This document shows, piece after piece, positions 1 to 56,760 of a stretch of DNA of 56,760 nt. Position 1 is the stretch's first letter, and each line of letters opens with the position of its first letter. Origin of the DNA: a virus. The notes under the pieces are model-generated. The model did not search any database, was not told the origin of the DNA, and was given only the letters and a program-made list of their open reading frames with translations. The position numbers were made by a program, and so were the translations under genes. Where the stretch lies: positions 1 through 56,760 of IMG/VR virus record IMGVR_UViG_3300011116_000470; one strand, 5' to 3'.

Positions 1-127
1 CCCCATCGGGCTCACCCTAAACCAAGCCTACACCACGGCTACTTATTACGGTAACGCCACGCTGCCTTCTACAGTGCGTGCGCAGCTTGTGATCTGGGGC
101 AGCGGCGTGGGCGCGTTGTCGCTACCA
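1..127. repeat. Left copy of the 127-bp terminal overlap
   Basis: These bases are identical to the last 127 bases of the window (56634-56760). The open frame running off the right end continues in phase here, so the two ends are the same place on a circular map. A length of exactly 127 is a common assembler k-mer size, so this is most simply an assembly overlap rather than a biological terminal repeat. Confidence 0.95.
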
Positions 128-856
128 TCCGCATCCTCGGTGGGGGCAAATTGGTTCTGCATGATCCGCAACGGCGGCACAGGCATCTTGACGCTGACCC
201 CCAATGGCGCAAACACCATCGACGGTAACGCCAGTCAGCAGCTTCAGCTTACCGAGTCGTTAGTGCTGGTGTCCGATGGCTCCAACTGGAATACCTTCGG
301 CTATGGCCGTTCTAACACCTTCGCCTACACCCAGTTGTCGCTATCGGTAACCGGGGGCACCACGACGCTCACCTCTACGCAAGCGGCCAACACCATTCAG
401 TATTACTCTGGCGCGCTGACCAGCAACCAGATCATCGTGGTGCCGTCCACGGTGCAGTTTTACATCATCACCAACACCACTACAGGGGCTTTCACGTTCA
501 CCGTGAAGACCGCAGTGGGCGGCGGCGCGACGGTCACAATCCCACAAAACACGTCAATCGCACTGGTGTGCGACGGCACCAACGTTTATAACGCGGCTTC
601 GGGTTCGTCAAGTTCAATCACCACGTTGACCGTGGGCAACGGCTCTTTGGCCGTCCCGTCTATCAAATTTAGCGGCGACTTGAATTCAGGTATCTACCTA
701 CCCAGCACGGGGCAAGTTGGCTTTGTCATTGCAAACGCGCAAGCTGGGTACTACGACGCCACGGGATTTACCATAGTGGGCAAGATGGCCGCAAGCGGCG
801 CGGTGTCGGGCACTACGGGCACGTTCACCACTGGTATTCAAGGCGGGGCCTTTTAA
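2..856 (+). CDS. Virion structural protein, 3' part of a gene crossing the junction
   Basis: This is the C-terminal two thirds of a protein that starts at 56215 and crosses the end of the window; joined, it has 424 residues. The GTG at 74 is internal, not the start. The protein is rich in Thr, Ser, Gly and Asn with beta-strand patterning and no catalytic motif, typical of tail or fiber-attachment proteins. It ends in Gly-Gly-Ala-Phe, an ending shared with the small protein at 50268-50504. It lies between an adaptor-like gene (55571) and a P22 gp10-like gene (856), and its stop overlaps the next start (TTTTAATGA). A tail or neck role follows from context; I do not recognise the family. Confidence 0.85.
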   Translation, partial: PIGLTLNQAYTTATYYGNATLPSTVRAQLVIWGSGVGALSLPSASSVGANWFCMIRNGGTGILTLTPNGANTIDGNASQQLQLTESLVLVSDGSNWNTFGYGRSNTFAYTQLSLSVTGGTTTLTSTQAANTIQYYSGALTSNQIIVVPSTVQFYIITNTTTGAFTFTVKTAVGGGATVTIPQNTSIALVCDGTNVYNAASGSSSSITTLTVGNGSLAVPSIKFSGDLNSGIYLPSTGQVGFVIANAQAGYYDATGFTIVGKMAASGAVSGTTGTFTTGIQGGAF

Positions 857-2619
857 TGACCAAAAAAGTCATTTCAATGGAAGTCCCTCCGGGGATACAG
901 CGCGACGGCACGGTGCTTGATGCGCCGTGTTTTGTCGATGGCCGCTGGGTGCGCTTTCAACGAGGCAGGCCGCGCAAGATCGGTGGCTACGATGCCATCT
1001 TCCTAAACGCAAGTGGCATATCTCGCGGCATGGCCATGACTTCCGTAAACGGCTTTAACTACGTGGTTTCCGGCTACAGCGGTGGCCTTGAGCAGTGGAT
1101 TACGGGCACCAGTGGCGGGCTGGGCTCGGGGCCGTACACGTACACCCTTTCCGACTTTACAGCCAGCGCCAACAATTTGTGGCAGTTCGACATCGCCTAC
1201 GACTCCACCGGCAACAACACCAACAACTTGGTGGCGCATCCGGGCCAGAACCTGAGCTTCATCACCTCCACGGTCGAAACACCCGTGCTGTACGGCGAAT
1301 TTCCCGGCAACTACTTGTCGCTCACCATGTCCAAGGTGGGCCAGTTCACCGCTGCGGGCTCAATAAACAGCACCACGACCTTTACCCTTGCGGCGGCGAA
1401 CGTGCGCGTGGCCGCTGGCCAGAGCATCAGTGGCACCGGCATCCCAGCAGGCACCACGGTGACGCTGGTGGTAGGCACTACCGTCACGATGTCCGCCGCA
1501 GCTACCGCTACGGCCAGCATCACGGCCACCTTTGACAACAACATCGCGGTGTCGGGCGGCTGCGTCGTGATCCACCCGTACTTGTTTGTGTACGGCAACA
1601 ACGGCCTCATCCGCAACTCCAGCGCTGGTGACTTTGCCAACTGGGTCAGCCCAGACGCCAACGCCACCAACGTGGCCACTGGCAAGATCGTCAAAGGCTT
1701 ACCTATCCGTGGTGGCTCCACGTCGCCTTCTGGCCTGTTTTGGGCCGTTGACGCCCTGATCCGTGTGAGCTTTCAGCCATCTACTTCAGGCGGCGTGAAC
1801 TACTACTGGGTCTATGACCTCGTGAGCAGCCAGACTTCGATCATGTCGTCTAGTTCGGTCATTGAGTACGACGGCATCTTCTACTGGGCTGGTGTGGATC
1901 GCTTCTTGTCCTACAACGGCGTGGTGCAGGAAATCCCCAACAACAGCAACCAGAACTATTTCTTTGACAACGTGAACATGACCCAGCGCCAAAAGGTATG
2001 GGCCACCAAGGTGCCGCGTTATGGAGAAATCTGGTGGTTCTACCCCAAAGGTGATGCCACCGAATGCACCGATGCCATCATCTACAACGTGCGCGATAAG
2101 ACGTGGTACGACGCTGGGCAGGCTATCGGTGCGCGCCGTTCTGCGGGCGTGTTCTCCGAGGTGTTCCCCAAGCCTATTTGGGCGGGCAACGAGGCCAACA
2201 CAGAGGGCGAGTACACCCTATGGCAGCACGAGACCGGCGTGGATAGCATCTACCTGACCAACGTAAACGCCGTGCAGAGCTATTTTGAGACCTACAACAT
2301 CGGCACGCTAGGCGGACTGGTAGGCTCGGTGCAGCAGCCCGGCGATAACTTGTGGACGCGCCTTGAGCGTATTGAGCCGGACTTCTTGCAAGAAGGTGAA
2401 ATGTCCGTGGTGGTCACGGGCCAAGGCTATGCCGATGACACCGTGGTGGAATCCGATCCCTACGTTTTTTCGCCGGGTACGCTCAAGATCGACATGCGTG
2501 AGCAGCGCCGTGAAATGCGGCTGCGCTTTGAATCAAACACCGCTGGTGGGACATACCAAACTGGCCGCGTGCTGCTGTCCTTGACCACTGGTGATGTTCG
2601 CGGAACAGGCAACCCATGA
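856..2619 (+). CDS. P22 gp10-like tail / DNA-stabilization protein
   Basis: The 587-residue protein opens with a short lead into a pattern typical of P22 gp10-like hub proteins (VDGRWVRFQRGRPRKIGGY at about 28-46). These proteins close the neck and keep packaged DNA in place. The rest is long beta-rich sequence with many aromatic residues, as expected of a beta-propeller-like hub. Residues about 165-225 look inserted: low complexity, Thr/Ala rich, with a GTGIPAGTTV core that also occurs in the adhesin at 48712. The start overlaps the preceding stop and the 3' end overlaps the next gene (ATGA). Assignment rests on the N-terminal pattern and the short-tail context. Confidence 0.7.
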   Translation: MTKKVISMEVPPGIQRDGTVLDAPCFVDGRWVRFQRGRPRKIGGYDAIFLNASGISRGMAMTSVNGFNYVVSGYSGGLEQWITGTSGGLGSGPYTYTLSDFTASANNLWQFDIAYDSTGNNTNNLVAHPGQNLSFITSTVETPVLYGEFPGNYLSLTMSKVGQFTAAGSINSTTTFTLAAANVRVAAGQSISGTGIPAGTTVTLVVGTTVTMSAAATATASITATFDNNIAVSGGCVVIHPYLFVYGNNGLIRNSSAGDFANWVSPDANATNVATGKIVKGLPIRGGSTSPSGLFWAVDALIRVSFQPSTSGGVNYYWVYDLVSSQTSIMSSSSVIEYDGIFYWAGVDRFLSYNGVVQEIPNNSNQNYFFDNVNMTQRQKVWATKVPRYGEIWWFYPKGDATECTDAIIYNVRDKTWYDAGQAIGARRSAGVFSEVFPKPIWAGNEANTEGEYTLWQHETGVDSIYLTNVNAVQSYFETYNIGTLGGLVGSVQQPGDNLWTRLERIEPDFLQEGEMSVVVTGQGYADDTVVESDPYVFSPGTLKIDMREQRREMRLRFESNTAGGTYQTGRVLLSLTTGDVRGTGNP

Positions 2620-2846
2620 TTCCCGCACAAGTCTATGACCCACGCAACTTCACTTGGGATGCTTGGTGCGCGCTCATGGCCGAGCTTTTTGCGTCCAACC
2701 AGCTTGGAACGGTGCCCGAAAGCCTTTGGACTACATGGGCCGATGGCATTGCTGGTATTGGCCGGTTCGCCGGTGCCCCTGACAGTCGCAACTTTGCGAC
2801 GTGGCAGGATTGGGCGTTTGCGTTCAACAACGCATTAAGGAAATAA
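2616..2846 (+). CDS. Small tail-region protein, unknown
   Basis: The 76-residue protein is acidic to neutral and rich in Trp, Phe and Ala, with no signal peptide or membrane segment. It starts inside the stop of the upstream gp10-like gene (ATGA), so the two are probably translationally coupled. A start two bases before the next gene and sound codon use support it. Its place between tail hub and ejection proteins suggests a minor virion or assembly role. I do not recognise the family. Confidence 0.7.
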   Translation: MIPAQVYDPRNFTWDAWCALMAELFASNQLGTVPESLWTTWADGIAGIGRFAGAPDSRNFATWQDWAFAFNNALRK

Positions 2847-2848
2847 CC

Positions 2849-5275
2849 ATGGAGAATATCGGCGGCTTTAGCGATAGTGACGGGTGGTACGCACCAACGG
2901 GGGGTGAAGCGCGTGCGGGTATGGGTTTTGCCGGTACAGGTAGCGGCCTGTCGGGTACAGGCGGCGGCGCAGCGCAAGCGGGTTTTGGTGGCGGGGGATA
3001 CGGCGCGGGCGCAGGGTATTACACAGGGGGCGGCAACGGGGGTCTTACTCCCGGTGCCTTAGAGCGATTAGCCGCTGATAACGCCGAAATAGAGCAAGCC
3101 GCTCGTGAACAAGCTGCCCGTGAAGCAGTGCGTGCGGCGGAACAGCAAGCCGCAGCACAGCAAGCCGCTCGTGAACAAGATGCTCGTGAACAAGCTGCCC
3201 GTGAAGCAGCGCGTGCAGCGGAACAGCAATCCGCTTTTAATGAAGCAAAAAATGTTGATGTTGCGGCGCTCAAGCCTAACCAAGTAGCCGCCATCTTGGC
3301 GGACACAAATTACCCACAATGGCTTAAAGACCTTGTAACCCAAATACAACCCGCAGAGGGCAGCACATTGGAGAAGCTGGGCCTACAGCCCGGCGTTACC
3401 TCTGACCAGTATTTTTCCCAAGAAACACCGGAGCAACGCGATGCGCGCATGAACTTGGTGGGTAAAGGTCTTAATGGGGTTGTAAACGCCTTCATAAGTA
3501 TGTCCCCCATGGGGGCAACGTGGAACGCCATGAATACCGCCGCGAACGTATTGACCGGCAAAGAAACAGTTGGTCAAGCGCTTACGAAGATGGGCACTGC
3601 GTATGTGGCCAGCAAACTGGGCATCCCTACGGGCGCGCTCAATTCAGCACTTGCGGGCGACCTTGGCGGCGTAGCGCAATCATTGGCTATGGGCCAATTG
3701 AATAAAACAATTTCTAACGTCACTGGTTTGCCTTCCGGTTTAGTGTCAATGGCCACGAATGCCACCGGTGTCGGCTCAAATATAAAGTCCGCCGTAAATA
3801 CGGCCATTGGAAGCACGCCTACTGGGTTCAGTACCAACAAAATCGCAAGCGCGCTTGATAGCATTTTAGGAACCGCGCCTGCAAAAACGACTACAACGGC
3901 TACTACGCCTCCAAAAATTTCCATTGACCCAAACGCGAACCCGTATAACGATGTACTTTCAGCTAACCAGCAGCTTTCGTTAGACCGCGCACTAACTGCG
4001 CCTGATACCCCAACTACCGTAGGTGGTCTTGACTCGTTAGACCGCGTAAATGTCACAGGGGCAAACACGGGCGACGGCGCTGGGGTTGGTAGTGAAACAG
4101 TTCCTATCAGGGCGACCTATGGTGCGGAAACAGAAGGCGCATTAGCGCCAGTAACAATTACGGCAAAACGTTTACCTAAAGAAGAAGAAGAACCGCCCAG
4201 TGCGCTTGAAACAGTTCCTAGCACCGCAACCTATGGTACAGAAACAGAAGGCGCATTAGCGCCAGTAAAAATTACGGCAAAACGTTTACCTAAAGAAGAA
4301 GAAATACCTACGCCAGTAATGCCTCCGAATGTTGGAACGCTTGAGCCTGTAACGGGCAGCTTGCCAGTTGCAGCTACCCCCGTGGCTACTACGCCTACGC
4401 CTACGCCTACGCCTACGCCTACGCCTACACCTACGCCAGTAACATCCACCGCCGCAACGCCAACAGGTGGCTTGCCGACAGTTTCAGACGCTACCGCTGC
4501 TGCGGGGCGCATGGCGCAACTTGGAAAAATGGGGTCTTCAGAAATGGGTTACAACCAAAACCTTAGACAACTCAATATGCCTGAATTAACGCAATTTGAG
4601 ATGCCAACCGACGAAACACTATCAAACGTTGACGTGAACAAAGCCTTGGCCGCGTTGGCGGCGTATGCGCCCAACGCCGAGCGCGATATAGTGCCCCAGT
4701 TCTTTGCCGAAGGTGGGCAACCCGATGCGCAGAATTTGTTGGATTCGTACCAGCGGGCCGACATGCAAAAAGCGCTTAAAAATTTAGGTGAAGTAGGCTC
4801 GGGTTTAACGCCTGCCAAGCCCCGAGTGCTTTCTCTTGAAAAAGTAGGTGGCCCAAACCAGCAGCAATCCTTGCGCCAAATGGGTGTAGTACCGCAGCTT
4901 GCAACTATTTTGCGGGCTCGGGGCATGCGTTTGGCCGAAGGTGGCCAGCCCGACCACACCCATCCGCACTACGATGGGACTCCGCTCTTTCGCACCGGGG
5001 GGCTGGAAAGTCTGGGCGGCAAATACGTCGAAGGCAAGGGTGACGGCACCAGCGACGACATAGCCGCGATGCTGGCCAACGGTGAGTACGTCTTCTCCGC
5101 CGATGTAGTGGCGGCGCTGGGCAACGGCTCCAACAAGGCTGGGGCCGAAAAACTAGATGAAATGGTGCAGTCGATCCGTGCTCGGGCACGCTCTGCGCCC
5201 CCCGACAAGCTCCCCCCGGATGCCAAGTCTCCACTAGAATATCTGAAATCCTCAAAGGGGAAAAAGCATGACTGA
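2849..5275 (+). CDS. Large repeat-rich virion (ejection-type) protein with GG tags
   Basis: The start at 2849 is preceded by AAGGA seven bases upstream, which favours it over an in-frame upstream codon at 2801; this gives 808 residues. In order: a Gly-rich head (about 1-65); an Ala/Glu/Gln/Arg coiled coil with degenerate AAREQ repeats (about 70-130); a hydrophobic Gly/Ala/Met segment (about 200-320); two tandem 38-residue repeats containing ITAKRLPKEEE; a Thr-Pro run encoded by a hexanucleotide repeat; and a tail with FAEGGQPD and LAEGGQPD. The C-terminus carries GDGTSDDIAAMLANGEYVFS, a module common at the ends of phage virion proteins. Coiled coil plus membrane-active-looking centre fits an internal ejection protein. 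It overlaps the next gene by eight bases. Confidence 0.65.
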   Translation: MENIGGFSDSDGWYAPTGGEARAGMGFAGTGSGLSGTGGGAAQAGFGGGGYGAGAGYYTGGGNGGLTPGALERLAADNAEIEQAAREQAAREAVRAAEQQAAAQQAAREQDAREQAAREAARAAEQQSAFNEAKNVDVAALKPNQVAAILADTNYPQWLKDLVTQIQPAEGSTLEKLGLQPGVTSDQYFSQETPEQRDARMNLVGKGLNGVVNAFISMSPMGATWNAMNTAANVLTGKETVGQALTKMGTAYVASKLGIPTGALNSALAGDLGGVAQSLAMGQLNKTISNVTGLPSGLVSMATNATGVGSNIKSAVNTAIGSTPTGFSTNKIASALDSILGTAPAKTTTTATTPPKISIDPNANPYNDVLSANQQLSLDRALTAPDTPTTVGGLDSLDRVNVTGANTGDGAGVGSETVPIRATYGAETEGALAPVTITAKRLPKEEEEPPSALETVPSTATYGTETEGALAPVKITAKRLPKEEEIPTPVMPPNVGTLEPVTGSLPVAATPVATTPTPTPTPTPTPTPTPVTSTAATPTGGLPTVSDATAAAGRMAQLGKMGSSEMGYNQNLRQLNMPELTQFEMPTDETLSNVDVNKALAALAAYAPNAERDIVPQFFAEGGQPDAQNLLDSYQRADMQKALKNLGEVGSGLTPAKPRVLSLEKVGGPNQQQSLRQMGVVPQLATILRARGMRLAEGGQPDHTHPHYDGTPLFRTGGLESLGGKYVEGKGDGTSDDIAAMLANGEYVFSADVVAALGNGSNKAGAEKLDEMVQSIRARARSAPPDKLPPDAKSPLEYLKSSKGKKHD
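4094..4307 (+). repeat. Tandem 114-bp coding repeat (two copies)
   Basis: Two in-frame copies begin at 4094 and 4208, each starting GAAACAGTTCCT and containing ACCTATGG...GAAACAGAAGGCGCATTAGCGCCAGTAA-like sequence, spaced 114 bp (38 codons). They encode a TVP...TYG.ETEGALAPV.ITAKRLPKEEE unit. The second copy is slightly shorter at its end. This stretch is visibly richer in A and T than most of the genome. Confidence 0.9.
4391..4438 (+). repeat. Hexanucleotide microsatellite ACGCCT, eight units
   Basis: Six perfect ACGCCT units are followed by ACACCT and ACGCCA, encoding a Thr-Pro run inside the large virion protein. The unit is six bases, so copy-number change by slippage keeps the frame and only alters linker length. 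Confidence 0.95.
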
Positions 5276-6695
5276 TTTAACCCAATCATCGGCGACAACG
5301 GCTACCACAGCGCCGGACTGGTACACCCAGTCGATGAAGAACCTTGCTGCGGGCGCATCGCAGTACGGTATTAGCGGCCCCAACGCGCCCGCATACGTTG
5401 GCGCGCAGCCGTTGCAGACACAAGCGTTTGAAGCGGCGAAAACCAATGTAGGTAACTACCAGCCCGGCTTGGCTACTGCGGGCGGCATGATAGGGCAAGG
5501 CGCGGGCGTGGACATCACAGGCGCGGCTAACCCATACCTTCAAGCCGGTACGTCTAGCTCTGCTGATCTGGTGGGCGGGTACATGAACCCGTATATCAGC
5601 AGCGTGGTGGACAAAATCAGGCTGGCCAATCAGCAAAACATTGCGCAAAACTTGTCGCCGGGTATCACCGCTGGTGCGGTGGGCGCTGGCCAGTTTGGAT
5701 CGCAGCGTGGTGCAAACGCGCTGGCGCTGGGCATATCCAACGCCAACATCGGTGCGTTGGGCCAGCAGGCCGCAGCGCTGCAATCGGGCTATTCTGACGC
5801 GCTCAAAGCCGCGCAAGCGCAGCGTGCCGCTCAACTAAGCGCTGGCCAGATCGCGGGCAACATGGCCACTCAAGAGGCCCAAAAATTCCGTGACTTGTCC
5901 ACCAACCAAATGAACTTGGCTAGGCAGCAACAAGAGCAAGGCGTAGTTGATGTAAACCAGTTGGCCACCATGGGTGAGCAACAACAGAAAATTGCGCAAA
6001 ATAAAGAGCTTTTCCCGCTAGATGTGCTGAACAAACAGGCAAGCATATTCAGCGGCGCGCAGGTGCCCATGTCCACCATCCAGACGATGGAAGGCTCCCC
6101 CCTGTCCGCGATTGCAAGTCTTGGGTCTTTAGGTATGGCAGCATTTGCGCCGGGGGCCAACACCTACGAGCCCGTTTTAGACGCAAACGGTAACCCTACG
6201 TTTGACGCCAGCGGCAAGCCTATCATGAAGATTGTATCGGGGGCGTCCCACGCTGAACGGTTTATAAAGTGGATTCAAGAGGGGCAGAAGGGCGCTCCAC
6301 CTACTCCGCCTGCAAAAACAAATACGGGTACTGGTACGGGCACAGGCGGTGGCTACGGTAACACCGGGGGTAGTGGCCAAACGGGCGGTCAACCGGGTGG
6401 TTCTTTGCCGGGGTACACCCCGCGTGTTATTTCCGATGGTGCGGGCGGGTACATATCTACTGATACCGGCCTGCCTGTGAACGCCGATGGCACCCCGTTA
6501 ACCGGCACTGGTGGCGGCACTGGCGGCGGCGGCATGGGCGGTGAGTACGTGGCTTCCGATGGCGCGGGCGGTTACATAGATACCAGAACCGGCTACCCTG
6601 TGAACGCCGATGGAACCCCGATTGACCAATCCGAGAGCGAAGACACCACGGGCGGATACTGGGATGAAGACGGCAACTGGGTCGAAAACCCATAA
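5268..6695 (+). CDS. Internal virion / ejection-type protein
   Basis: The 475-residue protein has an N-terminal region widely seen in phage internal virion proteins (NPYLQAGTSSSADLVGGYMN around 85-105, then MNPYISSVVDKIR and a GAGQFGSQRG motif), followed by Ala/Gln-rich helices (about 160-260). The C-terminus is Gly-rich and has two copies of a GAGGYI-T-GYPVNADGTP unit (about residues 390-455). It starts within the last codons of the upstream gene. Helix-rich Ala/Gln content and position after the tail hub suggest a protein ejected with or around the DNA, like P22 gp7/gp16/gp20 in role rather than in sequence. Function is inferred from context. Confidence 0.65.
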   Translation: MTDLTQSSATTATTAPDWYTQSMKNLAAGASQYGISGPNAPAYVGAQPLQTQAFEAAKTNVGNYQPGLATAGGMIGQGAGVDITGAANPYLQAGTSSSADLVGGYMNPYISSVVDKIRLANQQNIAQNLSPGITAGAVGAGQFGSQRGANALALGISNANIGALGQQAAALQSGYSDALKAAQAQRAAQLSAGQIAGNMATQEAQKFRDLSTNQMNLARQQQEQGVVDVNQLATMGEQQQKIAQNKELFPLDVLNKQASIFSGAQVPMSTIQTMEGSPLSAIASLGSLGMAAFAPGANTYEPVLDANGNPTFDASGKPIMKIVSGASHAERFIKWIQEGQKGAPPTPPAKTNTGTGTGTGGGYGNTGGSGQTGGQPGGSLPGYTPRVISDGAGGYISTDTGLPVNADGTPLTGTGGGTGGGGMGGEYVASDGAGGYIDTRTGYPVNADGTPIDQSESEDTTGGYWDEDGNWVENP

Positions 6696-6705
6696 GGATT
6701 AAATC

Positions 6706-8397
6706 ATGGCGACACAACCAATGGGCGGTTTGCCCGACCCCTCCAAGATCAACTACTACGGTGCGCCCTCGGCGGATGTTGAAGAGTACCAGCGCTCGTT
6801 GGAAGACAGCGTGCGGGCGCTGGAACAGCGCTATGCGCAGCCAAACTGGTTCAACGTGGCCGCTGGCTTTGCCAAGCCCCAATTGGGCGGTTTCATGGCG
6901 TCCTTGGGTAGCGCTTCGCAGGCGCTGGGTGAGAACTTAGAAAAGCAGCGCGAATCGCAGTTGCCTATCGCGCAGATGCGTGCGCAGCTTGCCGCGTCCA
7001 AAATCGGCATGGGCCAGAACAAAACGGCTGCTGACGCTTTTGCTGCGTGGAAAGCCAGTGGCAAGCCCATGGACGAAACCACATACAGCCAGATCGTGGG
7101 CCTCGCACCCAACTCTTCAGTAGCAGCCGCCGCTAAGGCCGCATACGAGGGCGAGAAGACCGAAAAAGGGTTGCTCAACACCGCGCAACAATTGCGGCAA
7201 GAGCAGGGCCGACAAGCTATGTCAATTGCCGCAGCTAAGTACAGCACAGGCGCGATTAGCAAGAAGGATTACAACACTGAACTTGCGCGTATTGAAAGCG
7301 CGTATGGCCCCACAGCGCCAGTTGCATCCACCCGCCCAGTAACCACCGGTGGGGCGCTTACCGGCACTGGTGAAACTGGTGGCGATGCTGCGCTTAACGC
7401 ACCGGCAGCGCCTGCTGCACCGGCTGCACCGGCTGCGCTTGCCGAACCGGCAGCACCAAAAGCGCCTGCTGCGCCAACTTCGCTTCAAGGAAAATTTTGG
7501 GGCGGTGCAAAATTATCTGAAGAAACTTTGGCGGGGTTAGAAAACGACGCTGCAAAAGGAAACCCTGAAGCAGCAGCAACGTTAGCCACTTATAAGGCGT
7601 CGGTTGGCCCTGACGGGCGCGTGCTCATAACTTCACCTTTATCTTCTAGCGCGCAAGGGTTAGCACCAGAAGTAATAGCTGAACAAGTAAAGGTTAATGA
7701 GACTGATGCTGCAAAACGTTTTAATGAATTAAAAACCATAGCGGGGCCTATGGGCGCAGGCGGCACCGGCTATAAACCTTTGAAAAACGTTGTCGAAAAC
7801 CAAATAGCTTTGTTAAAAAACAACCCGAAATTGGTTGATGAAGTGACAGCTATTTTGACAAAAGGTGATCTTATGTCGCAATTCAAAGCGGCAGTAGATG
7901 AAGGCGTGGGTTTCAATCTTCAGGGTTTAACAGGCCAAGTACGTTTACCAGTAAAAACATTTGAAACTGCGGGTTTTAACCCCACCCAATTAGGTTTTTT
8001 ACAGACCCTAGCGAATAACTACGCAAAAATTACTGCGCAACAACAAAGGATGGCTGGCCTAAATCCTAACGCTGCTTCAAACTTAGAGATAAACGTACAA
8101 AAAGCAATTATCCCTACGACAGATATCGAACGCAAAGCAGCGCTTAAATCTTTGGTGCATTTCAATATTGATTTGGATGCTTTACACGATCAATACAATT
8201 TTGTAAACGATGTTTACCGCGACCGTAGTTCTGATTTTACGGTAGCCGAAGGTGTGCCTGATAGACTTTCTTCCATATTCGCGCATCCGGTTTACGATAA
8301 GTTGTATGAAAAACAGCAAGATCGCCACGATGAACTCAATGCCGCCTACCAAGCGTACTTAAAAAATGCGCAGGCTAAAAAGCAAAAAGCACCATAG
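6706..8397 (+). CDS. Probable internal virion protein
   Basis: The 563-residue protein has an N-terminal helical half (coiled-coil-like, about 25-160), an Ala/Pro linker (about 225-260) and a longer helical C-terminal half rich in Lys, Asn and Leu. There is no signal peptide or catalytic motif. The start follows AAGGATT after the preceding stop. The 3' half (from about 7500) is visibly richer in A/T than the 5' half, suggesting a mosaic origin. Its place as third of four late virion genes suggests an ejection or core role; the family is not recognised with certainty. Confidence 0.6.
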   Translation: MATQPMGGLPDPSKINYYGAPSADVEEYQRSLEDSVRALEQRYAQPNWFNVAAGFAKPQLGGFMASLGSASQALGENLEKQRESQLPIAQMRAQLAASKIGMGQNKTAADAFAAWKASGKPMDETTYSQIVGLAPNSSVAAAAKAAYEGEKTEKGLLNTAQQLRQEQGRQAMSIAAAKYSTGAISKKDYNTELARIESAYGPTAPVASTRPVTTGGALTGTGETGGDAALNAPAAPAAPAAPAALAEPAAPKAPAAPTSLQGKFWGGAKLSEETLAGLENDAAKGNPEAAATLATYKASVGPDGRVLITSPLSSSAQGLAPEVIAEQVKVNETDAAKRFNELKTIAGPMGAGGTGYKPLKNVVENQIALLKNNPKLVDEVTAILTKGDLMSQFKAAVDEGVGFNLQGLTGQVRLPVKTFETAGFNPTQLGFLQTLANNYAKITAQQQRMAGLNPNAASNLEINVQKAIIPTTDIERKAALKSLVHFNIDLDALHDQYNFVNDVYRDRSSDFTVAEGVPDRLSSIFAHPVYDKLYEKQQDRHDELNAAYQAYLKNAQAKKQKAP

Positions 8398-8406
8398 GGG
8401 TAAGTG

Positions 8407-9747
8407 ATGACCAAAAAAGGTGAATTTGATGATCTATTCGAGGATGTTCCTGAAAAAGCATCGGCAAAAACCAGTCCTGCGGTTGCGCCAGAAAACACCG
8501 TAGAAGAGGAAAGCCCTGAATCCAAAAGCGCGAGGGCGCGTACTCTACGCCAAAAGGGTAGTGAGTTTGAAGGTTTGTTTAGCGATGAATACCAACCGCC
8601 GTCTAAAGAAACTGGGATAGACCCAAAACTGCTTTATGCAGCAGGCGCAGGCGCACTGGGCGCAGGCGCACTGGGCGGAGCGCTTTATGGTGCGTATAAA
8701 AGAAAACCTGTGCCAAGCGAAGTTAGCCTTGCTGCTCGATTGATGGAACGTCACTACGGCTTGCCTTCAGGGGCCTTAACTACGTTTGAAGGCGCGTTAC
8801 CAACCCCAGCGAATGAAGCATCTGTCGCGGCGGCGCGTGCTATTACTGCGCCTCCGCCTGTTGCTGCCAACGTCGCTGGGGAAGCTGGCGCTTTGCCTAC
8901 ATCTTCTCGCGTAGAGCCATCTTTTAGCTCAACACCTAAAGCGCTTTCCAGCGCTTATATGGGCGCAGGGGAAGGCCCCACACAAGTGTATAACTACGCG
9001 CTGTCGTTGGGGTTATCCCCAACTCAGGCGATGCAAGCGGTGGATAACACTAAAGAAGAAGGCGGCGCGCATTACATAAAAGGCCAAGCTAGGGCCGGAG
9101 AACTTAAAGCGCAAAAAATGTTCCCTGCGGGGGTTACAGTTTTGCCTGAAGCGCCAAATGTGGTGGTGCCAATACCCACCGGTGGGGGTTCCCGCCAACA
9201 ATCCGACGTGTGGCGTAGGCCAAGAGCTATCGGCCCAATGCCATGGGCTAGTGGCGCGCAACCTTCAGCTATTGGGGATATGGGCGACGTGCGCCCCGGT
9301 GCTGCGCCTACAGCGCCAATGCCGCCAACCGAACCCGCGCTGCAACAACCGACTATTGAAGAAACCGGCGCCAAAATCCGCGCTGCCTCTGCGCGGGCTC
9401 GTAATTTGCAACGCGGTTCTACTACATTGACCGGTGGGCTTTTTGGCGCTCCGCTTGCCGCGCAAGGCTATACCATGGCCACGCAAAAAGAGCCCATTGA
9501 CTGGACGCAGTATTTAAGTCTTATCGGAGGCGCACTTGGCACCTTTGGGCCTTTGACATCCAAAATACCCGGAGTTGCGGGCCGGATACCGGTAGCGGGG
9601 CCTTTGGCCACTTTAGCGCAAATACCTTACGCAGTGAAGCACCGAGAAGAAATACTTAGGGGAATGACAAGGGCTGATGTTCAGAATCCACACGCTCTTA
9701 TGCCGTCTGAAATGTTTGAGCCAGCTTTTCCCGTAGATAACCGCTAA
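8407..9747 (+). CDS. Last late-operon virion protein, unknown
   Basis: ATG at 8407 lies six bases after AGGGG and is preferred over the overlapping GTG at 8404; the product has 446 residues. The first 70 residues are charged, with two FDDLF/FEGLF-like acidic-aromatic repeats (about 7-12 and 54-58). A Gly/Ala hydrophobic segment (AAGAGALGAGALGGALYGAY, about 77-96) could insert in or contact membrane. A second Gly/Pro hydrophobic stretch lies near 340-400. It ends just before a strong terminator. Hydrophobic Gly/Ala segments and its position after the ejection proteins suggest a membrane-interacting ejected protein; this is inference. Confidence 0.6.
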   Translation: MTKKGEFDDLFEDVPEKASAKTSPAVAPENTVEEESPESKSARARTLRQKGSEFEGLFSDEYQPPSKETGIDPKLLYAAGAGALGAGALGGALYGAYKRKPVPSEVSLAARLMERHYGLPSGALTTFEGALPTPANEASVAAARAITAPPPVAANVAGEAGALPTSSRVEPSFSSTPKALSSAYMGAGEGPTQVYNYALSLGLSPTQAMQAVDNTKEEGGAHYIKGQARAGELKAQKMFPAGVTVLPEAPNVVVPIPTGGGSRQQSDVWRRPRAIGPMPWASGAQPSAIGDMGDVRPGAAPTAPMPPTEPALQQPTIEETGAKIRAASARARNLQRGSTTLTGGLFGAPLAAQGYTMATQKEPIDWTQYLSLIGGALGTFGPLTSKIPGVAGRIPVAGPLATLAQIPYAVKHREEILRGMTRADVQNPHALMPSEMFEPAFPVDNR

Positions 9748-9777
9748 CGATTGTCTCCTAGGTCAATCCTGACCCTT

Positions 9778-9804
9778 AGCCCCCATCACTGGGGGCTTTT
9801 TTTT
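9778..9804 (+). terminator. Intrinsic terminator of the late operon
   Basis: An eight-bp perfect stem, AGCCCCCA / TGGGGGCT, with loop TCAC is followed at once by eight T residues. It lies 30 bp after the last late gene and before the convergent leftward block, so it ends rightward late transcription. It has no T-run in the opposite direction. Confidence 0.95.
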
Positions 9805-9865
9805 CACAAGAGGCAAATAATGGCGGTTACCACGATGGCCCAAAATAGCACTCTAAACCAAAACA

Positions 9866-10108
9866 TCACATAGCCCCGCGCTTCTCGCTCAGTGCCCGCG
9901 CCACCTCAACGTTAAGCGACTTCACGAACTTGATGCACTCTGCGCGCTCAAGGCGGGCGTACTTCAGGGCCACCTTCTCTTCGATCTTGGCCGCGAACTC
10001 CACGATGTCCAAGTTGTCGCAGTACAGGCCTTTGGGGTCAATGGGCTGGCTGGGGTCTTGGCTCTTGCAGGCCCACAGCACTTCTTTCAGGTCGTCTTCA
10101 GTCAGCAT
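9866..10108 (-). CDS. Small hypothetical protein, early leftward
   Basis: The 80-residue charged protein is predicted mostly helical. It starts seven bases after GGAGAA on the minus strand, a good ribosome binding site. It diverges from the YdaS/Cro-like gene across a short region with overlapping promoter elements, so it may be the partner gene of that switch. No HTH or catalytic motif is obvious. Between its end and the terminator at 9804 lie about 60 bases in which I see nothing convincing. Confidence 0.7.
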   Translation of the reverse strand: MLTEDDLKEVLWACKSQDPSQPIDPKGLYCDNLDIVEFAAKIEEKVALKYARLERAECIKFVKSLNVEVARALSEKRGAM

Positions 10109-10155
10109 AAGGTTCTCCGGTTAGTGTAACTTTAGGTTTGAGTATAATGCAAACC
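10109..10155. promoter_or_regulatory. Divergent promoter/operator between two small genes
   Basis: A perfect TATAAT at 10143-10148 reads rightward. TATACT at 10146-10141 reads leftward, so two -10-like boxes overlap back to back. No good -35 is seen for either. A short inverted repeat, GTTAGTGTAAC (10120-10130), sits between the genes, and AAGTTACAC on the minus strand (10132-10124) also occurs at 24502. The arrangement resembles a compact lysis-lysogeny or early-late switch. Confidence 0.55.
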
Positions 10156-10356
10156 ATGACCCTAGCCGAATACTTTAAAACCGATGTGCGCGGTGCCAAG
10201 AGCGAGATGGCCGAGTACCTCAAGATCACGCCCACATGGATGGCGCTGCTTGTCGCAGGCAAGCGGCAAGCCTCTCCCGTGCTGGCGCTGGCTATTGAGA
10301 AGGCTACTGGGGGGCTGGTGACTCGGCAGGAACTTCGTCCTGACATCTTTCGGTGA
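10156..10356 (+). CDS. YdaS/Cro-like HTH regulator
   Basis: The 66-residue protein (MTLAEYF start) matches the YdaS/Cro-like pattern: an N-terminal helix, a helix-turn-helix around GAKSEMAEYLKITPTWMALL, then a SPVLALAIEKATGGLVTRQ helix and an RPDIF end. Proteins of this family bind DNA as small repressors or antirepressors in prophages and phages. I chose ATG 10156 because the TATAAT at 10143-10148 would start the transcript at about this base, giving a leaderless mRNA; ATG 10147 lies inside the -10 box. It converges on, and overlaps by about 50 bp, the small gene at 10304-10477. Confidence 0.75.
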   Translation: MTLAEYFKTDVRGAKSEMAEYLKITPTWMALLVAGKRQASPVLALAIEKATGGLVTRQELRPDIFR

Positions 10357-10477
10357 CCGCCTTGCGCCACTGCTCCAACAGCATCTTGTTGTCGGCCCTG
10401 AGTTGTCGGCTTTCCTCCACCAGCTCATAGGCGATCTTCTCTAAATTCTCTCTTTGCCACAAGGCGAAATCAGCCAT
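10304..10477 (-). CDS. Small coiled-coil protein downstream of the helicase
   Basis: The 57-residue product has a clear heptad-like helix (LEKIAYELVEESRQLRADNK) and a Pro/Ala tail. The ATG overlaps the last codons of the helicase gene by eight bases and is preceded by AAGGAAAA, so it is probably the last gene of the leftward operon. Its 3' end overlaps the convergent regulator gene, unusual but possible in phages. The function is unknown. Confidence 0.55.
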   Translation of the reverse strand: MADFALWQRENLEKIAYELVEESRQLRADNKMLLEQWRKAVTERCQDEVPAESPAPQ

Positions 10478-11855
10478 TTGTTTTCCTTCGACGCTTCATG
10501 GCGTCCATCAAAATATCTTGTACTTCGCGCTTGGTCTCCAAGCGCTCTAACACCAGTTCGTCCACTGTCCCCTTGGCCAGTATCCGGTGGATAAACACCG
10601 GCCTGTCGTGGCCAGCCTGCATCTGCCGAGTGGGGCCGATCCGCTCAATGATCTGGAGGTGCTCTTCCAGATTCCAGTTGACCGCAAAGAACACCAGTAT
10701 GTTGCCGCCGTCCTGCAAATTCAGGCCATGCCCAGCGCTTGCCGGGTGTGCAAACAGCAGCGGTATTTTGCCTTCGTTCCAGTCCCGTATGGTCTGCGGG
10801 TTCTTGTCCAAGTGCCGCCCCTGCGGGAACGCCTTGAGCAGCCGCGCAAGATCGCTCTTGAAGTTGTAGGCCACCAGCACCGGCATGCCCGCAGCTTCCT
10901 CCACGATAGACTCCAAGGCCTCTATTTTGGCCTTGTGCAGTTCGCGCCACTCAATGGCACCCTCACCCACGTACATGGCCCCATTGGCGATCTGAAGGCA
11001 CTTCTGGGTCTTTGCAGCGGCATTGAACGCCTCAACCTCGTGCCCAGAGTCCAGCGAAGTGAACATTTCCTTTTCCATGTCCTTGTAGTGCTTGCGCGCC
11101 TTGGGCGGCAGTGTCACCATGATGTCGTTGATGATGGGCTCTTTCAGGTCGAACCAATCCTTGGCCTCAATGGTCAGGCACACGTCGCGCAGCTTGTCCT
11201 GTATCTCTTTTTGGGCGTGGCGCATGGGCTCCAAGCCATAGCCGTCGCGGGATGTCTGGAACCAGCGCTGGCTAAAGGCCGTGAAGGTGCGCCCGAGGCG
11301 GTTGCCTGCGTCGATGAACCACGCCTGCCCCCATAGGTCTTTGAGGCCGTTGCTGGCCGGTGTGCCGGTCAGTTCCACCAGCCGTTTGATGCGGGTGTGC
11401 GCGATGGAGCCCAGCGCATGCGCCCGCTTGCCGCCTTGGCGTAGCCGGAACGACTTGACCCGCGTGGACTCGTCTAGCACCACGGTGCGGTAGGGCCACT
11501 TGTCGCCCCAATAGGCCACCAGCCACACCAGTTGCTCGTAGTTGGTGGTATAGACCTGCGCCGGGCTGCGGATGGCCTCTATGCGCTCTTTCTCGGTGCC
11601 CGTGATGGCCACGATGTTCATGCCGCGCAAGTGCTCCCACTTGAGCACCTCGTCGGGCCATGTGCCGGTGGCCACGCGCAGCGGGGCTACAACCAGCACG
11701 GGGCTGTCCTCAACCATCAAGATGGCCTCAATGGCCGTGAGCGTGGCCACCGTCTTGCCCGTGCCCATACCGGCCCACACCGCGCAGCGCTTGCTGCCCA
11801 ATATGTGCTCAATGATCATGCCCTGATACGGGCGGGGGGTGAATACTTGCCTCAT
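10470..11855 (-). CDS. SNF2-type DNA helicase / ATPase
   Basis: The 461-residue protein is a compact superfamily 2 helicase of the SNF2-like kind common in phage replication modules with a DUF2800-DUF2815-polA gene order. Motifs: Q-motif-like PRPYQ (7-11), Walker A GMGTGKT (29-35), motif Ia APLR (57-60), motif II DEST (128-131), motif III LTGTPASNG (162-170), and motif VI-like ERIGPTRQ near residue 400. The usual DEAH box is DEST, as in several phage members. It should translocate on or remodel DNA in an ATP-dependent way. Its start overlaps the VRR-NUC stop as ATGA, implying coupled translation. Confidence 0.9.
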   Translation of the reverse strand: MRQVFTPRPYQGMIIEHILGSKRCAVWAGMGTGKTVATLTAIEAILMVEDSPVLVVAPLRVATGTWPDEVLKWEHLRGMNIVAITGTEKERIEAIRSPAQVYTTNYEQLVWLVAYWGDKWPYRTVVLDESTRVKSFRLRQGGKRAHALGSIAHTRIKRLVELTGTPASNGLKDLWGQAWFIDAGNRLGRTFTAFSQRWFQTSRDGYGLEPMRHAQKEIQDKLRDVCLTIEAKDWFDLKEPIINDIMVTLPPKARKHYKDMEKEMFTSLDSGHEVEAFNAAAKTQKCLQIANGAMYVGEGAIEWRELHKAKIEALESIVEEAAGMPVLVAYNFKSDLARLLKAFPQGRHLDKNPQTIRDWNEGKIPLLFAHPASAGHGLNLQDGGNILVFFAVNWNLEEHLQIIERIGPTRQMQAGHDRPVFIHRILAKGTVDELVLERLETKREVQDILMDAMKRRRKTNG

Positions 11856-12118
11856 GCCAGCAGCGCGTCCACGCCCTCGATAGTGTCGATGACTTCCACC
11901 AGTTCACCGAGCCTGCGCATGCGGTTGTGCTCCCGTATCTGGTGTACCTTGGGCTTGACGCCGGGGGCTTTTAGCTCCACCCAGAACGGCGTGCGTCCCG
12001 GCAGCATCACGCGGCGATCCGGTGCGCCAACGTGGCCCACCCACTTGCCCTTGCGGATTTCGCCGCCCAGTTCCTTCACCCGTTTGACGAGGTACTTCTC
12101 AATGTCAGATTCACGCAT
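11852..12118 (-). CDS. VRR-NUC domain nuclease
   Basis: The 88-residue protein is a stand-alone VRR-NUC domain: N-terminal helix (ESDIEKYLVKRVKELGG), then GAPDRRV (GxPD core, about 30-36) and FWVELKAPG (E-x-K core, about 44-52), forming the PD-(D/E)XK active site. Such phage proteins act on branched DNA or flaps and usually sit beside an SNF2 helicase, as here. The frame is open further upstream into the polymerase gene, but ATG 12118 lies one base after the polymerase TGA (TGATATG) and gives the normal family length. Confidence 0.9.
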   Translation of the reverse strand: MRESDIEKYLVKRVKELGGEIRKGKWVGHVGAPDRRVMLPGRTPFWVELKAPGVKPKVHQIREHNRMRRLGELVEVIDTIEGVDALLA

Positions 12119-12119
12119 A

Positions 12120-14213
12120 TCAGTCTTTCTTGTATCGGTATGTTTCAAAGCCCGCTGCTGCCAGCGGCATGTCTTGCGCCCATGCGGGCGGTGTGGCCAG
12201 CAGCGCGGCCATCTTGTCCACGCTGTACTCGGGGCTGTCTGGGGCTTCGGCGATGATCTCGTCATGCACCGTCAACACGATCTGGTAGCCCGCCGCTTCT
12301 ATCAGCGGCATGTTCGCGGCCATCACGTCGCGGGCGATGGCTTGGCACAGGTTCTCAAAGAGCTTGCCGCCATGGGTATGGACACGCACCCACTTGCGCG
12401 TGAACTGGTCTATGCCCATGTAGGTGATGCTGTCGTCTTCCATGACCTTGGGGCTGGGGTAGCACAGCACGCGCCCCGAGGGCAGCGTGATCAGCAACCA
12501 GCTTTTTGCGGCCTTGATCTTCAGGCCCAGCGTGGTGTAGGTCTGGCCACGGGTACGAAGGGCTTGCAGCACCGCGTTCTTGAGCCTTCCCCAGTAGCCC
12601 GAGATATTGGGGTGGGCGTTGCGCCATGCGCGCTTTAGCACGTCGCAGGCCACGAAGGCGTCATCGGACAGCCCATAGCGCGAGCGCTTGTCCTTGATGG
12701 CCCACTCCAAGAACTTGTCGGCCTTGGCCACCAGTTCCTCGTCGGCCAGCTCTAACACCTTTACGGCGAGGTCTTCAAGGTCGATGTCGTAGGCCCCGGC
12801 AAAGGTCGCAAAGGCCCCCACGCCGCCCTCGTAGCCCAGCGCCAGCTCTTGGACCTTGCCCACCTGCCGCTGGTCCGAGTTGACATTGTCTAGCTTGACG
12901 CCGAAGGACTTGCTGTAGGCCAGCTTGTACAGGTCGGGACCAAGCCGAATGGGCTTGCCCTTAGCGTCTTTACCAACTATGGTGTCAAAGTCGCGAAAGG
13001 CCTTGAGCTTCCATTCCTCGTTGGCCAGCCACGCTTGGTCGCGGCCCTCGATGTTGGACAAGTCGGCTATCACCAGCTTCTTGCCGGGCGGGGCCACGAT
13101 GCAACTACGGATAGCCGAAACAGCCAACTCCATCACGTCATCAAAGATCAAGTGCGCGCACCCGGCTTTGAGTGCTTCAATGCCTAAGTCGATGTCCTCT
13201 TGCTTGAGCGTGGGCCGAGGCAGGTTCTGGGGCTGGAATAGCCGCCCAGCCCAGCGGCCAGTACGCGCTGCGCCGTTAAATTGCAGCAGCCCGCGCAAAC
13301 GCCCGTCCGCGCTGGTGCCCCTGCGCAACACCTTGTACTTGGCCGTGCTGGTGGAAGAGGCCTGCAAGCGCATCGTCAGCAAGTCGCGTAGTTCCGAACT
13401 GATGTCCATGGCCAGCACCTTGGCCACGGTGGCCATTTGCAAGTCGGGCATGTCGATACCGTAGCTCTCAAGTATGTGCAAGCGCAGCGCAGCGCCTTTT
13501 GTGGTGCTGGCGATCTGGCCGTCAGTTAGCGCCACGGTGCGTTCGGCCAAACTGGTCTGGGCCGTGGCCACGGCGGTGATGGCTGCGTTCACCAGTTCCA
13601 TGTCGATGGCCACGCCCCGGTCGTTTATGGTCTGGTCAAGCTGCCACAGCGCTGTCTCCGTGGGGGTCATGTTGATCATGGGCATGCGCTTCATTACTTC
13701 GCGCATGGCCTCAATGTCCGAAGCCGCGTAGGCCTTGAAGCGCTCCCACTCCACTGGGTGCGTCTCGCGGGTGGCCCTGCGCAGGATGCGGTTCTTGCCC
13801 AAGGGCTTGGTAAAGAGTTGGATCAGGCGCTTGCCGTCCTTGTCCTTGGCCTTGTCCGTGGGCAGGCCTAGGATGTCGCAGAGCATGCCCAGCGCGCCCG
13901 GCAGGCCGTGGCTCAGGGCTTGCACCATGGTGTCGTGGATGCGCGCCGTGGGGATGTCTACGCCCCACGCATGCCGGATCACGGTGCGGTCAAAGTGACT
14001 GTTTTGGATCACCACCGTAACGCTGGGATCGTTTAGCACCGCCATTATCCCGTCGGGGCGGGTATTGGGCAGGGTGAGGTCTAGCACCTGCACCGGCCCA
14101 TCGTCACACGCCCACGCCACCAGCAGTATCTCCGCGTCTGCGGCGTACACATGCGTGCCATGGGTTATAGGGGTCTCGGAGTAGGTCTCCAAGTCCAAGT
14201 ACAAAGTCTTCAT
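12120..14213 (-). CDS. Family A DNA polymerase with 3'-5' exonuclease
   Basis: The 697-residue protein is the phage replicative polymerase. The exonuclease domain shows Exo I LDLET (D7, E9), Exo II NSHFD (N71, D75) and Exo III YAASD (Y162, D166), so proofreading looks intact. The polymerase domain shows RTGRW (317-321), motif A IADLSNIEGRD (382-392, catalytic Asp 384), a motif B region (DQRQVGKVQELALGYEGG, 447-464) and motif C VHDE (649-652). Motif A is DLSNIEGR where E. coli Pol I has DYSQIELR. No 5'-3' exonuclease domain is present, normal for phage members. It is second in the polA, VRR-NUC, SNF2 gene string. Confidence 0.95.
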   Translation of the reverse strand: MKTLYLDLETYSETPITHGTHVYAADAEILLVAWACDDGPVQVLDLTLPNTRPDGIMAVLNDPSVTVVIQNSHFDRTVIRHAWGVDIPTARIHDTMVQALSHGLPGALGMLCDILGLPTDKAKDKDGKRLIQLFTKPLGKNRILRRATRETHPVEWERFKAYAASDIEAMREVMKRMPMINMTPTETALWQLDQTINDRGVAIDMELVNAAITAVATAQTSLAERTVALTDGQIASTTKGAALRLHILESYGIDMPDLQMATVAKVLAMDISSELRDLLTMRLQASSTSTAKYKVLRRGTSADGRLRGLLQFNGAARTGRWAGRLFQPQNLPRPTLKQEDIDLGIEALKAGCAHLIFDDVMELAVSAIRSCIVAPPGKKLVIADLSNIEGRDQAWLANEEWKLKAFRDFDTIVGKDAKGKPIRLGPDLYKLAYSKSFGVKLDNVNSDQRQVGKVQELALGYEGGVGAFATFAGAYDIDLEDLAVKVLELADEELVAKADKFLEWAIKDKRSRYGLSDDAFVACDVLKRAWRNAHPNISGYWGRLKNAVLQALRTRGQTYTTLGLKIKAAKSWLLITLPSGRVLCYPSPKVMEDDSITYMGIDQFTRKWVRVHTHGGKLFENLCQAIARDVMAANMPLIEAAGYQIVLTVHDEIIAEAPDSPEYSVDKMAALLATPPAWAQDMPLAAAGFETYRYKKD

Positions 14214-14219
14214 TGCGCG

Positions 14220-14435
14220 CTACTGGTACGGGTTTTTTGGGCGCAATTGTGGTTGCAGTGTGGGCGGCGCGCTTATCTTATGCAGAATGCTCACGACCTC
14301 TTGCGTGCCCTCGGTAAGAGCCTCTGACTGGAGCACGCGGCCCACTAGCTCGGGATTCTTCTTGGCGTAGCCCTCACCAAAAACGATGTCAATCGCCTCG
14401 GCGGCGTCCCATATCTTGTCTTTAAGTCTGCCCAT
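14220..14435 (-). CDS. Small protein upstream of the polymerase
   Basis: The 71-residue product starts MGRLKDKIWDAAEAIDIVFG and is helical and mildly charged with a Pro/Gln end. ATG 14435 follows a GGAA-type site; the longer open frame would run into the tRNA-like element and is not likely. It ends six bases before the polymerase start, so it is probably in the same operon. The function is unknown. Confidence 0.65.
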   Translation of the reverse strand: MGRLKDKIWDAAEAIDIVFGEGYAKKNPELVGRVLQSEALTEGTQEVVSILHKISAPPTLQPQLRPKNPYQ

Positions 14436-14472
14436 AGTAATTCCAGTATGTGTATATAAGGTGGGGGTACTC

Positions 14473-14574
14473 GCTGCACTGGTGAGATTCGAACTCACGA
14501 AGTCCCAAGTATTGCCTCTGGCGGCACTCAAGACTTTATAGCCAGATCACCGTTTGACCATTCTCCGGCACAGC
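14473..14574 (-). tRNA. tRNA-like element with an abnormal anticodon arm
   Basis: On the minus strand there is a perfect T-arm: GTGAG, loop TTCGAAT, CTCAC (14498-14482). A 3-bp D-stem CCG/CGG (14568-14566 and 14552-14550) encloses a loop with GG and ends in CAAA, and a GACTTC segment precedes the T-arm as in type II tRNAs. GCTGTGC can pair with GTGCAGC at the ends (two wobbles), but two bases then separate the T-stem from the acceptor. The anticodon stem TCTGGC/GCCAGA (14546-14541 and 14522-14517) is perfect but encloses 18 bases instead of about 9. I cannot name an anticodon. It may be a degenerate tRNA, an inserted tRNA or a tRNA mimic. Confidence 0.45.
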
Positions 14575-14594
14575 ATCCGCTTTCCCCCCGAATA

Positions 14595-15131
14595 TCAAAC
14601 CAAGTCTTCTACGCTCAGGTCTTCAAAGTCGTCGGTATCGGCCACGCCGCCGCCAGCAAAGCTCTCGCCGTCTTTGTAGAACTGCACGCCCATCAAAGTG
14701 GCATTGATGCGCTTGCCGTAGTTGTTGTCCTGCACCCACAATTCAATGCTGGCGTTGACGTAGCAGCCCGCATAGGGCTTGCCGTCTTGCGCCGTCAGCG
14801 GGGTCTTGTTCACGTCGATCACTAGGGGCTTGATAGAGTTGCGAGCGCTGACGTACATCATGCCCTCAAAGCCATCGTAGTTGGCCTTTAGATCGCCGCT
14901 GTGCAGGCAGGTCTTGTCGGCTGCGCGGATAGTCTTGAGCATGGCGTCGGCCTTAGCGCCCCACTTTTCTTTGGCCACGGCCTCGATGGCACTGTTGATG
15001 GTTTTAATCTGCGAATCTTTGGGGTCGATCAGGAACGCAGCAGAGAAGGCAGGTTTGCCCTCGCCGTTGACGGTCTTGGCCTCAAAGAGTTGGGGGAACG
15101 ACAAGCGCACATTGTTGAGTTTTACTTTCAT
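14595..15131 (-). CDS. DUF2815 protein, probable ssDNA-binding protein
   Basis: The 178-residue protein begins MKVKLNNVRLSFPQLFEAKT and continues with FSAAFLIDPKDS, the hallmark start of the DUF2815 family, an OB-fold protein found beside phage family A polymerases and thought to bind single-stranded DNA. The C-terminus is acidic (DTDDFEDLSVEDLV), like SSB-type tails that recruit partners. GGAGATTCCC precedes ATG 15131, which I prefer over an upstream TTG at 15143. It lies between the DUF2800 nuclease and the polymerase in the standard gene order. Confidence 0.85.
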   Translation of the reverse strand: MKVKLNNVRLSFPQLFEAKTVNGEGKPAFSAAFLIDPKDSQIKTINSAIEAVAKEKWGAKADAMLKTIRAADKTCLHSGDLKANYDGFEGMMYVSARNSIKPLVIDVNKTPLTAQDGKPYAGCYVNASIELWVQDNNYGKRINATLMGVQFYKDGESFAGGGVADTDDFEDLSVEDLV

Positions 15132-15146
15132 GGGAATCTCCAAAGG

Positions 15147-16301
15147 TTAAGGGTTTGTCACGTCATCAAAATCAGAAGCGTCTGCTGACGTAACCAGTGC
15201 AGGGCGCTTATCGGAAACAGGGGCCACCGAGGGGGAGCCCTCGGCTTGGGTAATCAACTCGGAAATCTTGACCCACTGGCGTGGGCCAATCTCGCCCGCC
15301 TTGGACAGCTTTTCCAAGCTGGTGGGGCTGGCCAGTTTGTAGTCATACATCTGGTCGTGCTTGATCCGCATGGACTTCAAAAGGGCCTCTGCGTCTTCAG
15401 CGTTTGACCACTGCCGATTGCCCTTCTTGCCTTGCACCAGCTTGTAGCCGGGAACCGGCACACCGGCCAGCAAGCGGCGCTCAACTTCTGCGCGCACGGC
15501 CTTGACCCATTTTTCGATCATGTCGGCGTTGGCCATCACGCGGGCGAGGTCGTCGTCGTCCGCCGTCTCGGGCACCACGGTGTCAAAGTCGTTTATCACC
15601 GCTGTGCGGATGGCCGGGCAGGTAGCCTTGGCCCTGCACCACTGGCAACCCTTGGGAGAGGGCACAAGCGGCGCGTCGGGCTGGCGGGTGTACTCTGCCG
15701 CAAACTGCACCTCGGCTGCGAACACGTTCAGGTCGTCAATGCTCAGGCTCCACTCGGGGGCCGCGCCAAGGCGGGGCTGGACGATGCCAACGCGCACGCG
15801 CTTGAAGTCGTAGGCGATGTCCCACTCCCTGAGCACGCCGCAGGCGTACATCAAAAGCTGGGGGTTTTCCTCGGCCTCAACCTCCACGCCGCGCCCGAAC
15901 TTGGCGTCCAGCACGATCAGTTCGTCTTGGGTCAGGATCACGGCATCCGCCGTGCCTTGCGCGCCGGGCTCGTTGGTCAGATGGTCGATGCCCACGCGCT
16001 GCTCCACCAGCAGCCGCCCGTTGGTGGCCCTGACAACGCTGCGCACATGGTCAACGTACTTCTGCACGGCCTGCGCCTGCTCTACCTGCAAGATCAGCCC
16101 GGTCTCGGTGTCGGTCACGCCGATGTAACCAGAGGCGTCGGTGCCTGCGACCAAGCAGTGCGCCGCCACGGTGTGCATCATCGTGCCCTCGTCCGCGCTG
16201 GCCGAGCTGGTATCCGGGATGTCCTTGGACAGCGCCACCGAGCCGGGGCAGGTCATCCAGCGCACTGCGCTACTGGGCGATAGCTGGGCGTGCGCGCTCA
16301 T
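15147..16301 (-). CDS. DUF2800 PD-(D/E)XK nuclease with probable Fe-S cluster
   Basis: The 384-residue protein belongs to the DUF2800 family, related to Cas4/AddB-type nucleases. Active-site candidates are E39/H43 (DEGTMMH), E100, D119 (GTADAV) and D132-A-K134. Four cysteines in the AddB/Cas4 arrangement, C18 (TCPGS) plus C219, C222 and C228 (CQWCRAKATC), would bind a 4Fe-4S cluster. It would process DNA ends or recombination intermediates together with the DUF2815 protein. Its start overlaps the previous stop as ATGA. Family and metal site are seen in sequence; the DNA substrate is not known. Confidence 0.85.
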   Translation of the reverse strand: MSAHAQLSPSSAVRWMTCPGSVALSKDIPDTSSASADEGTMMHTVAAHCLVAGTDASGYIGVTDTETGLILQVEQAQAVQKYVDHVRSVVRATNGRLLVEQRVGIDHLTNEPGAQGTADAVILTQDELIVLDAKFGRGVEVEAEENPQLLMYACGVLREWDIAYDFKRVRVGIVQPRLGAAPEWSLSIDDLNVFAAEVQFAAEYTRQPDAPLVPSPKGCQWCRAKATCPAIRTAVINDFDTVVPETADDDDLARVMANADMIEKWVKAVRAEVERRLLAGVPVPGYKLVQGKKGNRQWSNAEDAEALLKSMRIKHDQMYDYKLASPTSLEKLSKAGEIGPRQWVKISELITQAEGSPSVAPVSDKRPALVTSADASDFDDVTNP

Positions 16302-16687
16302 GCTAGTTCTGCCAAGAAGGCCGGGTAGTCGGCGGGCTTTAGCTGGGGGCCTTTGGCTGCGCCGAACTTGGCCAACGCGGCCAAGACCTTGGCCCGGTCT
16401 TTAGTCCATGTGTCCGTGATGGCCTTGGCCACCATGTCGTAGTCAATACCAGCGGTCGTCGCTTGCGTAGAGGTTGTCTCCGAAGAACCGGTCGTAGCGG
16501 TCGTAGGCCCTATCTCCGACGTGGCGGTGGCTTGCGCCTCGGCCTTGGCGGCTTTTGGCGCTTTCCCCTTTGGGGCGGAGGGAACCTCCGCATCTGGCTC
16601 GGGCACCGCTACACGGGCGCTCTGTAGGGTTGCGTTGAGGGCGTTCACTGCGTCGGTGAGGCCCTTGATTGTGTCTTCTAGGCTCAT
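16298..16687 (-). CDS. First gene of the leftward operon, unknown
   Basis: The 129-residue protein has an N-terminal helix (MSLEDTIKGLTDAVNALNAT), a disordered Ala/Pro/Lys/Thr linker (about 28-80) and a compact C-terminal helical domain (YDMVAKAITDTWTKDRAKVL). ATG 16687 follows GGAGATACCC, the same type of site as the DUF2815 gene. Two small ordered ends on a flexible linker suggest an adaptor that bridges partners, perhaps in the replication complex; this is inference. Confidence 0.7.
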   Translation of the reverse strand: MSLEDTIKGLTDAVNALNATLQSARVAVPEPDAEVPSAPKGKAPKAAKAEAQATATSEIGPTTATTGSSETTSTQATTAGIDYDMVAKAITDTWTKDRAKVLAALAKFGAAKGPQLKPADYPAFLAELA

Positions 16688-16841
16688 GTGGGTATCTCCA
16701 TAAATCCACAACACAATTGTTGTGGCGAGGCGATCTTACATCACATTTTGGGCAGTTGCTGTAACTTTTTAAAAAATATTTGTTGTAAACCACAACTTTC
16801 TGTTGTAGGATCGGGCTCTCTACAACTTTTTGGAGTAAAAA
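16688..16841. promoter_or_regulatory. Divergent early control region with repeated ACAAC/GTTGT half-sites
   Basis: This 154-bp region separates the leftward replication operon from the rightward early operon and is AT-rich in its centre. Six half-sites occur: ACAAC at 16708, 16792 and 16822, and GTTGT at 16719, 16782 and 16802. A rightward promoter candidate is TTGTAA (16784-16789), 16-bp spacer, TAGGAT (16806-16811). A leftward promoter may lie near TTACAG (16766-16761) with TAAGAT-like bases downstream, but its spacing is poor. Half-sites overlap both, as expected for repressor control. Confidence 0.65.
16706..16725. promoter_or_regulatory. Palindromic operator candidate
   Basis: CCACAACACAATTGTTGTGG has perfect 8-bp arms (CCACAACA / TGTTGTGG) around four central bases. 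It sits 19 bp in front of the first leftward gene, so a bound protein would block that transcript or its initiation. Its core ACAAC-N6-GTTGT recurs at 24509-24524 and, with one mismatch, at 22102-22117. Confidence 0.7.
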
Positions 16842-17045
16842 ATGATGCGCCGCATAGGACTACGCGAACTGCTCAAAGAGCCGTTCAAAAAGCCAACACC
16901 GCTAGAGGTGATCGCCGCCGAGTTAGCAGAGGCCCATCTGGCCAAGCTGCAAGCAGAGACCGGAGTCGAGTACGCCCAGTCCATCGTGGACTATAACGTC
17001 AACCGAATCACGCGGCTCAACGCCCGCATGGAGGAATACAAATGA
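16842..17045 (+). CDS. First rightward early gene, small helical protein
   Basis: The 67-residue product is basic at the N-terminus (MMRRIGLRELLKEPFKKP) and then helical with charged residues. GGAG lies six bases before ATG 16842; a second ATG follows directly. It ends in an ATGA overlap with the next gene. Similar small proteins with a LEVIAAELAEAHLAKLQAET-like helix are common in phage early regions, without known function. Confidence 0.75.
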   Translation: MMRRIGLRELLKEPFKKPTPLEVIAAELAEAHLAKLQAETGVEYAQSIVDYNVNRITRLNARMEEYK

Positions 17046-17266
17046 AAGACGAGATTGCAGGTGCGATTTACGCCAAGGAATACACCGATTGGCACATCAA
17101 GACGGGTGGCTTTGCGCGGGACATGACACTGCGTGACCACTTTGCGGGGCTGGCTATGCAAGGGATGATATCAAGCGGCAACCTACCGGTGTCAGTAAGT
17201 GATGAAGAGATTGCAGATGCCGCATACGAAATGGCAGACTTAATGCTTAAGGAGCGCAACAAATGA
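17042..17266 (+). CDS. Small conserved phage protein with DHFAGLAMQ motif
   Basis: The 74-residue protein contains TLRDHFAGLAMQGMI (about 28-42) and a C-terminal EEIADAAYEMADLMLKER helix. This pair of motifs is a familiar phage and prophage small-protein signature of unknown function. It is coupled to both neighbours by ATGA overlaps. Confidence 0.8.
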   Translation: MKDEIAGAIYAKEYTDWHIKTGGFARDMTLRDHFAGLAMQGMISSGNLPVSVSDEEIADAAYEMADLMLKERNK

Positions 17267-17640
17267 AAAAACTTATCGCTATCACCGCTGCTGTAGCAGC
17301 ACTTGCGGGTTGTTCCTCGGACGCAGACATTGCATCACGCAATATGTCCAAGGCGGCAGACCAGTTTGAAATCACGCGCCGTGTGGTGTTTTACAACGGC
17401 ATCACTGGCGACTACGTGCTGACTGTCGAGGGCTTGTGTTCGTTGGGCAATTACGACAACCACAGGGGACTGTCCATCACTTGCAAGGTAGGGCCGAATA
17501 GCTACAAGAAGCACTTCCTTGGCCTGTCCGACAACGTGACTTATTTTGTCGAGCAGTTGGAAGCCAAGCCAGCCAGTGTGTACCACTACCGTGTGATATT
17601 TAAACCCGCTGCAATCATTCCTGATGTGGAGGTCAAATGA
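17263..17640 (+). CDS. Predicted beta-sandwich lipoprotein
   Basis: The 125-residue protein starts with a lipoprotein signal peptide (MKKLIAITAAVAALAGCSS) whose lipobox LAGC puts the modified Cys at residue 17; the SS after it favours outer-membrane sorting. The mature part (NGITGDYVLTVEG...KKHFLGLSDNVTYFVEQL) is beta-rich and matches a phage lipoprotein family often named beta-sandwich lipoprotein. Early expression plus envelope location would suit superinfection exclusion, but no evidence here proves that. It is linked to both neighbours by ATGA. Confidence 0.85.
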   Translation: MKKLIAITAAVAALAGCSSDADIASRNMSKAADQFEITRRVVFYNGITGDYVLTVEGLCSLGNYDNHRGLSITCKVGPNSYKKHFLGLSDNVTYFVEQLEAKPASVYHYRVIFKPAAIIPDVEVK

Positions 17641-17822
17641 CTGAATACAACCCTTACGTGGCTGAATACAAACTTCACGTACCGCCGTCGCCTGTTGGGT
17701 ATTGGGTGTTGTACGCCGAAGCGCCGCAGCAAACTATGTTTGCTATGTATCACAAACCCACAGACGAGCAGATTGCCAACACCGAACGGTTGCTAGGCTG
17801 GACATGGAAGGACGCAAAATGA
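17637..17822 (+). CDS. Small early protein, unknown
   Basis: The 61-residue protein is rich in Tyr and Pro at its N-terminus (MTEYNPYVAEYKLHVPPSPVG) and ends in a Trp-containing helix. It starts in the lipoprotein stop (ATGA) and ends in an ATGA with the next tiny gene. No family is recognised. Confidence 0.65.
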   Translation: MTEYNPYVAEYKLHVPPSPVGYWVLYAEAPQQTMFAMYHKPTDEQIANTERLLGWTWKDAK

Positions 17823-17914
17823 ACACATGGCCCTTTCCCACCACGCCACTACCCGATAAGCCCTACAAGCGAGTACCCGTTAACCCTGACAACTACGAGG
17901 ATGCACCACTATGA
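17819..17914 (+). CDS. 31-residue proline-rich microprotein
   Basis: MNTWPFPTTPLPDKPYKRVP and then a short polar end: a Pro-rich peptide of 31 residues. ATGA overlaps on both sides fit it exactly between its neighbours in the translationally coupled string, the main reason to call it. A longer frame in the same register upstream (from 17702) is probably a shadow of the 17637 gene. Confidence 0.6.
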   Translation: MNTWPFPTTPLPDKPYKRVPVNPDNYEDAPL

Positions 17915-18132
17915 ACTGCTGTAACGCAAACGGAGACTGCACACAAGGTAAAGACTGCCCTGTACGCAAGCAGCGCATCAAAGAAATCAATGATGCCTAC
18001 GCCAACGGGTTTAAAGACGCACAGATAGATGACCCGATAGACGATCTCGCCCACACATTCAAGGGATTGATAACCTTGCTTACGGTGGTGCTTTGTGTGT
18101 GGGTCGTGTACTTACTTATTTGGGGGAAGTAA
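17911..18132 (+). CDS. Cys-rich small membrane protein
   Basis: The 73-residue protein has an N-terminal Cys cluster (C3, C4, C10, C16 in MNCCNANGDCTQGKDCPVRK), a charged middle, and one C-terminal membrane segment (LITLLTVVLCVWVVYLLIW, about 53-71). The Cys-rich part would probably face the cytoplasm and could bind metal. Similar short Cys-plus-TM proteins are frequent in phage early regions. ATGA upstream and TAATG downstream tie it into the operon. Confidence 0.75.
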   Translation: MNCCNANGDCTQGKDCPVRKQRIKEINDAYANGFKDAQIDDPIDDLAHTFKGLITLLTVVLCVWVVYLLIWGK

Positions 18133-18347
18133 TGAACATCATTGAACTAGCGAAACAAGCGGGGTTTCAAGACGCAGATTGGAATTACATCAAAGCCCTT
18201 GCAAAGTTTGCCGACTTGGTAGAAGCAGCAGCCCGTGCTGACGAGCGCGAAGCGTGTGCCAAGCTGTGCGATGAAGTCGGCAAAGAAAGCCTAAGCCAAT
18301 GGCCCTACAGGTTTGCAAACATGATTAGAGCAAGGGGAACAACATGA
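18132..18347 (+). CDS. Small protein with EREACAKLCDE motif
   Basis: The 71-residue protein contains ADEREACAKLCDEVG (about 36-50), a helical motif seen in many short phage and bacterial proteins of unknown role. A related EREECARLADEAE appears at 24217. The TAATG overlap fixes the start at 18132; an earlier in-frame start at 18093 would overlap the membrane protein. Confidence 0.75.
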   Translation: MNIIELAKQAGFQDADWNYIKALAKFADLVEAAARADEREACAKLCDEVGKESLSQWPYRFANMIRARGTT

Positions 18348-18427
18348 CAGGCTACCAATCTTATTGCGTGTACTGCAAGCGTCCCGTGTACACAATACTA
18401 ACCAAGTGTAGGAGTTGCGGAAAATGA
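18344..18427 (+). CDS. 27-residue zinc-ribbon microprotein
   Basis: The peptide has two CxxC pairs (C8/C11 and C22/C25), a minimal zinc ribbon. It begins in the previous stop (ATGA), ends in an ATGA with the next gene, and shares its MTGY start with that gene, which also has two CxxC pairs. A zinc-bound fold of this size is plausible; its target is unknown. Confidence 0.65.
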   Translation: MTGYQSYCVYCKRPVYTILTKCRSCGK

Positions 18428-18786
18428 CAGGGTACAAATCAAAATGCGATATGGCGCAGGACAAGTTAGCACAGCCAGCGCTGGAGCCTAATTGGACTTG
18501 TAACGAATGCGGAGCGCAGGAATTTACATCAGCGCTGTCTGAAGCTGACCTTGACTATCTCGCGTGTGCAAATTGTGGTGGCAACGAATTTCACAAAGAA
18601 ACCTTGGCACAGCCAGTGCAGGATATGGAGTTTGCGAGGATTCGAATACAAGTGGGCAATAAGTTCGTCGAAGGATTATTGACGCACGCGCAATTGCTTC
18701 GTGCAGACAATCCTTGGGCGTTAATCGAACACAAAGTCGCAATATGCGTTGCCACACTAAAGGAAATATATGAGCAAAAAACTTAA
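18424..18786 (+). CDS. Zinc-ribbon early protein with LAQP segments
   Basis: ATG 18424 overlaps the previous stop; an upstream TTG is unlikely. The 120-residue protein has a Cys4 zinc ribbon (CNEC about 28-31 and CANC about 51-54) flanked by two LAQPA/LAQPV segments (about 15 and 64), which also occur in the next gene. The C-terminal half (RIRIQVGNKFVEGLLTHAQLL) is a small mixed alpha/beta region. It may bind nucleic acid or host RNA polymerase; this is inference. Confidence 0.7.
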   Translation: MTGYKSKCDMAQDKLAQPALEPNWTCNECGAQEFTSALSEADLDYLACANCGGNEFHKETLAQPVQDMEFARIRIQVGNKFVEGLLTHAQLLRADNPWALIEHKVAICVATLKEIYEQKT

Positions 18787-19075
18787 AGAAGCCTTGGCAC
18801 AGCCAGCGCAGGAGCCTGTGGCTTGGATGTACGACTGGCTTTGTGACGGCAAGCTAATTACAGGATGGATTGCGCACAGTGAATCCGAGATTCCCAAATC
18901 AATGGCATTCAACATCCGCCCTCTCTACACCACCCCACCACAGCGCATATGGGTAGGGCTTACGGATGATGAAATTAAAAAGATATGTGAAAAAAACAAA
19001 TGGGACAGTAGTTGGCAATCTTTGCGGTTTGCTCGTGCAATTGAAGCCGCACACGGTATAAAGGAGAACACATGA
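18770..19075 (+). CDS. Small LAQPAQEPVAWM family protein
   Basis: The 101-residue protein contains LAQPAQEPVAWMYDWL and later PLYTTPPQRIWVGLTDDEI, a pairing very common in small proteins of Burkholderiales phages and prophages and one basis for the host guess. The function is unknown. It overlaps the previous gene by 17 bp and the next by an ATGA. Confidence 0.75.
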   Translation: MSKKLKEALAQPAQEPVAWMYDWLCDGKLITGWIAHSESEIPKSMAFNIRPLYTTPPQRIWVGLTDDEIKKICEKNKWDSSWQSLRFARAIEAAHGIKENT

Positions 19076-19278
19076 AAGTACACCACCTTAAAGACTGGAA
19101 CGCTACTGCCATGCTTACCCATGCGCTAGAGCGCATAGCGCCTGAGCAATCTTGCGTTGTGCTGTTTTACGAAGATGGCGAACTTAAAAAACTATCGGCC
19201 CATGTGGACAACCAACACGCCGTGTGGATGTACGAAATTGCAAAGCTGACTGTGTTGCATGAATGCCTTGCCCATTAA
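19072..19278 (+). CDS. Small early protein, unknown
   Basis: The 68-residue protein contains a CVVLFYEDGELKKLSAH beta-hairpin-like segment and ends HECLAH. It starts in an ATGA overlap. No domain is recognised. Confidence 0.65.
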   Translation: MKVHHLKDWNATAMLTHALERIAPEQSCVVLFYEDGELKKLSAHVDNQHAVWMYEIAKLTVLHECLAH

Positions 19279-19290
19279 AGGAAAAGAACA

Positions 19291-19554
19291 ATGCGTAAGT
19301 CAACCCATGCCGACATCCGCGAGGCGCTGCGAAAGATGCCCGATGGGCTTACCATCGTGGCCATTTGCTACATGACCGGGCTGCGCGGCAGCACCGTGCG
19401 CCAAGCACTGCCCAGCATGCCCGATGTGTACATCGACCGCTGGGAGAAGACTGCCAAGACCAAGGGCTACCGAGCCATCGCTTGGCGACCGGTGTACATC
19501 GCCGTGCCCGTGCCGCCGAACCAACCAAAACCCACTAAAGAAAGCAAACCATGA
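19291..19554 (+). CDS. Small winged-helix-like protein
   Basis: The 87-residue basic protein has a helix-turn-helix-like region (IREALRKMPDGLTIVAICYM...STVRQAL) followed by a beta-wing-like segment (YIDRWEKTAKTKGYRAIAWR) and a Pro/Lys tail. This suggests sequence-specific DNA binding. AAAGGAAAAG supplies the ribosome site. It is coupled by ATGA to the following YdaS-like gene, so the two may act together. Confidence 0.6.
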   Translation: MRKSTHADIREALRKMPDGLTIVAICYMTGLRGSTVRQALPSMPDVYIDRWEKTAKTKGYRAIAWRPVYIAVPVPPNQPKPTKESKP

Positions 19555-19763
19555 CCGGAATCGAAGAAGCCATCCATGCCGTGGGCTCACAAGCCCAACT
19601 GGCCGACATCCTAGGCTGCACGCAGCAAAACGTGAGCAAGATGCTCAGCAACGGCTACGTGCCCACCAAGTGGGTCAGGGCCGTAGAGCAGGCCAGCGGC
19701 ATCCCGCGTGAGCGCCTGATCAACCCGGCACTGGCCGAGTTGCTTGCGCCCACGGACATCTGA
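19551..19763 (+). CDS. YdaS/Cro-like HTH regulator (second copy)
   Basis: The 70-residue protein shows the family pattern clearly: SQAQLADILGCTQQNVSKML (helix-turn-helix, about 13-32), YVPTKWVRAVEQASGIPRER and an INPALAELL end. It is a likely repressor or antirepressor of the early region. It is distinct in sequence from the one at 10156, so the genome has two such regulators but no visible integrase. Confidence 0.85.
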   Translation: MTGIEEAIHAVGSQAQLADILGCTQQNVSKMLSNGYVPTKWVRAVEQASGIPRERLINPALAELLAPTDI

Positions 19764-19872
19764 TAGACTGTTCGGTGGACACGGCTAGGACTGGGGTAGC
19801 TCCCCCGCCCGAAAAGCGAACTACCCCCGCCTGCCGCTGTTTCTTCTTTGGGGTACGTTGCTGGGTAGAACA
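19764..19872 (+). promoter_or_regulatory. Intergenic region before the primase gene
   Basis: This 109-bp gap can form a stem GGGGTAG (19793-19799) with CTACCCC about 20 bases later. There is no T-tract. No convincing promoter is seen; TAGACTG near 19765 is a weak -10 candidate. The following start codon has only a poor ribosome site, so the fold could affect translation. Confidence 0.3.
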
Positions 19873-21924
19873 ATGACAAACACAACGCCAGACTTGCCAC
19901 CGATTGGCCAAGTCTTCAACGGGGACAACATCCCCCAAGAGCTCAAGGCCCTGCGCCGTTGGGCCGTTTGGAAGGCCATCTGGAACGAGAGCCGCCAAAA
20001 GTACGACAAGGTGCCCTACAACGCCATGCACCGGGGGCTCTCCACCAAGAACGTGTCCGACTGGGGCGACTACGAGAGCGCTGCGGCCACGCTGCGCCTG
20101 AACCCTTCGCGCTACCACGGGCTTGGGCTGGTGCTCACCGACATATCGGACGTGGTGGGCATCGACCTTGACGAGTGCCGCGCCAACGGCCAGATCGCGC
20201 CATGGGCGCGGGAGGTTGTTGAGGCCATGGGCAGCTACACCGAGATCAGCCCAAGCGGCACAGGGCTGCGCATTCTGGCCACAGGGGCCACCAACACGGA
20301 CTGGAACAACCACGACGTGGGGATTGAGGTCTATGGCGGCCATACGGCCCGTTTCCTGACGATTACGGGCCACACCTCCAAGCCCCGGCCCATGGCCCCG
20401 GCCAAGGCCGAGGTGCTGGCCAACTTGTTCGAGCAGTACGGCAAGACGCGCAAGGCCGCGCCCGTGATTCAGATCGCCATGCCCGAGCTTATCCACGAGA
20501 TGGCCTTGCCGGACGTGCAGGACATGGACATCCCCGAGGCCACCCGAGAGTTGCTGCTGCACGGGCCGAGCGAGGACGTTACCGACCGCTCCGCTGCCCT
20601 GCACGCCGCTGGTGTGCAGCTTTACAGCGCCGGGTACGACGACGCCACGGTGCTGTCCATCCTTGCGGCCAGCCAGCCGGTCATGGACATCGCGCTGGCC
20701 CACCGCAACAAAGACCCCGAGCGGGCCATGACGTACTTGTGGGTTGAGCACTGCCAAAAGGCCAAGCCCAAGGCCACTACCAAGGCCACCATTTTGGCCG
20801 ACTTTGACGACCTCACCAGTGACCCGGAGGTGGCCGCACAGCTAAAAAAGTCCAACGAGGCCAAGGCCGCAAAAGAGAGCCGGTTCAAGCTAGAGACGGC
20901 ATCGGAGTTCGTAGTGCGCCGCAAGGCCTCGTGGATCATCAAGGGAGTGCTGCCCAACGCCAACTTGGGCGTTATCTATGGGGCTTCAGGCTCGGGCAAG
21001 TCGTTCTTTGCTTTTGAGCAGGCAGCGGCGATCGCCCGTGGCATCGACTGGCGCGGCCACCGCACCACCAAGTCCAAGGTCTGCTGGGTGGCCGCAGAGG
21101 GCCAAGAGGACATGCGCAAGCGGGTGGCCGGGTACTGCGTACACCACGGCATAGACCCCTCGCAGCTTGAGAACCTGTACTTCGTGGCCAACGCGCCCAA
21201 CTTGCTGGACATAGAGGACACGCGGGCGCTGGTCAAGCAGATAAGGGTTCAGGGCGACTTTGACCTCGTGGTGATGGACACGCTGGCCCAAGTCATGTCT
21301 GGGGGCAACGAGAACAGCGGCGAGGACATGGGCAAGGTGCTGGGCCACTGCAAGGAGATCACCCGGCTCACCAACGCCATGGTCGAGTTGATCCACCACA
21401 GCGGCAAGGACGAGTCCAGAGGGGCACGGGGCTGGTCAGGCCTGCGGGCCGCGTGTGACTTTGAGTTTGAGGTCATCCGGGCCGAAGAAGAGCGTGTGGC
21501 CATCGTGACCAAGATGAAGGGCGGGGCCGACGGCGAAGAGTTTGGCTTTAGGCTTGAGACCATCGTGGTGGGGCAGGACGAGGATGGCGACGACGAGACG
21601 ACCTGCGTGGTGGCCTTCACCGATGGCAGCAGACAGTCCGTGGCGGCGTCCAAAGGCCCCAAGGGTGACACCAACGCGCTGGTGTTCCAGACGGCCAAAG
21701 ACCTGATTGATTTCGGTGGCGAGAGCCCCGTTACCGAGCACGAATTGATCACGGCAGCGGTGAGCAAGATGCCGGTGGCGGAGGCCGGGAAGCGCGATAC
21801 AAGGCCCCAGACTGCCCGGCGGAGCTTGAAATCGCTTATTGAGGGCGGGTTTTTGGTTCAGAATGCTCTTGGCCATGTGACGGTTTTTGGTGGCACGAAG
21901 CCGCAAAACAATGCGTATAAGTAA
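19873..21924 (+). CDS. PrimPol / RepA-like ATPase, probable primase-helicase
   Basis: From ATG 19873 the protein has 683 residues. The N-terminal domain (about 20-190) has the primase-polymerase signature GIDLDE (96-101, metal Asp residues), PSGTGLR (127-133) and EVYGGHTARFLTITG, like phage NrS-1-type PrimPols. The C-terminal domain (about 335-540) is a RepA-like RecA-fold ATPase: Walker A GASGSGKS (370-377), Walker B LVVMDT (466-471), then HHSGKDESRGARGW (509-522). Combined, it would prime and open DNA at the origin. An origin-like palindrome array follows directly. The ribosome site is weak (GGGTAGAAC), so expression may be kept low. Confidence 0.85.
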   Translation: MTNTTPDLPPIGQVFNGDNIPQELKALRRWAVWKAIWNESRQKYDKVPYNAMHRGLSTKNVSDWGDYESAAATLRLNPSRYHGLGLVLTDISDVVGIDLDECRANGQIAPWAREVVEAMGSYTEISPSGTGLRILATGATNTDWNNHDVGIEVYGGHTARFLTITGHTSKPRPMAPAKAEVLANLFEQYGKTRKAAPVIQIAMPELIHEMALPDVQDMDIPEATRELLLHGPSEDVTDRSAALHAAGVQLYSAGYDDATVLSILAASQPVMDIALAHRNKDPERAMTYLWVEHCQKAKPKATTKATILADFDDLTSDPEVAAQLKKSNEAKAAKESRFKLETASEFVVRRKASWIIKGVLPNANLGVIYGASGSGKSFFAFEQAAAIARGIDWRGHRTTKSKVCWVAAEGQEDMRKRVAGYCVHHGIDPSQLENLYFVANAPNLLDIEDTRALVKQIRVQGDFDLVVMDTLAQVMSGGNENSGEDMGKVLGHCKEITRLTNAMVELIHHSGKDESRGARGWSGLRAACDFEFEVIRAEEERVAIVTKMKGGADGEEFGFRLETIVVGQDEDGDDETTCVVAFTDGSRQSVAASKGPKGDTNALVFQTAKDLIDFGGESPVTEHELITAAVSKMPVAEAGKRDTRPQTARRSLKSLIEGGFLVQNALGHVTVFGGTKPQNNAYK

Positions 21925-21995
21925 AAAATTGCGTGCAACAGTTGCAACAGTTGTGCAACAGTTGCAATCTGTTGCCTGTTGCAGATGCAACAGTT

Positions 21996-22022
21996 GCAAC
22001 ACACCCCTTTAGGGGGTGTTGC
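21996..22022. other. Strong hairpin inside the origin-like region
   Basis: GCAACAC(A)CCCC pairs with GGGGGTGTTGC around loop TTTA: 11 bp with one bulged A. No T-run follows in either direction. It may be a replication structure or a transcription barrier rather than a normal intrinsic terminator. Confidence 0.6.
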
Positions 22023-22101
22023 ATGTTGCAAGGCCAGTTGCGTTGCTGTTTGTAATTATTTACAAAAACTATCGGTGGAAGGAAAACAATAAAAATTTTT
22101 T

Positions 22102-22140
22102 ACAAAAAAGTTGTTGTACAAGCAAAAAGTCGTGTACACT
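22102..22140 (+). promoter_or_regulatory. Promoter with overlapping operator
   Basis: TTGTTG (22111-22116), an 18-bp spacer and TACACT (22135-22140) make a reasonable sigma70-type promoter for the genes from 22199. ACAAA-N6-GTTGT (22102-22117) overlaps the -35 and matches the operator-like motif at 16708 and 24509 with one mismatch. Confidence 0.55.
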
Positions 22141-22198
22141 TCAGCCATCGCAGCAAAAACTGCGGTACTTCTTAAACACACATACTTGGAGTATCAAA

Positions 22199-22483
22199 AT
22201 GGCTAAAGCAAAACTGGTGGTGGAATTGAATGAAGGATCGGTGGATCGTCTGGGTGTCTTGCTCGCACAGATCGCTGACCTTACCGAGCAAGCCGACGCG
22301 ATCAAAGACGCGATCAAGCGCGGCGGACAGTCCATCGAAGGCAGCCTATTCAAGGCCACCTTGGTGGACTCTGACCGCAAGGTCTTTGATAAGGAGTTCT
22401 TCGTTGAGCAAAACGGTGCCGACGTCTACGACGCCTACACCAAAAACACCGTCAGCGTTTCCGTCCGCGTCACATCCCGTTAA
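22199..22483 (+). CDS. Small early protein, unknown
   Basis: The 94-residue protein (MAKAKLVVELNEGSVDRLGV start) has a helix rich in Ala/Ile/Asp (LAQIADLTEQADAIKDAIKR) followed by beta segments. GGAG lies before ATG 22199; the frame is open far upstream through the origin-like region, but that part is noncoding in character. It may bind DNA or a replication partner, given its position. The family role is not known. Confidence 0.75.
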   Translation: MAKAKLVVELNEGSVDRLGVLLAQIADLTEQADAIKDAIKRGGQSIEGSLFKATLVDSDRKVFDKEFFVEQNGADVYDAYTKNTVSVSVRVTSR

Positions 22484-22503
22484 ACCAACCCTAGGAGCAC
22501 ATC

Positions 22504-23367
22504 ATGATCCGTTACGCAACATCTTCCCAGCAGTCCACCTTTCGCAGCCAGTCTGCCCTGTCCAACGAACAGATCGCCTACTACGCCCCCAGCGTGATGG
22601 CCAGCGAGGCCCACGAGAGCCGTGGCGAGCGCTACAGCTTCATTCCCACGATCCAAGTGATCGACGGCCTGCGGGCCGAGGGCTTTCAGCCCTACGAGAT
22701 TCGCCAGACCAAGGTGCGCGATGCCGGTAAGCGTGAGCACACCAAGCACATGGTTCGCATGCGCCACGCCAGTTCCATCGTGGCCGATGAGGTGCCCGAG
22801 ATCATCTTGCTCAACAGCCACGATGGCACATCGAGCTACCAGATCATGTCGGGCGTGTTTCGTTTTGTCTGCTCCAACGGCCTGATCGCTGGCGATATGT
22901 TCAACAACATCAAGGTTCGCCACAGCGGCAACGTGGTGGGCGATGTGATCGAAGGCGCGACCCGTGTGCTCGAAGACGCCAAGCAGATCGGCAGCCGCAT
23001 CGACGAGTACAAGGCCATAACCCTTAACTACGACGAGCAGACAGCTTTTGCTCGGGCGGCGCTGCAACTGCGCTGGGGCGATGACCAGCCCGTGGTGCCC
23101 GGCAGCATCTTGCGGCCCAGCCGCTGGCAAGACCGCGAGGACAACTTGTGGACGGTGTACAACCGCGTGCAGGAGAACATGATGAAAGGCGGCGTGCGCG
23201 GGCGCAGCGCAACTGGCCGTCGCACCACCACCCGCGCCGTGGGCGGCGTCACCGAGAACGTCAAGCTCAACAAAGCGCTGTGGACGCTGGCCGATACCAT
23301 GGCGGCTTTGAAGCTGGACAAGGCCACCGACCAGTTCATTGAGCAGTACGAGCACGCCTACCTGTAA
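22504..23367 (+). CDS. DUF932 family protein
   Basis: The 287-residue protein matches DUF932: SNEQIAYYAPSVMASEAHES, then RYSFIPTIQVIDGLRAEGF, KHMVRMRH, EIILLNSHDGTSSYQIMSGV FR and CSNGLI, in that order (about 20-145). The family is widespread on phages and plasmids, often called phage/plasmid-like protein; its activity is not settled, though links to DNA transfer or protection from host defence are discussed. AGGAG precedes ATG 22504. A second half (about 150-287) is more variable and basic (GRRTTTRAVGG). Confidence 0.9.
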   Translation: MIRYATSSQQSTFRSQSALSNEQIAYYAPSVMASEAHESRGERYSFIPTIQVIDGLRAEGFQPYEIRQTKVRDAGKREHTKHMVRMRHASSIVADEVPEIILLNSHDGTSSYQIMSGVFRFVCSNGLIAGDMFNNIKVRHSGNVVGDVIEGATRVLEDAKQIGSRIDEYKAITLNYDEQTAFARAALQLRWGDDQPVVPGSILRPSRWQDREDNLWTVYNRVQENMMKGGVRGRSATGRRTTTRAVGGVTENVKLNKALWTLADTMAALKLDKATDQFIEQYEHAYL

Positions 23368-23374
23368 CCCCAAC

Positions 23375-23390
23375 GGCCCCCTCGGGGGCC
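23375..23390. other. GC hairpin after the DUF932 gene
   Basis: GGCCCC / GGGGCC with loop CTCG forms a 6-bp stem eight bases after the stop. There is no T-tract, so it is more likely an mRNA-stabilising element or weak attenuator than a terminator. Confidence 0.5.
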
Positions 23391-23406
23391 ACAACCGGAG
23401 AAGACC

Positions 23407-23562
23407 ATGGAATTTTCGACCCTTACCCTGCAAGAGCGCGAGCGCTTGGCCTACATCGGCGGCGACACCAAGCTGGCCCGAATGCTGGCCGAGCAGATAG
23501 AGCTACAAGAGGAGCTGGATGAGGCGCTGGACGAGCTGTACAAGAAGGAGAACGATCTGTGA
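23407..23562 (+). CDS. 51-residue acidic coiled-coil protein
   Basis: MEFSTLTLQERERLAYIGGD is followed by a long Glu/Leu-rich helix (LAEQIELQEELDEALDELYK). CCGGAGAAG gives a good ribosome site. The stop overlaps the next start as GTGA. Small and unknown, but codon use and coupling support it. Confidence 0.65.
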   Translation: MEFSTLTLQERERLAYIGGDTKLARMLAEQIELQEELDEALDELYKKENDL

Positions 23563-23681
23563 GATACCGCGAGCACTACCAAATCCACAAGCCTATGAAG
23601 CCGCTACCCTACGCCATCGCTTGGCTGGCCCTTACACTTGTCTTTGCCCTGCTGGGCATAACCATTGCCTACTGGATGTGA
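23559..23681 (+). CDS. 40-residue single-pass membrane peptide
   Basis: GTG start in a GTGA overlap. After a basic, Tyr-rich head comes one membrane helix (AIAWLALTLVFALLGITIAYW). The positive N-terminus predicts an N-in topology. The function is unknown; small early membrane peptides sometimes affect host envelope or superinfection. Confidence 0.6.
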   Translation: MRYREHYQIHKPMKPLPYAIAWLALTLVFALLGITIAYWM

Positions 23682-23683
23682 TC

Positions 23684-23908
23684 ATGGCCACAAAAACCCC
23701 CACCAAGGCCGTTAAAACGGCCCAAAACGAGCCCGAAGCGGTGACAGAGTACCGTATGCCCACCGAGGTGGCCAACTGGATCAAGCAGGCCGAAAGCCGC
23801 CTTGCCTACCTGACCACCACGGTCGAGAGGCTCAAGGCCGAGAACGCAGGCCTGCGCAAAGCCAACAAAGTCATGGAGGCCCGCGTGATGGGCCAGTCGC
23901 AGGAGTAG
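23684..23908 (+). CDS. Small coiled-coil protein
   Basis: The 74-residue product has a basic disordered head (MATKTPTKAVKTAQNEPEAV) and a coiled coil (LAYLTTTVERLKAENAGLRK). ATG 23684 follows the previous stop by two bases; the frame is open further upstream but overlaps two genes there. Probable oligomer; function unknown. Confidence 0.65.
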   Translation: MATKTPTKAVKTAQNEPEAVTEYRMPTEVANWIKQAESRLAYLTTTVERLKAENAGLRKANKVMEARVMGQSQE

Positions 23909-23911
23909 ATC

Positions 23912-24217
23912 ATGGAATTTGAACCAACCGAGCAAAACCTGCGCGACATTCACGAGCAGGCCGTAATAATCGAAGACATTTTCAAAGAGCATGCCGATAA
24001 AATCAGAGACGAATTTGGCGTAAAAATAGCCATAAATGTTTTTATGAACGCGGGCATCTCTAGTATTGCGTTGGGGCTGGCGTTAATCAAAGACGACGAA
24101 GTAGAACGGCTTGCGGCCCTACTACGGGTAGTTATAGCCATCGGGGCCCTGACAGAGATCATGCTAACTGAGCAACAAGCCCAAGAAATAATTAAAAAAG
24201 TAATGGAGAAAAAGTAA
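23912..24217 (+). CDS. Helical early protein, unknown
   Basis: The 101-residue protein is almost all helix. Its hydrophobic middle (GISSIALGLALI and LRVVIAIGAL) is too short and broken for confident membrane segments. A charged C-terminus ends KKVMEKK. It shares a TAATG overlap with the next gene. Base composition is more A/T-rich than its neighbours. No family recognised. Confidence 0.65.
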   Translation: MEFEPTEQNLRDIHEQAVIIEDIFKEHADKIRDEFGVKIAINVFMNAGISSIALGLALIKDDEVERLAALLRVVIAIGALTEIMLTEQQAQEIIKKVMEKK

Positions 24218-24468
24218 TGGAAAACAAAGAACTGAGCCCCCTCGCCCGGCAGCTACTTGGCCATGCCAACGTCATGCCGATGTTCACCCAGCGCGAGTTT
24301 GACAAGGCGCTGGCCGAGGCCAAGGCCGAGATCATGGCCATCGCCATCCAGACCACTAGGCAGGCCATCGCCATCGAGCGCGAGGAGTGCGCTCGGCTGG
24401 CCGACGAGGCCGAGCAACACGAGTTGGCCACGGCCATTAGGCAAAGGCTATCAGGCAAGCCGCATTGA
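24217..24468 (+). CDS. Small protein with EREECARLADEAE motif
   Basis: The 83-residue protein contains LARQLLGHANVMPMFTQREF and a helix AIAIEREECARLADEAEQHE, related to the motif at 18132. The TAATG overlap fixes the start. The role is unknown. Confidence 0.7.
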   Translation: MENKELSPLARQLLGHANVMPMFTQREFDKALAEAKAEIMAIAIQTTRQAIAIEREECARLADEAEQHELATAIRQRLSGKPH

Positions 24469-24501
24469 TAAAAATGTTTTCAGCAAATAAATTTAAACTT
24501 T

Positions 24502-24529
24502 AAGTTACACAACAAAAAGGTTGTATACT
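24502..24529 (+). promoter_or_regulatory. Promoter with ACAAC-N6-GTTGT operator candidate
   Basis: TATACT (24524-24529) is a good -10 for the genes from 24561; the -35 is weak (TAAGTT at 24501-24506, 17-bp spacer). The inverted repeat ACAAC-AAAAAG-GTTGT (24509-24524) fills the spacer, so a bound protein would exclude polymerase. AAGTTACAC (24502-24510) also occurs in the 10.1-kb switch. Confidence 0.6.
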
Positions 24530-24560
24530 CTACTCACACCAACACACACAGGAGAACACC

Positions 24561-24710
24561 ATGACCAAAAGTGAAATTTATAAAGTCCGCCTGCAAGTAC
24601 ATAACGCAATGACAAGCGCGTTCAATAACAAAACCACATACAGCCCGCTGATTCGTATGGAATGGAAAAAATACGGATACATACCAGTATCGGCTAGGAA
24701 CGCATACTAA
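24561..24710 (+). CDS. 49-residue early protein, unknown
   Basis: MTKSEIYKVRLQVHNAMTSA start; basic and Tyr-rich, with no membrane segment. It has a strong ribosome site (AGGAGAACACC) whose sequence, together with the first codons, is repeated in front of the gene at 24748. It is the first gene after the 24.5-kb promoter. Confidence 0.65.
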   Translation: MTKSEIYKVRLQVHNAMTSAFNNKTTYSPLIRMEWKKYGYIPVSARNAY

Positions 24711-24718
24711 TCACCCAC

Positions 24719-24732
24719 GGGGCTTCGGCCCC
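24719..24732. other. UUCG-capped hairpin between small genes
   Basis: GGGGC-TTCG-GCCCC, a 5-bp stem with a stable UUCG loop, lies between 24710 and 24748. No T-tract follows, so it probably protects or paces the mRNA rather than ending it. Confidence 0.6.
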
Positions 24733-24747
24733 ACACAGGAGAACACC

Positions 24748-24915
24748 ATGACCAAGTATCTGATAGCCCTGCCCAGCCTTCGGGGCCAAAAAGGGTTCAA
24801 TTGCCCCACGATTCTTGTGACCGCCAAGGACAAGAACGACGCCATAGCGCTTGCCCGGCACCTTCGCCCTCACGCCAACATTGGCGACGTGAAACCGGTC
24901 AATTACTTATCGTAG
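24748..24915 (+). CDS. 55-residue early protein, unknown
   Basis: MTKYLIALPSLRGQKGFNCP start; a small alpha/beta protein with DKNDAIALARHLRPH. Same AGGAGAACACC ribosome site as the previous gene and the same first codons (ATGACCAA). No function recognised. Confidence 0.65.
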   Translation: MTKYLIALPSLRGQKGFNCPTILVTAKDKNDAIALARHLRPHANIGDVKPVNYLS

Positions 24916-24925
24916 GGAGAACACC

Positions 24926-25120
24926 ATGGAACAAGAGATCGAAACCACAATCAGCACCAAGCACGGCGGGCGCGTAACCGTCAGCGAGTGGGACGAGGGC
25001 GGCGTCTGGCTGCACCTCGCCGGGTTCAGCGCCAGCATGAGCACGGTGCTCACCCGCGCTGAGGCGCAGGCACTGGCGGCTGGGTTGCAAGAGATACTGG
25101 CCAAAGAGGTGGCAGCATGA
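24926..25120 (+). CDS. Small phage protein, unknown
   Basis: The 64-residue protein has a beta-rich N-terminal half (TISTKHGGRVTVSEWDEGGV) and a C-terminal helix (LTRAEAQALAAGLQEILAKE). Similar short proteins occur in many phage early regions. GGGAGAACACC precedes the ATG; its stop overlaps the next start as ATGA. Confidence 0.7.
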   Translation: MEQEIETTISTKHGGRVTVSEWDEGGVWLHLAGFSASMSTVLTRAEAQALAAGLQEILAKEVAA

Positions 25121-25266
25121 GCTACGACGAGCACCTAAGCCGCCGTGAATGGCTCATGGCCACCTACCACCTGAGCCGCGACGAGGCCACCGAGACGGCG
25201 TACTACGACACCGACCCGCAGACATGGGCCGGTAGCCCGTGGGACACCGAAGAGCCAAGCTGCTGA
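25117..25266 (+). CDS. 49-residue acidic protein, last early gene
   Basis: MSYDEHLSRREWLMATYHLS, then an acidic, Trp-containing tail. The ATGA overlap supports it. About 60 bp follow before the terminase gene; I see no clear promoter or cos/pac signature there by eye. Confidence 0.6.
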   Translation: MSYDEHLSRREWLMATYHLSRDEATETAYYDTDPQTWAGSPWDTEEPSC

Positions 25267-25330
25267 CACGCCCCGCGCAATCGGCTAAACTCGCCTCAAA
25301 CGCGCTGCAAGATGCGCTGAAGGGGCACAA

Positions 25331-25828
25331 ATGGCGACTGGTAAGAAGATGGGCAGGCCTCCGGGCATTTCCCCATACCCGAACAAGGAACAGATTAAGG
25401 ACGATGTGGTGCAGTGGATTTCCAACGGGAAAACGCTGCGCGAATTCTGTCGGCAAGACGGGATGCCGAGCTTTAATGCAATCTACGATTGGGAAGCAGA
25501 AGACAAGGACTTCGCTTCACGCATCGCGCAGGCGCGTCTAAAAGGGCACGATGTAATCGCTGAGGAATGCGCAGCGCTTTCAGACACCGAGCCGCTGGCC
25601 GTGTACGACGAGGCGGGCAACAAGCGCTACGATCCCGGCTCCATCGCGTGGCGCAAAATGCAGATCGAGACGCGCCTCAAGCTCTTGGCCAAGTGGAACC
25701 CACGCAAGTACGGCGACAAGACGATTGTTGCAGGCGACGACCAAGCCCCCGTGGTGGTAGAGGCCAGCTTTGACATCTTTGGCGAGTTGCTCAAGAACCT
25801 AGCGCTCAAACGCCAAGCCAGTGAGTGA
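25331..25828 (+). CDS. Terminase small subunit
   Basis: The 165-residue protein shows the small-terminase layout: basic N-terminus with GRPPGISPYPNK, an HTH-type region (WISNGKTLREFCRQDGMPSF NAIYDWE, about 35-60), then a helix that pairs subunits (FASRIAQARLKGHDVIAEEC) and RKMQIETRLKLLAKWNPRKY GD near 110-130, a segment typical of these proteins. It recognises the packaging site and recruits the large subunit. AAGGGG lies before ATG 25331. It overlaps the large subunit gene by eight bases. Confidence 0.85.
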   Translation: MATGKKMGRPPGISPYPNKEQIKDDVVQWISNGKTLREFCRQDGMPSFNAIYDWEAEDKDFASRIAQARLKGHDVIAEECAALSDTEPLAVYDEAGNKRYDPGSIAWRKMQIETRLKLLAKWNPRKYGDKTIVAGDDQAPVVVEASFDIFGELLKNLALKRQASE

Positions 25829-27239
25829 CATCGCCGAGCTACTAGAGAGCCCGCAGGTACGCGAGCAGTATGCGCTACTGCCTGAGCGCGACCGGCTGGC
25901 CTTCGAGTGGCGTGCGCGCTGGCTTGTAGCCGCCCACAAGCACCAGCTTGAGCCCGTGGGCGACTGGTGGAGCATATGGCTCATGTGCGCGGGCCGGGGC
26001 GCAGGAAAGACCCGTGCAGCCGCCGAGAACCTTGGCTGGTGGGCATGGGAGCAACCCAACACGCGCTGGCTAGTGTCCGCGCCCACATCGGCGGACTTGC
26101 GCGGCACATGCTACGAAGGCGACTCGGGCCTGATAGCCGTCATACCGCCCAAGCTGGTGGCCAAGTACAACTCAAGCCTGCACGAGCTCACGCTGATCAA
26201 CGGCAGCTTGATCAAGGGCATCCCGGCATCCGAGCCCGAGCGCTTCAGGGGGCCGCAGTTCCATGGGGGCTGGCTCGACGAGTTGGCCGCGTGGGAGTAC
26301 CTGCAAGAGGCGTGGGACATGATCCAGTTCGGCATCCGGCTGGGCACCCACACCAAGCTGATCGCCTCCACCACGCCCAAGCCCAAGGACGTGGTGATGG
26401 ACTTGATCGCCCGCGACGGCGACGACGTGGCCGTGACCCGCGCCAGCACCTACAGCAACATCAAGAACCTCGCGCCCTCGTTCCAAAAGCAGATCATGCA
26501 GTACGAGGGCACGAAGCTGGGACGCCAAGAGATTTACGCCGAGATCATCGACCCAGAAGAGGGCGGCATCGTGCGCAGGGACTGGTTCAAGCTGTGGCCT
26601 GCGGGTAAACCCTTACCCAAGTTCGAGTTCATCCTGCAATCGCTGGACTGCGCCACCAGCGAGAAGACCGTCAACGACCCCACGGCGCACATCACCTTTG
26701 GCGTGTTCAAGCCAGAGGACGGCGGCATGTGCGCGCTGGTGATCGACTGCTGGCAAGAGCACATGCAGTATCCCGACCTGCGGCCCAAGGTGCTCGACGA
26801 GTACGAGGTTGTGTACGGCGAGGGCAAGAACAAGAAGCGCGTGGACTTGCTGCTGGTCGAGGACAAGAGCGCGGGCATCAGTCTTATACAAGACCTGCGC
26901 AGGGCGGGCGTGCCTGTCATCCCGTATAACCCCGGCAAGGCCGACAAGGTGCAGCGCCTGTCCATCGTCTCCAACATCATCAAGGCCGGGCGCGTGTGGA
27001 TACCCGAGAGCAGCAACCGTAAGGGCTTCGTGCGCGACTGGGCCGAAGGCATGATCAGCCAGATATGCAGCTTCCCCGAGGGCACGGCGCACGATGACTT
27101 CGTGGACGCCATGAGCCAAGCGCTGCGCTACCTGCGCGATGCGGGCTGGCTGGTGATCGACTTCCCCCGCGAGTGGGTGGACGAGGATGACTATGTTGAC
27201 GCCGGACAGCGTAAGAGGGAGAATCCCTATGCGCTGTAA
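25821..27239 (+). CDS. Terminase large subunit
   Basis: The 472-residue packaging motor starts at GTG 25821. ATPase: Walker A GRGAGKT (58-64), Walker B GGWLDE (149-154), motif III ASTTPKPK (182-189). RNase H-like nuclease: D276 (SLDCATS), E347-D348 (LLVEDKSAG) and D425/D426/D429 (HDDFVDA). All catalytic positions are present, so it should both translocate and cut DNA. The extra DPTAHITFG and DKSAGISLIQDLR segments match the podo/siphophage large-terminase nuclease family. Confidence 0.95.
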   Translation: MSDIAELLESPQVREQYALLPERDRLAFEWRARWLVAAHKHQLEPVGDWWSIWLMCAGRGAGKTRAAAENLGWWAWEQPNTRWLVSAPTSADLRGTCYEGDSGLIAVIPPKLVAKYNSSLHELTLINGSLIKGIPASEPERFRGPQFHGGWLDELAAWEYLQEAWDMIQFGIRLGTHTKLIASTTPKPKDVVMDLIARDGDDVAVTRASTYSNIKNLAPSFQKQIMQYEGTKLGRQEIYAEIIDPEEGGIVRRDWFKLWPAGKPLPKFEFILQSLDCATSEKTVNDPTAHITFGVFKPEDGGMCALVIDCWQEHMQYPDLRPKVLDEYEVVYGEGKNKKRVDLLLVEDKSAGISLIQDLRRAGVPVIPYNPGKADKVQRLSIVSNIIKAGRVWIPESSNRKGFVRDWAEGMISQICSFPEGTAHDDFVDAMSQALRYLRDAGWLVIDFPREWVDEDDYVDAGQRKRENPYAL

Positions 27240-27288
27240 AATCCGCGCCAACCATAACCCGATTAACCGCCATGGCAACAAACACTGA
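27229..27288 (+). CDS. Possible 19-residue microprotein
   Basis: ATG 27229, inside the last codons of the terminase gene, is preceded by AGGGAG at good spacing and opens MRCKIRANHNPINRHGNKH. It ends just before the ribosome site of the next small gene, so it could serve translational coupling. It is too short to judge from coding statistics. Confidence 0.3.
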   Translation: MRCKIRANHNPINRHGNKH

Positions 27289-27296
27289 GGCGCAAT

Positions 27297-27470
27297 ATGA
27301 CACAAAGCAAGAAGGGCCGTTCTACCGCGTCCATCCACGCGCTATTGCGCAAAGTGGAGCACGAACTCAAGGCATACGAGAAGAAGGTGGGGCCAATACC
27401 CAAGCTGCACTCGGATCATCACGAGGCGCAGTTTCGCAATCATCTGAGGATGCGCAGGTCTATGATCTGA
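27297..27470 (+). CDS. 57-residue basic protein after terminase
   Basis: GAGG sits six bases before ATG 27297. The product has a Lys/Arg-rich start (MTQSKKGRSTASIHALLRKV), a charged helix, then GPIPKLHSDHHEAQF and a basic end. Its third codon positions are mostly G or C, like neighbouring genes, whereas the competing frame over the same bases is not. It is therefore the coding frame here, and the next gene begins later. Small basic proteins next to terminase can be packaging cofactors; the role is unknown. Confidence 0.65.
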   Translation: MTQSKKGRSTASIHALLRKVEHELKAYEKKVGPIPKLHSDHHEAQFRNHLRMRRSMI

Positions 27471-27523
27471 TACACAGCGGGCGCACGCCCGCGCACCAAG
27501 CGGCGCACGCCTACAGCCAGCGG

Positions 27524-28771
27524 ATGTTTGGCAGGCCCTACGCGCCCATCCCCAACAGCGAGAGCTCGCTCAAGAAACAAGCCCCAATCGGGCGCGTGTT
27601 CATGTTGGCCACCGAGGGCAACCCGCAGTACAAACAAGCGGTGTACGACGCCTATAAACGCCAGATGCCCGAGCACGTCGCAGAAGCCAAGAACTACGAC
27701 GAACTGGTGGCCAAGGCCTATCAGCAACTGAACCGCGAGACCAAGCAGCAGTTTGATTCGCTGCCGGTGAACATGAGCTTTCACAAGAACGGAGAAGGCA
27801 ACTACCGCAGCAGCAAAGAGATGCTGCGCGACATCCACAACAACGGCCATTTGTACGTATTCCAAGGCGGCGAGCCGCACCTGTCCATGAACAACGTTGA
27901 CCCAAGCACTGGGCTCAACGACACCGAGATGTTTAGGGCAGTGCATGACTTCTACGGCCACGCGCTGCACGCAAACGAGTTTGGCCCCAAGGGTGAAGAG
28001 AAGGCATGGGCGGCGCACTCCGGCATGTACAGCCCGCTGGCGCAAGCGGCCATGACCACCGAGACACGCGGTCAAAACAGCGTGGTCAACTACACCCCGC
28101 TCAACGCCCACATCAAGCAGCAAGTGCGCAAGCTCGACGAGGCCGCGTATCATGCCGCCCGCAACGGCGACGCCGCGCAGGCCGAGCGGTTCATCAACCT
28201 CAAGCGGCAGGTGCTAGACGAGGGCTTTACTTACGGCCCGCAGGCGTCGATTCTGTTGCCCCCTGAGATGAACCGAGGCGACTACGAGGGCGGCGTGCCC
28301 CCGTACTTGCGCCCGCTGATCAAACCCAAAAACCCAGCCAGCGCGGAGCTAACGCACTTTAGCAACGAGCCCAACTTGACGCAGACCGACCCCAGCCGAT
28401 ACGGCACGGGCATCAAGGGCGCGGAGGCCGAGCGACTGACCAGCCCCAACGCCGTGCGCAACCGCACCTACTTTTACGCCGGACGCCCCGAGCGCGGTGA
28501 GCCCGGCTTGGGCACCCATCGCTATGCAGCGCGAGCAAGCGACCTATACGACGTGGCCAGCGACCCCGAAGGCCTGCATCGGCTGGCCATTGAGCACAAC
28601 GTTACCCCGTTTAGCGCGCCGTACAATCAGGGCGTGGCCAACCCGCAAGGGGCCTTCACGGACTTGGAGCGATTGGCCCACGAGCACGGCTACGGCGGCG
28701 TGCTGCAACGCAACACACAGATGCCGATGGCGGCAGTATTTGGCGCGCTACCGGTGCGCAAGATCACGTAA
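27524..28771 (+). CDS. Polyvalent-type protein with predicted ADP-ribosyltransferase-like C-terminus
   Basis: From ATG 27524 the protein has 415 residues. The frame is open back to 27272, but that part overlaps the better-supported 57-residue gene; a CTG at 27467 is another possible start. Domain 1 (about 15-240) has FRAVHDFYGHALHANEFGPK around 130 and GQNSVVNYTP, a His/Asp-rich segment seen in phage polyvalent proteins. Domain 2 (about 280-415) runs LTHFSNEP...DPSRYGTGIKG AE...RTYFYAGRPE...GYGGVL, resembling the ART-PolyVal pattern (H, then Y/F, then a late small-residue motif). Such proteins are thought to enter the host with phage DNA and disarm it. The ART call is by pattern only. Confidence 0.6.
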   Translation: MFGRPYAPIPNSESSLKKQAPIGRVFMLATEGNPQYKQAVYDAYKRQMPEHVAEAKNYDELVAKAYQQLNRETKQQFDSLPVNMSFHKNGEGNYRSSKEMLRDIHNNGHLYVFQGGEPHLSMNNVDPSTGLNDTEMFRAVHDFYGHALHANEFGPKGEEKAWAAHSGMYSPLAQAAMTTETRGQNSVVNYTPLNAHIKQQVRKLDEAAYHAARNGDAAQAERFINLKRQVLDEGFTYGPQASILLPPEMNRGDYEGGVPPYLRPLIKPKNPASAELTHFSNEPNLTQTDPSRYGTGIKGAEAERLTSPNAVRNRTYFYAGRPERGEPGLGTHRYAARASDLYDVASDPEGLHRLAIEHNVTPFSAPYNQGVANPQGAFTDLERLAHEHGYGGVLQRNTQMPMAAVFGALPVRKIT

Positions 28772-28782
28772 AGGACACGGCT

Positions 28783-30579
28783 ATGCCCACGATCAACCAG
28801 ATGCGCCAAGCGCTGATGCAACGAGCCACACGGCGCATGTCTGATGGCGGGCAACCCGACGAGGCCGACGAGAACCCAGATAGCAGGCGCGTGGCCGAGT
28901 CCAAGGCCATGCTCAATCCCAAGGTGCAGACCGTGCGCAATCCGAAGCGCATGGCCTTTCCCGGCATCTACAAAAACCCCAAACAAATTGCCGCCGAGGC
29001 CGCTGCCCGCGTGGAGCCCGAAGACCCAGCGCTCAAGCGCTTGTTCGGCGTCAGCCGTGGCGACTTGTACGAGATGGGTAAGGGCCGCAAAGGCAACCTG
29101 CCGGGCACGCTACCCGGCGCAGCGGCCAATCCAAGGGGCTCCGAAGCCGCTACCGACGTTATGGTTCCTAAAAACCGCCAGCGCTTGATAGACGTGCTGG
29201 GCGAGGCCGAGAAGTACCCTGCGCTGGTGCAGGGCATGGATCCGTGGTATATCACCGACCCGGCTTTTCAGCGCATGGTGCATTTAATCGGTTACGAAAA
29301 CGCCGTGCGCGAATACGACAAGCTCAACCACCTGATAGGCATGGCCTCGCCCGCCAGTGACGTGATGACTGAGATACCACGCGGCACTGCGGCTTATGCG
29401 CTGCACACTCAGGGGCGCTTCCCTGAGTTCGTGAAGTACGCGGGCATGCCCGAAGGCAAGCGCAAGCGCAGCTTTCCCAAGGACATCCGCAACGTGCCGG
29501 GGCATGCCTACCACAAGACCGCACAGGCTGGGCCTATGGCCAAGTATCTTGACCTTGGTGAGATGACCATGAAGACGCCCAAAGTGCCGCTGTACATCCA
29601 AGCAAGCAGCGTGCCCGAAGTAGGTTTTCAGACAGAGACCCCGGTGGGCGACGCGCACTGGAGCCGTGGCGTGGGCTTGGCCGACACCCGCAACTGGAAA
29701 ACCGTTAAGGGTAAAAAAGCTATCCCCGGCGCCAGCGTAACTAACCCTGAGATGTCCGCGCTCAAGCCATGGTGGAAAGAAATTGCCGAGCAACTGGGCC
29801 TTGAGTCTGTTCCAGCCCAAGGACGCGCATGGGGCACGTTTGCGCCGCAAACCGGTGTGGACACGCCCATCGGCGCAGGCAAGCTAGAGCTATTGGCGCG
29901 CAACATTATGTACACCGCCCACCGACTGGGCGTGTCGCCTGAAACCGCCCGCGACATGATCCTGACCGGCAAGACCTACGCAGGCCGCGCAGAAGGAGGC
30001 AGCATCCAAGGGCCATCGCTGGACGAGATGCGCGCCCACCTCGTGCTGCACAAGGCAGACGGCGGGGCCATCGACATCAAGGAAATCGGCGCGGAAGAAG
30101 CGCCCAACATGGACGTTAAAGAGTTCATGAGCCCCGGTATGGACAAGATCAGCCTGCCCATCGGTGGCGTGGACTTCCAGCCGCAGATGCCCGGCAAGCA
30201 GATGCTGCCCGGCCAGCCCCCGCAGCAGCCCGGCATGCCCGGACAGCCGGGACAGCCACCGGGCGCACCGCAAGGCGCTATGCCGCCCGGAGCACCCCCG
30301 CAGGGCGCTATGCCACCCGGCATGCCCAGCGCGCCGCCAGCCCCGCCCAAAGGCCCGCCCAGCAACATCCTAGCCATGACGCCCCAAGGCCAAGCCTTGC
30401 AGGCCATGCGGCCCAACCCTATGGCCATGCCGCGCCCACCCGCGCTGCCCATGAAGAGTATGGCCAAGGGCGGCTCAACCACACCGTCGGCGCAAGCGAT
30501 GCGCAAGGCGCTGGCCAAGCGCAGCCCTAAGCGCGGTGGATCGACCCACGACATCCAACTGACGGAGCGCATGCTGTGA
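28783..30579 (+). CDS. Polyvalent-cluster protein with GG tags and Pro/Gly linker
   Basis: The 598-residue protein follows AAAGGA at ATG 28783. The N-terminal tag MSDGGQPDEADE (about 19-30) precedes a globular domain (about 60-400) with FGVSRGDLYEMGKGRKGNLP, DPWYITDPAFQRMVHLIG YENAVREYDKLN and GASVTNPEMSALKPWWKEI, which I cannot assign. Then come AEGGS and ADGGA tags, a Pro/Gly/Met-rich collagen-like linker (about 465-560) and MAKGGSTTPSAQAMRKALAK at the end. It sits between two multi-domain neighbours and couples to the next by GTGA. It is probably a virion-delivered or head-associated effector; this is inference. Confidence 0.6.
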   Translation: MPTINQMRQALMQRATRRMSDGGQPDEADENPDSRRVAESKAMLNPKVQTVRNPKRMAFPGIYKNPKQIAAEAAARVEPEDPALKRLFGVSRGDLYEMGKGRKGNLPGTLPGAAANPRGSEAATDVMVPKNRQRLIDVLGEAEKYPALVQGMDPWYITDPAFQRMVHLIGYENAVREYDKLNHLIGMASPASDVMTEIPRGTAAYALHTQGRFPEFVKYAGMPEGKRKRSFPKDIRNVPGHAYHKTAQAGPMAKYLDLGEMTMKTPKVPLYIQASSVPEVGFQTETPVGDAHWSRGVGLADTRNWKTVKGKKAIPGASVTNPEMSALKPWWKEIAEQLGLESVPAQGRAWGTFAPQTGVDTPIGAGKLELLARNIMYTAHRLGVSPETARDMILTGKTYAGRAEGGSIQGPSLDEMRAHLVLHKADGGAIDIKEIGAEEAPNMDVKEFMSPGMDKISLPIGGVDFQPQMPGKQMLPGQPPQQPGMPGQPGQPPGAPQGAMPPGAPPQGAMPPGMPSAPPAPPKGPPSNILAMTPQGQALQAMRPNPMAMPRPPALPMKSMAKGGSTTPSAQAMRKALAKRSPKRGGSTHDIQLTERML

Positions 30580-33500
30580 GAGGCTTTTACTCACCCATCG
30601 ACCAACTGGCGGCGCAGCTTCCCCGCACCAAGGGAACTGGCGCTGAGTTTATGACCGAGTTGAGCAAGCGCCCCGGCTACAAGCCGCAGGAGGTGCAAGA
30701 CCGCGACTTGCAGACGCTCATGGCCCTGCCCAAGATGGAGCGGGCGCAGTTCCTTGCAGCGCTCAAGGCCAAGCCAGCCCCCAAGCTGGAAGAGACCACG
30801 CTTAACGAAAGAAGCGAAGACCCGACAAAGTATCAGGAATACACCCTACCCGGTGGCAGCAACTACCGCGAGATACTGCTGCAAATGCCGCACGACCCTA
30901 ACCGCAAGGCTGACCCGTCATCCGGCCACTGGGATCAACCCAACGTGCTGGCGCACGTCCGCGCCAAAGACCGCTTGGGCCCCAATGGCGAAAAGATTTT
31001 GCACATTGAAGAAATTCAATCCGATTGGCACCAGCAAGGCCGCGACAAGGGTTACCTATCGCCCGACATGCCTAAACAATTGCAAGCAGCCAAACTTGCG
31101 CACCAGCGTTTAAAAGAGCAGTTGGAACAGGCAAAAGCCAGTTCAGAGCACTCCGAGCGCGGGTTGAATAGTAACAAGCCGCTGTACCAAGACCCCGAGG
31201 TGCGTCAGCGCTTGGAAGCGGCCAAGGTTGAGCACAACAACAAGATCATGGACTTGATGCCGCAGGTCATGAAGGCCGAGGCAGCGCGCCAAGAGTTAGA
31301 ACAAAAAGCAAAGACCGGCGTGCCCGATGCCCCGTTCAAAAAGAACTGGCACGAGTTGGCGCTCAAGAAGATGATCCACCACGCAGCCGAAAAGGGCTAC
31401 GACGCCATTGCCATCACACCGGGGACGGAGCAAGCCAAGCGATATGACCTGAGCAAACAGGTAGGTCGCATCACACACATGACGCATCACGATGATCCTG
31501 ATAGCGGCATTTTGTTCGCTTTTGATCCATCGGGTCGCCAGATAGTAGAAAAGCACAACGTGCCCCATTCCCAACTGCCTGAGTACATTGGTAAAGAAGG
31601 GGCGCAAAAACTACTAGGACAAAAGCCCGATAAGCATGGCTACCGTGAGTTAAGCGGCCAAAACCTTGAGGTTGGTGGCGAGGGCATGAAGGGCTTCTAC
31701 GACAAAATGGTGCCCAGCTTCTTGAACCAGTTTGGTAAGAAGTACGGCGCGCAGGTTGGCACGATGCCATTGGAGTTCAATAAATGGGAGCTTGAAGGGC
31801 AGATGCCAAAACTCGCTGAAAAGCAAGCAACACTGCACCACTTTCCCATCACCCCAGAGATGCGCGAGGACGTGACCAAGAACGGCGTGCCGCTGTACGC
31901 AGAGGGCGGCAGCGTGCCGCATCTGGCCATCGGCGGCCAAGGCCCAAAAAACTGGATCAAAGGTTCGGTGGAGCAGGTGATTGAGCCGTTGAAGTCCACC
32001 GTTGGATTCATGACCCCAGACCGAGTTGCCGAACAACAGCGTTCGATTGATGCGGCACGGCGAATCCTTGGCGCTGAAGCTCCCCGCGCAACCCTTGAGC
32101 AGATGGAGCGGGAAATACAGCAGTCACATCGTGTCGGTGCCATCAACCAATGGATTGAGCGCAACCTTGGGAACTACATTAAGAAGCAGATGGCGACGCA
32201 TGACGACCCCATCCGCAAGTTGGCAGAACAAGGCATCGTTCACATGCCACCTGAGCAGATGGGCTACGGTTCAACACAGGCCGAAGGTGTACGCAAAGTA
32301 CATGGCGCACCACGCCTTGGTCAGTCACCTGAAGCTCAGGCATGGGAAGATGCGACTGATGTGTCGATGTATCCGCATACCATCGGCGAAGTTAGAAATT
32401 TTGCCAGTCATGTGCAAGAGCCTTGGATGGATAAGGTGGGGCCAGAGACCAAAGTCTGGACTGCTTTGGACAACATGCACGCCCGCTACTTGGGCTTTGA
32501 CCACTTGGTGGACATCCTCAAGCAAGACTTGGCTGAAGGCCGCATCCGTCCTGAACAAATGAGCAAGGTCAGCATTGAGCATGCAGTACGCCGAGCACAC
32601 GAGTACGATCAGGAGCGCAAGAAGGCAATGGCCGAGACGGCGCTCAAGGCCACTGAGGGCATGCCAGTCCACAAGGAATATCCTGAAGGGTACAAGTGGA
32701 TTGAGTTGACCTTGCCAGAAAAAGGCGAGCATTTACTCACTGAACTGGACAAAAAAATCATTGCTGATCGCAAAGACAACCCAGTATCGCCAGAGGTAAT
32801 GGATAAAACACTTGATCAAAGAGCGCATGCAAAACTGGAAGAGGCTCTGAAGTATGAGGGCGACACCATGGGTCACTGCGTTGGCGGGTATACGCCTGAT
32901 GTGGCTTTAGGCAAGTCACGCATCTTTAGTTTGCGTGATGCCAAAGGTGAGCCTCATGTGACGATTGAGGTTAAGCCAAAAAGTATTGAAGAAGGAATCA
33001 GAAAACTACCTGATGCAGAGCGCCAAGCTTTGGCTCAGGAAGTTAAAGACCAACATTTTGGTGGAGTAATGCCGGGCGTAAGCAGTGAAGACAAATACTT
33101 CAATCTAATTGACCAACATTACGTTGCCAAGCATGGCATGCCTGCGCCACGCATCCATCAAATCAAAGGCAAAGGCAACGCCAAGCCCAAGAAGGACTAC
33201 ATCCCTTATGTGCAGGACTTTGTAAAGTCAGGCAACTGGTCGGACGTAGGCGACGCAAAAAATGCTGGCCTGCGTAAATACGGAGACGTGTTCAACGTCA
33301 ACGAGCAACGGCAAATAGAGAAAACCGGCGAGCAGGTGCCCGAGCATGAATGGTTGACGGGAGAGGACATTCAACGCTTGCACAACGCCATCGTTCCGCC
33401 GGGCAAGCGCTTGAAATACGATGCCAATGGGAACATCATAGGCAACGAAGGCGGATACGCCAAGGGCGGCAGCATCAAGCCCATCGGCTACACTAAAGAG

Positions 33501-33581
33501 AAAGTTACAGTTTCACCAAACTTAGATGCCATGCGGTACGAGCTTATGAGCGTGAAACACTTTGCAAAGAAGGTTAAATAA
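30576..33581 (+). CDS. Giant polyvalent protein with PcfJ-like domain
   Basis: GTG 30576 overlaps the previous stop (GTGA); the product has 1001 residues. Residues about 80-440 contain YREILLQMP, NVLAHVRAKDR, ILHIEEIQSDWHQQGRDKGY (about 142-160) and WHELALKKMIHHAAEKGYDA, a domain string common in phage polyvalent proteins. A YAEGGSVPHLAIGG tag follows (about 441-454). Residues about 480-820 include a PcfJ-like core, DTMGHCVGGYTPDV (about 763-776) and IFSLRDAKGEPHVTIEVKP. A YAKGGS tag lies near the C-terminus. Such proteins are carried into cells by phages and conjugative elements. The stop overlaps the portal start (TAATG). Confidence 0.7.
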   Translation: MRGFYSPIDQLAAQLPRTKGTGAEFMTELSKRPGYKPQEVQDRDLQTLMALPKMERAQFLAALKAKPAPKLEETTLNERSEDPTKYQEYTLPGGSNYREILLQMPHDPNRKADPSSGHWDQPNVLAHVRAKDRLGPNGEKILHIEEIQSDWHQQGRDKGYLSPDMPKQLQAAKLAHQRLKEQLEQAKASSEHSERGLNSNKPLYQDPEVRQRLEAAKVEHNNKIMDLMPQVMKAEAARQELEQKAKTGVPDAPFKKNWHELALKKMIHHAAEKGYDAIAITPGTEQAKRYDLSKQVGRITHMTHHDDPDSGILFAFDPSGRQIVEKHNVPHSQLPEYIGKEGAQKLLGQKPDKHGYRELSGQNLEVGGEGMKGFYDKMVPSFLNQFGKKYGAQVGTMPLEFNKWELEGQMPKLAEKQATLHHFPITPEMREDVTKNGVPLYAEGGSVPHLAIGGQGPKNWIKGSVEQVIEPLKSTVGFMTPDRVAEQQRSIDAARRILGAEAPRATLEQMEREIQQSHRVGAINQWIERNLGNYIKKQMATHDDPIRKLAEQGIVHMPPEQMGYGSTQAEGVRKVHGAPRLGQSPEAQAWEDATDVSMYPHTIGEVRNFASHVQEPWMDKVGPETKVWTALDNMHARYLGFDHLVDILKQDLAEGRIRPEQMSKVSIEHAVRRAHEYDQERKKAMAETALKATEGMPVHKEYPEGYKWIELTLPEKGEHLLTELDKKIIADRKDNPVSPEVMDKTLDQRAHAKLEEALKYEGDTMGHCVGGYTPDVALGKSRIFSLRDAKGEPHVTIEVKPKSIEEGIRKLPDAERQALAQEVKDQHFGGVMPGVSSEDKYFNLIDQHYVAKHGMPAPRIHQIKGKGNAKPKKDYIPYVQDFVKSGNWSDVGDAKNAGLRKYGDVFNVNEQRQIEKTGEQVPEHEWLTGEDIQRLHNAIVPPGKRLKYDANGNIIGNEGGYAKGGSIKPIGYTKEKVTVSPNLDAMRYELMSVKHFAKKVK

Positions 33582-36109
33582 TGGCCGACCAAGACGACAA
33601 CAGCACGGACGATCTGGAGCTTAACGAAGACGGCTCCGTGGACGTGGAACTGCCCGATGATTTCTCGGACATCACCGAGCTGCCCGATGGCTCTGCCGTG
33701 GTGAGCATTGAAACCAAAGGCCCAGAGGAAGCCCCAGACTTCTACGCCAACATGGCCGAGGAGCTAGACGGCTTTGAGCTTGACACGCTGGGCATGCGCT
33801 ACGTCAACCTGCTGGAAAAGGACAAGAGCGCCCGTGAAGAGCGCGACAAGCAGTACGAAGAGGGCATTCGGCGCACCGGCTTGGGCAAAGACGCCCCCGG
33901 TGGTGCTAACTTCATGGGCGCAAGCCGCGCCGTTCACCCTGTTATGGCTGAAGGATGCGTCGATTTTGCGTCCCGCGCCATCAAAGAGCTATACCCGCCA
34001 GACGGCCCGGTGCGTACCAAGATAATGGGCAAGGTCGATGAGCTCAAAACCCAGCGCGCAGAGCGCAAACGGGACTTTTTGAACTGGCAAATTACCGAGC
34101 AGATTGAAGAATTCCGCGACGAACAAGAGCAAATGCTCACCCAACTGCCTTTGGGCGGCTCTCAGTACCTAAAAGTGTGGTACGACGAGCAGAAAAAGCG
34201 TCCGACGTTGGAATTTGTGCCCATCGACCGCATTATTTTGCCTTTTGCGGCCTCAAATTTCTACACAGCGCAGCGCGCAGCCGAAGTTCACGAGATTACC
34301 GAGTGGGAATACAACCGGCGCGTGGCCAATGGCATGTACAAAAGCGCGTTTAAGGTCACTTCTGGCCAAGAACCGGAGCAAACGCTTGCCCAAAAGGCCA
34401 ACGACAAGATCGAAGGCCGCAAATTCCAAGATAACGAGGACGGACTGCGCAAGGTCTATCACATCTACACGTATTTGGAGCTAGAAGAAGACAATTTTGC
34501 CAAAGGCGAGATGGCTCCGTACATCATGATGGTGGACGAGCAGTCCAGCGAGGTCATTGGCCTGTACCGCAACTGGGAAGAGGGCGACGAGACGATGACC
34601 AAGCTCGATTGGATCATCGAATTCAAGTTCATCCCATGGCGCGGCGCATACGCCATCGGCCTGCCGCACCTGATTGGTGGATTGTCCGCAGCGCTGACCG
34701 GCGCACTGCGCGCTTTGCTTGATTCGGCGCACATCAACAACGCCGCGACCATGCTCAAGCTCAAGGGCGCAAAGATCAGCGGCCAGACCCAGCAGATTGA
34801 GGTCACCCAAGTGGCCGAGATCGAAGGCGCGCCCGGTGTGGACGACATCCGCAAGATCGCCATGCCCATGCCGTTTAATCCGCCTAGCCCCGTGCTCTTT
34901 GAGTTGCTGGGCTGGCTGGACAAAGCCGCCAAGGGCGTGGTAACCACCAGCGAAGAGAAGATCGCCGATGTCAACTCACAGGCCCCGGTGGGCACCACGC
35001 AGGCGCTTATTGAGCAAGGCGCTGCGGTGTACTCCGCCATCCACGCCCGCCTGCACCAGTCGCAGGCCCGCTTGATCAAGGTGCTGTGCCGCTTGAACCG
35101 CTGGCACTTTGACGAAATGCAAAAGGGTGACGTGGTTGCCGACCTTGAGATTAGCCGCGAGGACTTCAACCGCAACACCGATGTGATCCCGGTGTCCGAC
35201 CCGCATATCTTCTCTGAAACGCAGCGTATGGCCCAGATGCAGGCCGTGTTGCAGCGGGCAGACGCCCACCCCGACCTGTACGATGCCAAGGCCGTGGAAG
35301 AGCGCTTCCTAAAGCAGATCAAGATACCCAACATCAGCGAACTGCTCAAGGACGTGCCAGCCCCCGAGCAGCGCACGCTGGCCGACGAGAACGCGGCCAT
35401 GTCGCTGGGCCACCCGTCTTATGCCTACATGCAGCAAGACCACTTGGCGCATATCCAAGGGCACTTGATGTTCGGCATGGACGCCAACTTTGGTGCCAAC
35501 CCGTTCATTGCTCCAAAATTCCTGCCCAACGCCATTGAGCACATCAAGCAGCACATGACCCTGTGGTACTTGAACCGCATGAACGGCTACGTGGCCAACC
35601 TGCGCGGCGGCAAGCCGGTGGACAACTACGACGACCCCAAGCTCACCGCCATCATCGACAAGCTCTACGCCACCGTTGGCCAGCATGTCGCGCTGGACAG
35701 CCAAGAGGTGTTCTCGCAGCTACTGCCCCAGCTTCAGCAACTCATGCAAATGCAACAGCAAATGCAACCCCCGCCGCAACTGCCGCCCGATGCGCAAGTG
35801 GTCAAGGACACCAGCATGGCCGAGACCCAGCGCAAAGCGGCCAAGGACACGCAGGACGTGCAGATGGCCCAAGCCCGCATGAAGGACGACCAGCAACGCA
35901 CGCAGGCCGAAATGCAGTCCAAGGCGCAGCTTGCGCAGGCGCAGATTGCCGCAGACTTGCAAAAGCACCAGATGGACAATCAAACCAAGATCGCCATCGA
36001 AAATGCCAAGCTGACGCACCAGACTATCCAGCAATCAAACGAATTGGCGGTAACGCCGCAACCGGCGCAATCGCCACAATCTGAAGGAGTACCTTATGGC
36101 AACCAGTGA
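33581..36109 (+). CDS. Portal protein
   Basis: The 842-residue protein opens with an acidic tail, then GMRYVNLLEKDKSAREERDK and ASRAVHPVMAEGCVDFASRA (about 65-135), conserved in large portals. The centre has SQYLKVWYDEQKKRPTLEF VP and later FKFIPWRGAYAIGLPHLIGG and a long stem helix. The C-terminal 130 residues are Gln/Met/Ala coiled coil (QQLMQMQQQMQPPPQ, MAETQRKAAKDTQDVQMAQA), like the barrel of P22-type portals. It forms the 12-fold DNA channel and head-tail connector. It overlaps its neighbours by one base upstream and 14 bp downstream. Confidence 0.85.
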   Translation: MADQDDNSTDDLELNEDGSVDVELPDDFSDITELPDGSAVVSIETKGPEEAPDFYANMAEELDGFELDTLGMRYVNLLEKDKSAREERDKQYEEGIRRTGLGKDAPGGANFMGASRAVHPVMAEGCVDFASRAIKELYPPDGPVRTKIMGKVDELKTQRAERKRDFLNWQITEQIEEFRDEQEQMLTQLPLGGSQYLKVWYDEQKKRPTLEFVPIDRIILPFAASNFYTAQRAAEVHEITEWEYNRRVANGMYKSAFKVTSGQEPEQTLAQKANDKIEGRKFQDNEDGLRKVYHIYTYLELEEDNFAKGEMAPYIMMVDEQSSEVIGLYRNWEEGDETMTKLDWIIEFKFIPWRGAYAIGLPHLIGGLSAALTGALRALLDSAHINNAATMLKLKGAKISGQTQQIEVTQVAEIEGAPGVDDIRKIAMPMPFNPPSPVLFELLGWLDKAAKGVVTTSEEKIADVNSQAPVGTTQALIEQGAAVYSAIHARLHQSQARLIKVLCRLNRWHFDEMQKGDVVADLEISREDFNRNTDVIPVSDPHIFSETQRMAQMQAVLQRADAHPDLYDAKAVEERFLKQIKIPNISELLKDVPAPEQRTLADENAAMSLGHPSYAYMQQDHLAHIQGHLMFGMDANFGANPFIAPKFLPNAIEHIKQHMTLWYLNRMNGYVANLRGGKPVDNYDDPKLTAIIDKLYATVGQHVALDSQEVFSQLLPQLQQLMQMQQQMQPPPQLPPDAQVVKDTSMAETQRKAAKDTQDVQMAQARMKDDQQRTQAEMQSKAQLAQAQIAADLQKHQMDNQTKIAIENAKLTHQTIQQSNELAVTPQPAQSPQSEGVPYGNQ

Positions 36110-36260
36110 TCAAGAACAAAAGAGCATCAATGTGCCGCAGCACAAGCGTATCGCCATGGGCGAGAAGCTCGACGGCACCAGTATGCAGCCCAAGGGCCAA
36201 TCGCAGGGCGGCAAGTCCAGCGGTGGCGGCTTGAGCCACGTCAAGGCCAAAAATAAGTGA
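36096..36260 (+). CDS. 54-residue head-region protein, unknown
   Basis: ATG 36096 follows GGAG inside the end of the portal gene. The product is polar and basic, with a Gly/Ser stretch (QSQGGKSSGGGLSHVKAKNK end). Its stop overlaps the next GTG (GTGA). Small basic proteins here are often minor head or assembly factors; function unknown. Confidence 0.65.
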   Translation: MATSDQEQKSINVPQHKRIAMGEKLDGTSMQPKGQSQGGKSSGGGLSHVKAKNK

Positions 36261-36427
36261 TAGCCCAGCTATTGCACCTCCTCAAGCAGCGGCAGGCCGA
36301 ATTGCGCATGTCGCTGGTTGAGAACCCGGTAGGCAACCACGAGGCGTATGTTCGCCTTGTGGGTGAATACCAAGGGCTCCAGTGGGTACTGGACACCCTG
36401 AACGCGAAACTCGCTGAAAACGAATAA
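36257..36427 (+). CDS. 56-residue helical protein, unknown
   Basis: GTG start in a GTGA overlap. An N-terminal amphipathic helix (VIAQLLHLLKQRQAELRMSL) is followed by NHEAYVRLVGEYQGLQWVLD, a pattern typical of a short protein next to phage portals. Function unknown. Confidence 0.65.
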   Translation: MIAQLLHLLKQRQAELRMSLVENPVGNHEAYVRLVGEYQGLQWVLDTLNAKLAENE

Positions 36428-36504
36428 GGCCGCAAGGCCCCAAGTGGCGCTGAAATATGCGCTTTTTCTGCACTGAAATATGTGCTTTGTCGATAGGAGT
36501 GAGT

Positions 36505-36960
36505 ATGAGTGAAAAACCGATCCCCACAATTGTGGGTAGTGAAAGTGTGTCTGATCCCACCGAGTTGGCGTGGGCGTTTCCAGACGTAAAGCCGGGGCAA
36601 GCCCCCTTTGGCGGGCGAGTGATTGTTCAGCTTCGCCGCATCAAGAAAAATGCGGGAAAGATCATTTTGGTCGAAGAGACCAAAGAGAACGAGAAGTGGA
36701 ACAACATGATAGGCAGAGTCGTGGCCATAGGGCCTTTGGCCTTCAAGAACCGCGACACGATGCAACCATGGGCAGAAGGAAGTTGGGCGCAAGTAGGCGA
36801 CTACGTGCGCGTGCCTCGTTGGGGCGGAGACCGCTGGGAGCGGCCTGTCGTGAACGAGGAAAACGGCGACCTCAATCCCGTGTTGTTTATGACTATCAAT
36901 GACCACGAACTGATAGCTAGGGTCACCGACGACCCGCTTTCGTTCAAAGCCTACGTTTAA
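36505..36960 (+). CDS. GroES-like (Cpn10-fold) phage protein
   Basis: ATG 36505 follows TAGGAG; upstream in-frame codons are less likely. The 151-residue protein has a Cpn10-like pattern: PFGGRVIVQLRRI (like the GroES start), AGKIILVEET, MIGRVVAIGP, VGDYVRVPRWGG and NDHELIARV at the end. The mobile-loop region is present but altered (VEETKENEKW). A phage co-chaperonin can enlarge the host GroEL cage to fold capsid protein, like T4 gp31. Its place just before scaffold and capsid fits this. Confidence 0.8.
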   Translation: MSEKPIPTIVGSESVSDPTELAWAFPDVKPGQAPFGGRVIVQLRRIKKNAGKIILVEETKENEKWNNMIGRVVAIGPLAFKNRDTMQPWAEGSWAQVGDYVRVPRWGGDRWERPVVNEENGDLNPVLFMTINDHELIARVTDDPLSFKAYV

Positions 36961-36969
36961 GGAAATACC

Positions 36970-37938
36970 ATGGCAACCCAAACCAAAGATGACGAAGAAT
37001 TGCACGTTAAAGAAGGCCTAGACGGCACCGCTACGGTGGAACTGCCCGAAGAACTTCTGGCCGAGGGCGGCGAAGTAGAGCCCAAAAAGGAAGAACCGCG
37101 TGCAGAAGAGAACGACCCCAGCGACGAAGACCACCCGGATGACACCGACGCGGTTCGCGCCGCCCGTCGCGCCCGCCGCCGCTCCAAGAAAGACCTGATC
37201 CGCAAGACCAACGAGGAAAAGGATGTCCGCTTGCAGATGCTGCAACGCCAGAACGAGGAGCTCATGCAGCGCCTCTCTCGGGTGGAGCAACGCACCCAGC
37301 AGCACGATGTCAACCGGATCGACAAGGCCCTTGAGGATCAGCAAGTCCAGTTGGAATACTACCGGATGAAGATGGCCGAGGCCACCGGCTCGGGCGACGG
37401 AACCGCCGCTGTGGAGGCGCAGGAGAAGCTGTTTGAGACCAAAAACGCTATCCAGCAACTCCACGCCCTCAAGCAGCAGGCCGACCGGCCCGCCGCGCCC
37501 CGGCAAAAGGCCATCAATCCCAACGTGCAACGCCACGCCGCCAAGTGGATTGAGCGCAACGACTGGTACAAACCCGACTTGTCGGACACCGACAGCCGGA
37601 TCGCCAAGCAGCTTGACGAGGAAATGACCAAGGAAGGCTGGGACGCCGGAACGCCCGATTACTGGGACGAACTTGACGACCGCTTGCAAAAATACTTGCC
37701 GCATCGGTATAATGAACCGTCACAGAGACGTGACACTAACCGATCACCAAGGAATACCGTGGGCAGTTCAGGACGTGAGGCATCAGCCGCTTATGGGGGC
37801 ACAAACCGCACCTTTACTCTCTCAGCCGAACAGGTTCGAGCGATGAAGGACGCGGGTATGTGGGATAACCCCGAAAAGCGCGCCAAGATGATCAAGCGCT
37901 ATGCAGCCGAAGCACGTAACAACAACCGAGGTAACTAA
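36970..37938 (+). CDS. Probable scaffolding protein
   Basis: The 322-residue protein has an acidic N-terminus (about 1-55), a basic patch (RAARRARRRSKKDL), a long coiled coil (about 75-165) and a basic C-terminus (KRAKMIKRYAAEARNNNRGN) of helix-loop-helix type, the region that binds coat protein in P22-like scaffolds. Position between portal and capsid genes supports it. No protease motif is seen, so exit of the scaffold rather than cleavage is likely, but this is inference. Confidence 0.7.
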   Translation: MATQTKDDEELHVKEGLDGTATVELPEELLAEGGEVEPKKEEPRAEENDPSDEDHPDDTDAVRAARRARRRSKKDLIRKTNEEKDVRLQMLQRQNEELMQRLSRVEQRTQQHDVNRIDKALEDQQVQLEYYRMKMAEATGSGDGTAAVEAQEKLFETKNAIQQLHALKQQADRPAAPRQKAINPNVQRHAAKWIERNDWYKPDLSDTDSRIAKQLDEEMTKEGWDAGTPDYWDELDDRLQKYLPHRYNEPSQRRDTNRSPRNTVGSSGREASAAYGGTNRTFTLSAEQVRAMKDAGMWDNPEKRAKMIKRYAAEARNNNRGN

Positions 37939-37940
37939 TC

Positions 37941-38489
37941 ATGGAATCACGTCTCAAAAAATCTTTATCTGCCGGTGGCCGCGAAACTCGCGCAATCGAG
38001 GACGCCAGCCGTGCAGCCCCTGAAGATAAGTTCATTTCTACGCAGGAACGTCGCAAGATGTGGAGCGAGGAGTGGACGCAATCAGCTTTGCCTAAACTTC
38101 CCAACCTTGACGGTTGGCATTTATGCTGGCTTTCAACCACCAACAGCTACGATAGCATTGATAAGCGGATTCGCCTTGGGTACGTTCCAGTTAAATCTGA
38201 AGAGTTACCCGGCTATGAAGACTATCGCGTGAAATCGGGCGAGCATGTTGGCTACGTTTCCTGCAACGAGATGTTGCTGTTCAAACTGCCCATGGACTTG
38301 TATCAAGATTACATGACGCACATGCACCACGATAAGCCCCAAGAGGAAGCGGAAAAAATCCGCGTCCAAGTGGAGCAACTTCAAGGCGCACGGGACAGCA
38401 ACGGCAAGTCGCTGGTACAGGTTGAGGGTGAAGGAATGGGCAATTTTGTTGACAAGCAACCCAACCGCATGCCGGTCTTTTCCGGTTAA
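37941..38489 (+). CDS. Head-region protein, unknown
   Basis: The 182-residue protein contains MWSEEWTQSALPKLPNLDGW, HLCWLSTTNSYDSIDKRIRL and a C-terminal coiled segment with QEEAEKIRVQVEQL. It occurs between scaffold and capsid-like genes, where similar conserved proteins sit in related phages. It may be a capsid assembly factor. No catalytic motif is seen. Confidence 0.7.
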   Translation: MESRLKKSLSAGGRETRAIEDASRAAPEDKFISTQERRKMWSEEWTQSALPKLPNLDGWHLCWLSTTNSYDSIDKRIRLGYVPVKSEELPGYEDYRVKSGEHVGYVSCNEMLLFKLPMDLYQDYMTHMHHDKPQEEAEKIRVQVEQLQGARDSNGKSLVQVEGEGMGNFVDKQPNRMPVFSG

Positions 38490-38502
38490 CTAGGAGTTTT
38501 AT

Positions 38503-39084
38503 ATGAGTTCTACCTCTGCTCCGTTTGGTTTGCGTCCTGCGTTCCACCCCTCTGGTCTGGATCGCGCACAGGCGCTTGCTAACGGTATCGCGTCGGCCTA
38601 TGCGTCCGACATCTTGAAGGGCCAGCCCGTCAAGTACAACCCATCCGCTGGTACTATCATTGTTGCCACCGTTGGAGCCGCTTGGAGCGGTGCCTTCGCT
38701 GGTGTCGAATGGACGGATACCACTGGCCGTCGCCGCGTGTCCAACTACTGGCCCGCAAACACTGCCTACCAAACTGGTTCTTGTGTCGCGTATTTCTACA
38801 ACGATGCCAACATCGTTTATGAAATTCAGACCGATGCAACCATTGCTCAAACCTCTATCGGGAATGAGTACAACTTCTCCAACATCACTGCGGGTTCCAA
38901 CACCACCGGTCTGTCTGCCGCCACTCTTGGCGTTTCGACTGCTGTTGGTAACGGCGTCCAAGGCGATATGCGCGTGGTGGACATCGCTCCCTACCCGGAT
39001 AATGCTTGGGGCGATTCCTACGTTATTGTCCGCGTTGTGAATGCACGTTCACAATTCTTCGGCCAATTCACCGCTATTGCATAA
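38503..39084 (+). CDS. Probable capsid decoration protein
   Basis: The 193-residue protein (MSSTSAPFGLRPAFHPSGLD) is beta-rich with many Thr/Ser/Gly/Asn. Its opening is shared by a family that precedes major capsid genes in many short-tailed phages. It may decorate or stabilise the shell. TAGGAG precedes the ATG. The role is by context. Confidence 0.65.
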   Translation: MSSTSAPFGLRPAFHPSGLDRAQALANGIASAYASDILKGQPVKYNPSAGTIIVATVGAAWSGAFAGVEWTDTTGRRRVSNYWPANTAYQTGSCVAYFYNDANIVYEIQTDATIAQTSIGNEYNFSNITAGSNTTGLSAATLGVSTAVGNGVQGDMRVVDIAPYPDNAWGDSYVIVRVVNARSQFFGQFTAIA

Positions 39085-39096
39085 GGAGAATAAACA

Positions 39097-40011
39097 ATGG
39101 CTGCACCAATGAGAAGTACGGACTTTCGCAGTATCGTTGAGCCTATCCTCAACGAATGCTTCGATGGAGTCTATGACCAACGCGCCGACGAATGGAGCCG
39201 TGTGTTCCGTGAAGAAGACGGCATCCCCCGTAACTACCACGAAGAGCCCGTACTGTACGGTTTCGGCGCGGCACCCCAGCTTCCTGACGGCACCCCGGTG
39301 ACCTATCAGCAAGGTGGCGTTCTGTTCCTGAAGCGCTACATCTACAAGGTCTATGGTTTGGCGTTTGCCCTGACCAAAGTGCTGGTGGAAGATGGCGACC
39401 ATATCCGCTTGGGTCAAGTGTACGCACGTCACTTGGCTCAATCGCTGGTGGAAACCAAGGAACTGCTGTCCGCTAACGTCTTGAACGTTGCGTTCAACGC
39501 TGCTTACCCCGGTGGCGATGGCGTGTCGCTGATCAGTAACGCTCACCCCATCGTGAACGGCACTTTCAGCAACCAGCTAACCACCGCTGCGGTTCTGTCG
39601 CAAACCTCCCTTGAGCAGATGTTGATCCAAGTCCGTCAGGCCGTGGACAACAACGGCAAGAAGATTCGTCTGGTGCCCCGCCAATTGGTGGTGGCCCCCG
39701 GCAACATCTTCCAAGCCGAAGTGCTGCTCAAGTCGGTTCTGCGCACCGGCAACGCCAACAACGACATCAATCCGGTGAAATCCATCGGTTTGCTGGACGA
39801 AGGCGCTGCCGTGTTGAGCCGTTTGACCAGCGCCACTGCATGGTGGGTTCAGACCGATGCGCCCGAGGGCATGAAGCTCTTGATGCGTCGTCGTCTGGAG
39901 AAGACCATGGAAGGCGACTTTGAGACTGACTCCATGCGCTACAAGGCGACCGAGCGTTACGATGTCGGTTTCACCGATCCTCGTGCGATGTACGGTACTC
40001 CCGGCGCTTAA
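39097..40011 (+). CDS. Major capsid protein (Mu gpT-like, HK97 fold)
   Basis: The 304-residue protein follows AAGGAG. It resembles Mu gpT-type heads: N-terminal helix (TDFRSIVEPILNECFDGVYD), ISNAHPIVNGTFSNQLTTAA (about 146-165), LEQMLIQVRQAVDNNGKKIR (about 172-191), then LVPRQLVVAPGNIFQAEVLL. The spine helix and P-domain strands of an HK97 fold fit this. It would form the icosahedral shell. The high-copy role agrees with a hairpin right after the gene. Confidence 0.85.
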   Translation: MAAPMRSTDFRSIVEPILNECFDGVYDQRADEWSRVFREEDGIPRNYHEEPVLYGFGAAPQLPDGTPVTYQQGGVLFLKRYIYKVYGLAFALTKVLVEDGDHIRLGQVYARHLAQSLVETKELLSANVLNVAFNAAYPGGDGVSLISNAHPIVNGTFSNQLTTAAVLSQTSLEQMLIQVRQAVDNNGKKIRLVPRQLVVAPGNIFQAEVLLKSVLRTGNANNDINPVKSIGLLDEGAAVLSRLTSATAWWVQTDAPEGMKLLMRRRLEKTMEGDFETDSMRYKATERYDVGFTDPRAMYGTPGA

Positions 40012-40019
40012 ACCAAAGT

Positions 40020-40040
40020 AGGGGGGTTAACAGCCCCCCT
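40020..40040 (+). terminator. Hairpin after the capsid gene, weak terminator/attenuator
   Basis: AGGGGGG-TTAACAG-CCCCCCT: a perfect 7-bp stem with a 7-base loop, eight bases after the capsid stop. It is followed by CTTAACTGG, without a T-run, so it probably lowers read-through or protects the capsid mRNA end rather than stopping all transcription. Confidence 0.65.
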
Positions 40041-40057
40041 CTTAACTGGAGAAAATT

Positions 40058-40507
40058 ATGGCTCAAACCTATATTGGTTCTACCCTGCGCACGGGCTCTG
40101 GTACGTTGACTGACTCTACCGATGGCGGCTTTGTCGTCGTGAGTCAAACGACTACCGTGACTACCGTGGCCGCAGGTACGGCAGTTTCCGCTACTGAAGT
40201 TCTTCCAGCTTCTTCGCAAATTATTCAATTTTTTATTGATCAAGTTGTGGACGAAGTGGTTGGCGGCGGTACGGCTACGGCCATTAACGCCACCATCGGC
40301 ACGGCTGCTGCGGGCACCCAATATCTTTCGGCAACGAACGTATTTGCGGGCGGACGCGCTGCTTTGACTTTCACTGCGGCTCAATTGTTGGCGATGTCTG
40401 ACATCGGCAGCAACACGACCTTGTACTTCACCATCGCCCCCAACGGCACGATCAGCACGACCCAAGGCGTTTATCGCTTGACCGTTGTGTATGCTCAGAA
40501 AGTCTAA
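40058..40507 (+). CDS. Head decoration-type protein
   Basis: The 149-residue protein is Thr/Ala/Gly-rich and beta-patterned (MAQTYIGSTLRTGSGTLTDS start). CTGGAG precedes the ATG. Immediate position after the capsid gene favours a decoration protein. No domain is recognised. Confidence 0.6.
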   Translation: MAQTYIGSTLRTGSGTLTDSTDGGFVVVSQTTTVTTVAAGTAVSATEVLPASSQIIQFFIDQVVDEVVGGGTATAINATIGTAAAGTQYLSATNVFAGGRAALTFTAAQLLAMSDIGSNTTLYFTIAPNGTISTTQGVYRLTVVYAQKV

Positions 40508-40519
40508 AGAGGCTATATC

Positions 40520-41533
40520 ATGGGTCAATTCAAACCAATGGTAAAGATGGAGACCACCGAGCCATCAGTGATCCTGAAGCTCAAAAAAGGTGGTCATGTC
40601 GCTATGAATCGTGGCGGCGAGTACGGCTACGCGAATATGCGTTCCAAGGGCATGGCCACCATGCCCGACGACCGCTATACCCCGCCAGCCGCTGCTCCCA
40701 AAGCACCTTCGGTGATGGCACGTCGCGCAGCTATGGCTGCTCCCTTGATGAAAAAAGGCGGGAAAATGGAGAAGCATGAAGATGCTGCTCAAGATCGCGC
40801 CATGATCAAAAAGGCGATGGCTGGCAAGAAGTTTGCTTCGGGCGGCACGACCAAAGTAGTTGACGGCGACAAAACCGACAAGGCGCACGGCACTGGTGAT
40901 GTCAAAATGGGTAAAGCTGCTGGCTACAAAACTGGCGGCACCATCGAAGGCAACGAAGGTAAATTCAAAAATACCAAAGTTGTTGACGGCGACAAGCACG
41001 ACAGTGCTAGTGGCACTGGTAAGGTTCGCATGTCCAATGCTGGCGGCTTCAAAGACGGCGGCTCTACCAACTGGGAAAACCGCCCAGCCAATAGCGCTAA
41101 ACCCGGCAAGTCCAACACCACTACTGGTGAGGTCAAAGAAGCCAATGCTGGCGGCTACAAACGGGGCGGCTCTGCAAAAAAGCATTTCGCCACGGGGGGC
41201 AGTGTTAACGACGCTGGCCATGCCGTGGCAATGCCTCGCAAGCCGGTATCCAAACCGGTGAGCAACACTGCGCAATCGGGCACCTTCAAAAAAGGTGGCA
41301 AAGTCATGCACAAAGCTGATGGTGGTCTTACTGACCTCAGCAGGGGCGCGTATGACAAGTCGATTGGGCCGGGCGAGGACGAAATGGAAATGGCTAACGC
41401 CATCCGTAACGCCCCGTCTGACGCCATGAACGCAGTGATGCGCTTACTGGGCAAGAAGCCTTCTGCTGGAGCAGGTCGGGGGTTTGTAAACCCACCCGTG
41501 ACTCGCAAAAGCGGCGGACAAGCCAAGTGCTAG
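40520..41533 (+). CDS. Lys/Gly-rich repeat protein with many GG tags
   Basis: The 337-residue, strongly basic protein is built of short repeats. About ten x-x-GG elements occur (KKGGH, FASGGT, YKTGGT, FKDGGS, YKRGGS, FATGGS, FKKGGK, KADGGL, KSGGQ), and two KVVDGDK[TH]D...GTG[DK]V[KR]M units (about 114 and 155). It would be largely disordered apart from short helices. Charge and repeats suggest a DNA-condensing internal head protein or a scaffold for partners; this is inference. It ends on a UUCG terminator whose stem starts four bases after the stop. Confidence 0.65.
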   Translation: MGQFKPMVKMETTEPSVILKLKKGGHVAMNRGGEYGYANMRSKGMATMPDDRYTPPAAAPKAPSVMARRAAMAAPLMKKGGKMEKHEDAAQDRAMIKKAMAGKKFASGGTTKVVDGDKTDKAHGTGDVKMGKAAGYKTGGTIEGNEGKFKNTKVVDGDKHDSASGTGKVRMSNAGGFKDGGSTNWENRPANSAKPGKSNTTTGEVKEANAGGYKRGGSAKKHFATGGSVNDAGHAVAMPRKPVSKPVSNTAQSGTFKKGGKVMHKADGGLTDLSRGAYDKSIGPGEDEMEMANAIRNAPSDAMNAVMRLLGKKPSAGAGRGFVNPPVTRKSGGQAKC

Positions 41534-41536
41534 TAG

Positions 41537-41562
41537 AGTAGGGGCTTCGGCCCCTACTTTTT
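41537..41562 (+). terminator. Intrinsic terminator with UUCG loop
   Basis: AGTAGGGGC-TTCG-GCCCCTACT forms a perfect 9-bp stem capped by TTCG, followed by TTTT. It would partly end transcription of the head operon; genes continue rightward, so a promoter or read-through must serve the tail genes. Confidence 0.85.
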
Positions 41563-41576
41563 AATTGGAGATATAT

Positions 41577-41981
41577 ATGGCAGATGCAGTTACAAGCCAA
41601 ACGCTGATAGACGGCGAGCGCTTGGCTATCATGAAATTTACCAACATTAGCGATGGCACTGGCGAAACTGCCGTTACCAAGGTCGATGTTTCTGCTCTGG
41701 CCAAAAGTGGTTCAGGGCAGGCGTGTACCGGCGTTATCGTGAACAAGATCACTTCGGTATGCCACGGCATGGAAGTGCGTATGTTTTGGGATGCTACAAC
41801 CGATGTGCCGTTTTTTATGAACACAATTAACACCAACTACGAAAATGATTTTTCAAACATTGGTGGCATCACAAACAACTCGGGCGCTGGCAAGAACGGG
41901 AACATCGTTTTTAGTACCGCTGACCAAAGCGCAGGCGATACATACACCGTTGTGTTAGAGATGATTAAAACTTACGGTTAA
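41577..41981 (+). CDS. Structural protein, unknown
   Basis: ATG 41577 lies six bases after GGAG; an in-frame TTG at 41565 is rejected. The 134-residue, beta-rich protein (MADAVTSQTLIDGERLAIMK) contains VRMFWDATTDVPFFMNTINT. Similar small virion proteins lie after capsid genes in aquatic short-tailed phages. Probably virion, function unknown. Confidence 0.65.
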   Translation: MADAVTSQTLIDGERLAIMKFTNISDGTGETAVTKVDVSALAKSGSGQACTGVIVNKITSVCHGMEVRMFWDATTDVPFFMNTINTNYENDFSNIGGITNNSGAGKNGNIVFSTADQSAGDTYTVVLEMIKTYG

Positions 41982-41990
41982 GGACGCATC

Positions 41991-42149
41991 ATGCCGCTAA
42001 TCAAGTCTAAATCCGAAAAAGCGTTCAAAAAGAACATTGCCACTGAGGTCAAGGCCGGTAAACCGGTCAAGCAGGCCGTGGCCATCGCCTATAGCACCAA
42101 GCGCTCCGCACCCAAAAAGATGCGTGATGGCGGGAAAGCCTGCTGGTAG
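41991..42149 (+). CDS. DUF6496-like small basic protein
   Basis: The 52-residue protein opens [20 protein letters not shown] and continues [17 protein letters not shown], the typical DUF6496 pattern, very common on phages and mobile elements. It ends [11 protein letters not shown], so it too carries a DGG tag. The function is unknown; the basic charge suits DNA binding. Confidence 0.8.
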
Positions 42150-42151
42150 CT

Positions 42152-42544
42152 ATGGCTAAGCAAGGTCTATACGCCAACATCCACGCCAAGCAAGAGCGCA
42201 TTGCGCACGGCTCTGGTGAAAAGATGCGCAAGCCGGGCGCAATGGGCGCTCCGACGGCGCAGGCTTTCAAAGAGTCGGCCAAGACAGCCAAGATGAAAAA
42301 AGGCGGCGTGTCGCTGGCCATTGGCCGTGGCGAGAAACTTCCTGCCAAGCAGGGCGCGGGGCTTACCGCAAAAGGCCGCGCTAAATACAATCGGGAAACC
42401 GGATCGCACCTGAAGGCCCCGCAACCGCAAGGTGGCTCAAGGCGCGATTCTTTCTGTGCCCGCATGGGGCCTGTCGCTGAAAAAAGCGAAAAAGGTAGCC
42501 GTGCAAGGGCATCAATGCAACGCTGGAACTGCCCCGGCTGGTAA
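42152..42544 (+). CDS. Small basic head-region protein (DUF6321-like)
   Basis: The 130-residue basic protein contains GLYANIHAKQERIAHGSGEK MRKPG, KKGGVSLAIGRGEKLPAKQG and GLTAKGRAKYNRETGSHLKA PQP, and a Cys-Arg end (RWNCPGW). This set of motifs is frequent in phage head regions. A KKGG tag is present. Likely DNA- or head-associated; no activity known. Confidence 0.75.
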   Translation: MAKQGLYANIHAKQERIAHGSGEKMRKPGAMGAPTAQAFKESAKTAKMKKGGVSLAIGRGEKLPAKQGAGLTAKGRAKYNRETGSHLKAPQPQGGSRRDSFCARMGPVAEKSEKGSRARASMQRWNCPGW

Positions 42545-42553
42545 GGAACGAAC

Positions 42554-42853
42554 ATGGCCAAAGTTAAAAAATTTGCAAACGGTGGCGCTCTTGCCGATGT
42601 GGTAGGCGCGGCTTCCAAGTTCACCGCGCCGCCCGGAGATAGCTCCAGCGCTCCCAGCGCGGCCCCACCGTTCAATTACGGCGGCAGCGGTGCGCCCGAT
42701 GGCGTTACAGCACCCGATGTAGGCCAGACAGAGCGAGAAATCAATGCGGCGTCTATGGCCGCGCCAAACCTGCCAAAATACCGCAAAGGTGGCCATGTGA
42801 CCACCCGCCGCTTGTCAAGCGTCACCAAGTCCTCAAAATCGCCTACTTGGTAA
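42554..42853 (+). CDS. Small GG-tagged protein, unknown
   Basis: The 99-residue protein begins MAKVKKFANGGALADVVGAA and later has KYRKGGHVTTRRLSSVTKSS. The middle is Pro/Ser/Gly-rich. It is thus little more than two GG tags on a linker. GGAACGAAC is a modest ribosome site. Confidence 0.6.
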   Translation: MAKVKKFANGGALADVVGAASKFTAPPGDSSSAPSAAPPFNYGGSGAPDGVTAPDVGQTEREINAASMAAPNLPKYRKGGHVTTRRLSSVTKSSKSPTW

Positions 42854-42862
42854 GGAAAAGCC

Positions 42863-43933
42863 ATGTCCTACTCGGGTACTGTTGGCCAGACCGTTATCAC
42901 GGTTCAAAAGCTCATTGACCATGGGGCGCGGCGTGCTGGGAAATTGGCCGAGGAATTGACGGTTGAACAGGTGCAAGCGTCCAAAGAGTCGCTGTTTTAC
43001 ATCCTGAGCAATTTGATCAACCAAGGCATCCAGTATTTCGCCATCAAAAAGACCGTAATTGGCCTCAATCCTGACCAATACCAGTATTCCCTGCCCGTTG
43101 GTGGCAATGACGTGCTAAACGCGCTCTATCGCACGTTAAATCGCCCGACCCCGAACATCGCCAACGGCTACTCTGCCTCGTCGGGCAATGCCGACCTCGC
43201 TTTTGACGGCAACACTGCGACGGCGGATACACAAACCGCGCCCAATGGCTACATCGCCGTGAATTACGGCACCAACAATTCAATTTACGCCGGGTCAATC
43301 GGTATCCTGCCCGCCACCTCGGGCTCATTCCACATTTTGCTGGAATGGTCGAACGATGGTTCCACATGGAACACTTTGTACGACACAGGCGTTACCACAT
43401 GGGTTAGCGGCCAATGGCACTGGTACGACATTGATCCGGGCGTGACGGCGCAGTATTACCGCATGCGCGAAACTGGCGGCGGCACTTTGAGCGTGGCGGA
43501 GTTCTTTGTGGGCAACAACTCCACCGAGATCACCATGTCCCGGCTCAACCGCGACGACTACACCAACTTGCCCAACAAGAACTTTACGGCCAACCAGCCG
43601 TTTCAGTTCTGGCTCAACCGCACGATCCCGCAGGCCACCATTACGGTTTGGCCAACGCCTTCTAGCCCGTTTGTGCAGATGACGGTGTGGTACTCAGCCT
43701 ACGTGGAAGATGTGGGCGCTTTGAGCGGCCAGTTGGCCATCCCTGACCGCTGGCTTATGGCCATCCAAAACATGCTGGGCCACCAGATGGCGCAGGAACT
43801 GCCCGGCGTGGACTTGGCGCGCATCCAGTACCTTGAGGGCCAAGCCCAGAAGTATTTCATGATGGCCGAGCAAGAAGAGCGCGACAAGTCGCCCATCATG
43901 CTCAGCCCTAATATTTCGGTCTATTCGAGGTAG
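42863..43933 (+). CDS. P22 gp4-like neck adaptor with inserted F5/8C domain
   Basis: The 356-residue protein has a helical N-terminal part (VQKLIDHGARRAGKLAEELT, then ESLFYILSNLINQGIQYFAI) and a C-terminal part (LAIPDRWLMAIQNMLGHQMA, then AQKYFMMAEQEERDKSPI) that match gp4-like head-tail adaptors. Between them, residues about 95-215 form a discoidin-like F5/8 type C domain: ANGYSASSGNADLAFDGNTA, IAVNYGTNNSIYAGSIGILP, LEWSNDGSTWNTLYDTG and YYRMRETGGG. Such domains bind sugars or other surface ligands. The inserted domain is unusual in a neck protein. Confidence 0.8.
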   Translation: MSYSGTVGQTVITVQKLIDHGARRAGKLAEELTVEQVQASKESLFYILSNLINQGIQYFAIKKTVIGLNPDQYQYSLPVGGNDVLNALYRTLNRPTPNIANGYSASSGNADLAFDGNTATADTQTAPNGYIAVNYGTNNSIYAGSIGILPATSGSFHILLEWSNDGSTWNTLYDTGVTTWVSGQWHWYDIDPGVTAQYYRMRETGGGTLSVAEFFVGNNSTEITMSRLNRDDYTNLPNKNFTANQPFQFWLNRTIPQATITVWPTPSSPFVQMTVWYSAYVEDVGALSGQLAIPDRWLMAIQNMLGHQMAQELPGVDLARIQYLEGQAQKYFMMAEQEERDKSPIMLSPNISVYSR

Positions 43934-43938
43934 TTACG

Positions 43939-44280
43939 ATGCCTCGGTTCCTTGATACCCGTGGCGGCTCCGACATTGCGATCTTCGTATGCGACAGGTG
44001 CAAGATGAAGCGCGCACACTCGACGGCGCGCAACGACCCCAACTTCCCCGGCTTGCTGGTGTGCGACCAAGGTTGTGCGGATCAGATCGACCCGTACCGG
44101 CTGGCAGCGCGCCAGACTGAGCGCATCACGATCCGCTTCCCGCGCCCCGATGTAAGCGTGGCTGTCACTGGCGGCGATATAGTCACGACACCATACGGTG
44201 GCGAGATTATCAGCACCGAGCAGAACACGAACACGCCGGAGAACAACGGCAACAATAGCGGACTGGCCCCGCAGCCCTGA
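43939..44280 (+). CDS. Small zinc-ribbon-like virion protein
   Basis: The 113-residue protein begins MPRFLDTRGGSDIAIFVCDR CKMKR and has VCDQGC about 25 residues later, so four cysteines (CDRC and CDQGC) could bind zinc. A polar Asn/Thr/Gly tail follows. Similar short proteins sit between neck and fiber genes in related phages. Its role is unknown. Confidence 0.7.
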   Translation: MPRFLDTRGGSDIAIFVCDRCKMKRAHSTARNDPNFPGLLVCDQGCADQIDPYRLAARQTERITIRFPRPDVSVAVTGGDIVTTPYGGEIISTEQNTNTPENNGNNSGLAPQP

Positions 44281-44282
44281 AT

Positions 44283-47200
44283 ATGTCGATCAACGTAACC
44301 ATCACCCAACTCCCGCACGCCGAGGCCATTGTTGGCACCGAAGCGGTGCCTATCGTTCAAAACGGCGTGACGGTGCAGACAACGGCTGCCGCGCTGGCCG
44401 GATCACCCATCCAGACGCAGAGCTTCCTGACGGCCAACAACGAGCCCACGCTGCCCAACAGCCGCGCCCTCGCCGTAGGCTCTGGGCTCAGTTTGGCCGA
44501 TGGCGGTTCGCAAAGCACGCTGCAAGTGAATTTGACCGGCGCGCTGGCCAACGTCAATGGCCTTGGCACCGGTATCGTGGCCAAGACCAGCCCCACGGCG
44601 CTGGCAGTGCGCGCCCTTGCGACTACCGGGCCGGGCTTGTCAGTTGCCGATGGCGATGGCATTGCGGGCAACCCAACCTTCCAACTGACCGGTGTGGCCG
44701 CAGCGATTGCCAGTTCGACCGGCACCGGCATGTTGGCCATCATTGGTGGCGCGGCCATAGCCAACCGCACGATCACAGGCACCGCAGGCCAGATCACAGT
44801 CACCGATGGGGACGGCACCAACAACCCGACTATCGGGCTCACAAACACAGCGGTCGCGGCGGGCTCGTACACCAACACCAATTTGACTGTGGACGCCCAA
44901 GGGCGCATCACAGCGGCTTCAAGCGGCACGCCGGGCGGGGTAAATAGCTTTAGCGCAGGAACGACGGGTTTTAACCCTTCTACGGCCTCTACAGGGGCTA
45001 TCACTCTCAGTGGGATACTCAATGTCGCCAACGGCGGAACTGGCACAGCTACACCGTCTTTAGTGGCCGGGTCTAACATAAGCATTTCTGGCACTTGGCC
45101 CAATCAAACTATCGGCAGCATTAGTGGTAGTGGCACGGTAACTTCGGTTGCAGCTACCGTGCCAGCGTTTTTGGCGGTAACGGGTAGCCCCATAACCACA
45201 TCGGGCACGTTGGCCATCGACTATTCGGGCACAGCACTTCCTGTACTCAACGGCGGAACGGGAACAACAACCCCGGCTTTGGTGGCGGGGTCTAACATCT
45301 CCATCACAGGTACTTGGCCAAACCAAACGATCAATTCGAGCAACCCCGGCGGCACAGTAACGAGCGTAGCGGTGGTCTCTGGTAACGGTTTTGCTGGCAC
45401 GGTAACCAACAGCACCACTACCCCCGCGATAACACTTTCCACATCGGTTTCCGGGCTCTTAAAAGGCGATGGGACGGCTATCTCGGCAGCAGTGTCCGGT
45501 ACTGATTACGCCCCGGCAACTAGCGGCACGTCGATCCTTTACGGCAACGGCACTGGTGGGTTTAGCAACGTGACCATCGGTTCGGGCGTTTCTTTTGCTG
45601 GTGGCACGCTATCGGCCACGGGCGCAGGCGGCACGGTCACATCCGTAGCAGCTACAGTCCCCGCGTTCTTGTCCGTCTCTGGTAGCCCAATCACTACGTC
45701 CGGTACGCTGGCGGTCAGCTACTCCGGCACAGCGTTGCCGATTGCCAACGGCGGCACTGGGCAAACAACCGATGCTGCGGCTATTACGGCCTTAACCGGC
45801 GCGCAGACCTCGGGGTACTACCTGCGCTCTAACGGCACGAATGCGGTTCTCGCGGCTATTGTTGCGGGGGATGTGCCTACCCTAAACCAGAACACCACTG
45901 GCACCGCGGCCAACGTGACGGGCACGGTGGCGGTGCTAAACGGTGGCACTGGCGCTACAACGGCACCGGGCGCTAGAACCAATTTAAGCGCGGCTCAGAG
46001 CGGCGCAAATACCGACATCACATCCATTGCGCTTACGACTGGCACGATTACCACGGCTCCAAGTTCTAGCAACGACATAGTAAACAAATCCTACGCCGAC
46101 TCAATCGCTTCGGGTATTAACTTCCATGCGGCCTGTAACTACGCAACGACAGCGGCCTTGTCTGCGTACACCTACAACAATGGCGCAAGCGGGGTAGGGG
46201 CAACGATAACTGCTGTTGCGGTTGGCGCTCTGACTATTGACGGGTACACCTTTGTATCAGGCGATGTCGGCAAGCGTATTCTCATAAAGAACGAAACCGG
46301 CGCGTATGTCAGCAACGTGTTACCCAGCGCGGCGTTTAACGGCGTTTACACGTTAACCACCGCTGGCACGGCTGGCGTCGCGTATGTCCTAACCCGTGCT
46401 ACTGACTACGACACCAGTGGTAGTGGTACGAATGAAATCGACCAAGGCGATATGCTTTTGGTTATTTCAGGAACTACAAACGCAAATACGTCTTGGGTTC
46501 AGCAGACGCCTTTACCTATTACCGTTGGCACTACGTCGCTGGTGTTTATTGAATTTGCAGCAGCCCAAACGTACACCGCTGGTACAGGGTTAACCCTAAC
46601 AACCAACCAGTTTTCAATCGCCAACATCGGCACGGCGGGGACATACGGCTCGGCAAGCCAAGTGCCGGTATTTGTAACCAACGCCCAAGGCCAAGTTACC
46701 AGCGTCACCAACACGTCGATCGCAATATCAGGCGGCGCAGTAACCGGCAACATCAGCGGTAACGCGGCCAACGTGACCGGCACGGTGGCCATCGCCAACG
46801 GCGGCACGGGCCAGACTACCGCCAGCGCGGCTTTTAACGCTTTATCTCCGATAACGACTGCGGGCGACTTAATTATCGGCAACGGTGTAAACAGCGCCAC
46901 TCGGCTTGGTATCGGCGCAAACGGCTACGTCTTAACCTCTAATGGCACCACGGCAACTTGGGCAGCGGCCACCGGGGGCGTAACCCAGATCATCGCGGGC
47001 ACAAACGTAACCATATCTCCTGTGGGCGGCACTGGCGCGGTGACCGTCAACGCTTCTGGCGGCAGCGCTTACAGCCGAACGTCTTTTACAGCTACAGCAG
47101 GCCAAACCACTTTCACGGTAACCTACGCGGTAGGGTACTTGCAAGTCTATGTAAACGGTGTGCTGCTGGCCACATCGGATTACACTGCCACCAGCGGTAC

Positions 47201-47324
47201 AAACTTTGTGCTGAATGTCGCGTGCGCGGCGGGCGATATCGTAGAGGCATTGGTAATCACCACTGCTATTACAGGCATAACAACAGGCAAGAGCATTGCG
47301 ATGGCAATGATCTTCGGGTATTAA
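44283..47324 (+). CDS. Large tail fiber protein
   Basis: The 1013-residue protein starts MSINVTITQLPHAEAIVGTE, a fiber-type head, and continues as Gly/Thr/Ser/Asn repeats. The recurring element is NGGTG.TT...GSNISI.GTWPNQTI, together with GTVTSVAATVPAFLAVTG and LPI/VANGGTG. Near residue 600-760 is a distinct domain (INFHAACNYATTAALSAYTY, GDMLLVISGTTNANTSWVQQ T) and the C-terminus has FTATAGQTTFTVTYAVGYLQ VYVNGVLL. This is the normal form of a long tail fiber that reaches for the host surface. No enzyme domain is evident. Confidence 0.8.
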   Translation: MSINVTITQLPHAEAIVGTEAVPIVQNGVTVQTTAAALAGSPIQTQSFLTANNEPTLPNSRALAVGSGLSLADGGSQSTLQVNLTGALANVNGLGTGIVAKTSPTALAVRALATTGPGLSVADGDGIAGNPTFQLTGVAAAIASSTGTGMLAIIGGAAIANRTITGTAGQITVTDGDGTNNPTIGLTNTAVAAGSYTNTNLTVDAQGRITAASSGTPGGVNSFSAGTTGFNPSTASTGAITLSGILNVANGGTGTATPSLVAGSNISISGTWPNQTIGSISGSGTVTSVAATVPAFLAVTGSPITTSGTLAIDYSGTALPVLNGGTGTTTPALVAGSNISITGTWPNQTINSSNPGGTVTSVAVVSGNGFAGTVTNSTTTPAITLSTSVSGLLKGDGTAISAAVSGTDYAPATSGTSILYGNGTGGFSNVTIGSGVSFAGGTLSATGAGGTVTSVAATVPAFLSVSGSPITTSGTLAVSYSGTALPIANGGTGQTTDAAAITALTGAQTSGYYLRSNGTNAVLAAIVAGDVPTLNQNTTGTAANVTGTVAVLNGGTGATTAPGARTNLSAAQSGANTDITSIALTTGTITTAPSSSNDIVNKSYADSIASGINFHAACNYATTAALSAYTYNNGASGVGATITAVAVGALTIDGYTFVSGDVGKRILIKNETGAYVSNVLPSAAFNGVYTLTTAGTAGVAYVLTRATDYDTSGSGTNEIDQGDMLLVISGTTNANTSWVQQTPLPITVGTTSLVFIEFAAAQTYTAGTGLTLTTNQFSIANIGTAGTYGSASQVPVFVTNAQGQVTSVTNTSIAISGGAVTGNISGNAANVTGTVAIANGGTGQTTASAAFNALSPITTAGDLIIGNGVNSATRLGIGANGYVLTSNGTTATWAAATGGVTQIIAGTNVTISPVGGTGAVTVNASGGSAYSRTSFTATAGQTTFTVTYAVGYLQVYVNGVLLATSDYTATSGTNFVLNVACAAGDIVEALVITTAITGITTGKSIAMAMIFGY

Positions 47325-47333
47325 GGAATAGAA

Positions 47334-47705
47334 ATGGCAAACCCAAACATAGTCAACGTAACCACAATTTACGGCAATACCAGCTACTTAATTCCGAGCA
47401 CTACAGCGGCTACGACTTGGACTGCGCTCACGCCTGCTGTTGATACTGTTAATAAAATTGACAACATTGTTGCGGCAAACGTGACTGGTTCGGTGGCGAC
47501 GGTAACCGTGGCGATCAACAGCGCTGCGGCTGGCGCGGGAACAAACTACCGCCTTGTGTACCAAGTGCCCGTGCCGGTAAACGCTTCAGTTGTTGTTGCC
47601 GATAAGAGTACGGCTTTTTATCTCGGCGAAGCGCAGTCTGTTGTGGTGACAGTTGGCACCGCATCAGCAATTGAGTTGACTGCTTCATACGAGGCTATTA
47701 CCTAA
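47334..47705 (+). CDS. Small fiber-region structural protein
   Basis: The 123-residue, beta-rich protein starts MANPNIVNVTTIYGNTSYLI, an opening seen in many marine and freshwater phages. It lies between a long fiber and Gly-rich adhesins. It may be a fiber collar or decoration protein. AAGGAAT precedes the ATG. Confidence 0.7.
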   Translation: MANPNIVNVTTIYGNTSYLIPSTTAATTWTALTPAVDTVNKIDNIVAANVTGSVATVTVAINSAAAGAGTNYRLVYQVPVPVNASVVVADKSTAFYLGEAQSVVVTVGTASAIELTASYEAIT

Positions 47706-48709
47706 TGTCCACTAGGTATAAAGGCTCAATAATGTCGTCCACTGCGGCGACAATTACTACGTCATCAGCTAAAGGAATATGGCGGCTTAACGAAGTGATG
47801 CAATCATTGTTTGCATCAATATGGCCTTTGTTTAATACTGCCCCTCCTTCCGTAGATTATTTAGTTGTCGCTGGTAGTGGCGGCGGTGGTTCTAGTGATA
47901 ACGCCCACGGCGGTGGTGGTGGTGGTGGCGCTGGAGGGTATCGTACTGCAACAGGGTTCTCAGTATCCGCAGGAACTGCATACACAGTAACGATTGGCGC
48001 GGGTGGAGCGGGTAGAGCAAATAATACTGGCACTCGTGGTGGCAACGGTACAGATTCCGTTTTCAGTAGCATAACCTCCACGGCTGGCGGTGGTGGCGGG
48101 TCTAGTATTGCTGGAAATAATGGCGCTGCTGGTGGTTCTGGCGGCGGGGCTTTTGGTAGGACAGGATTTACTGGAGGTGCGGGGACTGCGGGGCAGGGAT
48201 TTGCAGGGGCAAACTCCTCCGGTGGCACTTCAAGTTCTGGCAGAGGTGGTACAGGTGGCGGAGGCGCTAGCGCAGCAAGCGTTACAAACGCAAACACTGC
48301 TGGAACAGCCGGTGGCGCAGGAGCATCCTCGTCAATAACAGGAACTAGCATTACTTACGCTGGCGGTGGTGGTGGTGGCAGCGGCACTACTGCGGGTACT
48401 TTTGGGGCAGGAGGCGTTGGCGGCGGCGGTGCCGGTGGTCGCAATGGTGTTAACGCAATTGCGGGAACCGCGAACACTGGCGGCGGTGGCGGCGGCGGTG
48501 GAGTAGCTTCTGCGGGCGCTAACGGCGGGTCAGGTGTTGTTGTTCTTGCATACCTAAACAATTACAGGGATATTGTTTCATTCACGGCGGGGCTGGTTGT
48601 CAACGGTGTAACTACCACAGGGTCAAATGTTCCCCCATCAGATGTAGCATCACGTTCTGGGTACAAAGTTTATCGTTTTACTTCTGGCACAGGAACGGTA
48701 ACTTTTTAA
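47705..48709 (+). CDS. Glycine-rich adhesin A
   Basis: The 334-residue protein has a conserved N-terminus ([20 protein letters not shown]) followed by a Gly-rich domain (about 60-280) made of GGGGGG and GGAG blocks with SSI and TSI breaks, then a short C-terminal beta part ending [15 protein letters not shown]. Such layouts resemble Gp38-type polyglycine-sandwich tip adhesins, which bind receptors through loops between glycine blocks. It starts in the last base of the upstream stop (TAATG). It is a paralogue of the next gene. Confidence 0.7.
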
Positions 48710-48711
48710 CT

Positions 48712-49875
48712 ATGTCAACTAGATATAAAGGCTCTATTTTATCTGCTTCAGCGGCAAGCACGAGCTTAAGTGCTGCCGCAGGTGTTTGGCGTTCTAACGA
48801 AACAATGCAAGCGTTGCAAGCAACTGCATGGCCTTTACTTACTTTCCCGATTGAATTTTTATTAGTCGCTGGCGGTGGCCCCGGAGGGTGGAACTATTCT
48901 GGTGGTGGAGGGGCTGGAGGTGTAATCACTTCTAGCGCGTTAAACATTAGCCCCGGTATAGGCTATACGGTAACTATTGGGGCGGGCGGAACTGCGCCGG
49001 GTAGCGGCGGCGTGCCCGGCACTGGCAACAACTCAGTGTTTACGGCGTCAAGTTCAAGCCCCGCGCTAGGTGGCGGCGGCGGCGATGTGGATAGCACTGG
49101 AACCAAGTACGGCGGCAATGGTGGCTCTGGCGGGGGCGCTGGATATTTAGCGGGGTCTGTTGCGGGGCTTGGAACAGTGGGTCAAGGTAGGAATGGCGGT
49201 GCTGGTGATTCAAACAGCAATTTTGGTGGCGGTGGTGGAGGATTTGGGGGCGTTGGTGTAGGTGGTACAAACTCTACTGGCGTTGGCGGTATTGGGCTAT
49301 TAAGCACGATCACCACGGCGTTTGCTGGAACTGCTAGTACGGCGTCTAACACCACTTTAACAATCACCGCAGTCTCTGCGGGGGTCATAGGCGTTGGCAC
49401 GCAAATAACCGGCTCAAACATCCCGGCAGGAACGGTTATTACCGCACGCGGAACAGGTACTGGCGGGACTGGCACTTACACCATGAATAAAGCCGCTACC
49501 ACCACCACCACGGGTGTGGCGATAACTAGCACTGGGGTTTACTATGCTGGCGGCGGTGGAGGCTGGACGCGAAACACAGGCACCACTCTCGGCGGCTTAG
49601 GTGGCGGCGGCAATGGCGTTACAGGCTCTGGCGGCGGCGCTGGGGGAGTTAACCAAGGCGGAGGCGGCGGGGGTGTTGGTTCTGCCGCATCAGGCGGAAC
49701 TGGCGGATCAGGCATATTGATTATCGCTTATCCCAATTCGTATGCTAATCTCGCTTCGGTATCCGCAGGCCTGACTTGCAACGGCAGCGCTGGGAATACC
49801 ACGCCCGACACGACCTACCGCACGGGCTACAAAGTGTATAGATTTACTGCCGGAACAGGCACAATTTCTTGGTGA
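48712..49875 (+). CDS. Glycine-rich adhesin B
   Basis: The 387-residue protein repeats the layout of its neighbour: [20 protein letters not shown] start, Gly-rich domain and [15 protein letters not shown] end. A 60-residue non-Gly insert in the middle ([25 protein letters not shown]...[13 protein letters not shown]) is missing from adhesin A. That insert resembles the one in the gp10-like protein at 856. The two genes are a tandem duplication that has diverged in the loops, as expected for receptor-binding proteins. Confidence 0.7.
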
Positions 49876-49880
49876 CAACT

Positions 49881-50258
49881 ATGGCGCATTACGCAGAACT
49901 TGACGAGCACAATATAGTCCTACGGGTGATTGTTGGAGTAGATGAACCTTTGGATGGTGAAGCCATTTACGCAGAGACTACAGGCAAGGTTTGGAAGAAG
50001 ACCAGCTACAACACCTACGCCAACCAGCACAAACTGGGGGGTACGCCTTTTCGTAAAAATTATGCGGGGATTGGGTACGTTTATGACCCGGAAATGGACG
50101 CTTTCTATCCACCCGCGTCATTCCCAAGCTGGACTTTGGATAAAGAAGCTGGGGTGTGGGTTCCACCTGTGCCAAAACCAACCGATGATAAATTGTACGT
50201 TTGGGTAGAAGAGGCCAGACAATGGATCGAATACACTCCATATAACATGATTACTTAA
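49881..50258 (+). CDS. Small fiber-region protein, widespread in aquatic phages
   Basis: ATG 49881 gives 125 residues; upstream codons in frame (TTG/GTG near 49869) overlap the adhesin gene. Motifs MAHYAELDEHNIVLRVIVGV, SYNTYANQHKLGGTPFRKNY, AGIGYVYDPEMDAFYPPASF and PSWTLDKE match a family very common in aquatic phages. Its role is unknown; location suggests a virion or fiber-assembly function. Confidence 0.75.
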   Translation: MAHYAELDEHNIVLRVIVGVDEPLDGEAIYAETTGKVWKKTSYNTYANQHKLGGTPFRKNYAGIGYVYDPEMDAFYPPASFPSWTLDKEAGVWVPPVPKPTDDKLYVWVEEARQWIEYTPYNMIT

Positions 50259-50267
50259 AGGTAAACC

Positions 50268-50504
50268 ATGAGCCTGCCCCGTAATCTATCAATCCTTGCC
50301 GAAAATACCGATACGGCGGGGGTAGTCACGTATGCCACTAACGCCACCAACACGGGGATTACGGCTGCGACAACGGGCGCGACCAACTACTTGACCTTCG
50401 TCACAGCCACTACCGGGAACCTCCCACAGTTGGTAAACTCGTCGATAACCGCAAACGCAGTCAATGGCACCATTACCGGTGGCATTGCTGGCGGCGCTTT
50501 TTAA
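50268..50504 (+). CDS. Small fiber-associated protein with GGAF end
   Basis: The 78-residue protein begins MSLPRNLSILAENTDTAGVV and ends NGTITGGIAGGAF. The same ending, preceded by Thr/Gly, closes the structural gene that crosses the map junction (stop at 856). It may be a truncated fiber head or a fiber-attachment module. AAAGGTAAACC precedes the ATG. Confidence 0.6.
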   Translation: MSLPRNLSILAENTDTAGVVTYATNATNTGITAATTGATNYLTFVTATTGNLPQLVNSSITANAVNGTITGGIAGGAF

Positions 50505-50514
50505 GGAAAACATC

Positions 50515-52986
50515 ATGGCAGCCAGTGGATTCACACCAATTTTGATCTATGCAAGCGGCACGGCAAGCAACGTGCCCTTGGCAGCAAACCTGACCAGCAG
50601 CGCATCGGGCGCTGAGTTGGCGCTGAACTACGCCGATGGCAAGCTGTACTTCAAGAACAGTTCGGGGGTAGTGACACTGCTGGCTGGTGCTGGAGGCGCT
50701 GGCGTCGTAGCGGGCTCTAACACCCAGATTCAGTTCAACAACAGCGGCGTGTTTGGTGCGTCCGCCAACTTGACTTGGAGCGGCACTGTACTGTCCACGA
50801 CTGGGTTGACTGCCACTGGCGCAATCACACTCAATACCACGACGAACAATCAGTCCTACACCACTACTGGTGCTGGCACGATTACGATCTCGTCAGGTAC
50901 TGCTGGCTCCATCAACAACATGACCATCGGCGGCACCACTGCTGCCGCAGGCACGTTCACGAATTTGACCTATACCGGAACACTAACTGGTTCCACAGGC
51001 GTGATTGCGATTGGCACAAATCAAATTTACAAAGACTCCAGCGGCAACGTGGGAATTGGGACGAGTTCGCCGGGGGTTAAATTAGATGTAGCTGGTGCAA
51101 TTCGGTCAACAAATAGCAACGTCTATGCTGGTGATGGTAGTGCTTTTGCATGGGGTGCTGCCAGTACATATGTTGGTGGAAGTTCTTCTACCAACATAAT
51201 GACGTTTGTAACTTCTTCTTCCGAGCGTATGCGTATCGACTCCAGCGGCAATGTGGGGATTGGGACGAGTTCGCCGGGATACAAGCTGGATGTTCAGGGC
51301 GCAACTGCATCCACACAACTGAAATCCACCACGGGAACAAACTACGTTGCACATTTCTTAAACAACACTGGTGGCTTTACTTATCTTGGCGTTGAAAGTA
51401 GCGCTGGCGGGTCTTTGTTTACGGGTACAGCGGCTTATGAGGCAGTATTTGGTACTGTCAGCGCATACCCTGTTGGCTTTGCAACTGGCGGCGCGGAGCG
51501 TATGCGTATCGACTCCAGCGGCAACGTGGGGATTGGGACTGCCTCTGGCTCGGCTCGGCTAAACGTCAATGGCGGTACAAGCACATCCCAGATTCGTTGG
51601 GAGGTAAACAACGCTGCTTTCACGCAAGAGGTATCCACAAACGCCGCAGCAAACGCATACGTGTACAAGACGAATGATGCTTTATACCATGTGTGGAAGT
51701 TAAGTAGCGCAGAGGCAATGCGTATCGACTCCAGCGGCAACGTAGGAATTGGGACGAGTTCGCCAAACCTTTCCAGCAGTAGCACTGCACTGACGGTCAA
51801 CACAGGAACAGCGGCAAACTACTCTGCTTTTGAACTTGCAAGCGGTGGCACACTCAACTACCACATCAACGCAAACAACTCTGCTGTTTACCATGTCGCT
51901 GCTGGCACTCGCCCTTGGGTTGTTTACACCAACGGCTCCGAGCGTATGCGTATCGACTCCAGCGGCAACGTGGGGATTGGGACGAGTTCGCCAGCAACTA
52001 CGCCAAAAATGACCGTGCAAGGTGGTGGAGCAAATGGTTATGGTGGAATAAGAATACTAAGCGACACAGGTTTTTCTAATGGCTCAAATTACCAAGCGTA
52101 TGGTCGAAGAGGTGACGGTAACCCATCTGGTGCTTTTGCTGGTGGGACGTTATTGGCAAGGGTTAATACAGCCCCTGCCGCACTTATTTCAGGTATAAAT
52201 TTAGGTCGAGTAGGTTTTGGCGGCAGCTACGACGGCACTGATGCAAACATAGTTTACGGCGCACAAATAACTGGACAAGCAAGTGGTACTTATTCATCCA
52301 CATCAGCAGCAACAGACCTTGTTTTTTACACCACTCCAAGCGGCACGGCAGGAGGAACTACGACAGGCACAGCCGACTTTGGCACAGAACGCATGCGTAT
52401 CGACTCCAGCGGCAACGTGGGTATCGGGACGAGTTCGCCGGGATACAAGCTGGATGTAAACGGTGGGATACGGATGCCTAACGCCACCGTATTTTGGTTT
52501 AATAATGCTTCAGGAACGGCACAAGAAACTTTGCAGTTGTATTCAGATAACAATACTTATTTAAGTACCCCCGGAGCTTTAATTTTACGCACAAACGGCA
52601 CAACAGAGCGTATGCGTATTGACGCAAGCGGAAACGTGCTTGTCACTAACCCTGCTGGTCTTGGCTACGGCACAGGCTCTGGTGGCACTGTTACACAGGC
52701 AACAAGCAGAACTACTGCGGTAACAATCAATAAGCCTACTGGCAAAATTACGATGTTTACTGCAACAGGCAGTCCAACATGGTCAAATTTTACTGTTAAC
52801 AATAGCCTTTTTACAACTACTGATACAGTTATATTAACCGTAGAAGGCGGTAATGCAAACACTTATATGTTAACTATTGTTGGTACTGCGGCAGGTTCAT
52901 TTATTATTGGATTTGCTACTACAGGAGGCGTAGCTTCAGATACACCACGAATTAACTTTGCAATCATTAAAGGAGCGACAGCATGA
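50515..52986 (+). CDS. Tail fiber with repeated IDSSGNVGIGT units
   Basis: ATG 50515 follows AAGGAAAAC; the product has 823 residues. After a fiber-type head (MAASGFTPILIYASGTASNV) the shaft carries seven copies of RMRIDSSGNVGIGTSSP or close variants (about 175, 240, 330, 405, 480, 628, 700), separated by variable beta segments. Such repeats form triple beta-helical fiber shafts. The final about 90 residues (SPTWSNFTVNNSLFTTTDTV, then VEGGNANTYMLTIVGTAAGS) are a globular tip. The intramolecular chaperone (peptidase S74) that often follows such repeats is not seen. Confidence 0.8.
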   Translation: MAASGFTPILIYASGTASNVPLAANLTSSASGAELALNYADGKLYFKNSSGVVTLLAGAGGAGVVAGSNTQIQFNNSGVFGASANLTWSGTVLSTTGLTATGAITLNTTTNNQSYTTTGAGTITISSGTAGSINNMTIGGTTAAAGTFTNLTYTGTLTGSTGVIAIGTNQIYKDSSGNVGIGTSSPGVKLDVAGAIRSTNSNVYAGDGSAFAWGAASTYVGGSSSTNIMTFVTSSSERMRIDSSGNVGIGTSSPGYKLDVQGATASTQLKSTTGTNYVAHFLNNTGGFTYLGVESSAGGSLFTGTAAYEAVFGTVSAYPVGFATGGAERMRIDSSGNVGIGTASGSARLNVNGGTSTSQIRWEVNNAAFTQEVSTNAAANAYVYKTNDALYHVWKLSSAEAMRIDSSGNVGIGTSSPNLSSSSTALTVNTGTAANYSAFELASGGTLNYHINANNSAVYHVAAGTRPWVVYTNGSERMRIDSSGNVGIGTSSPATTPKMTVQGGGANGYGGIRILSDTGFSNGSNYQAYGRRGDGNPSGAFAGGTLLARVNTAPAALISGINLGRVGFGGSYDGTDANIVYGAQITGQASGTYSSTSAATDLVFYTTPSGTAGGTTTGTADFGTERMRIDSSGNVGIGTSSPGYKLDVNGGIRMPNATVFWFNNASGTAQETLQLYSDNNTYLSTPGALILRTNGTTERMRIDASGNVLVTNPAGLGYGTGSGGTVTQATSRTTAVTINKPTGKITMFTATGSPTWSNFTVNNSLFTTTDTVILTVEGGNANTYMLTIVGTAAGSFIIGFATTGGVASDTPRINFAIIKGATA
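51034..52640 (+). repeat. Near-identical DNA repeats in the fiber gene
   Basis: CGTATGCGTATCGACTCCAG followed by CGGCAACGTGGGGATTGGGACGAGTTCGCC-type sequence recurs at about 51034 (partial), 51228, 51502, 51718, 51949, 52392 and, diverged, 52612. Copies are almost identical at the base level although the DNA between them is unrelated. Confidence 0.9.
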
Positions 52987-53168
52987 TTTATTTAGCAGCG
53001 GTATGTCACGACATTAAATCCAACACCTTAGAAGCCACATGGCTAGAGGAAACGGAAACGGAACTCAAGCGAGTAAAGTGCCGCAACTACAGCGCAGAAC
53101 AGAAGGACGAGTTCCTTGCTGACTGTGGTGCGGATGGTGAGAAATATACAACTTTAGCAGGATGGTAA
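52983..53168 (+). CDS. Small protein after the fiber, unknown
   Basis: The 61-residue acidic protein (MIYLAAVCHDIKSNTLEATW) starts in the fiber stop (ATGA). It contains ETETELKRVKCRNYSAEQKD EF. It may be a fiber assembly factor. Small, coupled, unknown. Confidence 0.65.
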   Translation: MIYLAAVCHDIKSNTLEATWLEETETELKRVKCRNYSAEQKDEFLADCGADGEKYTTLAGW

Positions 53169-53170
53169 TT

Positions 53171-53461
53171 ATGACTACAACTTGGAAAATCGCACAATGC
53201 GACCGCCTCACCGCAGACGGTTTTATCACTACGGCACATTGGACAGCAACCGCTGTTGACGGTGACTACTCCGCTGGTGCTTACGGAACTTGCGGCTTTG
53301 CTGCTGGCACTCCGTCTATCCCCTATGCTGATGTAACCGAGCAAGAAGTTCTTGACTGGTGCTGGGCTGGTGGCGTGGACAAGGACGCAGTGGAAGCAAG
53401 CCTTGCTGCACAGATCGACCTACAAAAGAATCCGGTAGTCGCCGCTGGCGTACCTTGGTAA
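53171..53461 (+). CDS. DUF7936-like small phage protein
   Basis: ATG 53171 lies eight bases after AGGA and directly follows the previous stop; an in-frame ATG at 53162 would overlap. The 96 residues contain TWKIAQCDRLTADGFITTAH W and GDYSAGAYGTCGFAAGTPSI, the typical opening of a small family found near fiber and lysis genes. Function unknown. Confidence 0.7.
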   Translation: MTTTWKIAQCDRLTADGFITTAHWTATAVDGDYSAGAYGTCGFAAGTPSIPYADVTEQEVLDWCWAGGVDKDAVEASLAAQIDLQKNPVVAAGVPW

Positions 53462-53467
53462 CGGGAA

Positions 53468-53489
53468 GCCGCCACCCGGCCTTGGCGGC
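53468..53489. terminator. Hairpin before the lysis region
   Basis: GCCGCCA / TGGCGGC with an 8-base loop forms a 7-bp stem, followed by AATTT only. A weak terminator or processing site between the fiber genes and the following small genes. Confidence 0.4.
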
Positions 53490-53510
53490 AATTTGAAAAG
53501 GAAATATGAA

Positions 53511-53738
53511 ATGGGCAACAACACAAAACCCCAACTCATCATTGACGGCGTTGAGTATGACATTGATTCTTTGAACGACCAGCAAAAAGCAATCTTGGAT
53601 CACGTAGCTGATCTGGAGCGCAAAGTAGCCTCGGCTAAGTTCAATTTAGATCAGTTGCAAGTCGGACGCGATGCGTTTTTGAATATGCTAAAGCAGGCCT
53701 TGACCGAGCAACCAGCGGAAGCAAAAGTAACAGAGTAA
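53511..53738 (+). CDS. DUF6447-like small protein
   Basis: From ATG 53511 (after AAAGGAAATATGAA) the product has 75 residues. PQLIIDGVEYDIDSLNDQQK and a coiled helix (LDHVADLERKVASAKFNLDQ LQVGRDAF) are the recognised pattern of this widespread phage family. Often near tail and lysis genes; role unknown. Confidence 0.75.
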   Translation: MGNNTKPQLIIDGVEYDIDSLNDQQKAILDHVADLERKVASAKFNLDQLQVGRDAFLNMLKQALTEQPAEAKVTE

Positions 53739-53741
53739 AAA

Positions 53742-53957
53742 ATGGAAGCAACTCACGAACTCGCCACGGAGACCGATAAGCGTTTGTCTGTGCATGAAGC
53801 AATTTGCGCCCAGAGATACGAAGGAATCCAAGCACGTTTTGATGACGGCTCAAAGCGCATGACCAAGATTGAGTACCTCTTGTACGTGCTCATTGCGGCG
53901 GTGCTGTTAGGGCCGGGCGTTGCGGCAGAGTTCGTGAAAAAAATGATTGGGCTTTAA
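53742..53957 (+). CDS. Small single-pass membrane protein of the lysis region
   Basis: The 71-residue protein has a soluble helix (DKRLSVHEAICAQRYEGIQA) and a C-terminal membrane segment (IEYLLYVLIAAVLLGPGVAA EFV, about 43-65). Such XhlA/hemolysin-like layouts accompany holins in many phages. It is the first membrane gene of the lysis cassette. Its exact role is inferred. Confidence 0.65.
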   Translation: MEATHELATETDKRLSVHEAICAQRYEGIQARFDDGSKRMTKIEYLLYVLIAAVLLGPGVAAEFVKKMIGL

Positions 53958-53967
53958 GCCATGCGGT

Positions 53968-54279
53968 ATGCGCGCTGCTCTCTTCTTTGGTTTGCTGCTG
54001 TCGGTGGCTTTGGCCGGGGACAGGCTGATCTTGTCCACCGAGCCTTCGCCCAAAAAACCAGAGAAGCCAAAGCAGACAAGCTGCGCGGTGCGGGAGTTGT
54101 ACGTTATTGGTTTAACGACACACGACCCGGCAGAGCGGCACAAAGCTATGCTGGATTGGCTGGATAAGTCAGCGTGCAGCGCGAATGATTATGTGACCAT
54201 TTGGAACGCCCTGCCGGAATGGGCGGGTACTTCAGATAGCCCCGCATTGAGGGCTAAGATTATGGAGAAGGCAAGATGA
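53968..54279 (+). CDS. Exported protein of the lysis region
   Basis: ATG 53968 gives 103 residues with a signal peptide (MRAALFFGLLLSVALAGDRL), probably cleaved after Ala/Gly about 16-17. The mature part has a Pro/Lys linker (STEPSPKKPEKPKQTS), then CAVRELYVIGLTTHDPAERH and WNALPEWAGTSDSPALRAKI, a family often seen between holin and endolysin genes. A spanin-like role is possible but it lacks a clear coiled coil. It ends in an ATGA with the next gene. The frame starting at 53961 is a shadow. Confidence 0.7.
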   Translation: MRAALFFGLLLSVALAGDRLILSTEPSPKKPEKPKQTSCAVRELYVIGLTTHDPAERHKAMLDWLDKSACSANDYVTIWNALPEWAGTSDSPALRAKIMEKAR

Positions 54280-54506
54280 ACGAATCATGGTTAGCACGCA
54301 ACATACAGCCGGTAACGGTGGTGTTCTTGCTTTTCTCGTACTTCTTCTTCGCGCTGCTCTCTGTCTTTGAGATGGAAACCCGTGGTGCGTATGTTGACCT
54401 GCTTGGGCAGGCCATGATCATCGTCATCACCGCCATCTTTGCGGGCAAGACCGCCGAGAGGATTGTTGACATCCGAACAAACAAAGGAGCGCCAGATGGC
54501 ACTTGA
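54276..54506 (+). CDS. Two-TM holin-like membrane protein
   Basis: The 76-residue protein has two membrane segments (VTVVFLLFSYFFFALLSVF about 13-31 and LLGQAMIIVITAIFAGK about 42-58) and a charged C-terminus (ERIVDIRTNK). It overlaps the 3TM-type holin gene by 11 bp. It may be a second holin or antiholin partner. Confidence 0.65.
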   Translation: MNESWLARNIQPVTVVFLLFSYFFFALLSVFEMETRGAYVDLLGQAMIIVITAIFAGKTAERIVDIRTNKGAPDGT

Positions 54507-54903
54507 TCCAGTATCAGCATTGTTTGAAGTCGGCAGCAAGGTCTTAGACCGAGTTCTGCCCGACCCTGCGCAGCAAGCAGCCGCCAAGTTGGAGTTGCTC
54601 AAGCTCCAACAAAACGGCGAGTTGGCTCAGATTACTGGACAGATGGAAATCAACAAGGCTGAAGCGGCAAGCTCCAGCCTGTTCGTTTCCGGCTGGCGTC
54701 CGAGCATCGGCTGGATATGCGGCGCAGGGTTTGCGGTGCAGTTTGTCATCGGCCCGTTGGCAGAGTGGGGTTCTGTTTTGGCTGGTCACCCTGTCAAGTT
54801 TCCACAAATGGACACCGGAACCATGATGCCGCTTCTCTTGGGTATGCTTGGCCTTGGCGGTTTGCGTACCGCTGAGAAGCTGGCAGACAAGGCCGCGAAA
54901 TGA
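54496..54903 (+). CDS. Holin of the 3TM GTA type (PF11351-like)
   Basis: ATG 54496 follows AAAGGAG; 135 residues. The soluble head DPVSALFEVGSKVLDRVLPD PAQQAAAKLELLKLQQ is the familiar mark of the GTA_holin_3TM family. GWRPSIGWICGAGFAVQFVI and a TMMPLLLGMLGLGGL segment give the membrane part. It should make the inner-membrane lesions that let endolysin out at a set time. Confidence 0.85.
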   Translation: MALDPVSALFEVGSKVLDRVLPDPAQQAAAKLELLKLQQNGELAQITGQMEINKAEAASSSLFVSGWRPSIGWICGAGFAVQFVIGPLAEWGSVLAGHPVKFPQMDTGTMMPLLLGMLGLGGLRTAEKLADKAAK

Positions 54904-55127
54904 AAGCAAAACTCACGTTTTTTGTGACCTTGATGGTCAGTTTTACCCTATGCGTGGTCATCATTGGTATGGTCGCCGTGCTGATGGCAGGCTTGTTTGA
55001 CCCCCTCGTGGACAATTCAGAAATTTTCAAGTTAATTAGCCCTGCATTTCAGACAATTGTCGGCGGCTTTATTGGACTGCTGGCGGGCGTGAAGTTGTCG
55101 CACGGCGAAACGGAAGACTCCAAATGA
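54900..55127 (+). CDS. Small two-TM membrane protein of the lysis cassette
   Basis: The 75-residue protein has two hydrophobic segments (LTFFVTLMVSFTLCVVIIGM about 4-23 and FQTIVGGFIGLLAGVKL about 50-66) and an acidic end. It is linked to the holin and endolysin genes by ATGA overlaps. Probably a holin accessory protein. Confidence 0.65.
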   Translation: MKAKLTFFVTLMVSFTLCVVIIGMVAVLMAGLFDPLVDNSEIFKLISPAFQTIVGGFIGLLAGVKLSHGETEDSK

Positions 55128-55558
55128 ACCTAAGCCCGCACTTTACGCTAGAAGAGTTGACCATCACGGATCATCGCCAGTTCGACAACACGCCCAATGA
55201 GGCCGAACGAGCGAATTTAGTGCGACTGGCCGGTTTGCTGGAACAAGTCAAGACCGCTATCGGTGGCAAGCCGGTGATGGTCAACAGCGCTTTCCGGTGC
55301 AAACAAGTAAATGATGCGGTGGGCAGCAAGGACACCAGCCAGCATCGAGTGGGCTGCGCTGCGGACATCCGAGTGCCCAGCATGACCCCCGATTCCGTAG
55401 TCAAGGCCATCATTGCGGCCAAGCTGCCCTTTGACCAGCTAATCCGTGAGTTTGACCGCTGGACGCACATTTCGGTGGCCAACGACCCCAAGGGCAAGCC
55501 TAGGGGGCAGGCGCTGATCATCGACAAGCAAGGCACCCGCCCTTACAATCAAGGGTAA
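55124..55558 (+). CDS. M15 family peptidase endolysin
   Basis: The 144-residue protein is a zinc peptidase of the M15 type: NSAFRCKQVNDAVGSKDTSQ H, then GCAADIRVP and FDRWTHISV. Probable zinc ligands are H74 (SQH), D81 (AAD) and H115 (WTHIS). Such enzymes cut peptide cross-bridges in peptidoglycan. There is no signal peptide, so release depends on the holins upstream. It closes the lysis cassette. Confidence 0.9.
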   Translation: MNLSPHFTLEELTITDHRQFDNTPNEAERANLVRLAGLLEQVKTAIGGKPVMVNSAFRCKQVNDAVGSKDTSQHRVGCAADIRVPSMTPDSVVKAIIAAKLPFDQLIREFDRWTHISVANDPKGKPRGQALIIDKQGTRPYNQG

Positions 55559-55570
55559 CAAGGACTGAAC

Positions 55571-56212
55571 ATGACGACGCCATCCTACGTTCTAACTTAC
55601 AACAGCCTCACAAGCACGGTGCTTCAGTACCTTGAGCGTAGCGACCCCGCCGTTGTCGCCTTTATCCCCGTGGCCATCACGCTGGCCGAATTTGAGATCG
55701 CCCAAGACATCAAGACGCTGGGCCAGATGGTAGTGGTCGATGCCACCATGAATACCGGCAACCCAGTTATCGCCAAGCCTGCGCGCTGGCGCAAGACGGT
55801 TTCCATGACCATGGTGGACGCCGCTGGGGCCAAGACGCCCATGTACTTGCGCAAGTTGGAGTACCTATCGAGCTACTGGCCCGATGTCACTGCGACCGGC
55901 ACGCCGCTGTACTACGCCGATTACGACTACGATCACTGGTTTATCGCACCCACACCTAGCGCTGATTTTTCGTTTGAGGCGCTGTGCTACACCCGCTTGG
56001 AACCGTTGTCTTCTGCCAACCAAACCAACTGGCTCACCCAGAACGCGCCCAACGCGATGCTTTACGGCACGCTCAAGCAGACCGCGCCCTTTGTCAAGGA
56101 TGACCCCCGCTTGGCCATCTGGTCGGGGCTATTTGACAGCGCCATGGCCGCGCTCAAGGCCGAAGACCAGCTTCGCATCGGCGACCGCCAAGCAATTGCT
56201 CAGGACTCATAA
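55571..56212 (+). CDS. Head-tail or tail adaptor protein
   Basis: The 213-residue protein is helical at its start (LTSTVLQYLERSDPAVVAFI PVAITLAEFEIAQDIKTLGQ), then beta-rich, with YLRKLEYLSSYWP and TPLYYADYDYDHWFIAPTPS, and ends in a helix (DSAMAALKAEDQLRIGDRQA). This is the pattern of phage adaptor proteins next to gp10-like genes. It should connect neck and tail hub with the P22 gp4-like protein at 42863. AAGGACTGAAC precedes the ATG. Confidence 0.7.
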   Translation: MTTPSYVLTYNSLTSTVLQYLERSDPAVVAFIPVAITLAEFEIAQDIKTLGQMVVVDATMNTGNPVIAKPARWRKTVSMTMVDAAGAKTPMYLRKLEYLSSYWPDVTATGTPLYYADYDYDHWFIAPTPSADFSFEALCYTRLEPLSSANQTNWLTQNAPNAMLYGTLKQTAPFVKDDPRLAIWSGLFDSAMAALKAEDQLRIGDRQAIAQDS

Positions 56213-56214
56213 CC

Positions 56215-56760
56215 ATGACCACTTACACGAACCCGTTCACCGGCCAGACTATTAGCCCCTCGTCGGTAAGCTACGAGTCCATCACGCTATCGGGCAACCT
56301 GACGCTTGAATGGCCGATAAACGGCAACGACGCCACTCCGGTCAGCAGCATCCTTGATGTGACGGCCACCGCGCCGGGTTTCAACTTGGCGCTGCCGCCC
56401 GCAACGCAGGTATCGACTGGCCAGACTGTCATCGTGCGCAACATCGGCCTCTTGGCCAACACGTTCACGGTGACGGACTACACGGGCGCTACCATCATCT
56501 TGGTGTCCTCTGGCGTTGCTCAGTTCATCTTCTTGACCGACAACAGCACGGAAGGCGGCACTTGGTCGTCCGTGGTGCTGGGCGCGGGCACATCATCGGC
56601 CAACGCCGCAGCGCTTGCTGGGTACGGCCTGACCCCCATCGGGCTCACCCTAAACCAAGCCTACACCACGGCTACTTATTACGGTAACGCCACGCTGCCT
56701 TCTACAGTGCGTGCGCAGCTTGTGATCTGGGGCAGCGGCGTGGGCGCGTTGTCGCTACCA
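56215..56760 (+). CDS. Virion structural protein, 5' part of the gene crossing the junction
   Basis: This is the N-terminal part (MTTYTNPFTGQTISPSSVSY) of the protein that resumes at base 2; the frames match exactly when the 127-bp overlap is joined, and the whole protein is 424 residues. The head LEWPINGNDATPVSSILDVT and VSTGQTVIVRNIGLLANTFT V are beta-rich, like tail proteins. It follows the adaptor gene by two bases. Because it has no stop in this window, it could easily be missed. Confidence 0.85.
   Translation, partial: MTTYTNPFTGQTISPSSVSYESITLSGNLTLEWPINGNDATPVSSILDVTATAPGFNLALPPATQVSTGQTVIVRNIGLLANTFTVTDYTGATIILVSSGVAQFIFLTDNSTEGGTWSSVVLGAGTSSANAAALAGYGLTPIGLTLNQAYTTATYYGNATLPSTVRAQLVIWGSGVGALSLP
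56634..56760. repeat. Right copy of the 127-bp terminal overlap
   Basis: Identical to bases 1-127. It lies inside the gene that crosses the junction, not in a packaging or intergenic region, which argues against a true terminal repeat. Confidence 0.95.

What the first reader, a model, noticed from the sequence alone, without database searches (positions are those of the whole stretch)
16706..24529. A regulon marked by ACAAC-N6-GTTGT at three early promoters
ACAAC-ACAATT-GTTGT (16708-16723), ACAAA-AAAGTT-GTTGT (22102-22117, one mismatch) and ACAAC-AAAAAG-GTTGT (24509-24524) each overlap or adjoin a promoter candidate and have the same 6-bp spacing. Extra half-sites pack the 16.7-kb divergent region. 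One phage repressor could therefore set both early operons, the genes after the origin and the 24.5-kb genes. The origin palindrome GCAACAGTTGC shares the CAAC/GTTG core, so replication and transcription may share a regulator.
Basis: partly seen in the sequence, partly recalled or inferred. Interest (0 to 1): 0.6.

Follow-up and report, generated by a model that had tools for sequence, protein, structure and literature searches.

The report
Cro-like operators at four phage early promoters
A freshwater bacterial virus marks its early promoters with one repeated DNA landing site, probably bound by a small virus-made off-switch protein that shuts down early genes, its own gene included; the nearby replication-origin repeats are a separate system, probably read by the DNA-copying enzyme itself.

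Summary
Perfect ACAAC-N6-GTTGT sits at 16708-16723 and 24509-24524, a one-mismatch copy at 22102-22117. In related IMG/VR phages the sites recur at the same promoters: P_L 28/30, P_R 29/30, P_B 26/37 with at most one mismatch, against about 2% in shuffles. The invariant core is ACAA-N7/8-TTGT. The likely reader is the 70-aa Cro/YdaS-like protein at 19551-19763: its recognition helix (TQQ) resembles that of phage 434, and operators change when this gene changes (a Caulobacter phage with HQ has GCAA-N8-TTGC; relatives with a replaced HTH have TAGC..GCTA). No integrase or CI-type S24 repressor was found, so it looks like a Cro-only early shut-off. At P_L the palindrome is also a conserved RNA hairpin in the mRNA leader. 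A shared replication/transcription regulator is not supported: origin repeats come in at least six sequence types while operators stay constant, and the type tracks the C-terminal ~80 aa of the primase-helicase. No binding was measured.

The parts
16708..16723 (.). O_L: ACAAC-ACAATT-GTTGT, operator just downstream of the leftward promoter P_L; also the stem of a conserved hairpin near the 5' end of the leftward mRNA
   Evidence: (28/30 relatives)
16733..16738 (-). predicted -10 of P_L (TAAGAT on the - strand)
   Evidence: conserved as TAAGAT/TATGAT in most relatives; not mapped
16792..16806 (.).
   Evidence: 29/30 relatives
16782..16786 (.). extra GTTGT half-site overlapping the -35 of P_R, conserved in relatives
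22102..22117 (.). O_B1: ACAAA-AAAGTT-GTTGT, upstream copy at the promoter P_B after the origin
22118..22133 (.). O_B2: ACAAG-CAAAAA-GTCGT (2 mismatches), next to the -10 TACACT at 22135-22140; this position holds the better copy in many relatives
24509..24524 (.). O_C: ACAAC-AAAAAG-GTTGT, running into the -10 TATACT at 24524-24529 of P_C
19551..19763 (+). Cro/YdaS-like HTH protein, 70 aa, recognition helix TQQNVSK; proposed repressor of all four promoters, encoded in the P_R operon
10156..10356 (+). second YdaS-like HTH protein, 66 aa, ATG 7 nt after TATAAT so probably leaderless mRNA
10125..10141 (.). second operator type, TGTAAC-TTTAG-GTTTGA (2 mismatches to TGTAAC-N5-GTTACA), immediately upstream of the -10 of the 10156 promoter
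19873..21924 (+). primase-helicase; its C-terminal ~80 aa (about 21673-21921) co-vary with the origin repeat type
21930..22050 (.). origin repeats (GCAACA/TGTTGC type); shown here for contrast, judged not part of the operator regulon

Best explanation
The sites are operators of a Cro-type lytic repressor, core ACAA-N7/8-TTGT (ACAAC-N5/6-GTTGT in the best copies). The repressor is most likely the 70-aa Cro/YdaS-like protein of gene 19551-19763. P_L and P_R fire first, giving the replication proteins and a run of small genes that ends in the repressor and the primase-helicase. As the repressor accumulates it binds between -35 and -10 (P_R), at the -10 (P_B, P_C) or just downstream of the start site (P_L), blocks RNA polymerase, and turns off the early and replication transcripts and its own gene. 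No integrase and no CI-type S24 repressor were found, so this is probably an early-to-late timer rather than a lysogeny switch. Shown by computation: the sites, their conservation, their geometry and their co-variation with the HTH gene. Inferred: start sites, binding, repression and timing.
For: Sites at orthologous promoters in 28/30 (P_L), 29/30 (P_R) and 26/37 (P_B) non-redundant relatives with at most one mismatch, against 1.5-2.4% in dinucleotide shuffles. ACAA/TTGT is invariant at three promoters that are not homologous to each other. The 19551 protein matches Cro structures, Xfaso1 best, and all close orthologues have [ST]QQ in the recognition helix, as in 434 (own knowledge). In L057, L080, L200, L207 and L208 ACAA/TTGT elements lie directly in front of this gene. 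In Caulobacter phage GB2A the homologue has HQ and the gaps hold GCAA-N8-TTGC, same geometry. In L066, L074 and L075 a different HTH sits there and the dyads are TAGC..GCTA. No integrase or S24 repressor in the window.
Against: No binding or transcription data. The Q-to-H change is a single event in four near-identical phages, and two homologues with PQ (L065, L302) keep ACAA-type half-sites. Promoters are not picked up by a generic scan. The second HTH protein, 10156, is more strongly conserved than 19551 among the relatives and could bind too. In some distant phages ACAAC-containing elements lie in front of 10156 homologues.
Confidence: 0.68

Rival explanations
1. The reader is the 10156 YdaS-like protein, or both small HTH proteins bind the same operators in competition, as CI and Cro do in lambdoid phages.
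For: 10156 is highly conserved (76-100% in the close group), probably leaderless like cI and paaR2 (PMC8630535), and resembles YdaS of CP-933P, whose sites overlap those of PaaR2 (PMC8630535). In distant relatives ACAAC-containing elements lie at promoters of 10156 homologues.
Against: In the window's group the 10156 promoter carries a different element, TGTAAC-N5-GTTTGA. L080, L207 and L208 have the ACAA/TTGT dyads directly in front of the 19551-type gene.
Confidence: 0.2
2. The sites are only conserved promoter parts or sites of a host regulator, not operators of a phage protein.
For: The sites overlap -10 and -35 elements; no binding was measured.
Against: The dyad sits at different places relative to the -10 in each promoter, and the half-site changes when the phage HTH gene changes.
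Confidence: 0.06
3. The P_L palindrome is only an RNA hairpin in the leader of the leftward mRNA and not an operator.
For: Flanking positions co-vary and all pairs are standard in the leftward mRNA sense; the flanks do not pair at P_R and P_B.
Against: The ACAA/TTGT core does not vary at all and is the same as at P_R, P_B and P_C, where the site is upstream of the start. A dual role is more likely.
Confidence: 0.05
4. One regulator controls both the operators and the origin palindrome.
For: Shared CAAC/GTTG core in the window and nine other loci with GCAACA-type origins.
Against: About 30 loci have other origin repeats and unchanged operators. Repeat type tracks the primase C-terminal domain (0 of 2000 permutations).
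Confidence: 0.03

Closest known systems
Phage 434 Cro/repressor and their ACAA-N6-TTGT operators (own knowledge; structure 2OR1 cited in PMC3317979)
   Same: Small HTH protein with TQQ at the start of the recognition helix; ACAA/TTGT half-sites; operators over early promoters
   Different: Spacing N7/N8 instead of N6; four dispersed promoters; no CI found; protein closest in fold to Xfaso1 Cro
Xfaso1 Cro / P22-N15-type Cro (3bd1, 1rzs, 6on0)
   Same: Best structural matches of the 19551 model
   Different: Sequence match weak (E 0.3); their operators were not compared here
YdaS/PaaR2 of E. coli O157:H7 CP-933P (PMC8630535; 8c7k, 8co2)
   Same: 10156 matches YdaS by sequence and fold; probable leaderless regulator gene as for paaR2 and cI
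   Different: No paaA/parE toxin-antitoxin genes were recognised beside it; not divergent from a Cro gene; its promoter has its own operator type
Lambda CI/Cro switch as in relatives L066 and L074
   Same: Same place in front of the primase gene; divergent early promoters
   Different: S24 repressor domain found in L066 and L074, absent from the window and five relatives
Phage P4 alpha protein (origin part only; own knowledge)
   Same: Primase, helicase and origin-repeat reader in one protein, reader at the C-terminus
   Different: RepA-type (AAA_25) helicase, not SF3; repeats directly 3' of the gene and apparently exchanged together with the domain

Membership tests
Cro-type lytic repressor with operators | Small HTH protein of Cro fold encoded in an early operon | tested here: met
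   gene lies in the P_R operon
Cro-type lytic repressor with operators | Dyad operators over early promoters, including its own | tested here: met
   promoters inferred, not mapped
Cro-type lytic repressor with operators | Protein binds these operators and represses early transcription | not testable with these tools
   Only co-variation is available:
Lambda-type lysis/lysogeny switch | CI-type repressor with S24 domain, divergent from cro | tested here: not met
   No PF00717 match in the window; found in L066 and L074
Lambda-type lysis/lysogeny switch | Integrase | tested here: not met
   No PF00589 or PF00239 match
434-type operator | ACAA-N6-TTGT, 14 bp | tested here: not met
   ACAA/TTGT invariant but spacing is N8 or N7; works like it, not a member
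YdaS_toxin (PF15943) | Profile match over the curated cut-off | tested here: met
   Both 10156 and 19551; the family name reflects a toxicity that was not tested here

The most novel reading that the evidence does not exclude
A CI-less relative of the lambda switch: one 434-like Cro protein times the early programme of a probably virulent phage group through operators at four dispersed promoters, one of which is at once an operator and a conserved mRNA leader hairpin; beside it, origin specificity is a swappable cassette made of the primase-helicase C-terminal domain plus repeats placed 3' of its gene.
Probability: 0.4. Interest if true: 0.65.

Novelty: new variant of a known kind. Interest (0 to 1): 0.5.

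Why it matters
If true, a large uncultured phage group has an early regulatory map readable from sequence alone: four promoters, one operator code, one likely reader. Because the operator and its probable reader vary together across relatives, the group is a natural test set for recognition-helix rules of Cro proteins. The dual operator/leader-hairpin element predicts coupled control of transcription and message stability. The origin cassette gives a direct, testable answer to how these phages choose their origin.

Tried and rejected
(1) Shared regulator for operators and origin: rejected, since origin repeats vary in type while operators do not. (2) 19291 product as HTH repressor: no Pfam or PHROG match. 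(3) Generic promoter scan: no excess over shuffles. (4) First coding/noncoding enrichment: the ORF mask called some promoter sites coding because of long spurious ORFs; replaced by the orthologous-promoter count. (5) A wider genome search for more 19551 homologues to extend the co-variation test: 11 of 274 genomes matched, nearly all weakly, and gave nothing usable. (6) Relatives through the Caulobacter primase: only two, partly informative. (7) Rfam on the early region: no match. (8) No open-access text on the 434 Gln28 contact was found, so that contact rests on own knowledge; Hall, Lefevre and Cordes 2005 is known here only through PMC4997575.
Full report
WHAT THE WINDOW IS. The window is a virus record of 56,760 bp with a 127-bp direct terminal repeat, so it is probably a complete genome. 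Its early region runs leftward from about 16.7 kb (16298, DUF2800, DUF2815, DNA polymerase A, VRR-NUC, SNF2 helicase) and rightward (about ten small genes, the HTH gene 19551, the primase-helicase 19873). Next come gene 22199, a DUF932 gene and further small genes; the terminase genes begin at about 25.3 kb. Relatives in IMG/VR keep this order. A contig of a Burkholderiales MAG carries the same segment, so the host is probably of that order; this is inference.

THE OBSERVATION. Chance expectation for perfect N5/N6 sites is 0.1. The 22.1-kb promoter has two tandem copies, 22102-22117 and 22118-22133; the second lies next to the -10.

CONSERVATION. In 140 related loci the spacing distribution peaks sharply at 6 and 5 (overlapping loci are counted more than once there). 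In non-redundant relatives with primase identity of 55% or more, a site with at most one mismatch is present at P_L in 28 of 30, at P_R in 29 of 30 and at P_B in 26 of 37; dinucleotide shuffles of the same segments give 1.5, 2.0 and 2.4%. P_L is N6 and P_R is N5 in every one of these hits. P_C has the element in L021 and L027 at a somewhat later position, just upstream of a small gene. Position by position, ACAA/TTGT is invariant at P_L, P_R and P_B and the fifth base is not (the sites were gathered by that core, so the fuller test is the mismatch count). The core is therefore ACAA-N8-TTGT, or N7 at P_R.

GEOMETRY. P_R: -35 TTGTAA, 17 bp, -10 TAGGAT, with the operator in the spacer. P_B and P_C: the operator abuts or enters the -10 (TACACT, TATACT). 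P_L: the operator lies just downstream of the predicted start. All are positions from which a bound dimer would block RNA polymerase. The -10/-35 calls come from conservation; the generic scan does not find them.

WHO READS IT. Two YdaS/Cro-like proteins are encoded, and an HTH_3 search adds no further one. The 19551 protein is next to the primase in nearly all relatives, with [ST]QQ at the start of its recognition helix in all close ones. Its model matches Xfaso1 Cro best, then N15 Cro and the 434 repressor domain. In 434, the glutamines of this helix contact ACAA (own knowledge). Three comparisons point to it. First, distant homologues with TQQ or SQQ have ACAA/TTGT elements in front of their own gene, three of them in L207 and in L208. 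Second, the Caulobacter phage GB2A homologue has HQ, and its intergenic gaps hold GCAAC-N6-CTTGC-like sites of the same 16-bp geometry; with at most one mismatch to GCAAC-N6-GTTGC there are six matches in 19 kb, five in gaps and one in coding DNA. Third, in L066, L074 and L075 another HTH protein is found near this place and the dyads in front of it are TAGC..GCTA, with no ACAA..TTGT. Limits: the Q-to-H change is one event, and two PQ homologues (L065, L302) keep ACAA-type half-sites.

THE SECOND REGULATOR. The 10156 protein (66 aa) resembles YdaS of CP-933P. TATAAT lies 6-7 nt before its ATG in the window's group, so its mRNA is probably leaderless, as for cI and paaR2 (PMC8630535). Its promoter carries TGTAAC-N5-GTTTGA. 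Perfect TGTAAC-N5-GTTACA occurs at the P_C-region promoter in many relatives, with a single spacing peak (28 at N5, redundant loci included). It is read here as a second operator type, probably autoregulatory for 10156; this is less certain. Whether the two proteins compete at some promoters is open.

LIFESTYLE. No tyrosine integrase, resolvase-type recombinase or S24 repressor domain was found in the window, and no S24 domain in five relatives of 54-111 kb, two of which are near-duplicates. L066 and L074, which share the replication genes, do have an S24 domain; in L066 it is a CI-like gene divergent from a YdaS-like gene, with three dyads between them. So the window's group looks like a Cro-only version.

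LEADER HAIRPIN AT P_L. Two flanking positions at O_L vary while staying paired (CG, AU, GC, GU and CG, UA), and the inner pair varies only to U-G. All 147 cells are standard pairs when read in the sense of the leftward mRNA, and 0 of 500 shuffles reach the observed covariation score (all 21 rows of the alignment were found in the loci). At P_R and P_B the same positions mostly do not pair. The P_L palindrome is thus most likely both an operator and the stem of a hairpin near the 5' end of the message (-7 to -12 kcal/mol). The start site is predicted, not mapped, and cells count sequences, not independent events.

ORIGIN. Downstream of the primase lie 5-10 copies of a hexamer. In 41 loci the type is GCTTCA (23), GCAACA (10, window included), TTCCAG (3), GGATCA (3), GCTTCC (1) or GGTGCA (1). 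Within the primase-helicase only the C-terminal ~80 aa track the type: 0.65 against 0.32 identity in aa 601-650, with differences of at most 0.10 in every bin up to aa 600. L018 and L025 are 95% identical over aa 1-600 but 32% in the C-terminal domain, and have different repeats; 0 of 2000 label permutations reach the observed residual (permutations ignore phylogeny). The operator core does not change with origin type. This argues that the primase-helicase itself reads the repeats and goes against the shared-regulator idea.

JUDGEMENT. The regulon is real. The system is of a known kind, a Cro-type repressor with dyad operators, in a variant form: CI-less, four dispersed promoters, wider ACAA spacing, one operator inside a leader hairpin. 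The origin cassette may be the more unusual part.

Noticed in passing
window 21930-22050 and 21673-21921: Origin repeats differ in sequence type among relatives and the type co-varies with the C-terminal ~80 aa of the primase-helicase, as if both were exchanged as one cassette (L018 and L025: 95% identical over aa 1-600, 32% in the C-terminal domain).
   Followed up: yes
window 10125-10156; L005:14474, L021:14395, L027:14650: A second dyad, TGTAAC-N5-GTTACA, recurs at the P_C-region promoter of relatives and in degenerate form at the 10156 promoter, which seems to make a leaderless mRNA.
   Followed up: partly
window 16706-16725: The P_L operator can also form a conserved 7-bp RNA stem near the 5' end of the leftward mRNA, with compensatory changes only outside the ACAA/TTGT core.
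   Followed up: yes
L287 (Caulobacter phage GB2A, OR260089.1 8000-27000): Intergenic gaps of this cultured phage hold GCAAC-N6-CTTGC-type sites (locus 805, 2019, 3556, 7707, 12974), apparently the same kind of operator with a changed outer base.
   Followed up: partly
window 16760-16775: TGTAACTTT between P_L and P_R is conserved in most relatives; it resembles one half of the second operator type. Role unknown.
   Followed up: no
L252, L257, L260, L265 and others, upstream of the 10156 homologue: In distant phages the promoter of the 10156 homologue has TACAACCCCCTTGCA-like elements before TATGAT; L252 has ACAAC-N4-GTTGT (ACAACGGGGGTTGT).
   Followed up: no
window 1-127 and 56634-56760: 127-bp direct terminal repeat: the record is probably a complete genome.
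   Followed up: yes
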